Part shown: positions 1-46,785 of the stretch, one piece after another
How the letters are laid out: every line of letters begins with the position of its first letter
How positions within the stretch are numbered: the stretch's first letter is position 1
Notes under the pieces: model-generated
What the model was told of the DNA's origin: nothing
Seen by the model: only the letters and a program-made list of their open reading frames with translations
The model's database searches: none
Position numbers and translations under genes: made by a program
Virus record (IMG/VR): IMGVR_UViG_3300030503_000267
Location: 1 to 46,785 of that record
Reading direction: 5' to 3' (one strand)
Source: a virus
Length of the DNA stretch: 46,785 bases

Positions 1-417
1 TAGAACGCAGTTCACCTTGATGACGCCATCAGCTTGAATCACGTTCCAGCGATAGCTCAGATCGTGCTTTGCCAGCGCAGGACCGATCGCCTCGGTGATG
101 TCGGAAAGCTCGGCATGATTGTACGAAGTCACTTCGCCTTTTGAGTTGGCAAAGCTCACGTTTTTGCGCTTGAGGATTTCCACCGGCTCACTTTTGAATC
201 CGGTCAGCGCCACGGTAAAAGCCTTGCGCGCTTCGTTGGTTTCCCAGCGATCCTGAAGATCCATCAATCGTTCCAGCCGATCAAGGTCTGCCCCTTGTTC
301 GACAGCCATGCGCAGCAGGTCGCTCGGCGTGGTCGTGGACGCGATGCCGCGCGCGCCCGTGTCGTGCTGCTGTACCAACTTGCCCTCAATGGGCTCTTTC
401 TGTGCCTGCGCGCTCAT
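1..417 (-). CDS. erf: ERF-family single-strand annealing recombinase, N-terminal part (continues at 46785)
   Basis: ERF proteins anneal complementary single strands during phage recombination and genome circularisation. The start is ATG at 417, sharing an ATGA overlap with the stop of the gene above it (414). The N-terminus begins MSAQAQKEP and continues with a helical stretch rich in Leu, Arg and Asp. The frame runs off base 1 and re-enters at 46658; the joined gene has 260 codons (259 aa). Family assignment rests on the core across the join, which has the ERF-type Gly-Gly-Lys-Asn and Ser-Ala-Val-Thr-Tyr-x-x-Arg-Tyr pattern. The neighbours YqaJ nuclease and SSB fit an exonuclease/annealing module. 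Confidence 0.88.
   Translation of the reverse strand, partial: MSAQAQKEPIEGKLVQQHDTGARGIASTTTPSDLLRMAVEQGADLDRLERLMDLQDRWETNEARKAFTVALTGFKSEPVEILKRKNVSFANSKGEVTSYNHAELSDITEAIGPALAKHDLSYRWNVIQADGVIKVNCVL
2..127. repeat. Terminal direct repeat, left copy
   Basis: These 126 bases are identical to 46660-46785. The repeat lies inside the ERF recombinase gene, and joining the ends keeps that gene in frame, so it most likely reflects assembly of a circular or circularly permuted genome, not a biological terminal repeat. Base 1 is T where the matching base 46659 is C; on the coding strand this is CTA versus CTG, both Leu, so it may be a population variant. Confidence 0.9.
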
Positions 418-1460
418 GCCGCCTCCTGAACTTTGCTGGCGCGCTTAAGAGCAGCTACCAGCTTGCGTGTGGTGATGTGATCGACCTGGCCGAGTTCGGT
501 CAGCAGCGTGACGGCCTCACCGGCAGCGCCGTGCAACGTGGCCTGGTCGATGGCTTTCTTTTCGGCGGCTTTCTTTGTCGCTTCCGCAGATTTCGCGATT
601 TCCTCTTTTTGGCGATCAAGCTCGGCCTGTTCGTCCGCCAGACGTTTCGCGGCAATACGACGTGCCTCGTCCTCGACTTCCTGCGCCGCTTTGCGTGCGG
701 CCGCATCTGCTTCGGCTTGTGCGCGCTGCTCAGCAGCAACCCGGTCACGCTCAACCTGCGCAACCCGGTCAGCCTCTTCGCGAGCCTCGCGAGCTACTCG
801 ATCAAGCTCGGCCTGTTCGGCTGCTTGCGCAGCCTTGGCGGCTTCCAGCTTTTCGTGCTCGATTGCCAGACGTTCGGCTTCAGCATCGGCGGTGATGCGG
901 GCCACATGCATTTCGACAAGGCGATCAATCGCCACAGCCTTGGCTTCGTTCGCCTCAAGCTGCTCAGCGCCCGCAAACTCAGACACGTCGATGGCTTTCG
1001 CGTTTTCAATAGCCAGAGCGATCACGTCGGCCGGCTTGCCAAGCATTTCCAGCGGAGCGTTCCTGATCGCGTCCAAACGCGCACGGATCGCGGCCAGTCG
1101 CTCAGCCTCGGCACGTTCACGCGCGGCTTTCTCGGCAGCGCGCTCGGCGTCCCATGCGTCCTGTATCGACTGAAGCCGCGTCTCTTCCGGCTCAATAATG
1201 TCGATCAGTTCCTTTTCCTTGGCAATGACCGCCTTGGAAAACTTGGTGGCGTCGTCGCGTGCCTCCTTGCCGGCTTTCTGGATATCGACCCGCGTATTCT
1301 TGAGGGTCATGCGTGCACTGTGGCACTCGGCATAGCCTGCCGTGTTGGTGATTTCCACAATGCGCTCTGACTTGGTAGCCATCTCAGCCAACTCAGCCTT
1401 GCGCGTTGCAAAGCCCAGCGCCTTCTCGGCGCGTTCGATTACTTGCAGTTCGGTAGACAT
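414..1460 (-). CDS. Ala/Glu-rich coiled-coil protein, DUF1351-like
   Basis: This is a 348-aa protein. Residues 1-105 form a helical head and residues about 105-320 are a long Ala/Glu/Arg-rich coiled coil with many AExAR-type heptads. An AAGGA ribosome site precedes ATG 1460. It overlaps ERF by ATGA, so the two are translationally coupled. Proteins of this build (DUF1351 type) often sit beside phage annealing recombinases and may be accessory factors; their biochemical role is not known to me. The extreme composition produces long open frames on the opposite strand (402-1370 and 508-1173), which I regard as shadows. Confidence 0.8.
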   Translation of the reverse strand: MSTELQVIERAEKALGFATRKAELAEMATKSERIVEITNTAGYAECHSARMTLKNTRVDIQKAGKEARDDATKFSKAVIAKEKELIDIIEPEETRLQSIQDAWDAERAAEKAARERAEAERLAAIRARLDAIRNAPLEMLGKPADVIALAIENAKAIDVSEFAGAEQLEANEAKAVAIDRLVEMHVARITADAEAERLAIEHEKLEAAKAAQAAEQAELDRVAREAREEADRVAQVERDRVAAEQRAQAEADAAARKAAQEVEDEARRIAAKRLADEQAELDRQKEEIAKSAEATKKAAEKKAIDQATLHGAAGEAVTLLTELGQVDHITTRKLVAALKRASKVQEAA

Positions 1461-1499
1461 CAGGATTCCTTGCCAGTCAAAGCCGGCTCGTTATGTTGG

Positions 1500-1763
1500 T
1501 TATGTAGCTTGCTGGCGCTTGATGCGAAGTTCGCGCTTATGCCAGTTGCGTCCTTGATTGAACGTCACGCCCTTATGCATCCGCAAAACATCGGGCCGTG
1601 TGATCTTGTCGATCAACGTGCGCGGGTCGGTGACGTAGTCAAACGTCTTGCTGATGTGCACAAGGTTCCTCGGCATTTGGATGCGCGACACCTCGACCCA
1701 GCGCTGATGCGTCATTCCCGAACGCTGCGGGGCGAATTTCTGTTTTGCGTTGATCTGGCTCAC
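1500..1763 (-). CDS. Hypothetical protein, 87 aa
   Basis: This is a basic 87-aa protein (MSQINAKQ...), rich in Lys and Arg at both ends. I do not recognise a family. It is followed after 39 bp by the coiled-coil gene and preceded by an ATGA-type overlap with the gene ending at 1760, so it belongs to the leftward operon. The charge suggests nucleic-acid contact, but that is only inference. Confidence 0.6.
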   Translation of the reverse strand: MSQINAKQKFAPQRSGMTHQRWVEVSRIQMPRNLVHISKTFDYVTDPRTLIDKITRPDVLRMHKGVTFNQGRNWHKRELRIKRQQAT

Positions 1764-1936
1764 TGGTTTTTCTCCGTTGAAATAGGTGATTGGTTACTAG
1801 CCACAGCATCCGCAGCGATCACGCCCACCGCAGCCATTAAAAAGTTCTTCCGCAGCTCTTTCAGCGCGCGAAGCCATTGGTAGTGCGCAATCGCATCCTG
1901 CTGCTCGGCGTCCCATTGGCGGGTGGGGTGGGTCAT
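1760..1936 (-). CDS. Hypothetical small protein, 58 aa
   Basis: I chose ATG 1936 (MTHPTRQW) over ATG 1948. It gives an ATGA overlap with the stop of the upstream gene at 1933, and a GGGGGA motif sits 4-9 bases before it. The product has an N-terminal Trp-rich stretch and a short hydrophobic segment (about residues 33-46) that could be a weak membrane helix. No family is recognised. Confidence 0.6.
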   Translation of the reverse strand: MTHPTRQWDAEQQDAIAHYQWLRALKELRKNFLMAAVGVIAADAVASNQSPISTEKNQ

Positions 1937-2136
1937 GAAATCCCCCATGGCGCACCATCTCTTTCTTTTGCTATCTCTATGAGCTTGTCCAGAGCAACGA
2001 TGCGGGAGTTGGCATTCGCACTACCTGGATTTTTCTTTTGCATGTCGAGCCTGTAAAAAAGCTCTTTGCGAATCTGATCAACCCATTTCCAGTCGTCTGC
2101 ATCAAGTCTGGGTGCTACACCTTCATCGATTTTCAT
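1933..2136 (-). CDS. Hypothetical protein, 67 aa
   Basis: This is an acidic/helical 67-aa protein (MKIDEGVA...) with a DADDWKWVDQIRKELFYRL stretch. It has ATGA overlaps on both sides (2133-2136 upstream, 1933-1936 downstream), the pattern of a tightly coupled phage operon. I recognise no domain. Confidence 0.6.
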   Translation of the reverse strand: MKIDEGVAPRLDADDWKWVDQIRKELFYRLDMQKKNPGSANANSRIVALDKLIEIAKERDGAPWGIS

Positions 2137-2501
2137 CCCCGAAACTCCCGCTCTTTTTGCGCATCAGCCATCCAAACATCCACAGGCGCAGGCTTAAACC
2201 TCTCGGGCTGCTTGGCCCAGGCGTCGAAGTCATCACGCACGGCAGTCATTCGTGCATCGAGCAAATCGCTCAGTTCGTCGTCGCGATCCGTCTTGTTATT
2301 GGTAGGCAAACCGCGATCCAGAATCAGCGACAACAGGGCGGCGACGGACGATGGGCACGGACGATCACTCAGCCATGCGTCGAAGCTGTCCGGCTCGCGC
2401 ACCATTTCATCGAGCGCGTTGTCGGTGGCTTCGGCGTTATAGGCCTGATCGTCGGCGTACGGGGATTGGATATAGGTGTCGTGGGAGGTTAGGGCGTTCA
2501 T
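2133..2501 (-). CDS. Hypothetical acidic protein, 122 aa
   Basis: The frame is open up to 2579, but ATG 2501 (MNALTSHD) forms an ATGA overlap with the upstream stop at 2498, so I take that start. The product is acidic, with a DSFDAW and an RDDFDAWAKQ motif, so FDAW occurs twice and may reflect an internal duplication. Its function is unknown. Confidence 0.6.
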   Translation of the reverse strand: MNALTSHDTYIQSPYADDQAYNAEATDNALDEMVREPDSFDAWLSDRPCPSSVAALLSLILDRGLPTNNKTDRDDELSDLLDARMTAVRDDFDAWAKQPERFKPAPVDVWMADAQKEREFRG

Positions 2502-2701
2502 GCCTGCACCCATGCAGTCAGCCAGCCCATAACAAGCACCGACGCCTTGATGACGATGGCCGTATAAGCCGCGATCCACACCAGCCAGAACCGTCCAAGG
2601 TCAGCGCGCAGCAGATCGAAGTTGTTCGGTTGTGTGTCGTAGATGCGGCCGGGACGTGTTGGCGGGGCGCAGGTGAATTTTGGGTTGTGGCGGATGCCCA
2701 T
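2498..2701 (-). CDS. Small membrane protein, 67 aa
   Basis: The N-terminal 35 residues are polar and Pro-rich. A hydrophobic segment follows (about residues 38-62, FWLVWIAAYTAIVIKASVLV) that could span the inner membrane once. It lies in the early leftward operon and its role is unknown. The downstream gene starts inside its stop codon (ATGA). Confidence 0.55.
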   Translation of the reverse strand: MGIRHNPKFTCAPPTRPGRIYDTQPNNFDLLRADLGRFWLVWIAAYTAIVIKASVLVMGWLTAWVQA

Positions 2702-2704
2702 GGC

Positions 2705-2932
2705 TTAGGCTTCCGTCGCGGTGGTGAGGTTTATTCCGCATAGCGGGCAATACGTCATGACGACAAGCGGGGCTTTCTTGCTTCGTACGGCGGCATCTAG
2801 CTTTTCCGTCTGCACGTAGTACGTGAGACGAAGTTTTGACATGCCATCAGATAATGCGAAGCCATGCGCTATCTGAGCGTTGTGTGGCCTCAAGCGTTCG
2901 TTCATTTCGTCAAAGCAGGTGTGCTTGCTCAT
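2705..2932 (-). CDS. Hypothetical protein with C-terminal CxxC, 75 aa
   Basis: The 75-aa product carries a Cys-Pro-Leu-Cys-Gly knuckle near its C-terminus (residues 62-66) and one further Cys near the N-terminus, so a single metal site is possible. Its start overlaps the upstream stop at 2929-2932 as ATGA. No family is recognised. Confidence 0.55.
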   Translation of the reverse strand: MSKHTCFDEMNERLRPHNAQIAHGFALSDGMSKLRLTYYVQTEKLDAAVRSKKAPLVVMTYCPLCGINLTTATEA

Positions 2933-3180
2933 GCTTCACCCCAAACAGCAAGGAGTTCAGGCATCGTGCGAAATGCTAGGAGCCACTCGACACCCCATGC
3001 GATAAGCTGAGCTAGGTAGCGAGCCGTTTCGCCAAGTGGGTCGGACACAACCGCCGAAACAATGTTTTCAGAAGTAAAGGTTTGATATGCGTCCGTGACG
3101 TTTGCGCGGCGAACCATCAAATCGATAGCGGCGTTCGTGATGCGCTTAACCTGGCTTTCGGTGATCACTGCGTTTGCCAT
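2929..3180 (-). CDS. First gene of the leftward operon, hypothetical, 83 aa
   Basis: ATG 3180 (MANAVITE) is preferred over ATG 3192 because GGAG lies 6 bases upstream of it. The protein is helical, with a hydrophobic middle (YLAQLIAWGVEWLLAF). It sits where a CI repressor would be in a lambdoid phage, directly behind the divergent control region. It has no recognisable HTH, no S24 peptidase domain and is far too short for CI. It could be an early host-takeover or regulatory protein; this is inference from position only. Confidence 0.6.
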   Translation of the reverse strand: MANAVITESQVKRITNAAIDLMVRRANVTDAYQTFTSENIVSAVVSDPLGETARYLAQLIAWGVEWLLAFRTMPELLAVWGEA

Positions 3181-3192
3181 CTCGCTCTCCAT

Positions 3193-3312
3193 CGTCGCTG
3201 TCTTGGCCTGGGGCCGATGGGTGAACTGTAAGCCATCTAATCTATTAGTGCAATAGGTATCGGTAAGCTATAGTTCAGTTTCAGTTCATATCAGCAGGCT
3301 TACATTCCAGCC
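3193..3312. promoter_or_regulatory. Divergent early control region with operator-like repeats
   Basis: This 120-bp gap separates the leftward and rightward arms. It holds the palindrome CTATTAGTGCAATAG (3242-3256) and an 8-bp inverted pair, TGTAAGCC at 3227-3234 and GGCTTACA at 3297-3304. There are three copies of AGTTCA: 3272-3277, 3283-3288 (11 bp apart) and inverted at 3222-3227. A rightward -10-like TATAGT lies at 3269-3274 with a poor -35. The small palindrome overlaps the leftward -35 and lies where a rightward -35 would be, so it is a good candidate Cro operator. Confidence 0.5.
3225..3253 (-). promoter_or_regulatory. Candidate leftward early promoter
   Basis: On the minus strand TTGCAC (3253-3248) is separated by exactly 17 bp from TACAGT (3230-3225). 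The -35 overlaps the palindrome 3242-3256, and the -10 overlaps both an AGTTCA copy and the TGTAAGCC half-site. That would allow repression by the Cro-like protein. The first leftward gene starts 45 bp downstream. Confidence 0.45.
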
Positions 3313-3510
3313 ATGACTACAATACTCAAAGAACACGCCATATCGGCTTATGGCAATGCTTACCGGCTTGCAAAGGCCCTAGGTATCAATCCTAGCGCCG
3401 TCTATCAGTGGGAGGATGGAAAGCCTATCCCTGAGGACAAGGCGCTTAGGTTGCGCTACGTTCTGATGCCTGAATTCTTCAAGCCAAACCCTGCGATCAA
3501 GGAAGGATGA
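3313..3510 (+). CDS. cro: Cro-like HTH repressor
   Basis: This is a 65-aa DNA-binding protein of Cro size. The helix-turn-helix is visible at residues about 18-37 (RLAKALGINPSAVYQW), followed by the IPEDKALRLRYVL dimer-forming tail typical of lambda-Cro-type proteins. In lambdoid phages Cro binds operators between the divergent early promoters and dampens both. Here the gene starts directly next to such a region. No CI partner gene is visible opposite it. The stop overlaps the next gene as ATGA. Confidence 0.8.
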   Translation: MTTILKEHAISAYGNAYRLAKALGINPSAVYQWEDGKPIPEDKALRLRYVLMPEFFKPNPAIKEG

Positions 3511-4331
3511 TGTTTTGTTGCGTTTGTGGTGAAGATTTGGGTGACGTTCATAAGAACTTGCGTTATTGCCCTAAACACAGAAAAGGTAAATACACCCCAC
3601 AAGGGACTACTTTTAAGAGAATTTTGCGGCCAGAAAAATCCGCAAAAAATACCTTTAGTACCTATGTCACGAAGTATTCAAAAAAAGAATACACAGCCGA
3701 AGAAATAGCTGAAACGGAACGCCGCGCTGAACGCGATGAATCCATGCTTGATATGTACAAGTCTGGCGAAACGCTTCAAGAAATTGGAACGAAGTTCAAT
3801 ATCACGCGTGAACGTGTACGGCAGATTCTGGCAGCGTGCGATCTCACTGGGTTAGACGGTGGAATACACGTAAAAGCTGCGGCGGCAAGAGAAAAACGCG
3901 AAGCAAGGAAGGCATTGAAGAGAGAAATGTCCACGGTTCCTTATATGCATTGCCGCCGCTCTGAAATTGAAGCCTTGATTGGCAAAATTCGCACCCTTCG
4001 CGGCAAAGGAACTATAACGGCTGCATATGACAACCAGTGCCGATCGGCGGCTAACCGGGGTATTCCATGGGACTTCACTTTTCCCATCTGGTATCGAATG
4101 TGGGAAGAGTCGGGATTTCTTCCGCAGCGCGGCATTGGTATAGGTAAATATTGTATGGCAAGGAAAAACGACTCGGGCAGATACAGTCCAGACAACGTGT
4201 ATTTCACCACTTGCGATGACAACGTAAGGGATTACCAGGCGTCGCTAAAGACGATTGGCATAGATTGTAAAGACGGCTACAAGCGACTTCCTGATAACCC
4301 GAGAGTCAAAGAAATGGGCATACAACCATGA
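3507..4331 (+). CDS. Zinc-knuckle / sigma-region-4-like HTH / HNH-like fusion protein
   Basis: The 274-aa protein has three parts. Residues 4-24 hold a CxxC...CxxH metal knuckle. Residues about 78-108 hold an HTH whose recognition helix reads NITRERVRQIL, almost the RpoD region 4.2 signature. Residues about 150-250 form a basic domain with GKYCMARKNDSGRYSPDNVYF, similar to degenerate HNH/AP2-type domains of phage proteins. It directly follows Cro (ATGA overlap), a place used for early regulators. It might bind promoter DNA or host RNA polymerase, or be a homing-type nuclease; neither is shown. It is AT-richer than its neighbours, which suggests transfer. Confidence 0.65.
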   Translation: MMFCCVCGEDLGDVHKNLRYCPKHRKGKYTPQGTTFKRILRPEKSAKNTFSTYVTKYSKKEYTAEEIAETERRAERDESMLDMYKSGETLQEIGTKFNITRERVRQILAACDLTGLDGGIHVKAAAAREKREARKALKREMSTVPYMHCRRSEIEALIGKIRTLRGKGTITAAYDNQCRSAANRGIPWDFTFPIWYRMWEESGFLPQRGIGIGKYCMARKNDSGRYSPDNVYFTTCDDNVRDYQASLKTIGIDCKDGYKRLPDNPRVKEMGIQP

Positions 4332-4387
4332 CCTCCTACTCGTGGGCCATATCGGAACCTGATGGCGTGCTGAGGCGTCCCAAATGA
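4328..4387 (+). CDS. Possible 19-aa micro-gene
   Basis: ATG 4328 overlaps the upstream stop (ATGA) and its own stop overlaps the next ATG at 4384 (ATGA). The product MTSYSWAISEPDGVLRRPK has no recognisable domain. Only the double coupling supports it; it may be a re-initiation bridge more than a functional protein. Confidence 0.35.
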   Translation: MTSYSWAISEPDGVLRRPK

Positions 4388-4548
4388 TCATCGACCACGG
4401 CCAAGACGACGCGCTGGAACCCATCCTAGACGAAGTTGACCTCGCGATAGCCCGCATGGCGCGTGAGGCAATAGAGGCTAACCGTAGACTGCGCAATGAG
4501 CGCGACCAAGATCACCAGGTATCCCGATATGACCATCTTCACGCTTAG
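4384..4548 (+). CDS. Hypothetical protein, 54 aa
   Basis: Begins MIIDHGQDDALEPIL and continues as an amphipathic helix (EVDLAIARMAREAIEANRRLRNERD), suggesting a short coiled coil. Coupled upstream by ATGA; the next gene starts 20 bp before its end. Confidence 0.45.
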   Translation: MIIDHGQDDALEPILDEVDLAIARMAREAIEANRRLRNERDQDHQVSRYDHLHA

Positions 4549-4639
4549 CTTCAAGGAACGCCGGATATGGATTGAGGCCGTGCAGGCGTTGCGTGCGATG
4601 CCCGGGACTGCTGGGCGGTATCGGGCGTTTGGGTCATGA
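4529..4639 (+). CDS. Possible 36-aa micro-gene
   Basis: The frame starts at ATG 4529 inside the previous gene and ends in an ATGA overlap with the methylase start at 4636. The product starts MTIFTLSFKERRIW and is basic. No function can be proposed; the coupling to the methylase is the main support. Confidence 0.4.
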   Translation: MTIFTLSFKERRIWIEAVQALRAMPGTAGRYRAFGS

Positions 4640-5157
4640 GCGGACATCCCTACAAGTCACGTCCGAATGCGGCGACGCATGTCTGGCTGACGCCGCCGGA
4701 GATTAAAGATCCTCTCGGGCCGTTTGATCTCGACCCGTGCGCTGCGCCAGAGCCGCGTCCGTGGCCGACAGCAAGGTATCACATCACGCTGCCAGACAAC
4801 GGCCTAGATGCAGTCTGGTTTGGGCGTGTGTGGCTGAACCCTCCCTACGGCGCGCATGCGTCAGCTTGGATTGAAAAGCTTGCTGCGCATAACAACGGTA
4901 TCGCGCTTCTTTTCGCGCGTACCGAAACACGCATGTTTCGCGATCACGTCTGGAGCAAAGCTGCCGGCCTGCTGTTCCTTGATGGCCGTCCGCACTTTCA
5001 TCACCCGGATGGCACAAGGGCCAAGGGCAATAGCGGCGGACCTCTTGTGCTGATCGCGTATGGCGCGGCGAATGCCGTTGAACTCAGTTACGTGAGCCGT
5101 AACGGTCTCATCAAAGGGCATTACTTCTGCAACGTGAAATTCGGTGAGGCCGCATGA
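4636..5157 (+). CDS. dam: Phage DNA N-6-adenine methyltransferase (Dam-like)
   Basis: The 173-aa protein matches the phage N6-adenine methyltransferase family (PF05869 type). The N-terminal WLTPPEI is followed by DLDPCA (31-36) and the catalytic NPPY motif (68-71), with the conserved GNSGGPLVLIAYG near the C-terminus. It transfers a methyl group from S-adenosylmethionine to adenine N6 in the phage DNA. Likely uses are protection against host restriction or marking phage DNA. No cognate restriction enzyme is seen nearby. Confidence 0.9.
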   Translation: MSGHPYKSRPNAATHVWLTPPEIKDPLGPFDLDPCAAPEPRPWPTARYHITLPDNGLDAVWFGRVWLNPPYGAHASAWIEKLAAHNNGIALLFARTETRMFRDHVWSKAAGLLFLDGRPHFHHPDGTRAKGNSGGPLVLIAYGAANAVELSYVSRNGLIKGHYFCNVKFGEAA

Positions 5158-5258
5158 AAAACCCACCCATCCCCGGCTGGATAAGCATCGACCGCCAGTG
5201 CCTTGACGAATCCGGCCAACCCGATCGTTCCAATAACCCATGGAGCAAACCACAATGA
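5154..5258 (+). CDS. Hypothetical micro-protein, 34 aa
   Basis: ATG 5154 overlaps the methylase stop (ATGA), and its stop overlaps the next ATG at 5255 (ATGA). The product begins MKNPPIPGWISIDRQC. No family is known to me; support comes from coupling on both sides. Confidence 0.45.
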   Translation: MKNPPIPGWISIDRQCLDESGQPDRSNNPWSKPQ

Positions 5259-5398
5259 CCGCTTACGCCTGGATGTTGAGAGACAAAGAAACCGGCGAGC
5301 CTGCCATGCTGTTCCGTACGCGTGCCGAAGCCCGTGCGCTGGCTGGTGATTACGCCATGGTCGTGCATCTGTGCTACGACGTGTGTAAGGAGTCGTGA
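5255..5398 (+). CDS. Hypothetical protein, 47 aa
   Basis: A 47-aa product beginning MTAYAWMLRDKETGEPAML, followed by an Ala/Arg helix. Coupled upstream by ATGA and downstream by TGATG. Function unknown. Confidence 0.5.
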   Translation: MTAYAWMLRDKETGEPAMLFRTRAEARALAGDYAMVVHLCYDVCKES

Positions 5399-5580
5399 TG
5401 ACCCAAACCCCCGAATGGTACGCACGCAGCTTGGCATGGGCGCGATACTGCATCGCACTGGCTGATAGGGTATCGACGCCCGATGAGCTGAGAATGGCTG
5501 AGATGGCGTTGGCGGTGCATCCTAAGGATAGGCAATCAGGGTTGTTTAAGGGTATTGACCACGCCGCTTTGGTGAGTTAA
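5398..5580 (+). CDS. Hypothetical protein, 60 aa
   Basis: ATG 5398 follows a TGATG junction; a GTG three bases earlier is also in frame but not needed. GGAG is 7-8 bases before it. The helical product contains WYARSLAWARYCIALADRV. It is the last gene of the first rightward micro-gene chain; a promoter-like and RNA region follows. Confidence 0.5.
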   Translation: MTQTPEWYARSLAWARYCIALADRVSTPDELRMAEMALAVHPKDRQSGLFKGIDHAALVS

Positions 5581-5582
5581 TT

Positions 5583-5618
5583 TTGTTCACGAGGTGTTGG
5601 CGCGCCTTGATGTACTAT
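5583..5618 (+). promoter_or_regulatory. Candidate promoter with 24-bp spacing upstream of the structured RNA
   Basis: A -10-like TACTAT (5613-5618), preceded by TG as in extended -10 elements, lies 24 bp after TTGTTC (5583-5588). The spacing is too long for a normal sigma-70 promoter, so the TG-extended -10 is the main support. The same N24 spacing occurs between TTGACA and TACAAT at 15746-15781. Transcription from here would begin near 5625, just before the long stem. Confidence 0.3.
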
Positions 5619-5638
5619 CGCGGGTGTTAACGACTACC

Positions 5639-5742
5639 AGTCTGGTTTGCAAGGTAGGCGGGAATCCCCGAGTTCTTTCCGCGATGAGAGCTTAAGGGTG
5701 CCCGCCAAGGCAACTCGCCTATCTTGCAAACTGGATTTTTTT
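5639..5742 (+). ncRNA. Long-stem structured RNA ending in U7 (attenuator or small RNA)
   Basis: Bases 5642-5662 pair with 5714-5734 over 21 positions without a mismatch, four of them G-U, and the stem extends three more pairs outward. Seven T residues follow (5736-5742), as in an intrinsic terminator. The 51-base loop offers a competing inner stem: GGCGGG (5657-5662) can pair with CCCGCC (5701-5706) in place of the top of the outer stem. Two exclusive folds suggest attenuation or ligand control. The GGA that could serve ATG 5743 is inside the stem foot. It may control the replication genes or be a free RNA of about 110 nt. I cannot name a known RNA family. Confidence 0.5.
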
Positions 5743-5859
5743 ATGTCTGAAATTCGACGCAGCATCAAAAGCGTCACCATGCATCTGTTCTTACGGGGAT
5801 ACCTGCCTGCTAGTTTCGTCGTCAAGACTTTCCGCATGTTCAATCTGCGGAGTCTTTGA
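5743..5859 (+). CDS. Small basic/hydrophobic protein behind the structured RNA, 38 aa
   Basis: ATG 5743 directly follows the U7 tract; the frame is open further upstream, but those codons lie in the hairpin. The product MSEIRRSIKSVTMHLFLRGY... has a basic N-terminus and a LFLRGYLPASFVV core. Small proteins with an LFxRG-type core occur just upstream of phage replication genes as far as I recall. It may be a leader peptide sensing translation or a real small protein. It ends 1 bp before the GTG of the replication gene. Confidence 0.5.
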   Translation: MSEIRRSIKSVTMHLFLRGYLPASFVVKTFRMFNLRSL

Positions 5860-5860
5860 C

Positions 5861-6565
5861 GTGGCACGCATTCGTTCGATCAAACCAGAGTTTCCTCAGT
5901 CTGAAAGCATGGGCCGCGTGTCTCGAGATGCGCGGCTTTTATTTGTGATGCTTTGGCCCATTTGTGACGACCACGGGAGGACTCGCGCGGCCTCGCGAAT
6001 GCTCGCGAGCCTTCTTTTCCCCTACGATAACGATGCCCCCAAGCTTATAGGAGGATGGCTTGATGAATTGGAGCGGGAAAAGTGCATTAGGCGCTACGAA
6101 TCAGATGGTTCTACTTTCCTAATTGTATGTAACTGGTTGAAACACCAGAAAATTGACAAACCAAGCAAGCCACAGTTCCCCGAGCCTTCGATACCATTCG
6201 AGAGGATTCGCGAGGATTCGTCGGAGGAAGGGAAGGGAGTGGAAGGGATAGGAGAGGATAAAAGCTCTTGCGCTGCGCCTGTTTCACAGTCTCCGGCTGT
6301 TCTGACGATTTTGACGAACACCGGTTTTGATTTCCCCATCACCGAAGATCATGTGGCAGAGTTCAAGGCCAATTATCCCGCTGCGGATGTGATGCAAGAG
6401 CTTCGAGCCATGAGGGCTTGGGCATTTTCAAATTCGAGCAAGCGAAAGACCAAGTCGGGCATGTTGCGTTTCGTCAATGGCTGGCTTTCCAAGGCTCAAA
6501 ACAATCCCAAGTTTCGATCCACAGCGAATGGTGCCATGCCTGAATACATGGTTGGTGCGCTATGA
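5861..6565 (+). CDS. Replication initiation protein (lambda O / DnaT-like replisome organiser)
   Basis: The 234-aa product starts MARIRSIKPEF, the hallmark opening of many phage replisome-organiser proteins, with GTG 5861 and GGAG 8 bases before it. Residues about 15-105 look like a winged-helix origin-binding domain. An acidic, Glu/Gly-rich linker (about 115-135) follows, then a C-terminal helical part with W-x-FxNSSKRKTKSGMLRFVNGWLSKA, the DnaT-like helicase-loading region. It lies directly upstream of, and overlaps (ATGA), the primase-helicase, so it probably binds the origin and recruits that enzyme. The origin may lie inside this gene as in lambda, but no clear iterons are visible. Confidence 0.8.
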   Translation: MARIRSIKPEFPQSESMGRVSRDARLLFVMLWPICDDHGRTRAASRMLASLLFPYDNDAPKLIGGWLDELEREKCIRRYESDGSTFLIVCNWLKHQKIDKPSKPQFPEPSIPFERIREDSSEEGKGVEGIGEDKSSCAAPVSQSPAVLTILTNTGFDFPITEDHVAEFKANYPAADVMQELRAMRAWAFSNSSKRKTKSGMLRFVNGWLSKAQNNPKFRSTANGAMPEYMVGAL

Positions 6566-9309
6566 GGGCTACAGAAATCGCCTCGCATCTCTCGAGCCAA
6601 GTCGAAGCCGTGGTGCGTCACTTGCTCCCTAACGGTCGCCGTCAGGGTCAGGAATGGCGTGTAGGCGGCACGGATGGTGAGGCTGGTAAGTCCATGGGCG
6701 TCCACATGACGGGTGACAAGGCTGGCGTGTGGCTAGACGGCCAGTCGGGCGAGTCGGGCGACCTCATAGGTTTGTGGATGGCTTGCCGACGCGTCGATTT
6801 GCGCACCGCCTGTACGGAGGCAATGGAATTTTGCGGATTGCGTGAAGATCGCCCTCAGCACTCAAGCAAAACATACCGCAAGCCCGACCGTGAAGGCGTA
6901 CATGCGCTAAGCGGTGAACATCTGCAATGGCTGCACAGAATCCGCAATTTGCCTCATGAAAGCATTGTGGCCTACAAACTGGCGAGCCGTGGCAATCGCC
7001 TGATGTTTCCGTACTTGCGCGGGACAGAGTTGGTTTTTGCCAAGTACCGCAAGCTTCCCAAAGATTTCACGGCTGAAGCGGACTGCGAGCCTATTCTCTT
7101 TGGATGGCAGGCCATACCTGGCGATGCTCGAGCTGTGGTTATCTGCGAGGGTGAATGTTTCCCTGGCGACGCGCAGGTATTGACTCGCGAAGGATGGGTT
7201 CGGCTTGCGGATTACCGCAGCGGCGAGGTTGCGCAGTATCGCGAAGGCGCGATTGAATGGGTTCATCCGTTGGCCCGAATCGAAAAGTCATACTCTGGCG
7301 ATCTGCTTCGCTACGAAACGCGCGGGTATGTCTCAGTTACGACTCCCGATCACAACCTTGTTTCGATTGACCACAAGGGCCGCGAATATAAGCACGCGGC
7401 AGTGAATGGGGCGAATAGCGTTGCTGACTTGATACCGCGCGCCGGGTTGCTTGATGGGGCCGGCATCGAACTTTCAGATGCTCAGATTCAGTTTTGCATT
7501 GCAGTGAGCGCGGATGCCGCAATCGACCAAAGAAAGCACGTCGAGCGCGATGGGACCAATGGCGTTGCTGCGCGTGAATGGCACTATGCGCGCTTCGGTT
7601 TCCGAAAACTGCGGAAAATTGAACGCTTGCGCAGCATCATCGCAGCATGCGGGATCGAGGCATCGGACAGCGAAATAGCTGGCGGCTACCGTTCAATGTG
7701 CATGGGTATTCCGGACTGGGTTCCGGGGCGCATGTTGCCGTGGGAGTGGATAGCGGATGCTTCGCTAGAGCAACGGGAAATGATGCTTGCGGAGCTTGTG
7801 CATTGGGACGGCAACAGCGTACCGAATCGGAATCAATCCGAGTACTCCAGCAAGTACCTGCAAAACGCCGAGTGGGTGCAGACGCTTGCGCATTCTACTG
7901 GCCGCGTATCGAGCATCATCCGGCGCCATAACCAGCATGGAGAATGGTTCAAGGTTTCTATTCTGCACAGCAAGAAAACAACGTCGTGGCAGACATTGAA
8001 GGGTAGGGCTGAGCGCATTCCCCACGATGGAAAGGTCTATTGCGTGCAAGTGCCAGCCGGATCGCTGATGGTTCGGCAAGAAGAAAAGATCACGATTAGC
8101 GGTAATTGTGATGCCATTGCATGGCATGCCTACGGTTTCCCTGCTTTGTCGGTTCCGACTGGCGCAGGCTCGAGCAAGTGGATCGAAGGCGAATGGGATG
8201 CGCTTTCGGTATTTGACACGATCTACCTGTCGATGGACATGGACCCATCGGGTCAAAAAGCCATTCCCGAGCTGTGCGAGCGCCTAGGACGTGAGCGCGT
8301 CAAGGTGGTGCAGCTAACCCACAAGGATGCCAATGCGTGCCTTATGGAAGGGGTCAGCGTCGAATCCATGGCGATTGCGCTACGTGACTCGAGAACCCAA
8401 GACCCTACCGAACTGCGCAACGGTGCCGAATACGCCGATGCGTCATGGGCTGAATACTCAAGAATTGATGAAGGCATGCACCTGCCTTGGAAGAAAACCC
8501 ACGAAAGGCTGAAGTTGCGTGCGGGTGAGCTTTCGATATGGGCAGGCGTCAATGGTCATGGAAAGTCCGCTGTCATCGGCAATGTCATCGGGCATCTCGC
8601 GATGGAAGGTTTTCGATGCTGCGTCGCGTCAATGGAATGGCGCATGCCGCTATGGATTGCTCGAGCAGTGCGGCAGATCGCGGGAACGGGTAAGCCTTCT
8701 GAGGCTTTTCACCGGCACATTGTCGGGAAGTTCAAGGAATCCATGTGGGTGTTTGATGTGTCTGGATCCGCCAAGGCCGCGCGAATCCTGGAGGTTTTCG
8801 CTTACGCCCGCCGAAGGTACCAGATTGACTGTTTCGTCATCGACAACCTCACCAAGTGCGGTTTTGCCGATGACGACCACGCGGGGCAAAAGAAGTTTGT
8901 CGAAGCCTTGGCTGACTTTGCTCGAGTCAACGATTGCCATGTAATGCTGGTTGCCCACATGCGAAAGTCCGAATCCGAGGACAAACCGAGCGGAAAAATG
9001 GGCGTCAAGGGATCGGGCGGCATTACAGATATGGCCTCGACCGTCATTGAGGTATGGCGCAATAAGCCTCGAGAGAAAGCGATTCTTAGGTCCGAGCAGC
9101 CAAATGCCGCGCCATTGGATGAGCAGTACAGGCCAGACGGATCGTGCGGCGCGGGGACGATGCTGCTTGTTTTGAAGCAGAACGCCACAGGCGAAGAACC
9201 ATCCGTGCGCCTTTGGTTCGACAAAGACAGCACGCAGTTCCTGGCTGGCCCAGATCACACACCACGCCCTATGGTCGAGTTTTACGCGGTAAACCGGGGA
9301 ATTGCATGA
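6562..9309 (+). CDS. TOPRIM primase-helicase containing an intein
   Basis: The precursor is 915 aa. Removal of the intein (residues 199-515) leaves a 598-aa protein of T7 gp4/Twinkle-like build: a CHC2-like N-terminal region without a clear zinc ribbon, a TOPRIM fold with EGE (196-198) and DMDPSG, and a RecA/DnaB-type helicase. The helicase has Walker A GVNGHGKS (662-669) and Walker B CFVID (757-761). It would unwind DNA at the fork and synthesise primers. The intein separates the catalytic glutamates of TOPRIM from the following C-D-A, so the unspliced protein should be inactive as a primase. ATG 6562 overlaps the upstream stop (ATGA). Confidence 0.9.
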   Translation: MRATEIASHLSSQVEAVVRHLLPNGRRQGQEWRVGGTDGEAGKSMGVHMTGDKAGVWLDGQSGESGDLIGLWMACRRVDLRTACTEAMEFCGLREDRPQHSSKTYRKPDREGVHALSGEHLQWLHRIRNLPHESIVAYKLASRGNRLMFPYLRGTELVFAKYRKLPKDFTAEADCEPILFGWQAIPGDARAVVICEGECFPGDAQVLTREGWVRLADYRSGEVAQYREGAIEWVHPLARIEKSYSGDLLRYETRGYVSVTTPDHNLVSIDHKGREYKHAAVNGANSVADLIPRAGLLDGAGIELSDAQIQFCIAVSADAAIDQRKHVERDGTNGVAAREWHYARFGFRKLRKIERLRSIIAACGIEASDSEIAGGYRSMCMGIPDWVPGRMLPWEWIADASLEQREMMLAELVHWDGNSVPNRNQSEYSSKYLQNAEWVQTLAHSTGRVSSIIRRHNQHGEWFKVSILHSKKTTSWQTLKGRAERIPHDGKVYCVQVPAGSLMVRQEEKITISGNCDAIAWHAYGFPALSVPTGAGSSKWIEGEWDALSVFDTIYLSMDMDPSGQKAIPELCERLGRERVKVVQLTHKDANACLMEGVSVESMAIALRDSRTQDPTELRNGAEYADASWAEYSRIDEGMHLPWKKTHERLKLRAGELSIWAGVNGHGKSAVIGNVIGHLAMEGFRCCVASMEWRMPLWIARAVRQIAGTGKPSEAFHRHIVGKFKESMWVFDVSGSAKAARILEVFAYARRRYQIDCFVIDNLTKCGFADDDHAGQKKFVEALADFARVNDCHVMLVAHMRKSESEDKPSGKMGVKGSGGITDMASTVIEVWRNKPREKAILRSEQPNAAPLDEQYRPDGSCGAGTMLLVLKQNATGEEPSVRLWFDKDSTQFLAGPDHTPRPMVEFYAVNRGIA
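7156..8106 (+). mobile_element. Intein (317 aa) with degenerate LAGLIDADG-type endonuclease
   Basis: The intein starts at Cys199 (CFPGDAQVLT, block A), has block B TTPDH with His264, block F around VYCVQVP (492-498), and ends ISGN (512-515) followed by Cys516 as the +1 nucleophile. The penultimate residue is Gly, not His; Gly-Asn ends occur in other phage inteins. The central part has FCIAVSADA (D318) and MLAELVHWDGNSV (D416), which fit the two DOD endonuclease motifs in weakened form, so homing activity is possible but unsure. The flanks join smoothly as EGE-CDA of TOPRIM, which fixes the borders well. Confidence 0.88.
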
Positions 9310-9710
9310 AATCTTCAACGGTTATTGAGGCTTCTACGCGTTTTCGCAAACCCATCGGAACAGAAAATATCCATAATTTTGTGATGAACCGTGGATTTGA
9401 TCCGCCTGTTTACATGCGAAAAGCTGGGAAAACCACGTTTTCTCAACTTGACGAAAGTATGAAATCGATGATCCTTTCGATTTTCCTTGAGACAGAACGT
9501 GAACTACCAATATGCACCGCCCTAAGCGGGTTTTGGTATGACGACAAAGGCTGTTGCTCGCTGCAAATCCAGTTCGATCCCGAGCTTGCCGAATTTCTTG
9601 GCTATGACTTGTTTGAAGGCTGGCAGACCGAAAGCCTTGTACGCGAAACGTCTTATCACGACGCTTGGATGTTTGTAGAAGTCAGATGCACAAAATCAGG
9701 TTTTCAATGA
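9306..9710 (+). CDS. Hypothetical protein, 134 aa
   Basis: ATG 9306 overlaps the primase-helicase stop (ATGA); the open frame further upstream lies inside that gene. The product begins MKSSTVIEASTRFRKPIG and contains GFWYDDKGCCSLQIQFDPELAEFLGYD. It follows the helicase in the replication operon. I do not recognise the family. Confidence 0.65.
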   Translation: MKSSTVIEASTRFRKPIGTENIHNFVMNRGFDPPVYMRKAGKTTFSQLDESMKSMILSIFLETERELPICTALSGFWYDDKGCCSLQIQFDPELAEFLGYDLFEGWQTESLVRETSYHDAWMFVEVRCTKSGFQ

Positions 9711-9916
9711 TGACCAACGAAGAAAAACGCGAACGCAACCGCCGTGAATTCCCCGGCGTGACCAGCATCGTGGATCAGTTCACCGTCGTATTCGGTTCTG
9801 TCAAAGTTCTACACGCAACCGAGAACGGCAAGGAAATCGGCAAAGCGCCAACGTTCGATGGCTTGGACGTTGATCAATTGCTTAGACTCGACAACTGGCG
9901 GAGTAATCGCAAATGA
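9707..9916 (+). CDS. Hypothetical protein, 69 aa
   Basis: The start is ATG 9707 (ATGA overlap) or the adjacent ATG 9710. The product begins MMTNEEKRERNRREFPGV, and the mixed beta-like middle reads VDQFTVVFGSVKVLHATENG. Coupled downstream by ATGA at 9913. No family is recognised. Confidence 0.55.
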   Translation: MMTNEEKRERNRREFPGVTSIVDQFTVVFGSVKVLHATENGKEIGKAPTFDGLDVDQLLRLDNWRSNRK

Positions 9917-10116
9917 AACCAAGCACCAAAGACCGCATCCTCGCCGCTTTACGCCTGATGCCATTATCCATCCCGCAATTGTGCCGATGCCTCACCCTAT
10001 GTCACCAGACCGTATGGCAAGCCGTGAGAAGCCTTCGCAAGCATGGCCTGCTATATCCCCTAGGATTCCACCGCGCTGGGCGTAAGAGTGCGGTTTTGTG
10101 GAGGATTTGCGCATGA
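9913..10116 (+). CDS. Small winged-HTH DNA-binding protein, 67 aa
   Basis: The product looks like an isolated winged helix: RILAALRLMPLSIPQLCRC (helices 1-2), HQTVWQAVRSLRKHGLL (recognition helix, residues about 31-47), then a short wing ending in RKSAVLWRI. This is the MarR/ArsR-type order of elements seen in many short phage proteins. It could regulate middle or late transcription; targets are unknown. ATGA overlaps occur on both sides. Confidence 0.65.
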   Translation: MKPSTKDRILAALRLMPLSIPQLCRCLTLCHQTVWQAVRSLRKHGLLYPLGFHRAGRKSAVLWRICA

Positions 10117-10466
10117 AGGAAATTACCGATGCCCAAATGCACATTCTTCAACATTCGCTTGGCGTCGATAAATATGGACGCGGCGAACAGTACAGAAATC
10201 ACTTTGTTACTGGCGAAGGATCAAAAGATCACGCTGCATGCCTGCGCCTTGTCGAACTTGGTTTGATGCTTAGGCGAACTGGCAATGCCATTACGGGCGG
10301 CGATGATTTGTTTTGGGTGAGCGCATACGGCGTCGATTACGTGGCGATCAATAGCCCATCGCCGCCGCCAGAGAAAAAGCTCACAAGATCACAACGCCGA
10401 TACCGGAAATTTCTTAACGCAGATACCGGTTGCAGCTTTGCCGAATGGATAGGTGCAAAATCATGA
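10113..10466 (+). CDS. Hypothetical protein, 117 aa
   Basis: The start is ATG 10113, sharing ATGA with the upstream stop; an in-frame ATG at 10098 is inside the previous gene and less likely. The product begins MKEITDAQMHILQHSLGVDKYGRG and has RLVELGLM followed by ARDDLFWVS-like strands near residue 70, a pattern of phage proteins that I cannot assign. The C-terminus is basic (KKLTRSQRRYRKF). Confidence 0.6.
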   Translation: MKEITDAQMHILQHSLGVDKYGRGEQYRNHFVTGEGSKDHAACLRLVELGLMLRRTGNAITGGDDLFWVSAYGVDYVAINSPSPPPEKKLTRSQRRYRKFLNADTGCSFAEWIGAKS

Positions 10467-10642
10467 ACCACGACACCGCATTCGACCGCATCGAAGCCCA
10501 AAACCGAGGCTATGACGCGTATCGGGCAAAGATCAAGCTGCGGGATAATCCGTACTTACCTGGCGACATCAAGGCCGAGCTATGGACTCGTGGATGGCTG
10601 GCGGGTTGTGATGAACGCCACGCGTCTAGTGAAACTTCATGA
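10463..10642 (+). CDS. Hypothetical protein, 59 aa
   Basis: ATG 10463 overlaps the upstream stop (ATGA). The product begins MNHDTAFDRIEAQNRGYDAYR and contains GDIKAELWTRGWLAGCDER, a motif of small ribosome-modulation-factor-like phage proteins (a helix with W-x-x-GW-x-x-G). That resemblance is weak. Coupled to the HNH-like gene by ATGA. Confidence 0.55.
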   Translation: MNHDTAFDRIEAQNRGYDAYRAKIKLRDNPYLPGDIKAELWTRGWLAGCDERHASSETS

Positions 10643-10920
10643 CAACCGCAGCCGAGAAACGTTGGTATCAGGCCGTCGCCGAGCTTGAGACATGCAGCTT
10701 ATGCGGAAAGTGGGGTATCCAGGTCGCACATGGCAACGAAGGTAAAGGGATGGGCAAAAAGGTCGAGTACTACAAGACCGCAGCCATTTGCTATGAAGAA
10801 CATCATGAAATCGACAACGGCAACAAGCTAAGCCGCGACGAACGCCGGAACATGATGCGTGATGCTCAGCTCGATACGCTATGGCGTCTAATCGCTAACG
10901 GAAGGTTGAAACTCTCATGA
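10639..10920 (+). CDS. HNH-like zinc protein, DUF1364/NinG-like
   Basis: The 93-aa protein contains CSLCGKWGIQVAHGNEG (residues 18-35), then GKGMGKK and AICYEEHHEIDNG (about 53-66), which is the metal/His layout of small HNH-fold phage proteins of the DUF1364 kind. Such proteins occur in the nin-like region and are suspected DNA junction or single-strand nucleases. It overlaps the next gene, a VRR-NUC nuclease, by ATGA, so the two probably work on recombination or replication intermediates. Confidence 0.6.
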   Translation: MTTAAEKRWYQAVAELETCSLCGKWGIQVAHGNEGKGMGKKVEYYKTAAICYEEHHEIDNGNKLSRDERRNMMRDAQLDTLWRLIANGRLKLS

Positions 10921-11219
10921 TCCACCACAAGCGCCGCGTCGATGAGAACCAAGCCAGCATATTTGCTCAGCTAAGAGAGATTGGCGTGGAGATACTTGAC
11001 CTTTCCGGCGCGGGCCGAGGGGTGCCCGACGCGATCTTCGCCTATAGGCACAAACACTGGTTAGTCGAGTTGAAGAATCCCGCCAAGCCCAAGAAAGACC
11101 AGGAACTCACATCAGCCCAAGTACAGACGCACAAGCGGCTCGCCGAGGTCGGGGTGAATGTCTACGTCATCAAAACGATTGGCGAGGCTATACGGCTTGT
11201 TACCGGCCAGAATATCTAA
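10917..11219 (+). CDS. VRR-NUC domain nuclease
   Basis: This 100-aa protein is a stand-alone VRR-NUC domain of the PD-(D/E)xK fold. The active-site pattern is clear: GRGVPDAIF with D38, then VELKNP with E51 and K53, and the helix LTSAQVQTHKRL with Q68. Stand-alone VRR-NUC proteins cut branched DNA and can replace Holliday junction resolvases in phages. Its place at the end of the replication segment fits resolution of replication or recombination structures before packaging. A promoter-like gap follows. Confidence 0.85.
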   Translation: MIHHKRRVDENQASIFAQLREIGVEILDLSGAGRGVPDAIFAYRHKHWLVELKNPAKPKKDQELTSAQVQTHKRLAEVGVNVYVIKTIGEAIRLVTGQNI

Positions 11220-11242
11220 ACTCCATCGTTAAGTAATACGCA

Positions 11243-11276
11243 TTGTGTTAGACAAGTCATCGTTGTACAGTCTAAC
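11243..11276 (+). promoter_or_regulatory. Promoter with a 7-bp inverted repeat
   Basis: TTGTGT (11243-11248), a 17-bp spacer and TACAGT (11266-11271) form a sigma-70-like promoter. The perfect inverted pair GTTAGAC (11247-11253) and GTCTAAC (11270-11276) straddles it, as an operator would. The next gene starts at 11299 with AGGGAAG before it. The -10 hexamer is the same TACAGT as in the proposed leftward early promoter. Confidence 0.5.
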
Positions 11277-11298
11277 CTTGAACCAAGGGAAGATCGCA

Positions 11299-11487
11299 AT
11301 GAACGACAACCATTACTGGCAAGACCTGATCCAATCCGTCGAGCAGCGTTTGCGCGCATCCCTGCTGCATACGGGCAAGCCGGAATCCATCACGGAGACG
11401 CTTGTTATGTCCGACGACGAGCTTCAAATCTACCTTGAGTCCAAGCTTGCCGCGCATCGTGCGCAGCGCGGGGTTGTGTTGGCATGA
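11299..11487 (+). CDS. Hypothetical protein, 62 aa
   Basis: First gene behind the promoter at 11243. ATG 11299 (MNDNHYWQDL) has AGGGAAG 6 bases upstream; the open frame from 11245 overlaps the promoter and is not used. The helical product ends LAAHRAQRGVVLA. Function unknown. Confidence 0.55.
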   Translation: MNDNHYWQDLIQSVEQRLRASLLHTGKPESITETLVMSDDELQIYLESKLAAHRAQRGVVLA

Positions 11488-11702
11488 CTCTAAAAACCGA
11501 TATGCAATGGATTCCCGGAGAGATTCGACGACCTGATCCGTTTGGCGTCCCTGTCGATGACATGATCCATGACGCGGCATACGCTCATGCAATGACCGAA
11601 GCGATAAAAGAATGCTGCACAAAGTACACGCGGTCACATATCGTCAATTGGCTTGAAATACGTTCCGCTGAATTGATGAAAGAATGGGGATATAGCGAAT
11701 GA
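11484..11702 (+). CDS. Hypothetical protein, 72 aa
   Basis: A 72-aa helical product, MTLKTDMQWIPGEIRRPDP..., with a double Cys (CC) at residues 44-45. ATGA overlaps occur on both sides. No family is recognised. Confidence 0.55.
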   Translation: MTLKTDMQWIPGEIRRPDPFGVPVDDMIHDAAYAHAMTEAIKECCTKYTRSHIVNWLEIRSAELMKEWGYSE

Positions 11703-11878
11703 TGTCTTTACCCAAGCGCACCAAAGCCCAGCTAAAAAGCCGCGCCAAACGTCGCGAGACTGGGTGGAACTTTATCAACGTGTGGATCAGCCCTGAAAGC
11801 TTGGCTATCCTCAATCGTGAACGCGCAAAGGGTCAGACGTTGGTCAATCTTGTGAATCGCGCCATCGCCAAGCTATGA
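11699..11878 (+). CDS. Ribbon-helix-helix-like protein, 59 aa
   Basis: The start is ATG 11699 or 11702 (ATGATG), coupled by ATGA. A basic N-terminus (LPKRTKAQLKSRAKRR) leads into FINVWISPESLAILNRER and TLVNLVNRAIAKL. One strand followed by two helices is the Arc/MetJ ribbon-helix-helix layout, so this is a likely DNA-binding regulator. It may act on the nearby promoter at 11243. Confidence 0.55.
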   Translation: MMSLPKRTKAQLKSRAKRRETGWNFINVWISPESLAILNRERAKGQTLVNLVNRAIAKL

Positions 11879-12054
11879 AACTCACGCAATCTCAAATCCA
11901 CGACATGTTCAAAGAACTGACAGTGGTTCAGATGGTGATTGTGGAGCGCAAGACACGCAAAGAAGCACAGACCATGCAGGGCAATGCGGATCGCATGGCG
12001 AGGGATATTAAACGCCGGATTCGGCAGAATATCGCAAAGGAAGGGAAAAAATGA
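11875..12054 (+). CDS. Hypothetical basic helical protein, 59 aa
   Basis: ATG 11875 overlaps the upstream stop (ATGA). The product MKLTQSQIHDMFKELTV... is helical throughout, with a basic C-terminal half (RMARDIKRRIRQNIAKEGKK). It may bind nucleic acid, but no family is recognised. Confidence 0.5.
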   Translation: MKLTQSQIHDMFKELTVVQMVIVERKTRKEAQTMQGNADRMARDIKRRIRQNIAKEGKK

Positions 12055-12140
12055 GGATTATTCTCGCCATCATCTTTGCCATGTGCGGCATGTACTTGGC
12101 GTCGTTTCTTCTGATTTGCTGGCGGGTGGCTAGGCCATGA
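12051..12140 (+). CDS. Single-helix membrane micro-protein, 29 aa
   Basis: MRIILAIIFAMCGMYLASFL... is almost entirely one hydrophobic helix ending in RVARP. It is coupled by ATGA to both neighbours. Micro-proteins of this kind are common in phages; a role in membrane remodelling or superinfection is only a guess. Confidence 0.45.
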   Translation: MRIILAIIFAMCGMYLASFLLICWRVARP

Positions 12141-12241
12141 CTGCCAGACGATTTCATATTGATGATGAAGTAATTATTCGCGGAACCTTTTACGATGGCT
12201 ACCTAATACCTGGGTGGGAAAAGGGGACTTTCCATGTCTAA
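12137..12241 (+). CDS. Hypothetical micro-protein, 34 aa
   Basis: ATG 12137 overlaps the previous stop; the product MTARRFHIDDEVIIRGTFYD... looks like one beta-hairpin. The next start (12234) lies 8 bases before its stop. No function can be given. Confidence 0.4.
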   Translation: MTARRFHIDDEVIIRGTFYDGYLIPGWEKGTFHV

Positions 12242-12293
12242 GAGCCAGCGCGGGACGTTTGGGGTGCGGATTGAGATTGAGGTGGCGAAGTGA
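12234..12293 (+). CDS. Possible 19-aa micro-gene
   Basis: The product is MSKSQRGTFGVRIEIEVAK. GGGGA lies 7 bases before ATG 12234, and the stop overlaps the GTG start of the next gene (GTGA). It may be a true micro-gene or only a re-initiation step. Confidence 0.3.
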   Translation: MSKSQRGTFGVRIEIEVAK

Positions 12294-12448
12294 ATCTACG
12301 CATAGCATTCGCGGCTTTTGCATTCGGCTTGATCGAAACGGCTTATTTCGGCTGGAACGTATTGCCGCAAAGCGGCGCGGAGGTTGTTTGCGACGGAATC
12401 ACGGCCCTTCTGTCCGCGATGTCTGTCATTTGGCGTAGACAGTCATGA
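12290..12448 (+). CDS. Small membrane protein, 52 aa
   Basis: GTG 12290 overlaps the upstream stop and the end overlaps the next ATG (ATGA). The product (MNLRIAFAAFAFGLIETAYF...) has two hydrophobic stretches, residues 4-21 and 36-47, and a basic C-terminus (RRQS). The hairpin topology is holin-like, but it lies far from the lysis genes. Confidence 0.45.
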   Translation: MNLRIAFAAFAFGLIETAYFGWNVLPQSGAEVVCDGITALLSAMSVIWRRQS

Positions 12449-12612
12449 CCCACTTCCGCCCCATAGGCAGCGTCAAATGCGCAACCTGCGCGCACTTCAA
12501 GCCCAATGCGAATAACCCAGCTGCGGCGATGGGTGAGTGTCTAGCCGGCAACGGCTACTGGTTTGCGGGGGAGTGGCATTTGTGTGATCGGTTTGAGATG
12601 GGGGAGGGGTGA
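12445..12612 (+). CDS. Zinc-binding protein, 55 aa
   Basis: Four Cys residues, CATC (12-15), GEC (about 33) and LCDRF (about 48), form a probable metal site as in a common class of short phage proteins beginning VKCATCAHF. Coupled by ATGA upstream; the stop overlaps the next start as TGATG. Role unknown. Confidence 0.6.
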   Translation: MTHFRPIGSVKCATCAHFKPNANNPAAAMGECLAGNGYWFAGEWHLCDRFEMGEG

Positions 12613-13061
12613 TGATCAAACATAAGCAGCTATTTCGACACAAGCCGGCCGAAGGGCAAATCGGGGACTGCCACCGAACTGCCATCGCGTGCCTTTTCGA
12701 TATGGATCCCAAGAACGTGCCGCATTTTGGTCTCACAGACTTCGGCACAGAGGGTGGCATCACCAAGCACACCCAGGCTGACGAGACGGAAGAATGGCTG
12801 CGAGAGCGGGGCTTTGCACAGGTTCATATCGCCTACGGCAGTGAACTCGACGATGTGCTGGCTTCGGTTGGTGCGCTGAATCCACGCACGTTCTACCTGC
12901 TCGGCGGAATGTCGCGCACCGGCGTGAATCACACCGTAATCGGCTGCGGCAATCGCATTGCTTGGGATCCATCACTCGATGACGCAGGCATTGTCGGTCC
13001 CTGCGACGATGGATGTTTCTGGATCACGTTCTTCGTTCCGCTGCTGCTGGTGGCCGCATGA
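12612..13061 (+). CDS. Papain-like/C39-type fold protein with GDC and NHT motifs, 149 aa
   Basis: ATG 12612 (TGATG junction). The N-terminal GQIGDCHRTAIACLFDM carries a Cys at the start of a helix, and GVNHTVIGCGNRIAWDP carries a His followed by a Asp/Pro strand. This order resembles small cysteine-peptidase-like phage proteins, with possible catalytic Cys22 and a His near residue 111. The family occurs in many phages without known function. The last residues are hydrophobic (WITFFVPLLLVAA). Confidence 0.55.
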   Translation: MIKHKQLFRHKPAEGQIGDCHRTAIACLFDMDPKNVPHFGLTDFGTEGGITKHTQADETEEWLRERGFAQVHIAYGSELDDVLASVGALNPRTFYLLGGMSRTGVNHTVIGCGNRIAWDPSLDDAGIVGPCDDGCFWITFFVPLLLVAA

Positions 13062-13285
13062 CGATCCGCCTCCACAAAGCCCCGAACCCTCGCCACGCCT
13101 ACCACTCGGCGGATGTGCTTTCGCCAGCGGAACAGTCAGCGCAATACCAAGCACGCCAGCCAGCCCAATCCATGCAACCCGAATCCAAATCCCGCCCGAT
13201 GCGCTGGGGCGACGTGGAACATATCAAAGCCGCGCTTATGTCACTCAGGGAACGTCATGGGATTAACGCAGCAAGTTGTCTATGA
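13058..13285 (+). CDS. Hypothetical protein, 75 aa
   Basis: ATG 13058 overlaps the upstream stop (ATGA); an earlier in-frame start would lie inside the previous gene. The product (MTIRLHKAPNPRHAYHSADV...) is Gln/Ser/Pro-rich, with a basic helix at the C-terminus (IKAALMSLRERHG). It overlaps the next gene by 29 bp. Unknown function. Confidence 0.5.
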   Translation: MTIRLHKAPNPRHAYHSADVLSPAEQSAQYQARQPAQSMQPESKSRPMRWGDVEHIKAALMSLRERHGINAASCL

Positions 13286-13811
13286 CACCAACAACCACGG
13301 CGAGCGTCCCGTCTTTCTGGAACGACTCACACGCCTCAGCGGGCAAACGACCTTTAGGGAGCTAGGGGGCGGCGGTGGATCGCCCTACAGCGCGCGCGTG
13401 ATAGGCCATGAAAACGCGTTGACGCTGGCGTTGAGCATGGGTCGCAGGCGTATGCCGGTGGAGCGCATGGGGGAAACGGTTTACGTCCCCGATCCACGCG
13501 ATGTTGGCCCCGATATGGCTTACACGGTCGCCACAGCGGTTCCGTATCACCGAGAAAAGATCGTGGCATGGCTGGCGCGCAAACTGGCAACCGAGACAGG
13601 GCCAAAGGGTCGCAAGGCCATCAACTACCAAAACATCCTGGCCCAGCACGCGTACGAAATCGTTGCCTTTGGTTACTCGCGATCGCCTCTTCCAAAACGC
13701 TTACCCGTTTGCTGGGATGACTTGAAAGACATTGGCGTGGCCTGGCTATGGTGCCAAGTGGACGCGACGCTGGAACGGGCAGAACGGGCATTTACGAGGG
13801 AAACGGTATGA
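13257..13811 (+). CDS. Hypothetical protein, 184 aa, position of an antiterminator
   Basis: I chose ATG 13257 (MGLTQQVV) because AGGGA lies 5 bases before it; the frame is open upstream but has no good site. Residues about 35-45 are a Gly-rich loop (ELGGGGGSPYSARV), then a long helical region with YHREKIVAWLARKLATETG, and a C-terminal WLWCQVDATLERAERAF helix. Its size and place late in the early arm are those of Q-type late regulators, but I see no zinc finger or other Q signature, so this is only a positional idea. Confidence 0.6.
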   Translation: MGLTQQVVYDTNNHGERPVFLERLTRLSGQTTFRELGGGGGSPYSARVIGHENALTLALSMGRRRMPVERMGETVYVPDPRDVGPDMAYTVATAVPYHREKIVAWLARKLATETGPKGRKAINYQNILAQHAYEIVAFGYSRSPLPKRLPVCWDDLKDIGVAWLWCQVDATLERAERAFTRETV

Positions 13812-14083
13812 GCGGTCTTCGGTTTAAGGTTGGGGATTTGGCGCGTGTGGTTGTGGCTATGAATCCTAAAAACCAAGGAAGAATAATTGAGATAGGACTT
13901 TGCGGACCGTTTTTTGCAGGACAATTTGTTAAATACGGAGATAGAATTCTTAAGTTTTATTTCAACGCTGATTATCTTCATGGAGATAAAGAACAAGTTA
14001 GCGACTGGCAACTCCAACCCATCAACCCGCCCGCCGAACCCGCATCGATGACGCGAGAGACGGATTGCGAGGTAGAGGCGTAA
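13808..14083 (+). CDS. Hypothetical SH3/KOW-like protein, 91 aa
   Basis: The start overlaps the previous stop (ATGA). The N-terminal FKVGDLARVVVAMNPKNQGRIIEI resembles a KOW/SH3-type beta barrel, followed by FVKYGDRILKF. The base composition of this gene drops to AT-rich in the middle, unlike its neighbours. The C-terminal 25 residues are polar and low in complexity. Confidence 0.55.
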   Translation: MSGLRFKVGDLARVVVAMNPKNQGRIIEIGLCGPFFAGQFVKYGDRILKFYFNADYLHGDKEQVSDWQLQPINPPAEPASMTRETDCEVEA

Positions 14084-14250
14084 TGGGCACGAAACGCGAT
14101 CCCGATTGTACGAACTGCTGGGGCTACGGCTGGGTGTTGGATTACCTAGGCGGTTGCGGTGATCCCGATTGCTGCGGTGGACCTATGGAAGTTTCATGTC
14201 CCTATTGCGATAACGATTGGACGCCCGAGGATGAGGATGAGATGCCATGA
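14083..14250 (+). CDS. Cys-rich zinc-finger protein, 55 aa
   Basis: ATG 14083 follows a TAATG junction. Two CxxC-type knuckles (CTNC and CPYC) and GGCGDPDCCGG give seven Cys in 40 residues, a DnaJ-like or treble-clef zinc module. It ends in an acidic tail (EDEDEMP). ATGA overlap with the next gene. Confidence 0.55.
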   Translation: MGTKRDPDCTNCWGYGWVLDYLGGCGDPDCCGGPMEVSCPYCDNDWTPEDEDEMP

Positions 14251-14459
14251 GCAAGCTGAAATTAAAGACTGGCAAACGTGCCATCGTCCAGATCACGAAC
14301 TGGCCGCACCTCATGGGTCAAATTGTCGGGATAAAACAAAAATTAAAAACTAAACACCCGACGTATGAGGTTGGCTGCACGGTTCCATCAGGTTACGTCT
14401 TGGTGAGAGCAGACGACAACGTTCTATGGGTTCACCCTGATGATTTGCAAACCTTATAA
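14247..14459 (+). CDS. Hypothetical SH3/KOW-like protein, 70 aa
   Basis: The product reads KTGKRAIVQITNWPHLMGQIVGI...YVLVRADDNVLWVHPDDLQ, the plan of a small beta barrel similar to that of the gene at 13808. Both may be members of the same family of phage barrel proteins. Overlaps upstream by ATGA. Confidence 0.55.
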   Translation: MSKLKLKTGKRAIVQITNWPHLMGQIVGIKQKLKTKHPTYEVGCTVPSGYVLVRADDNVLWVHPDDLQTL

Positions 14460-14481
14460 CGACAATACATATGAGGAATAG

Positions 14482-14868
14482 ATGATGATAAAACGCTATT
14501 TTGAAGTCAGCGAAGTGCCAGATGTACTGTTTGACTGGTTAAATGAAAAAGTAACTGGTTTAATAGAGGAATATTGGGAAGACAATAAGCAAGTCGCATG
14601 GACTGAAGTGGAAGACGGAAAAATGGTTTTGACAGTCGCCGGCCCAGGAAAGGCTACGGTTGAAGATCCTTCGGGAGATAGTGATATCTATACATTGTCA
14701 TTTGACATTCTTGAACAATTGAAGGATTACAGCGACCCTTATGAGGGAATAGGTGGTCCGTGCAGTGACGAACAGCGCGAGGATATGCGCGAGCGTGCGG
14801 CCATGCTACGCAAAATGGCCGATTCTGTGGCTGATATGGCTGATCGCGCTGCTAAAGCCGGACAATAG
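14482..14868 (+). CDS. Hypothetical acidic protein, 128 aa
   Basis: The start is ATGATG at 14482 with GAGGAA about 5 bases before it. The acidic N-terminal domain (MIKRYFEVSEVPDVLFDWLNE) is followed by a C-terminal helix with ERAAMLRKMADSVADMADRAAKA. The gene is AT-richer than the head genes. Two hairpins follow it. Unknown function. Confidence 0.6.
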   Translation: MMIKRYFEVSEVPDVLFDWLNEKVTGLIEEYWEDNKQVAWTEVEDGKMVLTVAGPGKATVEDPSGDSDIYTLSFDILEQLKDYSDPYEGIGGPCSDEQREDMRERAAMLRKMADSVADMADRAAKAGQ

Positions 14869-14884
14869 TCATCCCATATAACGA

Positions 14885-14910
14885 CAAAGCCCCCGGTTAA
14901 GGAGGCTTTG
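14885..14910 (+). terminator. Hairpin after the 14482 gene (weak terminator candidate)
   Basis: CAAAGCC (14885-14891) pairs with GGCTTTG (14904-14910), with two further C-G pairs inside and a 6-base loop. No T tract follows, so it is more likely an RNA-processing or attenuation hairpin than a full intrinsic terminator. Confidence 0.3.
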
Positions 14911-14975
14911 AAGGTGTTGCAAAGAGGTCGTAAATTTGCAGGTCGATGCGAAAATTGCAGGTTTGACAAACAACA

Positions 14976-14999
14976 AACCCAGCTTTTAAGGGCTGGGTC
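14976..14999 (+). other. Hairpin in the leader of the DUF559 gene
   Basis: ACCCAGC (14977-14983) and GCTGGGT (14992-14998) form a perfect 7-bp stem with an 8-base loop, ending 11 bases before ATG 15010 and just before the GAGGTG ribosome site. It could limit readthrough or translation of the nuclease gene. Its presence argues against the longer open frame that starts at TTG 14908. Confidence 0.35.
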
Positions 15000-15009
15000 T
15001 GAGGTGACT

Positions 15010-15429
15010 ATGGAAAGAAAATACATGAAGCCTTTGCGCTGGCCTACAGATGCCGAGCAACACGCTTACATGCGCGAAAGGCAAGCTCAGAACAAAGCTA
15101 AGACAAAGAACAACAAGAATGAGCGTTGGGCGGCTGGTCGTCTAAAGGAAAGCGTAAAAAAATGGACCGAGCAAGCGCAGTGGGGATACAGATTATTTGA
15201 CTTTTGGTGTGCTGAACTTGGCGTTGCCGTCGAAATTGATGGCCCAGAGCATAACCAAAAGTATGACGCCCACCGGGACGAATACAACTACAGGCGAAGC
15301 GGCATTGTCGTCTTGCGCGTCAGAAATAGGAACGAGGAAGACATGCGCAGGTGTTTGCTTGCCATTGCTTCTGAATGTAGTTGGAAGGATCGAAAGGAAA
15401 AAATGGGCATAGCATCCAAGAGTAAGTAG
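15010..15429 (+). CDS. DUF559/Vsr-like PD-(D/E)xK endonuclease
   Basis: The 139-aa product has an N-terminal basic helical part and a C-terminal nuclease domain. That domain reads YRLFDFWCAELGVAVEIDGPEH, with the DUF559/Vsr signature of an Asp in the F-D-F strand and the E-I-D-G-x-x-H motif, followed by RDEYNYRRSGIVVLRV. I chose ATG 15010 because of GAGGTG just before it. Proteins of this family nick or cut DNA; some travel as homing nucleases. It is alone between two hairpin-rich gaps and AT-richer than the late genes, which suggests a moron-like insert. Confidence 0.75.
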   Translation: MERKYMKPLRWPTDAEQHAYMRERQAQNKAKTKNNKNERWAAGRLKESVKKWTEQAQWGYRLFDFWCAELGVAVEIDGPEHNQKYDAHRDEYNYRRSGIVVLRVRNRNEEDMRRCLLAIASECSWKDRKEKMGIASKSK

Positions 15430-15488
15430 GCGAGACGAAGGTTAGTCAGCGGGAAACTCGATCTTTTCGAAGAGCTTTAGGAGGCGAT

Positions 15489-15716
15489 ATGGAATCCGTA
15501 ATTGTCAAAGTCGCATCGGCCCTGAACGCAAAAGCGTTTGTCCCGTTTACCGTGTTACCTGCCGAATACGCTGGTAAGATGGTAGAAATTCGGATCATTA
15601 CGGAATCTGACATTGCCTCGATGCAACTGGCTGAAATGGATGCATTAGACGAACTTCCATGGGACGAAACGACAGATAACGTTCAGACAGATGACGAACA
15701 GATGATCTTGTTGTGA
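15489..15716 (+). CDS. Hypothetical acidic protein, 75 aa
   Basis: A strong AGGAGG site precedes ATG 15489. The N-terminal half is beta-like (MESVIVKVASALNAKAFVPF) and the C-terminal 30 residues are very acidic. It is the last gene before the late leader. No family is recognised. Confidence 0.6.
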   Translation: MESVIVKVASALNAKAFVPFTVLPAEYAGKMVEIRIITESDIASMQLAEMDALDELPWDETTDNVQTDDEQMILL

Positions 15717-15736
15717 AATGGCGTCAGATAGCCATT
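15717..15736 (+). terminator. Candidate terminator at the end of the early rightward arm
   Basis: AATGGC (15717-15722) and GCCATT (15731-15736) form a 6-bp stem with an 8-base loop, followed by a pyrimidine-rich TCTTCACCTCTT. The stem begins right after the stop of the acidic gene. The weak T tract keeps confidence low. Confidence 0.4.
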
Positions 15737-15745
15737 CTTCACCTC

Positions 15746-15941
15746 TTGACAACGGGTTTTAGCATGGCATCCTAGTACAATGCGAAAGCCGACACTAAAG
15801 TCTGCATTTTGCCCCTATTTTCGATGATTGTGAGATGCTGACTCACACGGGACAAACCTGTTAACCGCAAGTCGGTTATTCGTGCGGAATGTCAAGCCGG
15901 AAATCAGTACCGGCCATCGAAATAACCACACAGAGAACCCC
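15746..15941 (+). promoter_or_regulatory. Late promoter and structured leader
   Basis: TTGACA lies at 15746-15751 and TACAAT at 15776-15781, 24 bp apart. The spacing is not normal for sigma-70, so an activator or a different pairing of elements may be involved. About 150 bases of untranslated leader follow, with three hairpins: 15829-15847 (TGTGAG/CTCACA), 15862-15878 (TAACCG/CGGTTA) and 15896-15914 (GCCGG/CCGGC). A run of stem-loops at the start of a 26-kb late operon is what put-type antiterminator RNA or a regulated leader would look like; the sequence alone cannot decide. Confidence 0.45.
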
Positions 15942-16217
15942 ATGAACTGGCTACGCCGCTGGCTTCTCTCACCCGTTATCAACCGCCTGAACGTATTGGA
16001 GTTACATCTGATGACCGCATCAACCGATTTGACCGCGAACGTCGCCGCCCTTCAGGTTGCCGTTGAAGCTTACGAGGCCGCTGTAGCTGCTGCATCGGGC
16101 AATGACCCTGCCGTGGTTGCCGCCAATAGCGCCATTGTGGCCCTGACGGACGCGCTGAACACGGCAACGACCGCACTGAGCGCCGCGCCTGCACCATCTG
16201 AAGCGCCTGCCGCTTAA
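15942..16217 (+). CDS. Small coiled-coil protein at the head of the late operon, 91 aa
   Basis: The ATG 15942 product starts MNWLRRWLLSPVINRLNVLE, an amphipathic, possibly membrane-facing helix, followed by an Ala/Val-rich helical part (TANVAALQVAVEAYEAAVAAA) and a Pro/Ala tail. It precedes the lysis genes. It could be a lysis accessory or an envelope-associated protein; no family is certain. Confidence 0.55.
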   Translation: MNWLRRWLLSPVINRLNVLELHLMTASTDLTANVAALQVAVEAYEAAVAAASGNDPAVVAANSAIVALTDALNTATTALSAAPAPSEAPAA

Positions 16218-16234
16218 CCCTTTTCCAGTACCAC

Positions 16235-16251
16235 AGCTTTGCGCCAAAGCT
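16235..16251. other. Perfect hairpin between the coiled-coil gene and the endolysin
   Basis: AGCTTTG (16235-16241) and CAAAGCT (16245-16251) form a perfect 7-bp stem closing a 3-base loop. No T tract follows on either strand. The remaining 16218-16344 gap contains no gene that I can support. The hairpin may tune endolysin mRNA levels. Confidence 0.35.
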
Positions 16252-16344
16252 CCCATCGTGATGATGCCGGCGCGCTTCGCCTGCCCTGATTCTTCCCAAT
16301 CAACCCCCAAACAGCCGACACGCTGACTGGACTGGAAACCTTTT

Positions 16345-16860
16345 ATGCCACGTATCAGTGCTGAAGCCGCAGGCGGACAGAACGTCTGCGCCCTTCTCGA
16401 CACGATCGCGGCCAGTGAGATCGGCGGCCCATTGCTGGCGGCTAGTGACGATGGGTATAACGTCTTAGTTGGCAGCACGGCCGCCGAGCCACACTTATTC
16501 GACAGTTACGCCACACATCCGAACGTCTATAACGCGCGCTATAGCTCCACAGCCGCTGGGCGCTATCAGGAGTTGTTCCGTAACTGGGTCGCTTACAAGT
16601 CCGTTCTGAACTTGCCCGATTTTGGCCCAATGAGCCAAGACCTGATGGCAATTCGCCAAATTCAGGAGGCACATGCCATTCCCGCGATTCAGGCGGGACA
16701 GTTTGAGACAGCTATTGGCCTGATTTCCCATTTGTGGGCCAGTTTGCCTGGCGCAGGCTACGGGCAGCATGAGAACCAGATGGCCAGCCTTGTCGCCGCT
16801 TATACGGCTGCTGGCGGTCAAATCGCGTCGCTTTCTGGCGTCACCGGATCGGCGGCATGA
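16345..16860 (+). CDS. Endolysin, lambda R-like lytic transglycosylase (GH104)
   Basis: The 171-aa protein follows lambda gpR almost block for block: an N-terminal ALLDTIAASEIG with catalytic Glu25, GYNVLVGS, the AGRYQELFRNW segment, LPDFGPMSQDLMAIRQI, and WASLPGAGYGQHE. Lambda R cleaves the MurNAc-GlcNAc bond of peptidoglycan with formation of 1,6-anhydro ends. There is no signal peptide, so it should accumulate in the cytoplasm and depend on a holin. It heads the lysis cassette together with the holin candidates at 17373/17663 and the spanins at 17947/18266. Confidence 0.95.
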   Translation: MPRISAEAAGGQNVCALLDTIAASEIGGPLLAASDDGYNVLVGSTAAEPHLFDSYATHPNVYNARYSSTAAGRYQELFRNWVAYKSVLNLPDFGPMSQDLMAIRQIQEAHAIPAIQAGQFETAIGLISHLWASLPGAGYGQHENQMASLVAAYTAAGGQIASLSGVTGSAA

Positions 16861-16863
16861 CGG

Positions 16864-17391
16864 ATGCGCGAACGGGATTGGGCAGTGACTGATGCTAACG
16901 ATGACGACATCTCAGGCGTGCTACGGGCTGAAGAAGAAGCCATGAGCATTGCCGAGACACACGTCATGCGCTATGCCCCGTTTCGCTTGCTTCCCGAAGA
17001 GGTGGCGCTGCGCTATACGGCGGATTGGTTCAAGATTCTGGCAAAGAACGGAATCAGCAAGCGCGAAGCCACGGTCATGGCTCGCTCCGACTTTGCCCAG
17101 ATCGTCCAAGCTCTCAGGGGACGGACAGCCTCCATGCCCTACCTGGGTTCGGTACGGTTCGCCGCTCTGATCCATGTGGCGATGTTCATCACGGCTGAGG
17201 CGGTTCTGGCAATGAACGCCATGTGGGCCGCTTTACGCGCTCACGACTTTGAACGGGCGTCAGAAGAAATTCTGATGTCCAACTACCCCATGATGGTTGG
17301 CACGGAGCCAGAAGAGAAGCGCCGGGTTCTGGATCTCGCCCGCATGATGCGCACCGGTATTCTGACGACGGAATGGACGAGAGCGCAGTGA
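16864..17391 (+). CDS. Hypothetical helical protein beside the endolysin, 175 aa
   Basis: The frame opens at ATG 16864, four bases after the endolysin stop; GTG 16885 is an alternative. The helical product has a C-terminal stretch with HDFERASEEILMSNYPMMVG, then EEKRRVLDLARMMRTG, which recalls the last helices of lysozyme-like phage enzymes. No catalytic Glu motif can be pointed out, so the resemblance is weak. It sits between endolysin and holin-like genes and may belong to the lysis functions. Confidence 0.55.
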   Translation: MRERDWAVTDANDDDISGVLRAEEEAMSIAETHVMRYAPFRLLPEEVALRYTADWFKILAKNGISKREATVMARSDFAQIVQALRGRTASMPYLGSVRFAALIHVAMFITAEAVLAMNAMWAALRAHDFERASEEILMSNYPMMVGTEPEEKRRVLDLARMMRTGILTTEWTRAQ

Positions 17392-17666
17392 GCGAGGAAG
17401 GTTCTACGCCGCAACTGGCTTACGAAAGCTCGTTCAAGCGTCCTGTACCTCAATGGATGGTCTGGATGTTCATGGTGTTTGCAGGGGGTGGTGGCGCTGT
17501 CATCACTCGCCAGCAAGTGACTTCAACGAATCAAGACAATATGTCCATCATTTCCTCGCTCCGCAGCCAGATCGAAGGCGCGAACCAACGGTGTAACGAA
17601 TTGCGTACGCAGGACATGCGCGAGGACATGCGCGAGTACATCCACCGCGCGGATGACAAACGATGA
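17373..17666 (+). CDS. Membrane protein with one TM helix and a coiled coil (holin or antiholin candidate)
   Basis: The 97-aa product has a polar N-terminus, one TM helix (residues about 26-46, PQWMVWMFMVF plus a Gly-rich end) and a charged helical C-terminus. ATG 17373 overlaps the previous gene by 19 bp; GTG 17388 would give a GTGA coupling and is a real alternative. In position and topology it fits a class III holin or antiholin. It precedes a two-TM holin candidate, so the two may form a holin/antiholin pair. Confidence 0.6.
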   Translation: MDESAVSEEGSTPQLAYESSFKRPVPQWMVWMFMVFAGGGGAVITRQQVTSTNQDNMSIISSLRSQIEGANQRCNELRTQDMREDMREYIHRADDKR

Positions 17667-17947
17667 AACTGAAGCTGGCCCTTATCCCGTATGCCGATTA
17701 CGCCCACCGGCTTTGGTCGATGCGTTTCGCCATCATTGCCGCCGGTTATTCCGCTGCTGCGGGAGCTTGGGTTCTTTTGCCGCCTGACTGGCAGCCGCAC
17801 ATCGCCCTATGGGGCAAATGGGTACTGGCCTTTATCGGGGTAGCACTCCCTGCCATGTCAGCCGCCAGTCGCGTTGTAGCTCAGCCTGATTTGCACCAGG
17901 AGATATTGCAAAGCAAGGCGACCATCGATAACTCGGAGCATGCGTAA
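17663..17947 (+). CDS. Two-TM holin
   Basis: The 94-aa product has TM helices at about residues 21-39 and 52-70, a short polar link with PPDWQPH, and a hydrophilic C-terminus ending in Glu-His-Ala. That is class II holin topology (both ends inside). In function it would form membrane lesions that release the R-like endolysin at a set time. ATGA overlap upstream and a TAATG junction with the spanin downstream support one lysis operon. Confidence 0.7.
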   Translation: MKLKLALIPYADYAHRLWSMRFAIIAAGYSAAAGAWVLLPPDWQPHIALWGKWVLAFIGVALPAMSAASRVVAQPDLHQEILQSKATIDNSEHA

Positions 17948-18354
17948 TGCTTGCCATACTCGCCAAGGTTCCCTTGTGGTGCTGGATTTTGCTGGTTTGC
18001 CTGCTGGTGATGACCGGGATGTATATCGACATCCGATTCCTGACGGCTGATCTTGCCAAGGAAAAGGCGCAGAACGCCGCGTATGTCTCGGTACAGCAGA
18101 GCCAGCTCAGCACGATCGCTACGCTCACCGTCGCCAATCACAAATTCGCTGCTGACGCCCAGTCCGAAGCCGCCCTGTCCAAGACCTACCTACAGGCGGA
18201 AATCGACTATGCGAACCAGCAGCAGGCAAAAGCCAAGAAAGCGCAATCCTCGCTGGACGCCATTTATGCCCAACACCCCGAATCCAAGGCGTGGTCTGTG
18301 CTGCCTGTTGATTTGTCTGTCAGTAGCGAGCTGCGCGCCAACGCCGGCCGTTAA
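17947..18354 (+). CDS. Rz: i-spanin (Rz-like)
   Basis: The 135-aa protein has an N-terminal signal-anchor helix (residues about 8-26, VPLWCWILLVCLLVMTGMY) followed by a long periplasmic coiled coil rich in Ala, Gln and Lys. This is typical of Rz-type inner-membrane spanins, which link to Rz1 in the outer membrane and fuse the two membranes at lysis. The Rz1-like gene begins inside this gene in the +1 frame (18266) and runs past its end, an overlapping arrangement known from several phages. Confidence 0.8.
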   Translation: MLAILAKVPLWCWILLVCLLVMTGMYIDIRFLTADLAKEKAQNAAYVSVQQSQLSTIATLTVANHKFAADAQSEAALSKTYLQAEIDYANQQQAKAKKAQSSLDAIYAQHPESKAWSVLPVDLSVSSELRANAGR

Positions 18355-18568
18355 GACGCAGACTGTCACGGTATACCAGCCAACCTATGTGGCGATACCT
18401 GATGGATTGCTCTGCCCGAACGCCACGCCCAATCCGTGCCAGATGCCCGCTTTCCCTGAAACGCTGAATAACGGCACCCTGGCAAGCTACGTCCTGGCGC
18501 TGCAAACGGCGCTGAAGATCGACATCAACAAGCTGGAAAAGATTCAGGCGTTACAGCCCAAGCCATGA
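18266..18568 (+). CDS. Rz1: o-spanin (Rz1-like lipoprotein)
   Basis: I chose ATG 18266, giving 100 aa with a short basic N-terminus, a hydrophobic core (LCCLLICLSVASC) and the lipobox V-A-S-C at residues 20-23. Cleavage before Cys23 yields a 78-residue lipoprotein with no Asp at +2 (Ala), which fits outer-membrane sorting. It starts 89 bp before the end of the Rz frame. The mature part is Pro-rich at first (APTPAVKTQ) and helical at its C-terminus. Confidence 0.8.
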   Translation: MPNTPNPRRGLCCLLICLSVASCAPTPAVKTQTVTVYQPTYVAIPDGLLCPNATPNPCQMPAFPETLNNGTLASYVLALQTALKIDINKLEKIQALQPKP

Positions 18569-18720
18569 TTTTCGGATGCATCATCGTTGGCATGTTGTCC
18601 ATTGCGGCCTGTATTGCGCTTTGGATAGACTGGGAATGCACGCAGCACAAGAACTACATGGAGCAGTGCCGACGCCACGACGAAGCATTTACACGCCGTG
18701 ATCCCGAAACCTACGTGTGA
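18565..18720 (+). CDS. Small membrane protein, 51 aa
   Basis: ATG 18565 overlaps the o-spanin stop (ATGA). The N-terminal 20 residues (MIFGCIIVGMLSIAACIALW) are a signal-anchor or TM helix, with a polar, Cys-containing C-terminus. The LSIAAC stretch resembles a lipobox, so a second small lipoprotein cannot be excluded. Its role in lysis is possible by position only. Confidence 0.5.
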   Translation: MIFGCIIVGMLSIAACIALWIDWECTQHKNYMEQCRRHDEAFTRRDPETYV

Positions 18721-18729
18721 GGCAAGACC

Positions 18730-18879
18730 ATGACCGACCCGATTACCCCGACCGTCCCCGCGCCCCTCAGCCCAGCCAAGGGAATCCTTGCCGAGCTTGA
18801 GGCAAAGGTAGAGAAACTTGAGGGTGAGGCCAAGGAAGAGATCAAAGCCCTACTCGCCAAACTGAAGGCGCACGTCTGA
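18730..18879 (+). CDS. Small coiled-coil protein, 49 aa
   Basis: After a Pro-rich start (MTDPITPTVPAPLSPAKG) the product is one Lys/Glu-rich amphipathic helix with Leu/Ile heptads (LAELEAKVEKLEGEAKEEI). It probably dimerises. It is coupled to the next gene by a TGATG junction. Function unknown. Confidence 0.5.
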   Translation: MTDPITPTVPAPLSPAKGILAELEAKVEKLEGEAKEEIKALLAKLKAHV

Positions 18880-19019
18880 TGGGCACCATCGCGTTCGTCC
18901 TAGTCATCGCCGCTGCGGTGGTATTCGCCCTGGCGACTATCCCGGTATCGAGCCGGATCAACCTCGTTTCCCTTGGACTGCTGCTGCTTACGCTGGCGTT
19001 CCTTGTGGAACATCACTAG
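18879..19019 (+). CDS. Small hydrophobic membrane protein, 46 aa
   Basis: Two hydrophobic helices (residues 3-20 and 28-42) with a short turn (VSSRIN). Proteins of this type are frequent in phage and host genomes just upstream of terminase genes. It might be a holin-like or envelope protein; no signature decides this. Confidence 0.5.
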   Translation: MGTIAFVLVIAAAVVFALATIPVSSRINLVSLGLLLLTLAFLVEHH

Positions 19020-19031
19020 TTTGCATAATCT
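19003..19031 (+). promoter_or_regulatory. Candidate promoter in front of the terminase genes
   Basis: TTGTGG (19003-19008), 17 bp, then TAATCT (19026-19031) is an acceptable sigma-70 pattern. Transcription would begin at about 19038, one or two bases before ATG 19040, so the message would be leaderless. No Shine-Dalgarno is visible before that ATG. Confidence 0.3.
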
Positions 19032-19039
19032 GACAATGT

Positions 19040-19477
19040 ATGTCGGCCGGTAACAAAGGTGGCCGACCATCCAAGTACAAGGATGAGTTTGTCGTCAATG
19101 CCATCAAGCTGGTTAAGCTTGGCGCTGGCGATAGGGAAATAGCTGATTTCTTTCAGGTTTCAGAGTCCACTTTGAATTTATGGAAGCTTAAACATCCTGA
19201 GTTTTCGGAGGCCCTAAAACGTACCAAGGAAGAAATGGATGCTCAGGTGGAACAGTCTTTGTTCCGCAGGGCATTGGGTTATAGCCATAAGTCAGAGAAG
19301 GTCTTTCAGTTTCAAGGTCAGATCATCCGTGCCAAGACAATTGAGCATTACCCGCCTGATACGACATCAATGATCTTTTGGCTCAAGAACCGCCAGCCAG
19401 CCAAGTGGCGCGACCGCATAGAGCAAGCGCAAGGTGATGGGCCGGGACTTGACGACCCGGACCCTGATTGTGAGTAA
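19040..19477 (+). CDS. terS: Terminase small subunit
   Basis: The 145-aa protein has an N-terminal HTH (GRPSKYKDEFVVNAIKLVKLGAGDREIADFF with recognition helix ESTLNLWKLKHPEF, residues about 8-60), then an oligomerisation helix and an acidic tail. It binds the packaging start of the concatemer and hands DNA to the large subunit. It overlaps the large subunit gene by 41 bp. No ribosome site precedes ATG 19040. Confidence 0.88.
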   Translation: MSAGNKGGRPSKYKDEFVVNAIKLVKLGAGDREIADFFQVSESTLNLWKLKHPEFSEALKRTKEEMDAQVEQSLFRRALGYSHKSEKVFQFQGQIIRAKTIEHYPPDTTSMIFWLKNRQPAKWRDRIEQAQGDGPGLDDPDPDCE

Positions 19478-20741
19478 CAGGGTTGAGCTACAGAAGCTCC
19501 ACGCTAAACAGGTGGAGATATGCCACGCCATCCAGCAACACCAAAAGGTTGTCATACGGTGCGGTAGAAGGTTTGGCAAAACTTCGATGTTGGAACGACT
19601 TGCCGCCAAGCGCGCCTATAACGGACAGCGCATCGGCTGGCTAGGCCCCAAGTACAAGCTCAATGCCCCGACGTATGGCAACCTGATCCACACGCTCAAG
19701 CCGGTCATTCAATCAAAGTCCAAGATTGACCAGCTGATCCAGTTGAAAACAGGCGGCCAGATTGAGTTCTGGACGCTGGAAGATGAGAACGCCGGCCGAT
19801 CCCGCAAGTACCACACGGTGATCGTGGATGAGGCGAGCCTCAAGGCGAAAGGCCTCAAGGAAATCATCGACCAGTCCATCCGCCCGACGCTACTGGATTA
19901 CAACGGCAACATCATTATGGCCGGCACCCCCAAGGGTATCGACCAAGATAACTATTTCTATGAAGCTTGCACCAACCCGTTAGAAGGGTGGCACGAGGTT
20001 CATGCCCCCACATCGGCTAATCCGCATCTCGATCCTGAGGTGGTGGCAAGGCTGAAAGACGAATACCCGCCGCTGGTGTATCAGCAGGAATACCTGGCGG
20101 AGTTCGTAGACTGGAAAGGTTCGGCGTTCTTCAGTGAGGATTCCTTGCTTGAGGACGGCCAGCCGGTTCCGTATCCCGATCGTTGTGACCAAGTATTTGC
20201 AGTCATTGACACGGCGCTCAAGGATGGCGTCGAGCATGACGGTACGGCGGTGATCTATTACGCGCGCAACAAGTTCTACGGCACGCCCTTGGTTATTCTG
20301 GATTGGGATGTGTTGCAGATTGAAGGTTCGCTGCTAATGGAATGGCTACCCAGCGTCAATATGCGACTGGAACAGCTAGCTATCGAAACCAAAGCGCGCC
20401 AAGGAAATATCGGTGCATGGATCGAAGAGAAAGCGAGCGGCATTGTGTTACTTCAACAAGCGCGGCGTGCTGGCATGAACGCTAATCCCATTCCTAACGC
20501 CATGACGGCGGCAGGCAAGGAAGGCCGGTGTCTTTCGGTGTCGGGCTATGTTTACCAGGGACTTGTGAAGGTCAGCGATTACGCGTGGAACAAAGTCATC
20601 AACTACAAAGGTCAGACGCGCAACCACATGACATCACAGGTTTGCAGCTTCCGCATGGGCCAGAAAGACGGCGCCCGCGACCTTTTGGACTGCTTCACGT
20701 ATGGGTGCGCTATCGCGCTCGGCGACAATCAGGGTTATTGA
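19437..20741 (+). CDS. terL: Terminase large subunit
   Basis: The 434-aa packaging motor has Walker A CGRRFGKTS (42-50), Walker B VIVDEA (128-133), the coupling motif MAGTPKG (161-167) and a C-terminal RNase H-like nuclease with VIDTA (Asp258) and GARDLLDCF near the C-terminus. It hydrolyses ATP to pump DNA through the portal and cuts the concatemer. ATG 19437 lies inside terS; a GTG just before it is in frame. The headful or cos mechanism cannot be read from the sequence. Confidence 0.93.
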   Translation: MGRDLTTRTLIVSNRVELQKLHAKQVEICHAIQQHQKVVIRCGRRFGKTSMLERLAAKRAYNGQRIGWLGPKYKLNAPTYGNLIHTLKPVIQSKSKIDQLIQLKTGGQIEFWTLEDENAGRSRKYHTVIVDEASLKAKGLKEIIDQSIRPTLLDYNGNIIMAGTPKGIDQDNYFYEACTNPLEGWHEVHAPTSANPHLDPEVVARLKDEYPPLVYQQEYLAEFVDWKGSAFFSEDSLLEDGQPVPYPDRCDQVFAVIDTALKDGVEHDGTAVIYYARNKFYGTPLVILDWDVLQIEGSLLMEWLPSVNMRLEQLAIETKARQGNIGAWIEEKASGIVLLQQARRAGMNANPIPNAMTAAGKEGRCLSVSGYVYQGLVKVSDYAWNKVINYKGQTRNHMTSQVCSFRMGQKDGARDLLDCFTYGCAIALGDNQGY

Positions 20742-20745
20742 TTAG

Positions 20746-22191
20746 ATGAATGACGAAAATAGCCAAGGAGGTGCCTTTCTCCGCATAGGCTCCGCCGTGC
20801 CTACGTCACTCATGGAATTGTTGGATTGCGACGACATACAGCCGGGTTACTCGCCTTCGTATCAAACGGCGAAAACGCTGTACGCGTATCATCCATTGGG
20901 GGCCAAGATGGCTGAAAAGCCCATCGACATTGCCCAGAGTCAACGCCGGACGATCACAATCCCTGGCGGTCCTGAAGATGAATTGATCGAGTCGTTCAAC
21001 ACGGCATGGGGCAAGCTGGGCGGTGAAGGGGCCGATCAGCTCATTAAGAACACAGTGACACTGAGCCGCGTCTATGGCCTCGCGTTATGTGTCGTGCTTG
21101 CAAAGGACTTGGACCCGCAAGAACCCCTGCCCTACGATCGCCTTCACGAGCTACAACTGGGCTTTAACGTCCTGGACCCGCTGAATACGGCAGGTTCCTT
21201 GGTGATGGACCAAGACCCCAACAGTCCGACGTTCCTGAAGCCTCGCGGTATCGCGGTAGCGGGTAAGCCATATCACCCCAGCCGCGCCACGGTCATCATG
21301 AACGAGCAGCCCATTTACATCGAATGGACCAGCTCGGCGTATGGCTTCGTGGGTCGTTCGGTGTACCAGCGCGCCCTGTTCCCGCTGAAAAGCTACATCC
21401 AGTCCATGATCACGGACGACTTCATCACGCAGAAAGCCGGGTTGCTTATCATGAAGGTAAAGTCACCTGGTGCTGTTTTGGATCGACTGAGTCTGGCCTT
21501 TGGTGGAATGAAGCGTCGGATGCTGCAGGGCGGTCGTACTAACAACGTGCTGTCTATCGATATCGATGAAAACGTTGAGTCGCTAGACCTGAAGAACATC
21601 AAGGATGCATCGGAGTTCGCCCGGAACAACATCCTGAAGAACATCGCGGCATCGGCTCCTATGCCAGCCTCCATGCTCAACGATGAAACGCTAGCATCGG
21701 GCTTTGGTGAAGGTTCCGAAGACGCTAAGGCAATCGCTACGTTCATTGACGGCTTCCGTCGTGAAATGGATTCGATCTACCGGTTCTTTGACAAGCTGGT
21801 GCGTCACATCGCCTGGAATCCTGACTTCTACGCCTCGATCCAGCGCAAGTATCCCGAGCAGTATGCGGACGTGCCCTACGAAACGGCGATGGTGGACTGG
21901 ACCAATGCCTTCAAAGCGGAATGGCCTAACCTTCTGACCGAGCCGGATAGCAAGCTCGCTGAAAAGTCAGATGTCGTCATGAAGTCTGCTATCGCTTTGT
22001 TTGAGGTGCTGAAACCTTGCCTTGACCCGGTCAATACGGCATCTGCCGCTGGATGGCTAGCGGATATTGCCAACGGTCAGCCGATGCTCAAGGACACGCC
22101 ATTGAATCTTGATCTTCAGTTGATCGAAGAATACGAACCACCGATTTCCGATAAAGAGCCATCCCCAGTGGTCGAGTCATCACACGAATGA
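20746..22191 (+). CDS. Portal protein (DUF1073 type)
   Basis: The 481-aa protein fits the DUF1073 portal group: an N-terminal YHPLGAKMAEKPIDIAQ, a central PIYIEWTSSAYGFVGRSVYQRAL, and ASAPMPASMLNDETLASGFGEGSEDAKA, the conserved segment near residues 300-330. It forms the dodecameric ring at the head vertex through which DNA enters and leaves. It follows the terminase after 4 bp and overlaps the Mu gpF-like gene by ATGA. An AGGAGG inside codons 7-9 has no start codon at a useful distance. Confidence 0.9.
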   Translation: MNDENSQGGAFLRIGSAVPTSLMELLDCDDIQPGYSPSYQTAKTLYAYHPLGAKMAEKPIDIAQSQRRTITIPGGPEDELIESFNTAWGKLGGEGADQLIKNTVTLSRVYGLALCVVLAKDLDPQEPLPYDRLHELQLGFNVLDPLNTAGSLVMDQDPNSPTFLKPRGIAVAGKPYHPSRATVIMNEQPIYIEWTSSAYGFVGRSVYQRALFPLKSYIQSMITDDFITQKAGLLIMKVKSPGAVLDRLSLAFGGMKRRMLQGGRTNNVLSIDIDENVESLDLKNIKDASEFARNNILKNIAASAPMPASMLNDETLASGFGEGSEDAKAIATFIDGFRREMDSIYRFFDKLVRHIAWNPDFYASIQRKYPEQYADVPYETAMVDWTNAFKAEWPNLLTEPDSKLAEKSDVVMKSAIALFEVLKPCLDPVNTASAAGWLADIANGQPMLKDTPLNLDLQLIEEYEPPISDKEPSPVVESSHE

Positions 22192-23000
22192 AATTCCAAG
22201 ACGTTCTGACGCAAGCCGTAGCCAATGTCACCCTGTACGGCTACGACAGCACGGAACGTCTGGCGAAATGGATCAAGCTGTTGCGTGAAGCGGCCATCGC
22301 CGATTTACCGACGCAGACTGCGGTTCGTGAGCGCACTAGGAACGCGTTGGAAATGGTCTACAAGCGCGCCCTGACGCCCACGGCTATCAAGCGTCACCAT
22401 CCTGATATACCGCGCTTTACGGTGGAACGCATCAAGCCGCAGTTACGCGCTGAACTGACCAAGCGCATCCTGGCTAACGCCGACCTGATCCGGTTGAACC
22501 GTGAGCAAGCGGTGGAAAAGACGCTGCAACGGTTTTCAGGCTGGGCCACGTCCATCCCTGAAGGCGGCTCGCTGGTGGTCGATAAGACGGAAGTCAAAGC
22601 CAACGTCGCCAAGTCGCTGCGCCAAGTGAAGTACGAGGAACGGCGCTGCATCATTGACCAAGGCCACAAGCTAGTCAGTTCAATCAATGACGTGATTGCC
22701 AAAGAAGGCGGTGCGCTGGCCGGTAAATGGCGTGACCACGGTTCGGTGGACAAGTCGTACAACGCGCGGCATGACCATCTGGCGAGGGATGGCAAGTTCT
22801 ATGCGGTACGTGGCAATTGGGCCATAGAGAAAGGGCTGATGAACAAAGGTGAAGGTTACACGGACGAACAGACGCAACCGGGCGAAGAAGTTTTCTGCCG
22901 ATGTTATTACGTCTGGACGTACAACCTCCGCGACATTCCCGCCGACCTGCTCACCGAAAAAGGCCGCAAGGCCCTTGAAGCCGTAAGGATTGCCGCGTAA
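22188..23000 (+). CDS. Head morphogenesis protein (Mu gpF-like)
   Basis: The 270-aa protein has a helical N-terminal half and the conserved C-terminal block WRDHGSVDKSYNARHDHLA, followed by PGEEVFCRCYYVW, which is the His/Cys pattern of the Mu gpF minor head protein family. Such proteins are present in few copies near the portal and are needed for assembly of the procapsid. Its stop shares a base with the start of the next gene (TAATG). Confidence 0.88.
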   Translation: MKFQDVLTQAVANVTLYGYDSTERLAKWIKLLREAAIADLPTQTAVRERTRNALEMVYKRALTPTAIKRHHPDIPRFTVERIKPQLRAELTKRILANADLIRLNREQAVEKTLQRFSGWATSIPEGGSLVVDKTEVKANVAKSLRQVKYEERRCIIDQGHKLVSSINDVIAKEGGALAGKWRDHGSVDKSYNARHDHLARDGKFYAVRGNWAIEKGLMNKGEGYTDEQTQPGEEVFCRCYYVWTYNLRDIPADLLTEKGRKALEAVRIAA

Positions 23001-24847
23001 TGCCTTCTGTCAGCCCCGCGCAACATCACCTGATGGAAGCCGCAGCCCATACAAATGGCGGCTATGACGGCGTGCCTCAGTCGGTCGGAAAAGAGTTCGT
23101 CAAGGCCGACGCCGAGCTAATCCCCTGCGCCGGCATCCTGCTACGCGCGCGCGGCCCGCTGTTCCTGCTTGTCCAGAACAAGGACGACGGCCAGTGGGTG
23201 CAGCCGGGTGGTCATATTGACGAAGGCGAGACGGCAGAGGAATGCGCGCTTCGTGAGTGCGAAGAGGAATTCGGACAGGTTCCCGATGGCGCGATGTGGC
23301 CGTTTCGTAACTCGGTATCTGACGGCATCCATTTCAGTTGCTACATCAAGGATGTGCAGGTCTTTGAGCCGGTCATTGATGATGAGTCATTGGCGGCACA
23401 GTGGTTTCACCCGCTTGACCTGCCCGTCAATACGCATCCTGAGGTCAGGCTGTCGATTGAACTGGCGTCCGGTCATGAGCTTGATGTGGGCAAGGCGATT
23501 CGCGCCGACCTGCTGCTCAGCCCGCAGAAATACGAAAACATCTGGATGTTCGATCTTCGGATCACCGGTACGGGAACAAGCTTTCGTTCCGCGCTGGATG
23601 AATATGTAAACCGTCCTGTATCGGAATTCCTGACTGACGATTACGTGGAGCGCTGTAACGGCCTGCCCCTGATCTTCGAACATCCCAAGGACTCCATTCT
23701 CAACAAGGTTGAATACAGGGATCGCGCCATTGGCACGATCATCCTGCCCTACATTCAAGGCGATGAGGTACGCGGCATCGCCAAAGTGTTTGATACGGAC
23801 GCGGCCCAGCTCATGCTGACCTCGCACATATCGACAAGCCCGGCCGTTGTGTTCCGTGACGCCGGTTCAACTGAAACCATCCAGTTAGAGGATGGGAAAA
23901 CGGTTTTAATCGAAGGTAAACCGTCCTATCTCGACCACCTGGCAATCTGCCCGGCTGGCGTGTGGGACAAGGGCGGCACGCCTAACGGTGTCAACATTCA
24001 AGAGGATTTAACGATGGCAACTGAAGATACTGCCCCGGCCTGGGCCGATGCGATGATGAAGCGGATGGACGCTGTGTGTGAGCGTATGGACGCGATGGAT
24101 GTCCGCAAGGATAGTGACCTTGAGATGGCCGACAAGGCCCGAAAGGACGCTGAGGAAAAGGAACGAAAGGACGCTGAAGAGAAAGAGCGCGCCGATGCGG
24201 CTGAAAAAGAGCGCATGGATTCTTTGTCGGAGGAGGAGCGCAAGAAGGAAGAGGAAAAAGCCGACAAGGCTCGCAAGGATTCCGAAGAGAAGGAAAAAGC
24301 CGACAAGGAAGAAAAAGAACGTAGGGATGCGCAGGAAAAGATGGATTCGGCACTCCGCTCCGACAACGCCAAACTGCGTTCGGATTTGGAATCCGTAAGC
24401 AACCGCTTGGCTACCCTCACCCGCCCTCGCACCAACGAAGAGAAAGACGAAATCGCGCGCGTGCAGGTTCGTGCCGACTCGCTGGCTCAGATGTTCGGCG
24501 ATAGTCAAAGCGTAACCACCGCGCTGTATGACGAAAGCCCGATTGCGTATCGCAAGCGTCTGGCCGCCAAGTTCCAGAAACACAGCCCGACCGCCAAGGA
24601 TGTCCGTCTGGATTCGCTGGATGTGCATTCGTTCGCCATCATCGAAAACCAGATTTACGCCGATGCACAGACCGTCGCCAAATCCGCCATTGCGCTGCCG
24701 AAGGGTCGTCTCCACGCGTCCGTGGATACCTCGACCGGCCATCGCGTGACGGAATACACGGGCGATCCTGAAGTGTGCTGGGCACCGTTCAAGGCTCCGG
24801 GCTTCTCCGGCAAGATCAACAAAGACGTTGGCAAGAGGACTAACTAA
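23000..24847 (+). CDS. Nudix hydrolase / DUF2213 / scaffold-like fusion protein
   Basis: The 615-aa product has four parts. Residues 1-36 are a small helical SPAQHHLMEAA segment. Residues about 38-165 are a Nudix domain with a complete Nudix box (G71, E77, R85-E86, E89-E90, G92). Residues about 180-335 are a DUF2213-like domain (WMFDLRITGTG..., FEHPKD..., SYLDHLAICPAG). Residues 339-615 contain a Lys/Glu coiled coil (375-450) and a C-terminal helical part. DUF2213 proteins are thought to act as prohead protease or scaffold-type assembly factors. The intact Nudix box suggests hydrolysis of a nucleoside diphosphate derivative, with an unknown substrate. Confidence 0.85.
   Translation: MPSVSPAQHHLMEAAAHTNGGYDGVPQSVGKEFVKADAELIPCAGILLRARGPLFLLVQNKDDGQWVQPGGHIDEGETAEECALRECEEEFGQVPDGAMWPFRNSVSDGIHFSCYIKDVQVFEPVIDDESLAAQWFHPLDLPVNTHPEVRLSIELASGHELDVGKAIRADLLLSPQKYENIWMFDLRITGTGTSFRSALDEYVNRPVSEFLTDDYVERCNGLPLIFEHPKDSILNKVEYRDRAIGTIILPYIQGDEVRGIAKVFDTDAAQLMLTSHISTSPAVVFRDAGSTETIQLEDGKTVLIEGKPSYLDHLAICPAGVWDKGGTPNGVNIQEDLTMATEDTAPAWADAMMKRMDAVCERMDAMDVRKDSDLEMADKARKDAEEKERKDAEEKERADAAEKERMDSLSEEERKKEEEKADKARKDSEEKEKADKEEKERRDAQEKMDSALRSDNAKLRSDLESVSNRLATLTRPRTNEEKDEIARVQVRADSLAQMFGDSQSVTTALYDESPIAYRKRLAAKFQKHSPTAKDVRLDSLDVHSFAIIENQIYADAQTVAKSAIALPKGRLHASVDTSTGHRVTEYTGDPEVCWAPFKAPGFSGKINKDVGKRTN
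24014..24847 (+). CDS. Nested scaffold protein from an internal start
   Basis: AGAGGA followed after 7 bases by ATG 24014 lies inside the Nudix/DUF2213 gene in the same frame (Met339). The separate product of 277 aa would hold only the coiled coil and the C-terminal part. In lambda the scaffold Nu3 is made from an internal start of the protease gene C in the same manner. The DUF2213 domain ends just before this Met, which supports a real domain border. That both products are made is inference. Confidence 0.6.
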   Translation: MATEDTAPAWADAMMKRMDAVCERMDAMDVRKDSDLEMADKARKDAEEKERKDAEEKERADAAEKERMDSLSEEERKKEEEKADKARKDSEEKEKADKEEKERRDAQEKMDSALRSDNAKLRSDLESVSNRLATLTRPRTNEEKDEIARVQVRADSLAQMFGDSQSVTTALYDESPIAYRKRLAAKFQKHSPTAKDVRLDSLDVHSFAIIENQIYADAQTVAKSAIALPKGRLHASVDTSTGHRVTEYTGDPEVCWAPFKAPGFSGKINKDVGKRTN

Positions 24848-25458
24848 TGGCTGGCATCACTCTCAACCCCATGACGACCACCCAGCCGTATGGCACCTTT
24901 GCGACCACCACGCACGGGTACTATCAGGGTGATTTCGTAGACGATTCCAGCAGCTATCAGTGGCTTGCTGGCGGTCAGATCGCAACCAGCGTCACGCAGC
25001 CCATCTGGGGCGGCATGGCGATTACCGAAACCGTGTCGGCCATCGGCGAAGGCTTGCTGGGCAACCAGATCACTCTGGCTTCCTCGCAGGGCAACGTCAC
25101 CGGCATCACGGTGTTCACCAAGAACAGCGCGGCGATTCTGACGGCGGGCGCAAGCAATGTGCCGCAGCTTCAGGCGTCGATGACCGTCAACTTCTTCCGG
25201 TTCGGCTCGCAGGCACGCATCAAGGTCAGCGTACTGGGTTCGCTGGTGGCCTCATTGGAAGGCGGCGCGATCAACGCTCCCTTGTATTGGGATCCGGCGC
25301 TTCAGCAGCTCACCGCTTCCGGCACCGCTGGCGCTTTCGAGCTTCCGCTGACCGTGAAGGTTCTTTCCGTCCAAACCAATAGCAAAGTGGTCACCTACAA
25401 CTCCGGTACGGGTGTTGTGGCGTGGGCTAATGGCGCTGTTGCCGTCATCCAGATTTAA
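24847..25458 (+). CDS. Head decoration/cement protein candidate
   Basis: The 203-aa product is beta-rich, with Gly/Ala/Thr in abundance and no Cys, and lies just upstream of the major capsid gene, the usual place for a cement protein. The N-terminus reads MAGITLNPMTTTQPYGTF, with repeated Ala/Ser/Val strands after it. It probably binds the outer capsid. No catalytic motif is visible. Confidence 0.7.
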   Translation: MAGITLNPMTTTQPYGTFATTTHGYYQGDFVDDSSSYQWLAGGQIATSVTQPIWGGMAITETVSAIGEGLLGNQITLASSQGNVTGITVFTKNSAAILTAGASNVPQLQASMTVNFFRFGSQARIKVSVLGSLVASLEGGAINAPLYWDPALQQLTASGTAGAFELPLTVKVLSVQTNSKVVTYNSGTGVVAWANGAVAVIQI

Positions 25459-25470
25459 GGAGCCTATGCC

Positions 25471-26484
25471 ATGAGTGGTTATTTCCCCGCTGTAGCCAAA
25501 GTCACCCCGAGCTATTCGGAACCGGGTCTTGTTCTGACCTGGGCGCAGCCGTCCGGCGCATTCCAGTTGCTTCCCGGTGGCAATCCCAAAAACACGCTGG
25601 GCCAGAACGATAAGTTCGTTTACGTCTCCGCTTTGGACATCCGCACGGATGCCACGGCAGGACAGGCCGCGTTCAACCTGCTGCCGAGTGCGACGTTCAA
25701 CGCCACGCTGTACAGCACGCCGACGTATCTGGTTGCCACGCGCGCCATTTACGATCACCACCAGACCGCTGACGCGGCGCAGTGGAATGTGTCACTGCCC
25801 AAGGCGCAGGAACTAGGTTGCCGTCAGGGCATCTTCCAGTACATGCGTACGGCAGAGCTTTACGGCATCAACGCGGCGAACGGTGAGGGCCTGCTGAATT
25901 CGGCCAATGCCACGAACGTCACGCTGCCGCCGGACAGCTACGGTAACGACACCACGCAGACCTACGACACTGGCGAAATGGCCTTTTTCCTGGCCGGTCA
26001 AGTGCAGCAGATCGAGACGAACGGCTTCCAGCAGGGCGTCAAGGTCGTCATCGTCGGCCCGCAGCGCGTCATTCGTCCGTGGCAGATGCAGGACATCGTT
26101 CAGGTGACCAGCTATCAGCGTGTCGGTGCCGGTACGGAATCCACCGCTGGCGTGCTTCAGGGCATCTTGGAAAGGAACGGCGATACGTGCGAGTTCTACT
26201 ACGACGATACCCTTGAAGGTAAGGGTGCGGGCGGTTCGGACATGGTCATCATCACCATTCCCGAAATCCGCAAGCTGCATAACTACGACATCAACACCAA
26301 TGACTTCGCCGACCTCATGCCGAGCATCGATGATGTCAACACGATGTACACGGATATGCCGGCCCCGCGCAAGATCAGCACGCCGATTCCCGATGGCGGC
26401 ATCAACGAGCGGTACGAAATCCGTATCACCTCGGGATGGAACCTTCGACCGGAGCTGTTGTTCCTGATCAGCATGCCTTACTAA
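25471..26484 (+). CDS. Major capsid protein (DUF2184 type)
   Basis: The 337-aa protein resembles the DUF2184 capsid group of myoviruses. It has an N-terminal extension, ATRAIYDHHQTADAAQWNVSLPKAQELGCRQG, and the C-terminal NERYEIRITSGWNLRPELLFLI, which closes the HK97-type A-domain. It forms the hexamers and pentamers of the head. A ribosome site AGGAG precedes ATG 25471. A hairpin follows the gene (26493-26510), as expected where a high capsid dose must be kept separate from downstream genes. Confidence 0.85.
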   Translation: MSGYFPAVAKVTPSYSEPGLVLTWAQPSGAFQLLPGGNPKNTLGQNDKFVYVSALDIRTDATAGQAAFNLLPSATFNATLYSTPTYLVATRAIYDHHQTADAAQWNVSLPKAQELGCRQGIFQYMRTAELYGINAANGEGLLNSANATNVTLPPDSYGNDTTQTYDTGEMAFFLAGQVQQIETNGFQQGVKVVIVGPQRVIRPWQMQDIVQVTSYQRVGAGTESTAGVLQGILERNGDTCEFYYDDTLEGKGAGGSDMVIITIPEIRKLHNYDINTNDFADLMPSIDDVNTMYTDMPAPRKISTPIPDGGINERYEIRITSGWNLRPELLFLISMPY

Positions 26485-26492
26485 CCCACCAC

Positions 26493-26515
26493 ATCGGCCT
26501 TTCGGCTGATCCTTT
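26493..26515 (+). terminator. Hairpin after the major capsid gene
   Basis: ATCGGCC (26493-26499) pairs with GGCTGAT (26504-26510), one pair being G-U, around a TTTC loop; CCTTT follows. A second small stem, GATCC/GGATC (26508-26524), overlaps it. The short T run makes it a partial terminator or an mRNA-stabilising 3' end. Confidence 0.4.
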
Positions 26516-26527
26516 AAGGGGATCGTT

Positions 26528-27037
26528 ATGACCAAGCTCTACATCTGCAACACCACCAACCAACGCTGGCACCATTCGTTTCGCGTGCCTGACATGCCGC
26601 GTCCGTATTGCGTTCAGGTTCCACCAGGCTCTCAGGTGGAAGTGAGTTCCAATCTCGGGCCGGAATCGCACAAGGCGATCGTTCAGCAAATCGAACGTTT
26701 TGGTGGTCGCCCAGCATCGGCAGTGCATGGGAAGTTGGAAAAGTTCCCCGGCCTGTTCTATCGGTTCGACAAGCCTATTGGCGTCGATGAAATCCACGTC
26801 GGCCACGCGGCGGTCGTGGATGCGGCAGAACAGCGTGCCGGTGCGGCTTTCTCAACCTCGGCTCTGGCCGTGGATGCGGCGCAGCGCGACAAGTCCGGCC
26901 ATCGGATGGTGCGTGAGACGGAACTGGAAGTCACCGAACAGGTGAAGCCCGGTTCGCGACCCACGGGTAAAGAGGTCAAGGCCAAAATCGGCGTGTCGCC
27001 GGATGGGTCTAACCGCGTCAACCTGAAAACCGCCTGA
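26528..27037 (+). CDS. Hypothetical structural protein after the capsid, 169 aa
   Basis: GGGGATCG precedes ATG 26528. The N-terminal 90 residues (MTKLYICNTTNQRWHHSFRVPD...) are beta-like and the C-terminal 80 are Ala-rich, polar and probably flexible. A gene of this size often lies between capsid and neck genes in such phages. It may be a second decoration or head-fibre protein; this is by position. Confidence 0.6.
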   Translation: MTKLYICNTTNQRWHHSFRVPDMPRPYCVQVPPGSQVEVSSNLGPESHKAIVQQIERFGGRPASAVHGKLEKFPGLFYRFDKPIGVDEIHVGHAAVVDAAEQRAGAAFSTSALAVDAAQRDKSGHRMVRETELEVTEQVKPGSRPTGKEVKAKIGVSPDGSNRVNLKTA

Positions 27038-27714
27038 TGTCTTTCGTCAATCCCCACACGCCAAACCTGGCCGATTTCATTACGTACTGTCAGGCACAGG
27101 GCATCACGCCCGACGCCTTGCCAGTGAACTCGGATTATTACCAGTGGGCATTGACGCACGGCATTGACCGCACGATATGTACGCCTTGTGGTTATCCACC
27201 CATTGAGTACGTCATCGCGGTGTACAACTTTGGCGTTAACTGGCTCATTAGCTGGGCACCGGATCAATCGTTCCTCGCGCTAACTGCGCTCGCATGGTCC
27301 GGTGGCATCGTGACGGCGACAACCGCCCTGCCCTTGGCGGACGCTTTAGGCACGATCTTCGCCATTTCTATTCAAGGCGCTTCACCGGCTGGTTATAACG
27401 GAACGGTGAGCGCAACCAATGCGGGGACCACTAGCTTTACCTACCCCGTAGCAACAAACCCTGGCACGGCGACAACGACTGGAACCTTCAGCACGTTGTT
27501 TTTCACCAACCTTCGCGCCTCGCTCAACATTTTGAGCTATACGGCAGGTCCGGTGTCGTCCAGTGCCGATCAGGGGACGAGTCAATCGCTTGTTGTCCCC
27601 GAATGGCTGAAGAACGCCTCGCTGACCACGTTGCAGAACCTAGGTACGACATGGGGTCGCGCGTGGATTGCTTATTGTCAGCAGTGGGGACCGAGTGTGA
27701 CCGGACTTTCATGA
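27037..27714 (+). CDS. Head-tail connector candidate with inserted beta-domain
   Basis: The 225-aa product splits into a helical frame and an insert. Residues 1-78 and 154-225 are helical (AVYNFGVNWLISWAP and FFTNLRASLNIL), as in connector proteins of the DUF4054 kind. Residues about 79-153 are a Thr/Ala/Gly-rich beta-domain with SPAGYNGTVSA and NPGTATTTGTF. That insert is closely similar to residues 58-134 of the tail sheath protein. The start shares a base with the upstream stop (TGATG). Confidence 0.65.
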   Translation: MSFVNPHTPNLADFITYCQAQGITPDALPVNSDYYQWALTHGIDRTICTPCGYPPIEYVIAVYNFGVNWLISWAPDQSFLALTALAWSGGIVTATTALPLADALGTIFAISIQGASPAGYNGTVSATNAGTTSFTYPVATNPGTATTTGTFSTLFFTNLRASLNILSYTAGPVSSSADQGTSQSLVVPEWLKNASLTTLQNLGTTWGRAWIAYCQQWGPSVTGLS

Positions 27715-28151
27715 AACTTGAACTGGGCAACATTGAAGTTGCTTATACCAATGCAGAAGGACAAGGGACGACAACAACCGATGTTGCGGCATTTCTTGAA
27801 GCCGATTATCACATCATGGAAACTTTCTACGATTTGAACAAGGATTTCATTGCCGATACGTTGGCTAATGAAATGGCGGGTGCATTGGAAACTATCGCCA
27901 TGGGTGGACCTAGCACGATCAACTTTGATGGTGCGATGAGCAAGATCGAAGAAAGATTCAAGGATTTCATTTCAAGCGGCGATCTGGTTCAAGGACATTG
28001 GCTTAATGAACCTATTCAAGCGGCCATTAAAGGCGTTAGTCATCGTAAAAAAACACCCAACGCCAAAGACAATCCCGCTCGCGTTGCCTTCGTTGACACC
28101 GGGTTGTACGTCGGAAGTTTCAAGGCTTGGCTCACTGGAAAATTAAACTGA
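27711..28151 (+). CDS. Neck protein candidate (head closure or tail terminator), 146 aa
   Basis: I chose ATG 27711 (ATGA overlap); the open frame further upstream is a shadow. The product is helical in the middle, with basic HRKKTPNAKDNPARVAFVDTGLYVGSFKAWLTG at its end, where F-V-D-T-G-L-Y resembles a conserved turn of HK97 gp10-like neck proteins. It lies between the connector candidate and the tail genes, which fits the neck. Confidence 0.65.
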   Translation: MKLELGNIEVAYTNAEGQGTTTTDVAAFLEADYHIMETFYDLNKDFIADTLANEMAGALETIAMGGPSTINFDGAMSKIEERFKDFISSGDLVQGHWLNEPIQAAIKGVSHRKKTPNAKDNPARVAFVDTGLYVGSFKAWLTGKLN

Positions 28152-28152
28152 C

Positions 28153-29112
28153 ATGGGCCTCATCAACGAATCAGCCTCGGCACCTAATGGTCTACAGGCG
28201 GCGCTCGATTCTGGCCTTGAGACGCTATCGAACAACCAGACCGTCGCCTTTACGCAATACACCAAAGTGGTGCTGTCGGAAGATGGCTATGTGTTCTGGG
28301 TCGCCAGTCCGTTAACCCAATCGTTCAAAGGTTCCTTGCACCGCATCACGGATCGTCACCAAGACGACGACCAGACGGTGGCGGCGAACAAGTTCATTTT
28401 CACCGCTGAAGAGGAAGTCACCGCGCTCAATTCGGTGAGTCCCGGCACGATGTGGGTGGGGACATGGGCGATCGATGGCACGTCGTTACAGATCGTCTTT
28501 TCCGATCACGCCTCGTTCTACCAGCAGGCCGATTTGTGGCACTACTCGGGCTACGCAGTCTATCCTGCTCTTGCCTCTCAACTGGTGGCGACGGAAGCGG
28601 ATTTACCCGTTGAGCCGATTGTCTCCAACAGCCTGCCGATATGGCTGGCGCAGAATACGTTCGCCCCGGTCTACCCATCGTTTCTGGTGCCGGACAATGT
28701 GATGCCGCCTTACATCGTGGTGCATATCGAGCCAAGCAACACCGTGGCTTTCGGATCGTTTCCGATTGACCAATGGCCCGGTACACCGACGTACACGCCG
28801 GGATCGCCACAGCTTTACGAGCTTCCGATCTCGCAGCTCATGCGCGATACCGTGAAGTTCATTATTTACGGATTCAACAACCAACTCGCCCTTCAGTTCA
28901 TGCGATCGCTGATGGAGGTTTCCATCGGCTCACCGGAACTGTTTGGTTTTTGCAGTGACGTGGTGATGCGTGATGAAAAACGCACCCAAGTGGAAATCGC
29001 CGCACTGGCGATGAAGAAAACCCTCACGTTCCAAGCGTCGTACTACCAAGGCACCGCCGATGCCATCGCCCGACGCCTCATTCTCTCGGCATCCATCACC
29101 ATCACCCCGTAG
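28153..29112 (+). CDS. Structural protein of the neck/tail junction, 319 aa
   Basis: The 319-aa product is beta-rich and contains no enzyme motif. It starts one base after the upstream stop. The order connector, neck, this gene, small protein, sheath is conserved in comparable myoviruses as far as I can recall, so a tail terminator or completion role is likely. The C-terminus ends with FQASYYQGTADAIARRLI. Confidence 0.6.
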   Translation: MGLINESASAPNGLQAALDSGLETLSNNQTVAFTQYTKVVLSEDGYVFWVASPLTQSFKGSLHRITDRHQDDDQTVAANKFIFTAEEEVTALNSVSPGTMWVGTWAIDGTSLQIVFSDHASFYQQADLWHYSGYAVYPALASQLVATEADLPVEPIVSNSLPIWLAQNTFAPVYPSFLVPDNVMPPYIVVHIEPSNTVAFGSFPIDQWPGTPTYTPGSPQLYELPISQLMRDTVKFIIYGFNNQLALQFMRSLMEVSIGSPELFGFCSDVVMRDEKRTQVEIAALAMKKTLTFQASYYQGTADAIARRLILSASITITP

Positions 29113-29123
29113 GAGCTTTCACC

Positions 29124-29414
29124 ATGCCTCAGAATCCACTGACCCCGCGCGCGGGTGGTAATGCCAGCGCCCTGAACATCACTGCCGCCACGGTCGTCAA
29201 GGCCGCACCGGGCACCGTCTTTACCGTCACCGTCAATACCGCTGGTGCCGCTGGCTCCATTCACGACTGCCTGACCACTGGCGCTGCCGCCGCATCCAAT
29301 CTGGTGTTCAACATCCCTGCCGTTGCGGGCGTGTATTCGCTGACCTTCCCGTGTTTCGTGGGCATTGTCGTTAGCCCCGGTGCTGCCCAGGTCGTTTCGG
29401 TCGCTTACGCGTAA
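29124..29414 (+). CDS. Small beta-rich virion protein, 96 aa
   Basis: Thr/Ala/Val-rich strands (LNITAATVVKAAPGTVFTVTV and IVVSPGAAQVVSVAYA) suggest a small beta sandwich. An AGGAG site lies before ATG 29124. It may decorate the head or sheath; no family is certain. Confidence 0.6.
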   Translation: MPQNPLTPRAGGNASALNITAATVVKAAPGTVFTVTVNTAGAAGSIHDCLTTGAAAASNLVFNIPAVAGVYSLTFPCFVGIVVSPGAAQVVSVAYA

Positions 29415-29443
29415 TCCTTCACCTCTACCACGGAGCCGCCCCC

Positions 29444-30769
29444 ATGGCGCAGACCCTTACACCGACCATCGTTACGGTCAATACGACCGTGACGCGAGCG
29501 CCTGTGCCATCTCAGCTACAGCAGAGTGGTGCGGCGATTTCCACCGGAGGTACAACCCTGACTGCCGGTCATTGGCAGTACGTCGGCACCCCCGCTGACC
29601 TGACGCCGATTCTTGCCGCGCCTCTGGCCTTGGCGACCCTGGCATGGTCATCCGGCACTGTCACGGCAACCGCTGTGGCTGCGCTGGAATACACCACCGG
29701 AGAGACATTCCTTACCACGATTGCCGGTGCGTTGCCTGCTGGCTACAACGGTACCTACACGGCGACCGTCACGGGTGCGGATACCTTCACCTTCACGCTG
29801 ACCACCAATCCCGGTTCGGAAACGTCACCCGGCACGTACACCCCGCCCGGATCGGCGTTTGTGTCCGACGTGGCAACCACGTTTTCGGCACAAGGCCAGT
29901 CGGTCGGTTTCTATGTGCTGGAACTGGGTCCGGTCACGACCAATGCGGCAGGCATTGCCGCGTTTCAGACGTGGATCACGGCCAACACCACGCCGCAGCA
30001 GTTCTATGCCTATCTGCTGCCGAAATCGTGGGACACCACCGAATCGACGGAAATCAACACGCTAGCGGCGAACTACGAAAGTGCATCGGGTCAGACGTAC
30101 TTTTTCGTCACCACCACAGCAGGCAACCTTGCCGCCTATACGGCTAACAAGGCGGTTTTCGCCCTCGTACCCAGCCCGACAGCAGCCAGCACGGAAGTTC
30201 AGGCAGCAGCAGCATTCTACCAGTGGCTTGTCAATAACCCTGGCGCGTCCAACCAGCTCGCTCCGATGCAGTACCGCTATGTCTATGGCGTGACGCCGTG
30301 GGCGCAGATGGGCAACCAGACCACGATCAACGGCATTTTGTCGGCCTACGGCAACGTCATCATCACGGGTGCGGAGGGCGGTATTTCCACATCCTGCCTG
30401 TTCAAAGGCACGACGATGGACGGCCAGCAGTCGGCAGCGTGGTACGGCTTGGACTGGTTTCGCATCAACGCGCACCAGCAGCTTGCCGCCGCGATCATCA
30501 ACGGGTCCAACACCAATCCCCCCTTGTTGTACGACCAGTCGGGCATCAACGCCCTTCAGGCCGTCGCGCAGAACGTGGGCAATAGCGCGGTGACATTCGG
30601 TTGTGCGAATAGCGTGATCGTCAATGCCGTGGACTTCGTGACCTACACCACGCAGAACCCTGACGACTATGCGGCCGGCATCTATAACGGCCTGTCTGCC
30701 ACGTTGGTAACGCAGAACGGATTCCTGACCATTACGTTCAATTTGACCGCCACTTTCTTTGCCCCTTGA
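29444..30769 (+). CDS. Tail sheath protein with inserted beta-domain
   Basis: The 441-aa protein forms the contractile sheath. The core has ATTFSAQGQSVGFYVLELG, the helical middle with TYFFVTTTAGN and the C-terminal DYAAGIYNGLSATLVTQNGF, which fits the sheath subunit family. Residues about 58-134 are an added beta-domain (LAWSSGTVTATAV, PAGYNGTYTATV and NPGSETSPGTYT) that should project outwards. The same domain type appears in the connector candidate at 27037 and in weaker form in the baseplate J protein. This gene establishes that the phage has a contractile tail. Confidence 0.85.
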   Translation: MAQTLTPTIVTVNTTVTRAPVPSQLQQSGAAISTGGTTLTAGHWQYVGTPADLTPILAAPLALATLAWSSGTVTATAVAALEYTTGETFLTTIAGALPAGYNGTYTATVTGADTFTFTLTTNPGSETSPGTYTPPGSAFVSDVATTFSAQGQSVGFYVLELGPVTTNAAGIAAFQTWITANTTPQQFYAYLLPKSWDTTESTEINTLAANYESASGQTYFFVTTTAGNLAAYTANKAVFALVPSPTAASTEVQAAAAFYQWLVNNPGASNQLAPMQYRYVYGVTPWAQMGNQTTINGILSAYGNVIITGAEGGISTSCLFKGTTMDGQQSAAWYGLDWFRINAHQQLAAAIINGSNTNPPLLYDQSGINALQAVAQNVGNSAVTFGCANSVIVNAVDFVTYTTQNPDDYAAGIYNGLSATLVTQNGFLTITFNLTATFFAP

Positions 30770-30779
30770 GGAATAAACC

Positions 30780-31220
30780 ATGACTGCTTTTGTACCGCAG
30801 GGGACATTGAATCGGCTTCGTTGCTCGATTGTCGTCCCGCAGACGCCTTACCTGAGTATCACCGCGCCCTACATGGGCAAGAGCTTCGCCAAAGTGACGT
30901 TCGGCAGTTCGTTCGGTGAACTTATCCCCACCGCAACGGGCGGCGTGACATCGCCCGAACCTTACGTGATGTCCACCGTGACCGTGGGCTTACTGCGTAC
31001 CCAGTCGCTGTCGTCTAGCTGGCTGGAACAATCCCAGTTGCTTTGCGACATCGGGGCTTTCGTGGTGTATCCCGATTCGTCCAACTTCCCTTTCATGACG
31101 TTCCAGAACGGCATCATCAATGACATTGATCCTGGCGCGTTCGACGGCACCGATCCGGTGTTCAAATTGACACTGAAAGGTATCTTCTACGCCAACTCGA
31201 CGCTTTGGGCGTCTAGCTAA
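30780..31220 (+). CDS. Tail tube protein
   Basis: The 146-aa protein follows the sheath after 10 bp, the usual order sheath-tube. It is beta-rich, with SIVVPQTPYLSITAPYMGKS at the start, FVVYPDSSNFPFMTFQNGII in the middle, and a C-terminal KLTLKGIFYANSTLW. It forms hexameric rings stacked into the inner tube. A hairpin follows the gene. Confidence 0.8.
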   Translation: MTAFVPQGTLNRLRCSIVVPQTPYLSITAPYMGKSFAKVTFGSSFGELIPTATGGVTSPEPYVMSTVTVGLLRTQSLSSSWLEQSQLLCDIGAFVVYPDSSNFPFMTFQNGIINDIDPGAFDGTDPVFKLTLKGIFYANSTLWASS

Positions 31221-31228
31221 CCGTTGAG

Positions 31229-31279
31229 GCTACGGCTAGGCGAAAGCCGAAAGGCGCTTCCCTTGGCGCTTGCCGTAGC
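31229..31279 (+). terminator. Hairpin between tail tube and tail chaperone genes
   Basis: GCTACGGC (31229-31236) pairs perfectly with GCCGTAGC (31272-31279). Inside lie a GGCGAAAGCC mini-hairpin and a direct repeat GGCGCTT. There is no T tract, so it is probably an RNA-stability or attenuation element that lets tube mRNA exceed downstream mRNA. Confidence 0.4.
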
Positions 31280-31307
31280 ATCATTCAAGGGATTGCTTTA
31301 GGGAGCA

Positions 31308-31904
31308 ATGATGAAAATTAACGACCATCTCAATCTGGTGTTTGCGCTTCGTCCTGACGGCCCGACGTGTTATCACGTCCCGATCTCTCGCGAAGTGTTT
31401 GAAGCGAACTACCGCACCATCGCTGGGGCCAAATCGGCCATGATGAGCAAGGGGGCTATGTTCATGGTTTCCTCGGGGCCGCGCATTGCCGCGCTGACGC
31501 TTCGTGACGAGGGCCGCAAGGAAGCCGCCGAGCGCTGGGAATACGACGGTAGCGGTCAGCCTTTGGACGGCGGTGTAAGCGCCTTGATGGCGGAGATTCG
31601 ACGCCTTACCACGATCCTTTGTCCTGCCGCCTCGGGCTGGAACATGCTGCCGGTGGACACGGCCATAGCCAGCGGTGCGATCGATGAGGACGACTGGCGC
31701 GAAGCGGAGAGCCAGATCGTTTTTTTTACCTGCAACTGTGCGCTAGCGACGAAGGCGGAAAAGAAAGCCATCATGCAGGCCACAGCATCGGTCTTGAAGG
31801 GTTCGATCACATCCTTGGCTCCTATGGAGTTCATCGCTTCCTTGCCGACGTTGACGAAGAACGATGCTACCGGAACGAACCTGGCGTCATCGCTTCCTTC
31901 CTGA
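31308..31904 (+). CDS. Tail assembly chaperone, short form (gpG-like)
   Basis: The 198-aa protein lies between tube and tape measure, the canonical place of the gpG/gpGT chaperones. It is helical at the C-terminus (ALATKAEKKAIMQATASVL). ATG 31308 or the next ATG is used, with GGGAGC upstream. At codons 138-140 (GTT TTT TTT) the gene contains eight T residues (31720-31727). A -1 slip there opens a frame that runs to 32023, directly at the tape measure start. The short form would be the main product. Confidence 0.75.
   Translation: MMKINDHLNLVFALRPDGPTCYHVPISREVFEANYRTIAGAKSAMMSKGAMFMVSSGPRIAALTLRDEGRKEAAERWEYDGSGQPLDGGVSALMAEIRRLTTILCPAASGWNMLPVDTAIASGAIDEDDWREAESQIVFFTCNCALATKAEKKAIMQATASVLKGSITSLAPMEFIASLPTLTKNDATGTNLASSLPS
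31720..31727 (+). promoter_or_regulatory. T8 slippery site for -1 ribosomal frameshifting
   Basis: The run of eight T residues is read as GTT TTT TTT ACC in frame 0, giving the heptamer T TTT TTT where both P- and A-site tRNAs can re-pair after a -1 slip. The new codon is TAC at 31727. No clear stimulatory pseudoknot was worked out downstream. A sequencing indel in the homopolymer is an alternative explanation and should be excluded. Confidence 0.55.
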
Positions 31905-32023
31905 ATGAGCTGGCGACCACACGGTTTTACGAAGCACTTTCCCGTTTTGACTTTCCGCATACCTCGGCGCGCGCGTACCGCGAGCGTCACATCCATGATT
32001 TACTGAAAGGACTTCGCGGGTAA
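31727..32023 (+). CDS. Tail assembly chaperone, frameshift extension (gpT-like)
   Basis: This -1 frame stays open for 98 codons from the T8 site to TAA 32021-32023, and has no ATG, so it can be expressed only as a fusion to the first 140 codons of the gpG-like gene (total 238 aa). Beyond 31904, where frame 0 has stopped, it encodes ATTRFYEALSRFDF and ends AYRERHIHDLLKGLRG, in a region that otherwise would have no gene. Its stop overlaps the tape measure start (TAATG). In lambda, gpGT made by -1 slippage recruits tape measure and tube. Confidence 0.6.
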   Translation, partial: YLQLCASDEGGKESHHAGHSIGLEGFDHILGSYGVHRFLADVDEERCYRNEPGVIASFLNELATTRFYEALSRFDFPHTSARAYRERHIHDLLKGLRG

Positions 32024-33837
32024 TGGCAACAAAATCCGTCATTGAAATTGAAGTCTCGGACGCGCAGTTCAAAGACTTTTTTCAGCTTTTTGAGTCGTAC
32101 AAAGAAAAGCTGGAAGGCATGCCCGATGACTGGAAAAAGGTCAACGATGCTGCCAGTGAGGGCACGGAAGCTTTTGCAGCCACAGCAGGCGCAGTGCTTG
32201 CCACACTGGCAGAGGCGGCAGGCCATGCCAGTGCGCTGACCAAGAATCTGCGGGAAGCAGCGGATGCGCAAAAAGAGTTTGGTTCCGCCTCGCATACGGG
32301 AGCAAATAACCTCAAAAGCATGGCGAAAGATGCTAAAGCGTTAGGCGAATCCATCTTCGGCATCGGCAAGTTTCTGTTCAAGCTTGGCGCTATCGGCGTC
32401 GGTGCAGTGGCGGGAAGCTTTTTTGGCATTGATGCATTAGCGAATAGCGCGGTCGCGAACCAGCGAGCTGGTCGCAGCCTAGGAATGACGACGGGGCAAA
32501 CCCGTGCGTTCAATAACGATCTTGCTGAAAGGTATATCGACCAAGGCACGCTATCAAACGTTGCTGACGCGCAGAACAGCTATGTGGGGCGTGTCTGGCT
32601 GGCCCGCGCGACGGGCATGTCCCAAAGTGCCGTGCAGAGTACCGATGCCGGTTCCCTTGCCGCTCAGCTCGCCATTAAGGCGCATGACTGGTGGGCATCC
32701 ACGCCAGAGTCTCAGCATACCGACGCCAACCTCATGGCGACCGGTTTCACGCAGTCCGGCATGTCGCTCGCCGATGTTCGTCGTCAGGGCAATACGCCGC
32801 GTGCGGAGCTTGAGTCGGCGTATGCGAATTACCGGAAAGATGCGCCGGGGCTGAGTCAGTCCAATAGCTCGGTGAACGCGTTGTACGATTTCACGCGCAG
32901 CCTGAAGAACGCTGGCGACCATCTGGAAATCGACCTCGCCAACAAGCTGTCGCAGCTCAACAAAAGTGGCGCGCTGTCCAACTTCGTTACCAGTCTTGAA
33001 AAAGACGCTGAAATTCTCATCAATGGCGTCCTCAGTGAAAGCAACCTGAAAGCCATTGAAGGTGGTCTAAAGGAATTCGCTGATTATCTTGGGTCGCCGG
33101 ATTTCCGCGCCGATGTCAAAGGCTTTGCCGATGACCTCGGCAAGCTGGCAAAAATGCTCCACTGGGTTACCGATCCTCTGCCAACAGACGTAACTCATCC
33201 AAAACCAGGCAGCGCATGGGACACAATAGACCAAGTTGGTGATGATGTTTGGGATGGAATGAAGCATGTTGGTTCAGTGCTTTGGAGTCCAGTGAAGCAC
33301 GCAAAAGCTTTGCTAAACGAATCGCCTCATCCCGGAAACAATCCCGGCAACCTTCGTTCGGCAGCGGGCGTTCCTACGGTTAATGGGTTTGCCAACTTTC
33401 AAAGCCAGCAAGACGGCTACGCGGCTATGGCGGCGCTTCTCGGTAGTTACCCAGCAAAGCATCATGCCGATACGATCGCCAGTGTCATCAATACTTGGGC
33501 GCCCCCTTCAGACCATAACGATACCGCTGCCTATATTGCCGACGTATCCAAATGGACAGGATTTGCACCGAACCAGAAATTAAACCTGTCCAACGCGGAT
33601 ACCATTGCAAAATTGATGTCGGCGATGGTTAGGCAGGAACACGGATGGAAAGTATCGCCAGAACAGATCAAGTCGGATATTGCGCAGGCACATTGGAAAA
33701 CACCGGGCGGAAGCAGCGATGATGTCAAAAACCTGATGCGTCAGATTGCATCGCAGCAACAGAAGCCGGTGAATATTTCCGTGACCAACAAGTCCGGCAC
33801 CAACGTAGCCGTATCCGCTAACGCAGGTTCGATATGA
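32023..33837 (+). CDS. Tape measure protein with C-terminal muralytic-like domain
   Basis: The 604-aa protein has an N-terminal coiled coil (1-100), a hydrophobic segment at 111-137, a long helical middle, and from residue about 437 a compact domain starting PGNNPGNLRS, with WAPPSDHNDTAAYIADV and LMSAMVRQEHG. The last pattern is that of virion-associated lysozyme-like domains of phage tails. It probably sets tail length and cuts peptidoglycan during DNA entry. It is short for a tape measure, predicting a short tail. An Asn/Ser-rich end follows. Confidence 0.8.
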   Translation: MATKSVIEIEVSDAQFKDFFQLFESYKEKLEGMPDDWKKVNDAASEGTEAFAATAGAVLATLAEAAGHASALTKNLREAADAQKEFGSASHTGANNLKSMAKDAKALGESIFGIGKFLFKLGAIGVGAVAGSFFGIDALANSAVANQRAGRSLGMTTGQTRAFNNDLAERYIDQGTLSNVADAQNSYVGRVWLARATGMSQSAVQSTDAGSLAAQLAIKAHDWWASTPESQHTDANLMATGFTQSGMSLADVRRQGNTPRAELESAYANYRKDAPGLSQSNSSVNALYDFTRSLKNAGDHLEIDLANKLSQLNKSGALSNFVTSLEKDAEILINGVLSESNLKAIEGGLKEFADYLGSPDFRADVKGFADDLGKLAKMLHWVTDPLPTDVTHPKPGSAWDTIDQVGDDVWDGMKHVGSVLWSPVKHAKALLNESPHPGNNPGNLRSAAGVPTVNGFANFQSQQDGYAAMAALLGSYPAKHHADTIASVINTWAPPSDHNDTAAYIADVSKWTGFAPNQKLNLSNADTIAKLMSAMVRQEHGWKVSPEQIKSDIAQAHWKTPGGSSDDVKNLMRQIASQQQKPVNISVTNKSGTNVAVSANAGSI

Positions 33838-34577
33838 GTTCGCTCGGATCCATCGTTTCGGAAGCGCTATCGTCGGGTCTTGTACCCACGGGCGTGTCCG
33901 ATTACGACATGTCCTACCAGATCTCGCCGATTATCCTTGTCGGTGGTATTGCGGCAAACGCAGCTGGCGGGCAGATGCCGATCATCTCACTCTTTGGTCA
34001 ATCCACGGCGTTCAACGGCACGGCGTCGATTCTCGGCGGACTGGATAACTTCCTGGCCCGGTACCTCGTCATTCCTGGCGGGCAATTGATTTCCAACGCC
34101 ATCGGCACTTACCCTTTTGCCAATCAGCAGGTCGCGGCAAACGCCATCATCCAAAACCCGCTCAACGTGTCGGTGATGATGATTGCGCCCGTTCGTGATG
34201 CTGGCGGCATGACCGCCAAGCTGCCCAACTTCACATCGCTGCAAAACTCTCTGCAAGCGCATAACAACGCGGGCGGGACGTACAACGTGGCTACCCCTGC
34301 CTTCATCTATACGAATTGCCTGCTGACCTCCATACAGGACGTGACATCGGGCGAGACGAAACAGAAGCAGATCATGTTTCAGTGGGATTTTGTGCAGCCT
34401 CTTATTAGCCAGCAGGCGGCAACATCGGCCTACAATACGTTCATGGGTAAAGTCGCATCCGGTCAGCAGTTGAACCCTAATCAGTTACCCACAGTTGGTC
34501 CTGCGGGCGGCGTATCGCAAGGAGCCGCACCGTCCAATAGTTCCGGTTCCGTCATCACGTACCCGAACAGCCCATGA
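33834..34577 (+). CDS. Tail/baseplate protein, 247 aa
   Basis: The start overlaps the tape measure stop (ATGA). After a helical start the protein is beta-rich (YQISPIILVGGIAANAAGG), with NVSVMMIAPVRDAGG and VATPAFIYTNCLLTSIQDV in the middle, and a Gln/Pro/Ser-rich C-terminus. Its place directly behind the tape measure and before the baseplate plug fits a hub-adaptor protein of small myoviruses; no stronger evidence. Confidence 0.65.
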   Translation: MSSLGSIVSEALSSGLVPTGVSDYDMSYQISPIILVGGIAANAAGGQMPIISLFGQSTAFNGTASILGGLDNFLARYLVIPGGQLISNAIGTYPFANQQVAANAIIQNPLNVSVMMIAPVRDAGGMTAKLPNFTSLQNSLQAHNNAGGTYNVATPAFIYTNCLLTSIQDVTSGETKQKQIMFQWDFVQPLISQQAATSAYNTFMGKVASGQQLNPNQLPTVGPAGGVSQGAAPSNSSGSVITYPNSP

Positions 34578-34846
34578 TCATTCCGTTCAACATCAACACC
34601 AACAGCAACCCGCCTTTTTCGGCGCAGATGACGCTGGATGGTGTGAGTTATACCGCATCGGCTACATGGAACATCGCCGGTCAACGCTGGTTTCTCACGT
34701 TGACGGATCAAAGCGGCAACGCGTTGTGGTCGGGCGGTCTGGTGGGTTCACCGCTGGGATATGACATCCCTCTCGCACCTGGCATTTTCAGCACGTCCAC
34801 ACTGATTTATCGCGCCGATACGGGCAATTTTGAAGTGACGCCGTAA
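34574..34846 (+). CDS. Baseplate plug-like protein, 90 aa
   Basis: The 90-aa beta-rich product has the order of the phage baseplate plug family: a short hydrophobic start, QMTLDGVSYTASATWNIAGQRWFLTLTDQSGN and then a Pro/Leu segment ending LIYRADTGNFEVTP. It is thought to close the centre of the hub. ATGA and TAATG junctions tie it to both neighbours. Confidence 0.75.
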   Translation: MIIPFNINTNSNPPFSAQMTLDGVSYTASATWNIAGQRWFLTLTDQSGNALWSGGLVGSPLGYDIPLAPGIFSTSTLIYRADTGNFEVTP

Positions 34847-35808
34847 TGGGTCGTTATTACGACATCACGATCACACCGGCAACAGGCGGTTCACCGTCGC
34901 GCATTTTCAGTTCCTACCCGAACGGACAGTACGATCCTGGCGCGCTTAATATCGAATTTGACATGCCCGTGTTGCCTAACGGTACGCCATCCGGCGGTCA
35001 ATCCATCACGATTGAAGGAATACCCTTACAAGACTTGAATCAAGCCAATCAATACGCCGGAATGAATCTGGTGATGAAGGGCGGTATGATGCCGGGTTTT
35101 CCTTTGGTCAATCCGAAGCAAGCCGGCGTATTGATTACCGGAATCATTTTTCAGTCGTTCGGTAACTGGACGGGAACCGAGATGACGCTGGATTTTGTCA
35201 TCCTTCCTTCCACGTTCACTAACGATAATCCCGGTAACTTCGTTCTTAACTGGAAACAGGGCGACGAACTTTCTGTGGCTTTGAAGCAAACGTTATCCGT
35301 CGCTTACCCAAGCATGCCCATCAACATCCATATCAAAAATGGGCTAGTCAACGCATACGATTACACGCATTTCTGCCCTACGCTGGATCAGTTAGGCCAA
35401 GTCGTCGGCGATTTTACGGAAGATACGTTCAAGAATCGGGTCAACATAGCGATTCAAGCGGGGCAGATCACGGTCTATGACAGTTCCTACAAACCCGGCC
35501 CGATACAACTCAATTTCAACGATTTTGTGGGTCAGCCCACATGGATTAACCCGCAGATCATTCAGGTAAAAACGGTGATGCGTGCTGATTTGCAGATAGG
35601 GTCTATTGTCACGATGCCCCAAGGCTTGCAGAACGCGCCGGGTATCATTACGGCAACAAGTTCTTCTTTGCCATCAAGCATCAAATACCAAAGTTCTTTC
35701 ACAGGAACGTTCACGGTCAATGAAATAAGGCATATCGGTAACTTCCGATCTTCCGATAGCGGGAGCTGGTGCAGCATTTTCAATATGTCGGCCAATACCA
35801 ATGGCTGA
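34846..35808 (+). CDS. Baseplate hub protein (gpD-like)
   Basis: The 320-aa protein resembles hub proteins of small myoviruses: N-terminal beta barrel (ALNIEFDMPVLP and SITIEGIPLQDLNQANQYAG), a FVLNWKQGDELSVALKQTLS segment and a C-terminal barrel with GSIVTMPQGLQNA. It should bind the spike protein encoded next. The end overlaps the spike gene by 8 bp. Confidence 0.75.
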   Translation: MGRYYDITITPATGGSPSRIFSSYPNGQYDPGALNIEFDMPVLPNGTPSGGQSITIEGIPLQDLNQANQYAGMNLVMKGGMMPGFPLVNPKQAGVLITGIIFQSFGNWTGTEMTLDFVILPSTFTNDNPGNFVLNWKQGDELSVALKQTLSVAYPSMPINIHIKNGLVNAYDYTHFCPTLDQLGQVVGDFTEDTFKNRVNIAIQAGQITVYDSSYKPGPIQLNFNDFVGQPTWINPQIIQVKTVMRADLQIGSIVTMPQGLQNAPGIITATSSSLPSSIKYQSSFTGTFTVNEIRHIGNFRSSDSGSWCSIFNMSANTNG

Positions 35809-36397
35809 CAATTTCGACAAGAACTGGCTACAAAAAACCAGCAACAAGCAAGCGATTACGCGCGCGACTCAGGCGATCCAAAATACCGGGAGAGCCTTAC
35901 CGTGCCGCGTAGAAGCCGTGAACGGGGCAATTGTCACCGTCTCGTTTGAAGTACTTTCAAATTACACCCTACCCCACATCACGATTCCCAAGGCCGAAAG
36001 CCCGTGGATCAGGATGCCGACACAGGTTGGTGATTTTGGCATCACCATGCCCGCCGATGCGTATCTTGGCGGTATCTCCGGGTTAGGTGGCGGTGTGGCG
36101 TCACTGACCAAGCAAGGCAACTTGTCTGCCTTGGTGTTCGTTCCGGTGAGTAACAAGTCATCGGGACCGATCAACCCCAACCAGGCGCAGATCAGTGGTC
36201 CGCAAGGGGCCATAATTCAGACAGAAGATGGAACCTCAAAGCTGGAAGTGACAAACAGCGGGATCATTTTGACCTATGGTGGAAAAGTCGTATCGCTGAC
36301 CTCGGCAGGTTTCACGATAGACGGCATCCTGTTTGAAAACCATTTACACAGTTTGGTAGAGACAGGCACCAGCGATTCCGGTCCGCCCGTTCCATAA
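35801..36397 (+). CDS. Baseplate spike protein (gpV/Gp138-like)
   Basis: The 198-aa protein has an N-terminal OB-like domain (PCRVEAVNGAIVTVSFEV), a Gly-rich middle and a beta-helix with repeated short strands (SKLEVTNSGIILTYGGKVVSL). Near the end ENHLHSLVETGTSDSG shows the H-x-H motif that binds iron at the tip of spikes such as P2 gpV. It would pierce the outer membrane on contraction. The TAA stop at 36395 is in the same frame as the next gene. Confidence 0.8.
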   Translation: MADNFDKNWLQKTSNKQAITRATQAIQNTGRALPCRVEAVNGAIVTVSFEVLSNYTLPHITIPKAESPWIRMPTQVGDFGITMPADAYLGGISGLGGGVASLTKQGNLSALVFVPVSNKSSGPINPNQAQISGPQGAIIQTEDGTSKLEVTNSGIILTYGGKVVSLTSAGFTIDGILFENHLHSLVETGTSDSGPPVP

Positions 36398-36412
36398 CAA
36401 GGAGAACGTGTC

Positions 36413-36760
36413 ATCAGAACTTACGGGCGCGTCACCAACCCCGATGGAAGCCGCTCGTGGGTGGAAGTTTCCACGGACGCTAACGGTTATTCCGAGAATG
36501 TGTATCTGACCACACTGGCTCAGGTGTTCAAATTGAACCTTGGCGAGAGTCCGTTCTATTCCAACTACGGCATTCCGCAGTATCAGACCATTCAAACGCA
36601 AGTCATGCCGGACTACTACGCCATGATGACGCAAACGCAATTCGCACCCTACTTCGCCAGCCTGACTATTAGCCGCGTGCAGAGTTCTTCCGCACCGGTT
36701 TACAACGTCAATGCCGTGACCTTCAGCGGGTCGATTCTCAATGAGGTTATCGCCACATGA
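36413..36760 (+). CDS. Baseplate wedge protein (gp25/gpW-like), apparent ATC start
   Basis: The 115-aa frame contains TDANGYSENVYLTTLAQVFKL and LGESPFYSNYGIP, which match the gp25-like wedge group. The only ATG/GTG/TTG after the in-frame TAA at 36395 is GTG 36461, which lacks a good ribosome site and would remove RTYGRVTNPDGSRSW, residues that look like part of the family. AAGGAG (36399-36404) lies 8 bases before ATC 36413, so AUC may be the start codon. A base error (ATG to ATC) is the alternative. The stop overlaps the next ATG. Confidence 0.6.
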   Translation: MRTYGRVTNPDGSRSWVEVSTDANGYSENVYLTTLAQVFKLNLGESPFYSNYGIPQYQTIQTQVMPDYYAMMTQTQFAPYFASLTISRVQSSSAPVYNVNAVTFSGSILNEVIAT

Positions 36761-38163
36761 CGCTACCCCTGATTATGACGACCACGGGGCCTGTGGCGAC
36801 CGATCCACTGGTGTTGCAGGAAGCCCTTATCACGGGCGTAGCATCGACCAATCCCGGCTATACGGCAAACCTCCCCGGCTCGCTGATTGAGGATATTTCC
36901 TCGACCGATGTAGGGGCGTTGGTCACGATGGATCAGGCGCGCGTGGAAGCGGTCAATGACGTGACGCCTTACGGCTGCAATGCGTTCATCCTGAACTACC
37001 TAGGCGCGCAGTTTGGTATTCCGCAGGGTTTGCCGTCCAACGGCAATGTGTACGTGGTTTTTTCGGGTTCGCCTGGCTACGTACTCCAACCAGGGTTTAC
37101 CGTGTCCGATGGCACGAATCAGTACGTGTTGCAAGACGGTGGTGTGATTCAGTCCAACGGCTTATCCCCTCAGCTTTATGCGGTTGCCTCAAGCTCAGGG
37201 AATTTTGCCATACCCGCCAACACCGTCACCCAGCTGATAACCTCTGTCCCCAGCGCTTACACGGTCACCGTGAACAATCCAGAGGCAGGCATTGCCGCAA
37301 CGGCAGCGGAGAGCGTGCAAAGCTATAGGGCGCGTGTTTTACAGGCGAGCGTGGTCGCATCGACGGGGACGCCGGCATACCTCAAGACACTGCTTGAACA
37401 AATCATCGGCGTGCAGCAGCAACTTGTCTCGATCAACCAAGTATCGGGCGGATGGCAAATCATCTGCGGTGGTGGAGATGCTTACGCTGTAGCGACAGCT
37501 ATCCTTCAGGGCGTGCCGGATATTGCCGCGCTTCAGGGTTCACAATTGGCTATCACCGCGATGACAGAAGCCAATCCGGTCGTCATCACGACAAACCTTA
37601 ATCACGGTTACATCGCCGGTCAGACCGTGGTCGTTTCCGGGGCGACGCCATCGTCTTACAACCTATCCTACACCGTGGCTTCCGTTACCCCGACCACGAT
37701 CACGACCACCACGAACGGTTCAGCGTTTGGCGCTTATGTGTCAGGGGCGAAGTTAACTCCAAACCCTCGCAATGTCTCGGCGACGGTTTTCCAGAACCCC
37801 AACAGTTATACGATTCCGTTCGTCAATCCACCCCAGCAAACCGTGACAGTGGATGTAACATGGAACACGACGCTTCCAAGCTTCACCGCAGGCTTGTCGG
37901 TCAACCAGCTTGCTGCTCCTGCCCTACAGTCCTACATCAACAGCATCTTCGTTGGTCAACCGATCAATCTGCTAGAGATGACGGCGGTCTTTCAGCAAGC
38001 CGTGGCGTCGGTCATATCAGCACCCAACATCACCACATTGATTTTTGCGGTCACCATCAACGGAGTCACGGCAACGCCGGGGGCGGGAACGAGCATTATT
38101 TCTGGTGACGTAGAATCATACTTCTATTGTTCCGCCGCTGGCGTGACGGTAGCGCAGGGTTAG
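36757..38163 (+). CDS. Baseplate J-like protein with FCCH-type insert
   Basis: The 468-aa protein is a gpJ-type baseplate wedge component. The N-terminus (LPGSLIEDISSTDVGALVTMDQARVEAVNDVTPYG) and the middle TAAESVQSYRARVLQA are typical, as is the C-terminal TFTAGLSVNQ-like region with INSIFVGQPINLLEM. Residues about 264-333 form a separate beta-domain (ANPVVITTNLNHGYIAGQTV and GAYVSGAKL) similar to FCCH-type modules in phage fibres. The start overlaps the previous stop (ATGA). Confidence 0.82.
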   Translation: MTLPLIMTTTGPVATDPLVLQEALITGVASTNPGYTANLPGSLIEDISSTDVGALVTMDQARVEAVNDVTPYGCNAFILNYLGAQFGIPQGLPSNGNVYVVFSGSPGYVLQPGFTVSDGTNQYVLQDGGVIQSNGLSPQLYAVASSSGNFAIPANTVTQLITSVPSAYTVTVNNPEAGIAATAAESVQSYRARVLQASVVASTGTPAYLKTLLEQIIGVQQQLVSINQVSGGWQIICGGGDAYAVATAILQGVPDIAALQGSQLAITAMTEANPVVITTNLNHGYIAGQTVVVSGATPSSYNLSYTVASVTPTTITTTTNGSAFGAYVSGAKLTPNPRNVSATVFQNPNSYTIPFVNPPQQTVTVDVTWNTTLPSFTAGLSVNQLAAPALQSYINSIFVGQPINLLEMTAVFQQAVASVISAPNITTLIFAVTINGVTATPGAGTSIISGDVESYFYCSAAGVTVAQG

Positions 38164-38165
38164 TC

Positions 38166-39071
38166 ATGGCGCAGATTGAATCCTTTGCGACGATCCCGCT
38201 GCAACAGCCTTCGCTTAGCTATTTATATATTGAGTACTCTGACGATGAGGATTTGCAAGCGTTCGTTGCGACGCAGAACAGCCTCGCTCAAGGTTACCTG
38301 ACGTGGTTTAACCAGACGCCTCTAGCGCTGTATACCGCGCCTGCCATCAGCGGACCTTTGCTCGACTGGACGGCTGAAGGCATTTACGGCATCAGCCGCC
38401 CGATCCTTTCCACGGAAACGTCAGGCGTCATCGCTGGCTACGATTCAGCCGCATACAACACGATCGCTTACAACGCGGCTAGTTATCTCAGTGGCGGATC
38501 GGCCATCGCGGCGAACGACGACATTTACAAGCGCGTGATGACGTGGAACATGTACCGTGGAGACGGTCAGTATTTCACGATGGGATGGCTTAAGAATCGT
38601 GTCAATCGGTTTTTGAATGGCCCCAATGGCTCGGATTACACCGTTCAAGAAAATCCGCCATCCATCACCGTATCGGGAACCATTTTTACCGTGTCGGCTT
38701 ATCAAGGCGACGCTTATACTGCGCTGCAACTGGCTTATGCCAACGGGTTTCTATCGTTTCCTTTTCAGTACACCCTCGCCTTCCTGACGCTGGTTTTTCT
38801 CAACGATGGCGGCGTGCTTCAGATGACTGCGGTTTCCGGTTATCCGATCACGGATTACGGACTGGAAGCGGGTTCGGTCTGGTACAACGGCGGAACGGTT
38901 GCCGTAGTCCCTGGCGTGACGCCAAATCCTACTGCACCTCCGGTCTATTTCGACGGACTCACGGCGTCCTATCTCCTTTCATTGGGTGGCGGAAATCTCC
39001 CGCTAACCGATCCCGCCAACGTGGGGCAACTGTGGAACAACGGTGGCCTTATCTGTATCTCCGCAGGGTAA
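38166..39071 (+). CDS. Baseplate/tail fibre attachment protein, 301 aa
   Basis: The ATG 38166 product has an N-terminal helical/aromatic region with LDWTAEGIYGISRPIL and a middle GDGQYFTMGWLKNRVNRFLNG, the layout of P2 gpI-like proteins of small myoviruses, and a C-terminal Pro/Gly region before GLTASYLLSLGGGNL. It probably joins fibres to the wedge formed by the J-like protein. Confidence 0.68.
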   Translation: MAQIESFATIPLQQPSLSYLYIEYSDDEDLQAFVATQNSLAQGYLTWFNQTPLALYTAPAISGPLLDWTAEGIYGISRPILSTETSGVIAGYDSAAYNTIAYNAASYLSGGSAIAANDDIYKRVMTWNMYRGDGQYFTMGWLKNRVNRFLNGPNGSDYTVQENPPSITVSGTIFTVSAYQGDAYTALQLAYANGFLSFPFQYTLAFLTLVFLNDGGVLQMTAVSGYPITDYGLEAGSVWYNGGTVAVVPGVTPNPTAPPVYFDGLTASYLLSLGGGNLPLTDPANVGQLWNNGGLICISAG

Positions 39072-39074
39072 ACC

Positions 39075-39818
39075 ATGACCATTTTTGTTTTCGCCAATAA
39101 CGTCGATACGACCCTTGCCGGCGCTATATCCAGCAGTTCTACCAGCCTGACGTTGGCTAGCGCCAATGGACTTCCATCATCCATTCCTGCGGGTGCCTAT
39201 CTCGTCATTACCTTAAATGACGCGGCCACTGAGCAGAACTTTGAAATTATCTACGCCACAGCAGTTTCTGGCGCTACGTTATCGGGTCTTGTGCGTGGCC
39301 GAGAGGGTACGCATGCCCTGTCGTGGGGTGTGGGTGATTTTGCCTATATAGCACCCACAAAAGGTCAGCAAAATAATTTTGGGCAATTGGGCGCATCAAA
39401 TACCTGGATAGGTAATAACACTTTTACCGATCCCGTCGCCGTTGCCAACGCTGTTGCTGGCGGGCAAGCGCTTGCCTTGGGTCAGTTTCCTTCCAATGTA
39501 ACGGCGGGATGGACGAAAACGCCGCGTGTGGATAGTTCACTGGGTTCTATCGTCATGATAGAGCAATGGGGATTTCAGGCATGCAATTCGTCAGGCGTCA
39601 CCAACCTTGTTTTCCCCATACCTTTCCCTAGCGCATGCCTTCACGTCGTTTCATGCGGCTATCAAAACAGCACGACCGTTCAAGCTTATGCGGTGATGAA
39701 TTCCGTCATTGCGACAGGTTTTGAATGGACCGCTTATTCCGCCAATTCAGGTTCACCGCCGGTAATCGCGAACAGTGCCGGACTTGTTTACAACTACTGG
39801 CGCGCCATCGGGTATTGA
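39075..39818 (+). CDS. Tail fibre protein, 247 aa
   Basis: The N-terminal half carries TLAGAISSSSTSLTLASANGLPSSIPAGAYLVITL, a typical baseplate-facing module, followed by ATEQNFEIIYATAVSG and GREGTHALSWGVGD. The C-terminal half ends with the knob-like YNYWRAIGY, which is a frequent fibre tip end. It probably serves as a host-contact protein. Only 27 bp separate it from the next fibre gene. Confidence 0.78.
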   Translation: MTIFVFANNVDTTLAGAISSSSTSLTLASANGLPSSIPAGAYLVITLNDAATEQNFEIIYATAVSGATLSGLVRGREGTHALSWGVGDFAYIAPTKGQQNNFGQLGASNTWIGNNTFTDPVAVANAVAGGQALALGQFPSNVTAGWTKTPRVDSSLGSIVMIEQWGFQACNSSGVTNLVFPIPFPSACLHVVSCGYQNSTTVQAYAVMNSVIATGFEWTAYSANSGSPPVIANSAGLVYNYWRAIGY

Positions 39819-39845
39819 CATGAATCTCTCAACTTCAGGTGACGC

Positions 39846-40901
39846 ATGAGCGCATATCCTTCCCCGACGTTCCAGAACGTCACCGCGAGCACCGTTGTCA
39901 CCGATTCGCTGGAAAGTTCAGGCGGAACGATCGATGACACAGTCATCGGCGGCACGACACCGGAGGCGGCGACATTTACCAATGTCAACACGACGACACT
40001 CAATGGCGGGAATTACGTCGCCAGTGTGGTCGAAGGGGCCAATGTCACGGTAGACAATACCGACCCGCGCAATCCTGTCATCAGCACGACAGCCGGTATT
40101 TCTGATGCACCAAGTGACGGCAACATTTATGGCCGACAGGATGCGGAATGGGTCATCGCGGTAAGTAGCTCGCCACTGTCTAACCCGATGACAACGCCTG
40201 GTGACATGATTTATGGCATTACGGCAGGTAACCCCGCACGCTTAGCTATAGGAACCAACGGCCAACAGTTGACGGTGGTTGCTGGCATACCTTCGTGGCA
40301 GACATCCACTGCGCTTGCGAACCCCATGACGGCTGTGGGTGACATCATCATTGGTGGCACGAGCGGTAACCCAACGCGCCTGCCTATTGGTTCTGCGGGA
40401 CAGGTTCCGCTTAGCAACGGAACCACGGTGGTCTGGGGTAGCGCACCGACGCCCATTACAACCGCAGGGGATTTGATTGTTGGCGGTTCGGGCGGAGTCC
40501 CTGCACGCTTGGGCATCGGAGCCAACGGAACCGTTCTAGGCGTCTCAGGTGGCGTTTTAGCGTATGTCGCCCCTGGCGCTGGCGGTCAAGCGCTTATCGT
40601 CGGGAACCCTCAGACTGGAAGCTATACGCTTCAGCTTTCGGATTTTCCGACAAATGGCACGTTATTTGACATTCAAATTACCGATTCCAGCGCATCTACG
40701 CTGACGATTCCACCGCATAGCGCAGTCGCCATTCCTGTGGGATCACAAATTTCGGTGACGCAGCTTGGTGCTGGCGTAATAACGGTAGCAGTCACTAGCG
40801 GAATGCCCGCGCTTGTTGATCCGTGGGGAAATGCCACTGCGGCGGTCGGTGATACTCGATACCTTCGACAGATGTCTACAGACGTGTGGCAGATTCTATG
40901 A
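39846..40901 (+). CDS. Tail fibre protein with three tandem repeats, 351 aa
   Basis: Residues about 113-241 contain three copies of a roughly 40-residue unit with the consensus P-[MI]-T-x-x-G-D-[MIL]-I-x-G-x-[TAS]-x-G-[NV]-P-[AT]-R-L-x-I-G. The copies start at about 113, 159 and 202. Such units form trimeric fibre shafts. The N-terminal part (TASTVVTDSLESSGGTIDDTV) may attach to the baseplate, and the C-terminal barrel (IPVGSQISVTQLGAG) may be the tip. Differing repeat number would change fibre length. Confidence 0.75.
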   Translation: MSAYPSPTFQNVTASTVVTDSLESSGGTIDDTVIGGTTPEAATFTNVNTTTLNGGNYVASVVEGANVTVDNTDPRNPVISTTAGISDAPSDGNIYGRQDAEWVIAVSSSPLSNPMTTPGDMIYGITAGNPARLAIGTNGQQLTVVAGIPSWQTSTALANPMTAVGDIIIGGTSGNPTRLPIGSAGQVPLSNGTTVVWGSAPTPITTAGDLIVGGSGGVPARLGIGANGTVLGVSGGVLAYVAPGAGGQALIVGNPQTGSYTLQLSDFPTNGTLFDIQITDSSASTLTIPPHSAVAIPVGSQISVTQLGAGVITVAVTSGMPALVDPWGNATAAVGDTRYLRQMSTDVWQIL

Positions 40902-41647
40902 GTATCCTTGCTGCCCGTTGCCGTATAAATCATCAAGCGCCATCCGGACCATGGTATGACGCGCTTTTCGCTTCCGGTGAAGATGGGTTAATCATCGACT
41001 TCAACGATTTGACAACCTTGTTTCAGGATGCGGCACATACTGTTCCAGTGACAGCTGTAGGTCAGTCGATTCAAGCAGTGCAAGACAAGAAGAATCCATC
41101 CACGTTCGCAACATGCGCCACTGGCAACACGCTGGGTTTTGATAGCGCCACGGGTCTTTACTATTGCCAGTACAACGGGCTTGCCCCCATGACGATGGCA
41201 ATCAATAGCTCGCTGGGTGGAAACTTAAGCAAGTCCATGATTTTGGCTTGCGATCTAACAGCTGTTAGCGCTCAAAAATACCCAGTCAATCTTGGTGGCG
41301 CAGGAACGTCCAACTCATTGTTTTTTTCTTTTGATAGTTCTGGAACGTCGCCTAGCTTTGGACAAGGTGGCGCGGGTCAAAGTACAAATCCAAGCTTCAA
41401 TAATTCTTCACCTAAAGGCGTAAACATTGGCCTAAAGAACGCCGATGTTTTGTCTTATTATTTTGACGGCTCAGTTAATGGGGCTGCTTTAACTGCCAGC
41501 ACCGCCAACATTACGTCTCTCGTGGCTACCATTGGCGGCTACCCATACCCTGGGTACAACCTAACAGGCAACATATACAACTTCGTTGTCGTGAATCGAG
41601 TGCTGACATCAGGAGAGATTGCCAGCGTCTCCATGGATGCGTTGTAA
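40898..41647 (+). CDS. Receptor-binding tail protein with LamG-like fold, 249 aa
   Basis: I chose ATG 40898 (ATGA overlap with the fibre stop) over GTG 40886. The product has the DGLIIDFNDLTTLFQDAAHT and DKKNPSTFATC opening of phage tail proteins, followed by a beta-sandwich with YYCQYNGLAPMTMAI and the C-terminal VVNRVLTSGEIASVS, common in concanavalin/LamG-like domains that bind sugars. As the last gene of the rightward arm it is probably a host-range protein. It ends next to the convergent gene with no spacer. Confidence 0.68.
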   Translation: MSILAARCRINHQAPSGPWYDALFASGEDGLIIDFNDLTTLFQDAAHTVPVTAVGQSIQAVQDKKNPSTFATCATGNTLGFDSATGLYYCQYNGLAPMTMAINSSLGGNLSKSMILACDLTAVSAQKYPVNLGGAGTSNSLFFSFDSSGTSPSFGQGGAGQSTNPSFNNSSPKGVNIGLKNADVLSYYFDGSVNGAALTASTANITSLVATIGGYPYPGYNLTGNIYNFVVVNRVLTSGEIASVSMDAL

Positions 41648-41968
41648 TCATCCCTCACGCTCCGCAAGAAATTCGTCCAAGCGACGAAGTATTGAGCCGC
41701 CATCTTTCACGCCGTAGTCGGACATGCATTCCTGAATCACGTCGCGGTATTCGCGAAGCAGGCGATGCGCCCGATCCAGCCTAGATTGTAGGGATTGAAG
41801 TTCAATTCGACGTTCGACGCATTTGCATGTCTGCATTTGCCTAGCGGCATCCATCATTTGCAGCTCACGCTGCCTATATATATTAAAAGATTGGCCGCCT
41901 GTTGCTTTTATCATGCACGGGCACATTGTTTGTCCAGGTTGAATTCCAACGCATGCGCAATGGCTCAT
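41648..41968 (-). CDS. Cys-containing helical protein, last gene of the leftward arm, 106 aa
   Basis: The product starts MSHCACVGIQPGQTMCPCMI, with four Cys in 18 residues, and continues as a helix (RRIELQSLQSRLDRAHRLL). Its stop lies directly against the stop of the tail fibre gene on the other strand, so there is no room for a terminator between. ATGA overlap with the upstream gene. Unknown role. Confidence 0.6.
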   Translation of the reverse strand: MSHCACVGIQPGQTMCPCMIKATGGQSFNIYRQRELQMMDAARQMQTCKCVERRIELQSLQSRLDRAHRLLREYRDVIQECMSDYGVKDGGSILRRLDEFLAEREG

Positions 41969-42858
41969 ACCCCATCCCCGATAGCCTTGGCGATTTTGTC
42001 TCCATCGGCTGGCGTGGCGCGAAGGGCTGCAATGATCGCTCGCTCCAACCTATTCCAATTCACTTCGGCATGAATTGGATCATCCTCAACATAAGCAGAT
42101 GCCGCGGCCTCAAGCAACGCCCGCGTTACCTCATCCCCACCCTGCGCAGCTACCCGGTCGGTGGATTGTTGATCGTTAGTTATAGACAACCGAACTTCTT
42201 CGAATTCGCAGCCAGATTCGTTGGCCCGCACGTTTGCAGTAATAAGCATCCAATCTTTCTGGTTACCAATAGCTTTACGAAGCTTGCTTACCCATTCGCG
42301 CCATCCATTGTCTTCAACAAGCTCCGAATCGCCCGAAACATCAAGATAACGACGCTCATCACCAATCGCGCCGCACAACGCGCATCTTTTCTTCCCGCTT
42401 TCAGCATCGTCCCAACTCGGATGCGGGCAACTCCCATCCTGCGCAGCTACCCGGTCGGTGGATGGGACGGGGTAAACGCTTTTTCGCCTTGTGAAATCTT
42501 CCAAAACTTGGCGCATTGTTACCCATTCGACAACCTCGTCTTGACCAAAAACGATTCGCCTAGCAAGCATCACATCATCGTCGGTTACAACAGCCTCCGC
42601 CTTCTCCTGCTCAGCGATGAGCTGGGCGCGTTGTTGGGCAATCGCAGCCATGTCGTATATGAGCGATTGAAGATCATTCAACCCGTGGTTGGCGTGATGA
42701 GCGAATCCAGCAGCCTCTTGTTCGCTTGCTCCATGCTTGACTGCCAAGTTGTACAAAGCGTCTGTTGCGCCAGTACCGTCCCGGAGATACACGTTAGACA
42801 ACGTTTTCAGTCGGCTAATCTGCTTCTCAAACGCCGCACGCTCACTTTCGTTAGTCAT
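41965..42858 (-). CDS. Accessory protein with repeated linker, 297 aa
   Basis: I chose ATG 42858 (MTNESERAAFEKQ), with AGGAAAAAATCCC before it. The protein has a helical N-terminal part (GLNDLQSLIYDMAAIAQQRAQ), a zinc-like CPHPSW...CALCG motif in the middle and a helical C-terminus. The octapeptide STDRVAAQ occurs twice, encoded by a 26-bp direct repeat (42141-42166 and 42438-42463), so the gene looks assembled from modules. No known function. Confidence 0.6.
   Translation of the reverse strand: MTNESERAAFEKQISRLKTLSNVYLRDGTGATDALYNLAVKHGASEQEAAGFAHHANHGLNDLQSLIYDMAAIAQQRAQLIAEQEKAEAVVTDDDVMLARRIVFGQDEVVEWVTMRQVLEDFTRRKSVYPVPSTDRVAAQDGSCPHPSWDDAESGKKRCALCGAIGDERRYLDVSGDSELVEDNGWREWVSKLRKAIGNQKDWMLITANVRANESGCEFEEVRLSITNDQQSTDRVAAQGGDEVTRALLEAAASAYVEDDPIHAEVNWNRLERAIIAALRATPADGDKIAKAIGDGV
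42141..42166. repeat. 26-bp direct repeat, copy 1
   Basis: These 26 bases are identical to 42438-42463. Both copies lie in the 297-aa accessory gene in the same frame and code for STDRVAAQ on the minus strand. Recombination between them would remove 297 bp (99 codons) and leave the frame intact. Confidence 0.85.
42438..42463. repeat. 26-bp direct repeat, copy 2
   Basis: Second copy of the repeat at 42141-42166. It is followed on the coding strand by the metal-binding CPHPSW...CALCG module, which would be lost if the two copies recombined. Confidence 0.85.
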
Positions 42859-43129
42859 GGGATTTTTTCCTCGGTGATTCTTCATAGTCCGCAGCCTCGT
42901 TAAGCGCAAACTGCACGTATTCGGCGGGATCGCCAGCGTCGTCTGGTATCTCAAGCGTCTTAGCTAAGATTCGGCAATAGAATTTGCTTTCTGCCAGCTT
43001 GCGCAAATTGGCGACGTGCCACATACGATGGCGAGTTGAAAACTCTTCGTAAAAGGTAAAGGCCAGTAATCCGCCAACAACTAGCAAAGACACTTGGCAC
43101 ATTAGAAAAAGCGAAAGCCCGTTAGTCAT
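42851..43129 (-). CDS. Membrane-anchored accessory protein, 92 aa
   Basis: An N-terminal TM helix (MTNGLSLFLMCQVSLLVVGG...) is followed by a helical polar domain and a DYEESPRKKSHD end. The junction with the next gene reads AAATCCCATGACTAA, so start and stop overlap by 8 bases, and the same junction is found at this gene's own start. Role unknown. Confidence 0.58.
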   Translation of the reverse strand: MTNGLSLFLMCQVSLLVVGGLLAFTFYEEFSTRHRMWHVANLRKLAESKFYCRILAKTLEIPDDAGDPAEYVQFALNEAADYEESPRKKSHD

Positions 43130-43445
43130 GGGATTTTCCTTTGATGGCGGCTATGTCTGCGTCGATTAAGTTATCGGCCTCTTCTCGTTCGATCACTTCA
43201 ACAAAGCGCCATATCATCCGATCCTGATCCCATCGGCCACGGCATAGAGCATATGTTTCGCTAGCGTCGTTTCTAACGTGCCGGTACCTCTCCGCATCCT
43301 GCCCATCCCCCGCCAAGGCTGACTCGATGACTTTTGCGGCGGCGCGCATGGCTTTCGGCTCGGGATGTACGGCGTCGTGCTCAGCCTCGTTTTCGTAGGC
43401 GGCGCACATTTCAGCGATAACCTCGTCGGTCAGTGGTTTGGTCAT
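43122..43445 (-). CDS. Hypothetical accessory protein, 107 aa
   Basis: ATG 43445 (MTKPLTDEVIAEMCAAYE) overlaps the upstream stop (ATGA). The helical product contains AMRAAAKVIESALAGDGQDAERYRHVRND, a type of segment often found in small phage proteins of unknown role, and ends IKGKSHD as the neighbour at 42851 ends KKSHD. Confidence 0.6.
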   Translation of the reverse strand: MTKPLTDEVIAEMCAAYENEAEHDAVHPEPKAMRAAAKVIESALAGDGQDAERYRHVRNDASETYALCRGRWDQDRMIWRFVEVIEREEADNLIDADIAAIKGKSHD

Positions 43446-43642
43446 GGGGTTACTCCGACATAAATAGACGCATGAAAACATAGCCAAGCTAAGTCCCAGC
43501 ATTTGCATGAAGCTTGGCGACCATAAGCTATTCGCGGGAACCAATGCCCGTAATAAAATCCAAGCCATGGTTCGTTAATACCGTTGTTTCCGCGGCCCAC
43601 AATACCTACATAAAATGCAAACCTTCCGATACGGATACTCAC
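43442..43642 (-). CDS. Small aromatic/hydrophobic protein, 66 aa, GTG start
   Basis: GTG 43642 overlaps the upstream stop (GTGA) and the end overlaps the next start (ATGA), so it is well embedded in the operon. The product has many aromatic residues (FAFYVGIVGRGNNGINEPWLGFYYGHWF) in its first half and may be membrane-associated. Unknown. Confidence 0.45.
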   Translation of the reverse strand: MSIRIGRFAFYVGIVGRGNNGINEPWLGFYYGHWFPRIAYGRQASCKCWDLAWLCFHASIYVGVTP

Positions 43643-44004
43643 GATTCCTCACTCCCATCAGCCGGCCGGGTTGGGGCGACTGGTAGTGGTTGCCATTTTT
43701 CGGGATAGTCGCCACGTATCGGATACGGCCCAAACTTCCCATCGTCAACTAGAAATCTATGACCTGAAGAAACGATTTCTGTCGGCATGGGCTCATCAAC
43801 GTCATGCGTCACAACAGAAAACCCAATGCGTTTTGTCCATATCAGTAATTGACTCCCATCTTTCGGAGCCGACTCAATCGGCAACCAACCCTCACTCTCT
43901 TCGTTGAGGATGGCTTCGAGTTCAAGTGCGCATACGCGCGAACCTTCGTCCTTGCTTCGCCTCAACCGCTCAACCAACTCCATCAACCTCTGCTCGCGGG
44001 TCAT
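43639..44004 (-). CDS. DUF551-like protein, 121 aa
   Basis: Residues about 40-108 show the DUF551 pattern: GWLPIESAPKDGSQLLIW at the start and PEKWQPLP near the end. The N-terminal 35 residues are helical (MTREQRLMELVERLRRS). DUF551 proteins are widespread in phage accessory regions; function not known. A second DUF551 gene lies at 44360. Confidence 0.75.
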   Translation of the reverse strand: MTREQRLMELVERLRRSKDEGSRVCALELEAILNEESEGWLPIESAPKDGSQLLIWTKRIGFSVVTHDVDEPMPTEIVSSGHRFLVDDGKFGPYPIRGDYPEKWQPLPVAPTRPADGSEES

Positions 44005-44363
44005 GGGGTGGCCTTCTGTAATTTCTGCATCAGTTCGTACGTCTTAGGCGCACTTCGTCCTTTTTCCCAAAAAATCCCAACCTCATCGGTCATGGATTTT
44101 TCAAGTTCGGCGAAGTGGTCAACAAAAAATGTCCATTCTTTGCCGTAACTCTTCATTTCATGAATGCGTGGTTTCCATTCAGGAAATAATTTAAGCAAAC
44201 GCAAACAACGCCCAAGGTCAGATGGATCAGAAGGCGCGCACCACATATCGCGACACTTCAATCTAGAATTAGCACCCCACATATGCGCTGCAATAGCTTC
44301 TGACGACATGCCGGTGTCATCACTGCAAAACCATTCGATTACTTTATTCAAGTCCGTAGTCAC
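44001..44363 (-). CDS. Hypothetical accessory protein, 120 aa
   Basis: The product begins with a short acidic helix (VIEWFCSDDTGMSSEAIAAHMWG) and contains CAPSDPSDLGRCLRLLKLFP, a motif of phage proteins that I have seen beside DUF551 genes but cannot name. It is helical and polar. ATGA overlaps on both sides. Confidence 0.62.
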   Translation of the reverse strand: MTTDLNKVIEWFCSDDTGMSSEAIAAHMWGANSRLKCRDMWCAPSDPSDLGRCLRLLKLFPEWKPRIHEMKSYGKEWTFFVDHFAELEKSMTDEVGIFWEKGRSAPKTYELMQKLQKATP

Positions 44364-44605
44364 TGGTTATCTCTCCCCACCAAACTTGGTTGAAATTGGC
44401 TGGCCTTTGGAGCTTTCGGAAGGTTTTGCCAGTGCGTCACGCGCGGGCCGTGAAATTCCTTTCCGCGTTTGTCTCGGTAGTTCCACCACGACGGATGTTG
44501 ATTTTCAATGCGTACGCCTAAGCGCGGCGAGTAAACGAGATAGCTTACAAACTCGTATTCTTTTCGCACTGGAAGACGATCTTTGACGCTGATCCATTTG
44601 CTCAT
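44360..44605 (-). CDS. DUF551 protein, 81 aa
   Basis: Typical small DUF551 protein: WISVKDRLPVRKEYEFVSYLV at the N-terminus, then a middle with aromatic residues and VTHWQNLPKAPK at the end. Function unknown. It is coupled by ATGA to its neighbours. It differs much from the DUF551 protein at 43639, so the two are probably separate acquisitions. Confidence 0.75.
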   Translation of the reverse strand: MSKWISVKDRLPVRKEYEFVSYLVYSPRLGVRIENQHPSWWNYRDKRGKEFHGPRVTHWQNLPKAPKASQFQPSLVGRDNQ

Positions 44606-44826
44606 GGCTGTCTCCTTTCCGGGTGTGCTTGCAGTTGGCTGGCTTGGTATGCCCTAGGTACATCGGGATACGTCAACCACGGCGCGCGAAACTCTTTGTG
44701 GATACTGTCCGGTGAGATGCCCGACTTGTGACCGTGACGACCCTTACGGCCTTCGCACCAGTACTCGCGGTGGTTGGTTAGGGTGTTGTCGAAGAAGCCT
44801 TCGAACATGTCGTGGGTTTTGTTCAT
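44602..44826 (-). CDS. Hypothetical protein, 74 aa
   Basis: A polar, His- and Arg-rich product (MNKTHDMFEGFFDNTLTNHR...) with CEGRKGRHGHKSG in the middle. It lies between NinB and the DUF551 gene with ATGA overlaps on both sides. No domain is recognised. Confidence 0.55.
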   Translation of the reverse strand: MNKTHDMFEGFFDNTLTNHREYWCEGRKGRHGHKSGISPDSIHKEFRAPWLTYPDVPRAYQASQLQAHPERRQP

Positions 44827-45227
44827 GCGGCCATGTCCTGCGGGTTGAATCCCATCGCGAGATATACGACGTCGGACCAGTGAACCGGCTTCGACTTTAA
44901 GCCCTGATCTTCGGGGTGATCGCCAACGTGCAAACCCATCGTGATAGCGTCCTTCGCCTGGCTGCGCGTGAGGTCGAGAGAAGAGCCGCCAAGCATGATG
45001 AAACCCGGTGCGCCCGTTCCTGCGTCATACGCCGGCATCATCCGAAAGCCGAGAACAGTGCCGCTCAGTAGGTGACGAAAGTCATCCTTGCTCAGGCGGT
45101 TTCCGTGCCAGATAACTTGCGCTGCAAGATCCCCGCATACCGCGTTGAACATGCGTCGCTGTGCGTCCGTCATCCGGCCTTCGCCAGACAGTTCCCAATC
45201 GCTACGCTTGGTCGGTTCTTTGGTCAT
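44823..45227 (-). CDS. ninB: NinB-like recombination protein
   Basis: I chose ATG 45227, which has GAGGTG just before it. The 134-aa product has the NinB plan: RMTDAQRRMFNAVCGDLAAQVIWHGNRLSKDDFRHLL in the first half, then FRMMPAYD and FIMLGGSSLDLTRSQAKDAI. NinB (lambda Orf) binds SSB and single-stranded DNA and helps load recombination proteins. Its location next to SSB, the exonuclease and ERF completes a lambda-Red-like set. Confidence 0.85.
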   Translation of the reverse strand: MTKEPTKRSDWELSGEGRMTDAQRRMFNAVCGDLAAQVIWHGNRLSKDDFRHLLSGTVLGFRMMPAYDAGTGAPGFIMLGGSSLDLTRSQAKDAITMGLHVGDHPEDQGLKSKPVHWSDVVYLAMGFNPQDMAA

Positions 45228-45235
45228 GGCACACC

Positions 45236-45676
45236 TCAAAAGGGAATATCGTCATCGTCAAAGCCGGCATTTGAAACCGGGGCGGGTGCCGCTGCCTGGC
45301 GATGGCTTGCGGCACTACGCTGCGGTGCCGGGGCAGGCGCTTGCCTTGCGGCCGGTTGCGCCGAGCTCAGCACATGCACATCGCTCGCGTTGACCTCGGT
45401 GGCATAGCCTTTCGTGCCGTCGTTCTTGGTGTACTCGCGAAGCCTCAGCTCACCGCATGCCGCGATCTGCGCACCCTTGAGCAATTCCAGCTTGCCCAAG
45501 CCTTCGGCGCGCTTACCGAACATTTGCGTGGTCACCCAGTTCGTGCCTTTGTTGTCGCCGTAGCCGTAACCAACGGCAACGCGCGCTGACCAGATGGCTG
45601 TGCCACTGGCCGTATACTTAACCTCGGCATCAGCGCCAAGGCGTCCAGTGAAGCTGTAAGAATTGAGGTCGCTCAT
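45236..45676 (-). CDS. ssb: Single-stranded DNA-binding protein
   Basis: The 146-aa protein has an OB fold (residues about 5-105, with YSFTGRLGADAEVKY and NWVTTQMFGKRAEGL), an Ala/Pro/Gln-rich linker and the acidic tip DDDDIPF, which is the docking site for host and phage repair proteins. It covers single-stranded phage DNA in replication and recombination. The opening differs from bacterial SSB, so it is a phage-specific version. ATGA overlap with the YqaJ gene. Confidence 0.9.
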   Translation of the reverse strand: MSDLNSYSFTGRLGADAEVKYTASGTAIWSARVAVGYGYGDNKGTNWVTTQMFGKRAEGLGKLELLKGAQIAACGELRLREYTKNDGTKGYATEVNASDVHVLSSAQPAARQAPAPAPQRSAASHRQAAAPAPVSNAGFDDDDIPF

Positions 45677-46296
45677 GCTGCTTTACGCTCCGGCATTATT
45701 TTGCTGACGATGGCGCAGACTTCCTCTTCCAGGCTCAGACAAGCCGCCTCGATCGCTGCGATGTAGAGGTCATCCCGATTTACGCGCTGAACGTACAGGC
45801 GCCGATCGGGTGCGAAGTCAGGCATGTAGGAAATGAAGTCCCACCATTGGCGCCCTGTCACCCACATGCCGGTTTGAATCTGCTCAATGTGCTCCTGCGG
45901 CAGTCCTTCCAGCAGCGTGGTCAGATGGACTTCGCTTGATTCGGGACATTTGATTTCGCCGCCGCCATCAAGGCCCACAAGAAAATCAGGCGACGCGCCG
46001 ATGAAGCTGTGCTGGGGGTGCGTGACGAAGCCGACAAGCTCAATAAAGTCGCCGATTTTAGCCTCGTACGCGGCCACCGCCTCGGGTTCCATGCGCTGGC
46101 CCCATTCAAGCGCTGCCGCCTTGATCTGCTTGCGGGGCTTGCCTGTAAGGCGTTCGGCGGCGAGCTGGTGCGCATAGTCTTTCCTGGCTTTGAGTGGCGC
46201 GCCGCCTTTCTTTGCAAATGCCATCACGTCGCCGATGCGCGATGCGGTGATTTTTCCTGCCCTGGCCGTGAACCAGTCGTCTGTGCGCTGTTCCAT
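45673..46296 (-). CDS. YqaJ/lambda-exonuclease-type recombinase nuclease
   Basis: The 207-aa nuclease has RTDDWFTARAGKITASRIG at its start, GQRMEPEAVAAYE (Glu70 region), SPDFLV with Asp104 and GGGEIKCP with Glu114 and Lys116, the D-ExK active site of lambda exonuclease. It would resect double-stranded ends 5' to 3' to produce the single strands used by ERF. Start and stop overlap both neighbours, ERF (46296) and SSB (45673-45676). Confidence 0.9.
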   Translation of the reverse strand: MEQRTDDWFTARAGKITASRIGDVMAFAKKGGAPLKARKDYAHQLAAERLTGKPRKQIKAAALEWGQRMEPEAVAAYEAKIGDFIELVGFVTHPQHSFIGASPDFLVGLDGGGEIKCPESSEVHLTTLLEGLPQEHIEQIQTGMWVTGRQWWDFISYMPDFAPDRRLYVQRVNRDDLYIAAIEAACLSLEEEVCAIVSKIMPERKAA

Positions 46297-46785
46297 TACT
46301 GTGCCGCCTCTTTTAGTTTGGCGCCGCGCGCGTTATATGCCGCACGGATGCGGTCACGCGCGTCTTGCGGAAAGTCTTGTTTTGCGATGTCGCTGGCCAG
46401 CGCTTTCAAAGCCTCGACGCTTTCAGCGGCTTCGATGGCCGATTTCCAGTCGGCTTCGCGCGAGTCGAATTCGGGCTCGACGTTGCCACCCTGGCCATCG
46501 TCATCCATGCCCTTAGTGGACATGCCTGTGATTGCCAGAACGGTGTAGCGCTGCAAGTAAGTCACAGCCGATGCAATGGACTGGATGGCGTTTTTACCGC
46601 CCGATGAATCGGCGGCCGCCTGCATCGTTACGGTTTCCGAATGACCGCGGATGTGCGTCAGAACGCAGTTCACCTTGATGACGCCATCAGCTTGAATCAC
46701 GTTCCAGCGATAGCTCAGATCGTGCTTTGCCAGCGCAGGACCGATCGCCTCGGTGATGTCGGAAAGCTCGGCATGATTGTACGAA
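46296..46785 (-). CDS. erf: ERF-family recombinase, C-terminal part (start at 417 across the join)
   Basis: This is the rest of the ERF gene. The visible core reads LTHIRGHSETVTMQAAADSSGGKNAIQ in pieces, then QSIASAVTYLQRYTVLAITGMS, the conserved ERF stretch, followed by an acidic linker (GMDDDGQGG) and a C-terminal helical part with ESVEALKALASDI. Bases 46660-46785 repeat 2-127, so on the circle the gene is 46296-46658 plus 1-417 (780 bp). It overlaps the YqaJ start by one base. Confidence 0.9.
   Translation of the reverse strand, partial: SYNHAELSDITEAIGPALAKHDLSYRWNVIQADGVIKVNCVLTHIRGHSETVTMQAAADSSGGKNAIQSIASAVTYLQRYTVLAITGMSTKGMDDDGQGGNVEPEFDSREADWKSAIEAAESVEALKALASDIAKQDFPQDARDRIRAAYNARGAKLKEAAQ
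46660..46785. repeat. Terminal direct repeat, right copy
   Basis: These bases are identical to 2-127. See the left copy; collapsing them yields the circular map of about 46,659 bp and an intact ERF gene. Confidence 0.9.

Follow-up and report, generated by a model that had tools for sequence, protein, structure and literature searches.

The primase-helicase gene of this phage is interrupted within TOPRIM motif I by 317 in-frame codons. We read these, with a probability of roughly 0.8, as encoding a class 1 intein that is mobile and contains its own LAGLIDADG homing endonuclease; splicing, cleavage, and homing we infer. The window, that is, the whole stretch of DNA analyzed, corresponds to IMG/VR virus record IMGVR_UViG_3300030503_000267 (46,785 bases). 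To judge from its gene content, the source phage is contractile-tailed, because tail sheath and baseplate genes are found in the record together with those for terminase and portal; the nearest tail sheath proteins belong mostly to phages of Shewanella, Klebsiella, Yersinia, and Pantoea. The interrupted gene is directly preceded by that of a replication initiation protein, and its product has the layout of a TOPRIM primase-helicase (T7 gp4-like), with the EGE and DMD motifs, Toprim_2, AAA_25, and a match to phrog_239:

6562..9309, + strand: primase-helicase precursor with intein; open frame of 915 aa plus stop; phrog_239 DNA primase/helicase (E=3.8e-92), Toprim_2 and AAA_25 above the Pfam cut-offs
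6562..7155, + strand: N-extein, residues 1-198, up to and including the glutamates (EGE) of TOPRIM motif I, as aligned with intein-free homologues including that of viral contig L146
7147..7155, + strand: EGE (E196-G197-E198), N-terminal half of TOPRIM motif I, seen in the sequence and within an unbroken EGECDA in L146
7156..8106, + strand: intein, 317 aa, precursor residues 199-515; missing in the L146 primase and further homologues, shares 49% identity with mycobacteriophage primase inteins, supported by AlphaFold2 (pLDDT 94.5) and by Foldseek matches to the TliVMA intein and PI-SceI
8107..9306, + strand: C-extein, residues 516-915, beginning with CDA; 39-40% identity to phage primase-helicases across 95-98% of its length
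8236..8244, + strand: TOPRIM D-x-D motif, D559-M560-D561, in YLSMDMDPSG as aligned with intein-free homologues
8515..9240, + strand: helicase/AAA domain (AAA_25 residues 652-804, DnaB_C residues 652-893)

A little upstream of the replication genes, the window also encodes a DNA methyltransferase (phrog_111, 4636-5157).

The insert divides TOPRIM motif I into EGE and CDA, with the junctions VVICEGE/CFPGDAQVLTREGW...KITISGN/CDAIAWHAYG (slashes mark the points of insertion), and it follows from this anatomy that splicing would restore the motif. Removal of residues 199-515 leaves a product of 598 aa with 36-40% identity to phage primase-helicases, and these intein-free homologues align with exactly the 317-residue segment absent; in those of Pseudomonas and Vibrio phages, which likewise lack the 317 residues, the motif continues as EGE-IDA. 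A further homologue was found by scanning viral contigs for the pattern ICEGECDA: The primase of L146 is intein-free, shares 74% identity across the whole spliced 598 residues and aligns without a gap through the joined EGECDA, by which comparison it is a natural empty allele of the window primase. With regard to co-conversion tracts, the L146 DNA is only 69% identical to the window and shows no sharp step at the insertion site. An assembly artefact is an unlikely source of the insert, because a second IMG/VR metagenome record matches the window over 8516 bp at 100% identity and spans both intein junctions.

The first-pass annotation had placed an intein exactly inside the TOPRIM glutamate motif, with the exteins joining as EGE-CDA, and this placement is borne out by the intein-free homologues, by L146, and by the phylogeny and predicted fold described below. 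It had also advised a comparison with intein-free homologues, in which both L146 and the more distant proteins proved to lack the insert and nothing else, and it had pointed out that homologues keeping the 317 residues as a conserved part of the primase would overturn its reading. Such a conserved, non-spliced domain of the primase family would agree with an insert that is in frame, contains no stop, and recurs at the same position in several primases. It is contradicted by the 74% identical L146 primase and many more distant homologues, all without precisely this segment, and related inteins are found in phosphoesterases, ClpX-like proteins, and helicase proteins, so that we consider it extremely improbable.

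Residue conservation within the intein was read from an alignment of 34 relatives, which had been gathered with intein-derived patterns, one of them requiring an endonuclease motif, so that decayed forms are under-sampled and intact ones favored. The elements expected to carry out splicing are the following:

7156..7194, + strand: block A, from the nucleophile Cys1 to Gly13 (C1 and G13 invariant in the 34 relatives)
7324..7365, + strand: block B, GYVSVTTPDHNLVS, with T63 and H66 (B:10) in TTPDH66 (H66 invariant, T63 in at least 90% of the 34 relatives)
8020..8076, + strand: block F region, VYCVQVPAGSLMVR; F:4 is a Cys (C296 in VYC296VQV, in at least 90% of the 34 relatives)
8083..8109, + strand: block G, KITISGN/C, with the penultimate Gly316, Asn317, and the +1 Cys (N317 invariant, G316 in at least 90%)

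All four blocks that had been reported for the insert were thus recovered (C1, TTPDH66, VYC296VQV, and SGN317/C). With C1, T63 and H66 of block B, N317, the +1 Cys, a HINT fold, and an empty homologous gene, the insert has the make-up of a class 1 intein in all but the penultimate position, which holds Gly316. A penultimate His is usual in class 1 inteins, not obligatory. Gly in place of His had been pointed out correctly; as a sign of impaired splicing it does not stand, because Gly-Asn forms the terminus of 52 of the 60 sequences in the collected intein set, and because a relative with Gly316 splices completely: According to PMC5050341, splicing of the Bethlehem RDF intein is complete at time zero and its G316H variant is slow, this relative being distant from the window intein (21% identity, via the Turj99 counterpart) and housed in a different extein. 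The penultimate Gly is accordingly the norm of the family and no indication of a splicing defect.

Assignment to class 3 is contradicted by Cys1, which is present and invariant, and by an incomplete WCT triplet (B:12, F:4, G:5), with C296 at F:4 but Leu68 at B:12 and Ser315 at G:5. Nearly the whole intein family combines Cys1 with the block F Cys, usually Ser or Thr at G:5, and a penultimate Gly; the coexistence of the two cysteines offers a natural test case for the origin of class 3 inteins. It is even conceivable that the family links class 1 to class 3 as a living intermediate, with the block F Cys already sharing in acyl transfer, a speculation from residue patterns and from the profile match to a class 3 intein given below that we hold to be rather improbable; structural work has argued that the step linking class 1 to class 3 is unlikely (PMC7664689).

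The predicted structure points to the same domain composition. In the AlphaFold2 model of the 317-residue intein (mean pLDDT 94.5), a HINT domain is combined with a two-helix LAGLIDADG endonuclease, and the solved structures ranked highest by Foldseek are the TliVMA intein (E=1.6e-16), PI-SceI, and PI-PfuI, after which I-DmoI matches the endonuclease portion. The TliVMA intein and PI-SceI, whose exteins are VMA ATPases, share the HINT plus LAGLIDADG arrangement with the window intein, from which they differ in their longer chains and a sequence identity of 10-13%. The best profile match among solved structures was the N-terminal splicing half of the AceL NrdHF intein (PDB 6zgq, E=8.8e-13), which is described as a split class 3 intein; in contrast to it, the window intein is continuous and has Cys1 as well as an endonuclease. 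A single-sequence search of solved structures with the window intein returned chance matches only, Pfam gave nothing relevant for the intein alone, and NCBIfam gave only intein_Nterm at E=0.038, which is below the cut-off; the same model is matched at E≤0.1 by 19 of the 34 alignment members. For the intein alone, a family-profile search of the kind recommended by the first-pass annotation thus produced just this marginal hit.

For the endonuclease, the following elements were located:

7477..7518, + strand: first LAGLIDADG helix with the catalytic-type Asp D120 (precursor D318); D120 invariant, helix 108-120 in the model
7606..7656, + strand: endonuclease block D with K151, R153, K154, and R157; R153 and K154 invariant, K151 and R157 in at least 90%
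7765..7812, + strand: second LAGLIDADG helix, LAELVHWDG, with D218 (precursor D416); E213, W217, and D218 invariant, helix 204-218 in the model

The intein therefore has the two helices of a LAGLIDADG enzyme, each with an acidic residue (D120 and D218), and the statement that D318 and D416 remain was accurate, both being invariant in the 34 relatives. The sole visible change in the first motif is the replacement of Gly121, which follows D120, by Ala (ADG to ADA), and the mycobacteriophage copies have the same residue. As synonymous sites were saturated, dN was compared and not dN/dS: Between the window and Petp2012 it amounts to 0.42 for the endonuclease region, and the two splicing regions reach 0.60 and 0.65; the order, with the endonuclease region lowest, is the same between the window and contig L020. 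Since the Asp and basic residues are kept, ADA is common to the mycobacteriophage copies, and dN is lowest here, the endonuclease is, as far as its sequence can tell, probably functional, and the two DOD endonuclease blocks cannot be called weakened, as they had been. The ADA residue alone would suggest a splicing-only remnant, the endonuclease having decayed and the intein now being inherited vertically; retention of every invariant endonuclease residue, the identical ADA in mycobacteriophages, and the lower dN than in the splicing regions make such a remnant unlikely. Two easy misreadings are corrected in this way: Gly in place of the usual His is no sign of decay, and ADA where ADG is expected is no sign that the endonuclease is dead. 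For the RDF relative, PMC5050341 describes an endonuclease that was toxic until mutated. The R157W endonuclease mutation of the Bethlehem RDF intein could not be transferred to the window intein: The Turj99 counterpart does have Arg at position 157, but this residue and R157 of the window intein do not align.

Comparison with known inteins identified a lineage that shares the insertion site. Across all 317 of 317 residues, the insert matches mycobacteriophage primase inteins (E=3e-89, 49% identity); this coverage and E-value, the segment-precise absence from homologues, and the gapless L146 alignment show that the observation of an intein is not a product of chance. A search of viral contigs with the single intein protein found nothing beyond an identical record and a single, partial match to a primase; an alignment query on the viral contigs recovered relatives that the single-protein query had missed. 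In bacterial and archaeal genomes only distant inteins were found, the full-length ones at other sites. The nearest inteins in named phages are those of the cluster A1 mycobacteriophage primases Petp2012 gp56 and Turj99 gp53, which are inserted at the identical residue (EGE/C...GN/CD) and resemble the window intein in the penultimate Gly, the Cys at F:4, and ADA in the first LAGLIDADG motif. Their carrier is a short TOPRIM protein, with an extein 30% identical around the site, whereas the window carrier is a full primase-helicase, and their hosts are mycobacteriophages, whereas the window belongs to a contractile-tailed phage with Gammaproteobacteria-infecting relatives. Kelley et al. 2016 (PMC5050341) describe a TOPRIM group of eight inteins in A1 mycobacteriophages; by our reading of annotation and cluster, the Petp2012 and Turj99 inteins belong to it. 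The TOPRIM insertion site is hence already known from A1 mycobacteriophages, and the window intein is a further member of the lineage.

Two more distant comparisons are instructive. The RDF (metallophosphoesterase) intein of Bethlehem gp51, here represented by its Turj99 counterpart, also has 317 aa, Gly316-Asn317, Cys1, and a block F Cys, but is only 21% identical to the window intein (E=4e-7) and lies in a different extein at the site GNHD/S. The primase intein of Stanieria cyanosphaera plasmid pSTA7437.03 is 42% identical over its full length and lies in the same TOPRIM motif and the same clade; its carrier is a D5/DUF5906-type primase, and its junction VEGET/C...CGN/CADAL is displaced from EGE by one further residue. 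Of 55 inteins placed in a tree, which was obtained by a quick search with SH-aLRT support only, the ten inserted at the TOPRIM site are separated from the rest by one branch (SH-aLRT 96); next to them stand phosphoesterase inteins at GDE/CD (91), with one at LDE/CDK in the surrounding group (93). Among the carriers of this clade are DnaG-type, D5/DUF5906-type plasmid, and helicase-fused primases as well as short TOPRIM proteins. One intein lineage thus occupies one catalytic motif in Mycobacterium phages, a contractile-tailed phage whose structural relatives infect Gammaproteobacteria, and a cyanobacterial plasmid. Between the window and the other TOPRIM-site carriers, inteins are 34-51% identical and the flanking 180 extein residues 22-37%; for the close mycobacteriophage-like pair Petp2012 and L018 the values are 71% and 65%. 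Because the inteins are more alike than the flanking exteins, though exteins are normally more constrained, these identities favor horizontal spread of the TOPRIM-site lineage, the alternative being a faster-evolving extein region.

We propose the following course of events. Cys1 would attack the E198-C199 bond, the chain would be transferred to the +1 Cys, and Asn317 would cyclise without the usual penultimate His, so that the 598-residue enzyme would be freed early, with EGECDA intact and no dedicated switch. The free endonuclease would then recognize the TOPRIM-motif DNA of intein-free alleles and cut it, and repair would copy the intein in. In most intein-bearing carriers, the DNA at the site follows GARGGNGAR/TGYGAY; the lineage may have moved between primase architectures because its target DNA encodes nearly invariant TOPRIM residues, which would let one endonuclease lineage enter differently built primases at the same spot. 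With paired intein-plus and intein-free alleles at hand, the homing range is directly testable.

The first-pass annotation had gone further and suggested that conditional splicing could time replication; in such a scheme, a signal such as redox state, metal, or temperature would free a primase held inactive. The division of a catalytic motif, which presumably leaves the unspliced enzyme inactive, would suit such a switch, and PMC6195587 and PMC7360933 document conditional splicing in certain other inteins of replication proteins; homing alone, however, equally predicts insertion into the active site, and the Gly316 relative is, as cited above from PMC5050341, already spliced at time zero. One local feature alone came into question, a Cys at position -4 (ICEGE) that could in principle pair with Cys1 as a redox switch, and it had to be rejected: It is present in the window, L021, and L047, absent in Petp2012, L018, L019, L020, and L023, and found in intein-free L146 as well, which makes it a trait of the extein. 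Timing by conditional splicing is consequently left without support and appears quite improbable. Another reading sees the benefit with the phage, whose endonuclease, in mixed infection, would cut the primase gene of a rival and exclude it. Endonuclease-mediated marker exclusion occurs in other phages and provides a precedent, and a conserved replication gene as target, together with an apparently intact endonuclease, would fit; as simple selfish homing accounts for the same pattern, we think this competition scenario unlikely and retain homing as the explanation.

Several observations were made on the wider family. Near relatives of the TOPRIM inteins lie in unrelated proteins at DE/CD in L024, L008 (RS1pmA), and L113 (Prevotella phage Lak-A1), and the DE/CD insertions (phosphoesterase GDE/CD, ClpX-like LDE/CDK) suggest jumps between non-homologous genes via a shared short target. 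A distant relative in L089 (3001-3903), with a penultimate Arg and outside the TOPRIM-site clade, is inserted a few residues upstream in seemingly the same motif (KVYI/C...CRN/CEGEWD). Besides its TOPRIM-site intein, the primase of L023 (2512-6063) shows a weak LAGLIDADG_3 match (E=0.0012, below the cut-off) at residues 747-825, before the helicase domain, so that the protein may harbor two inteins. In Turj99, distinct inteins of the wider family interrupt two genes that lie close together, those of primase gp53 and phosphoesterase gp50 (L110, 280-1998, - strand); its record names only the gp53 insert as an intein. In PHROGs (phrog_32482) and in one GenBank record (Mycobacterium phage Switzer gp56), intein-bearing primases of this kind are labeled "PhoH-like phosphate starvation-inducible", which is probably a mis-annotation.
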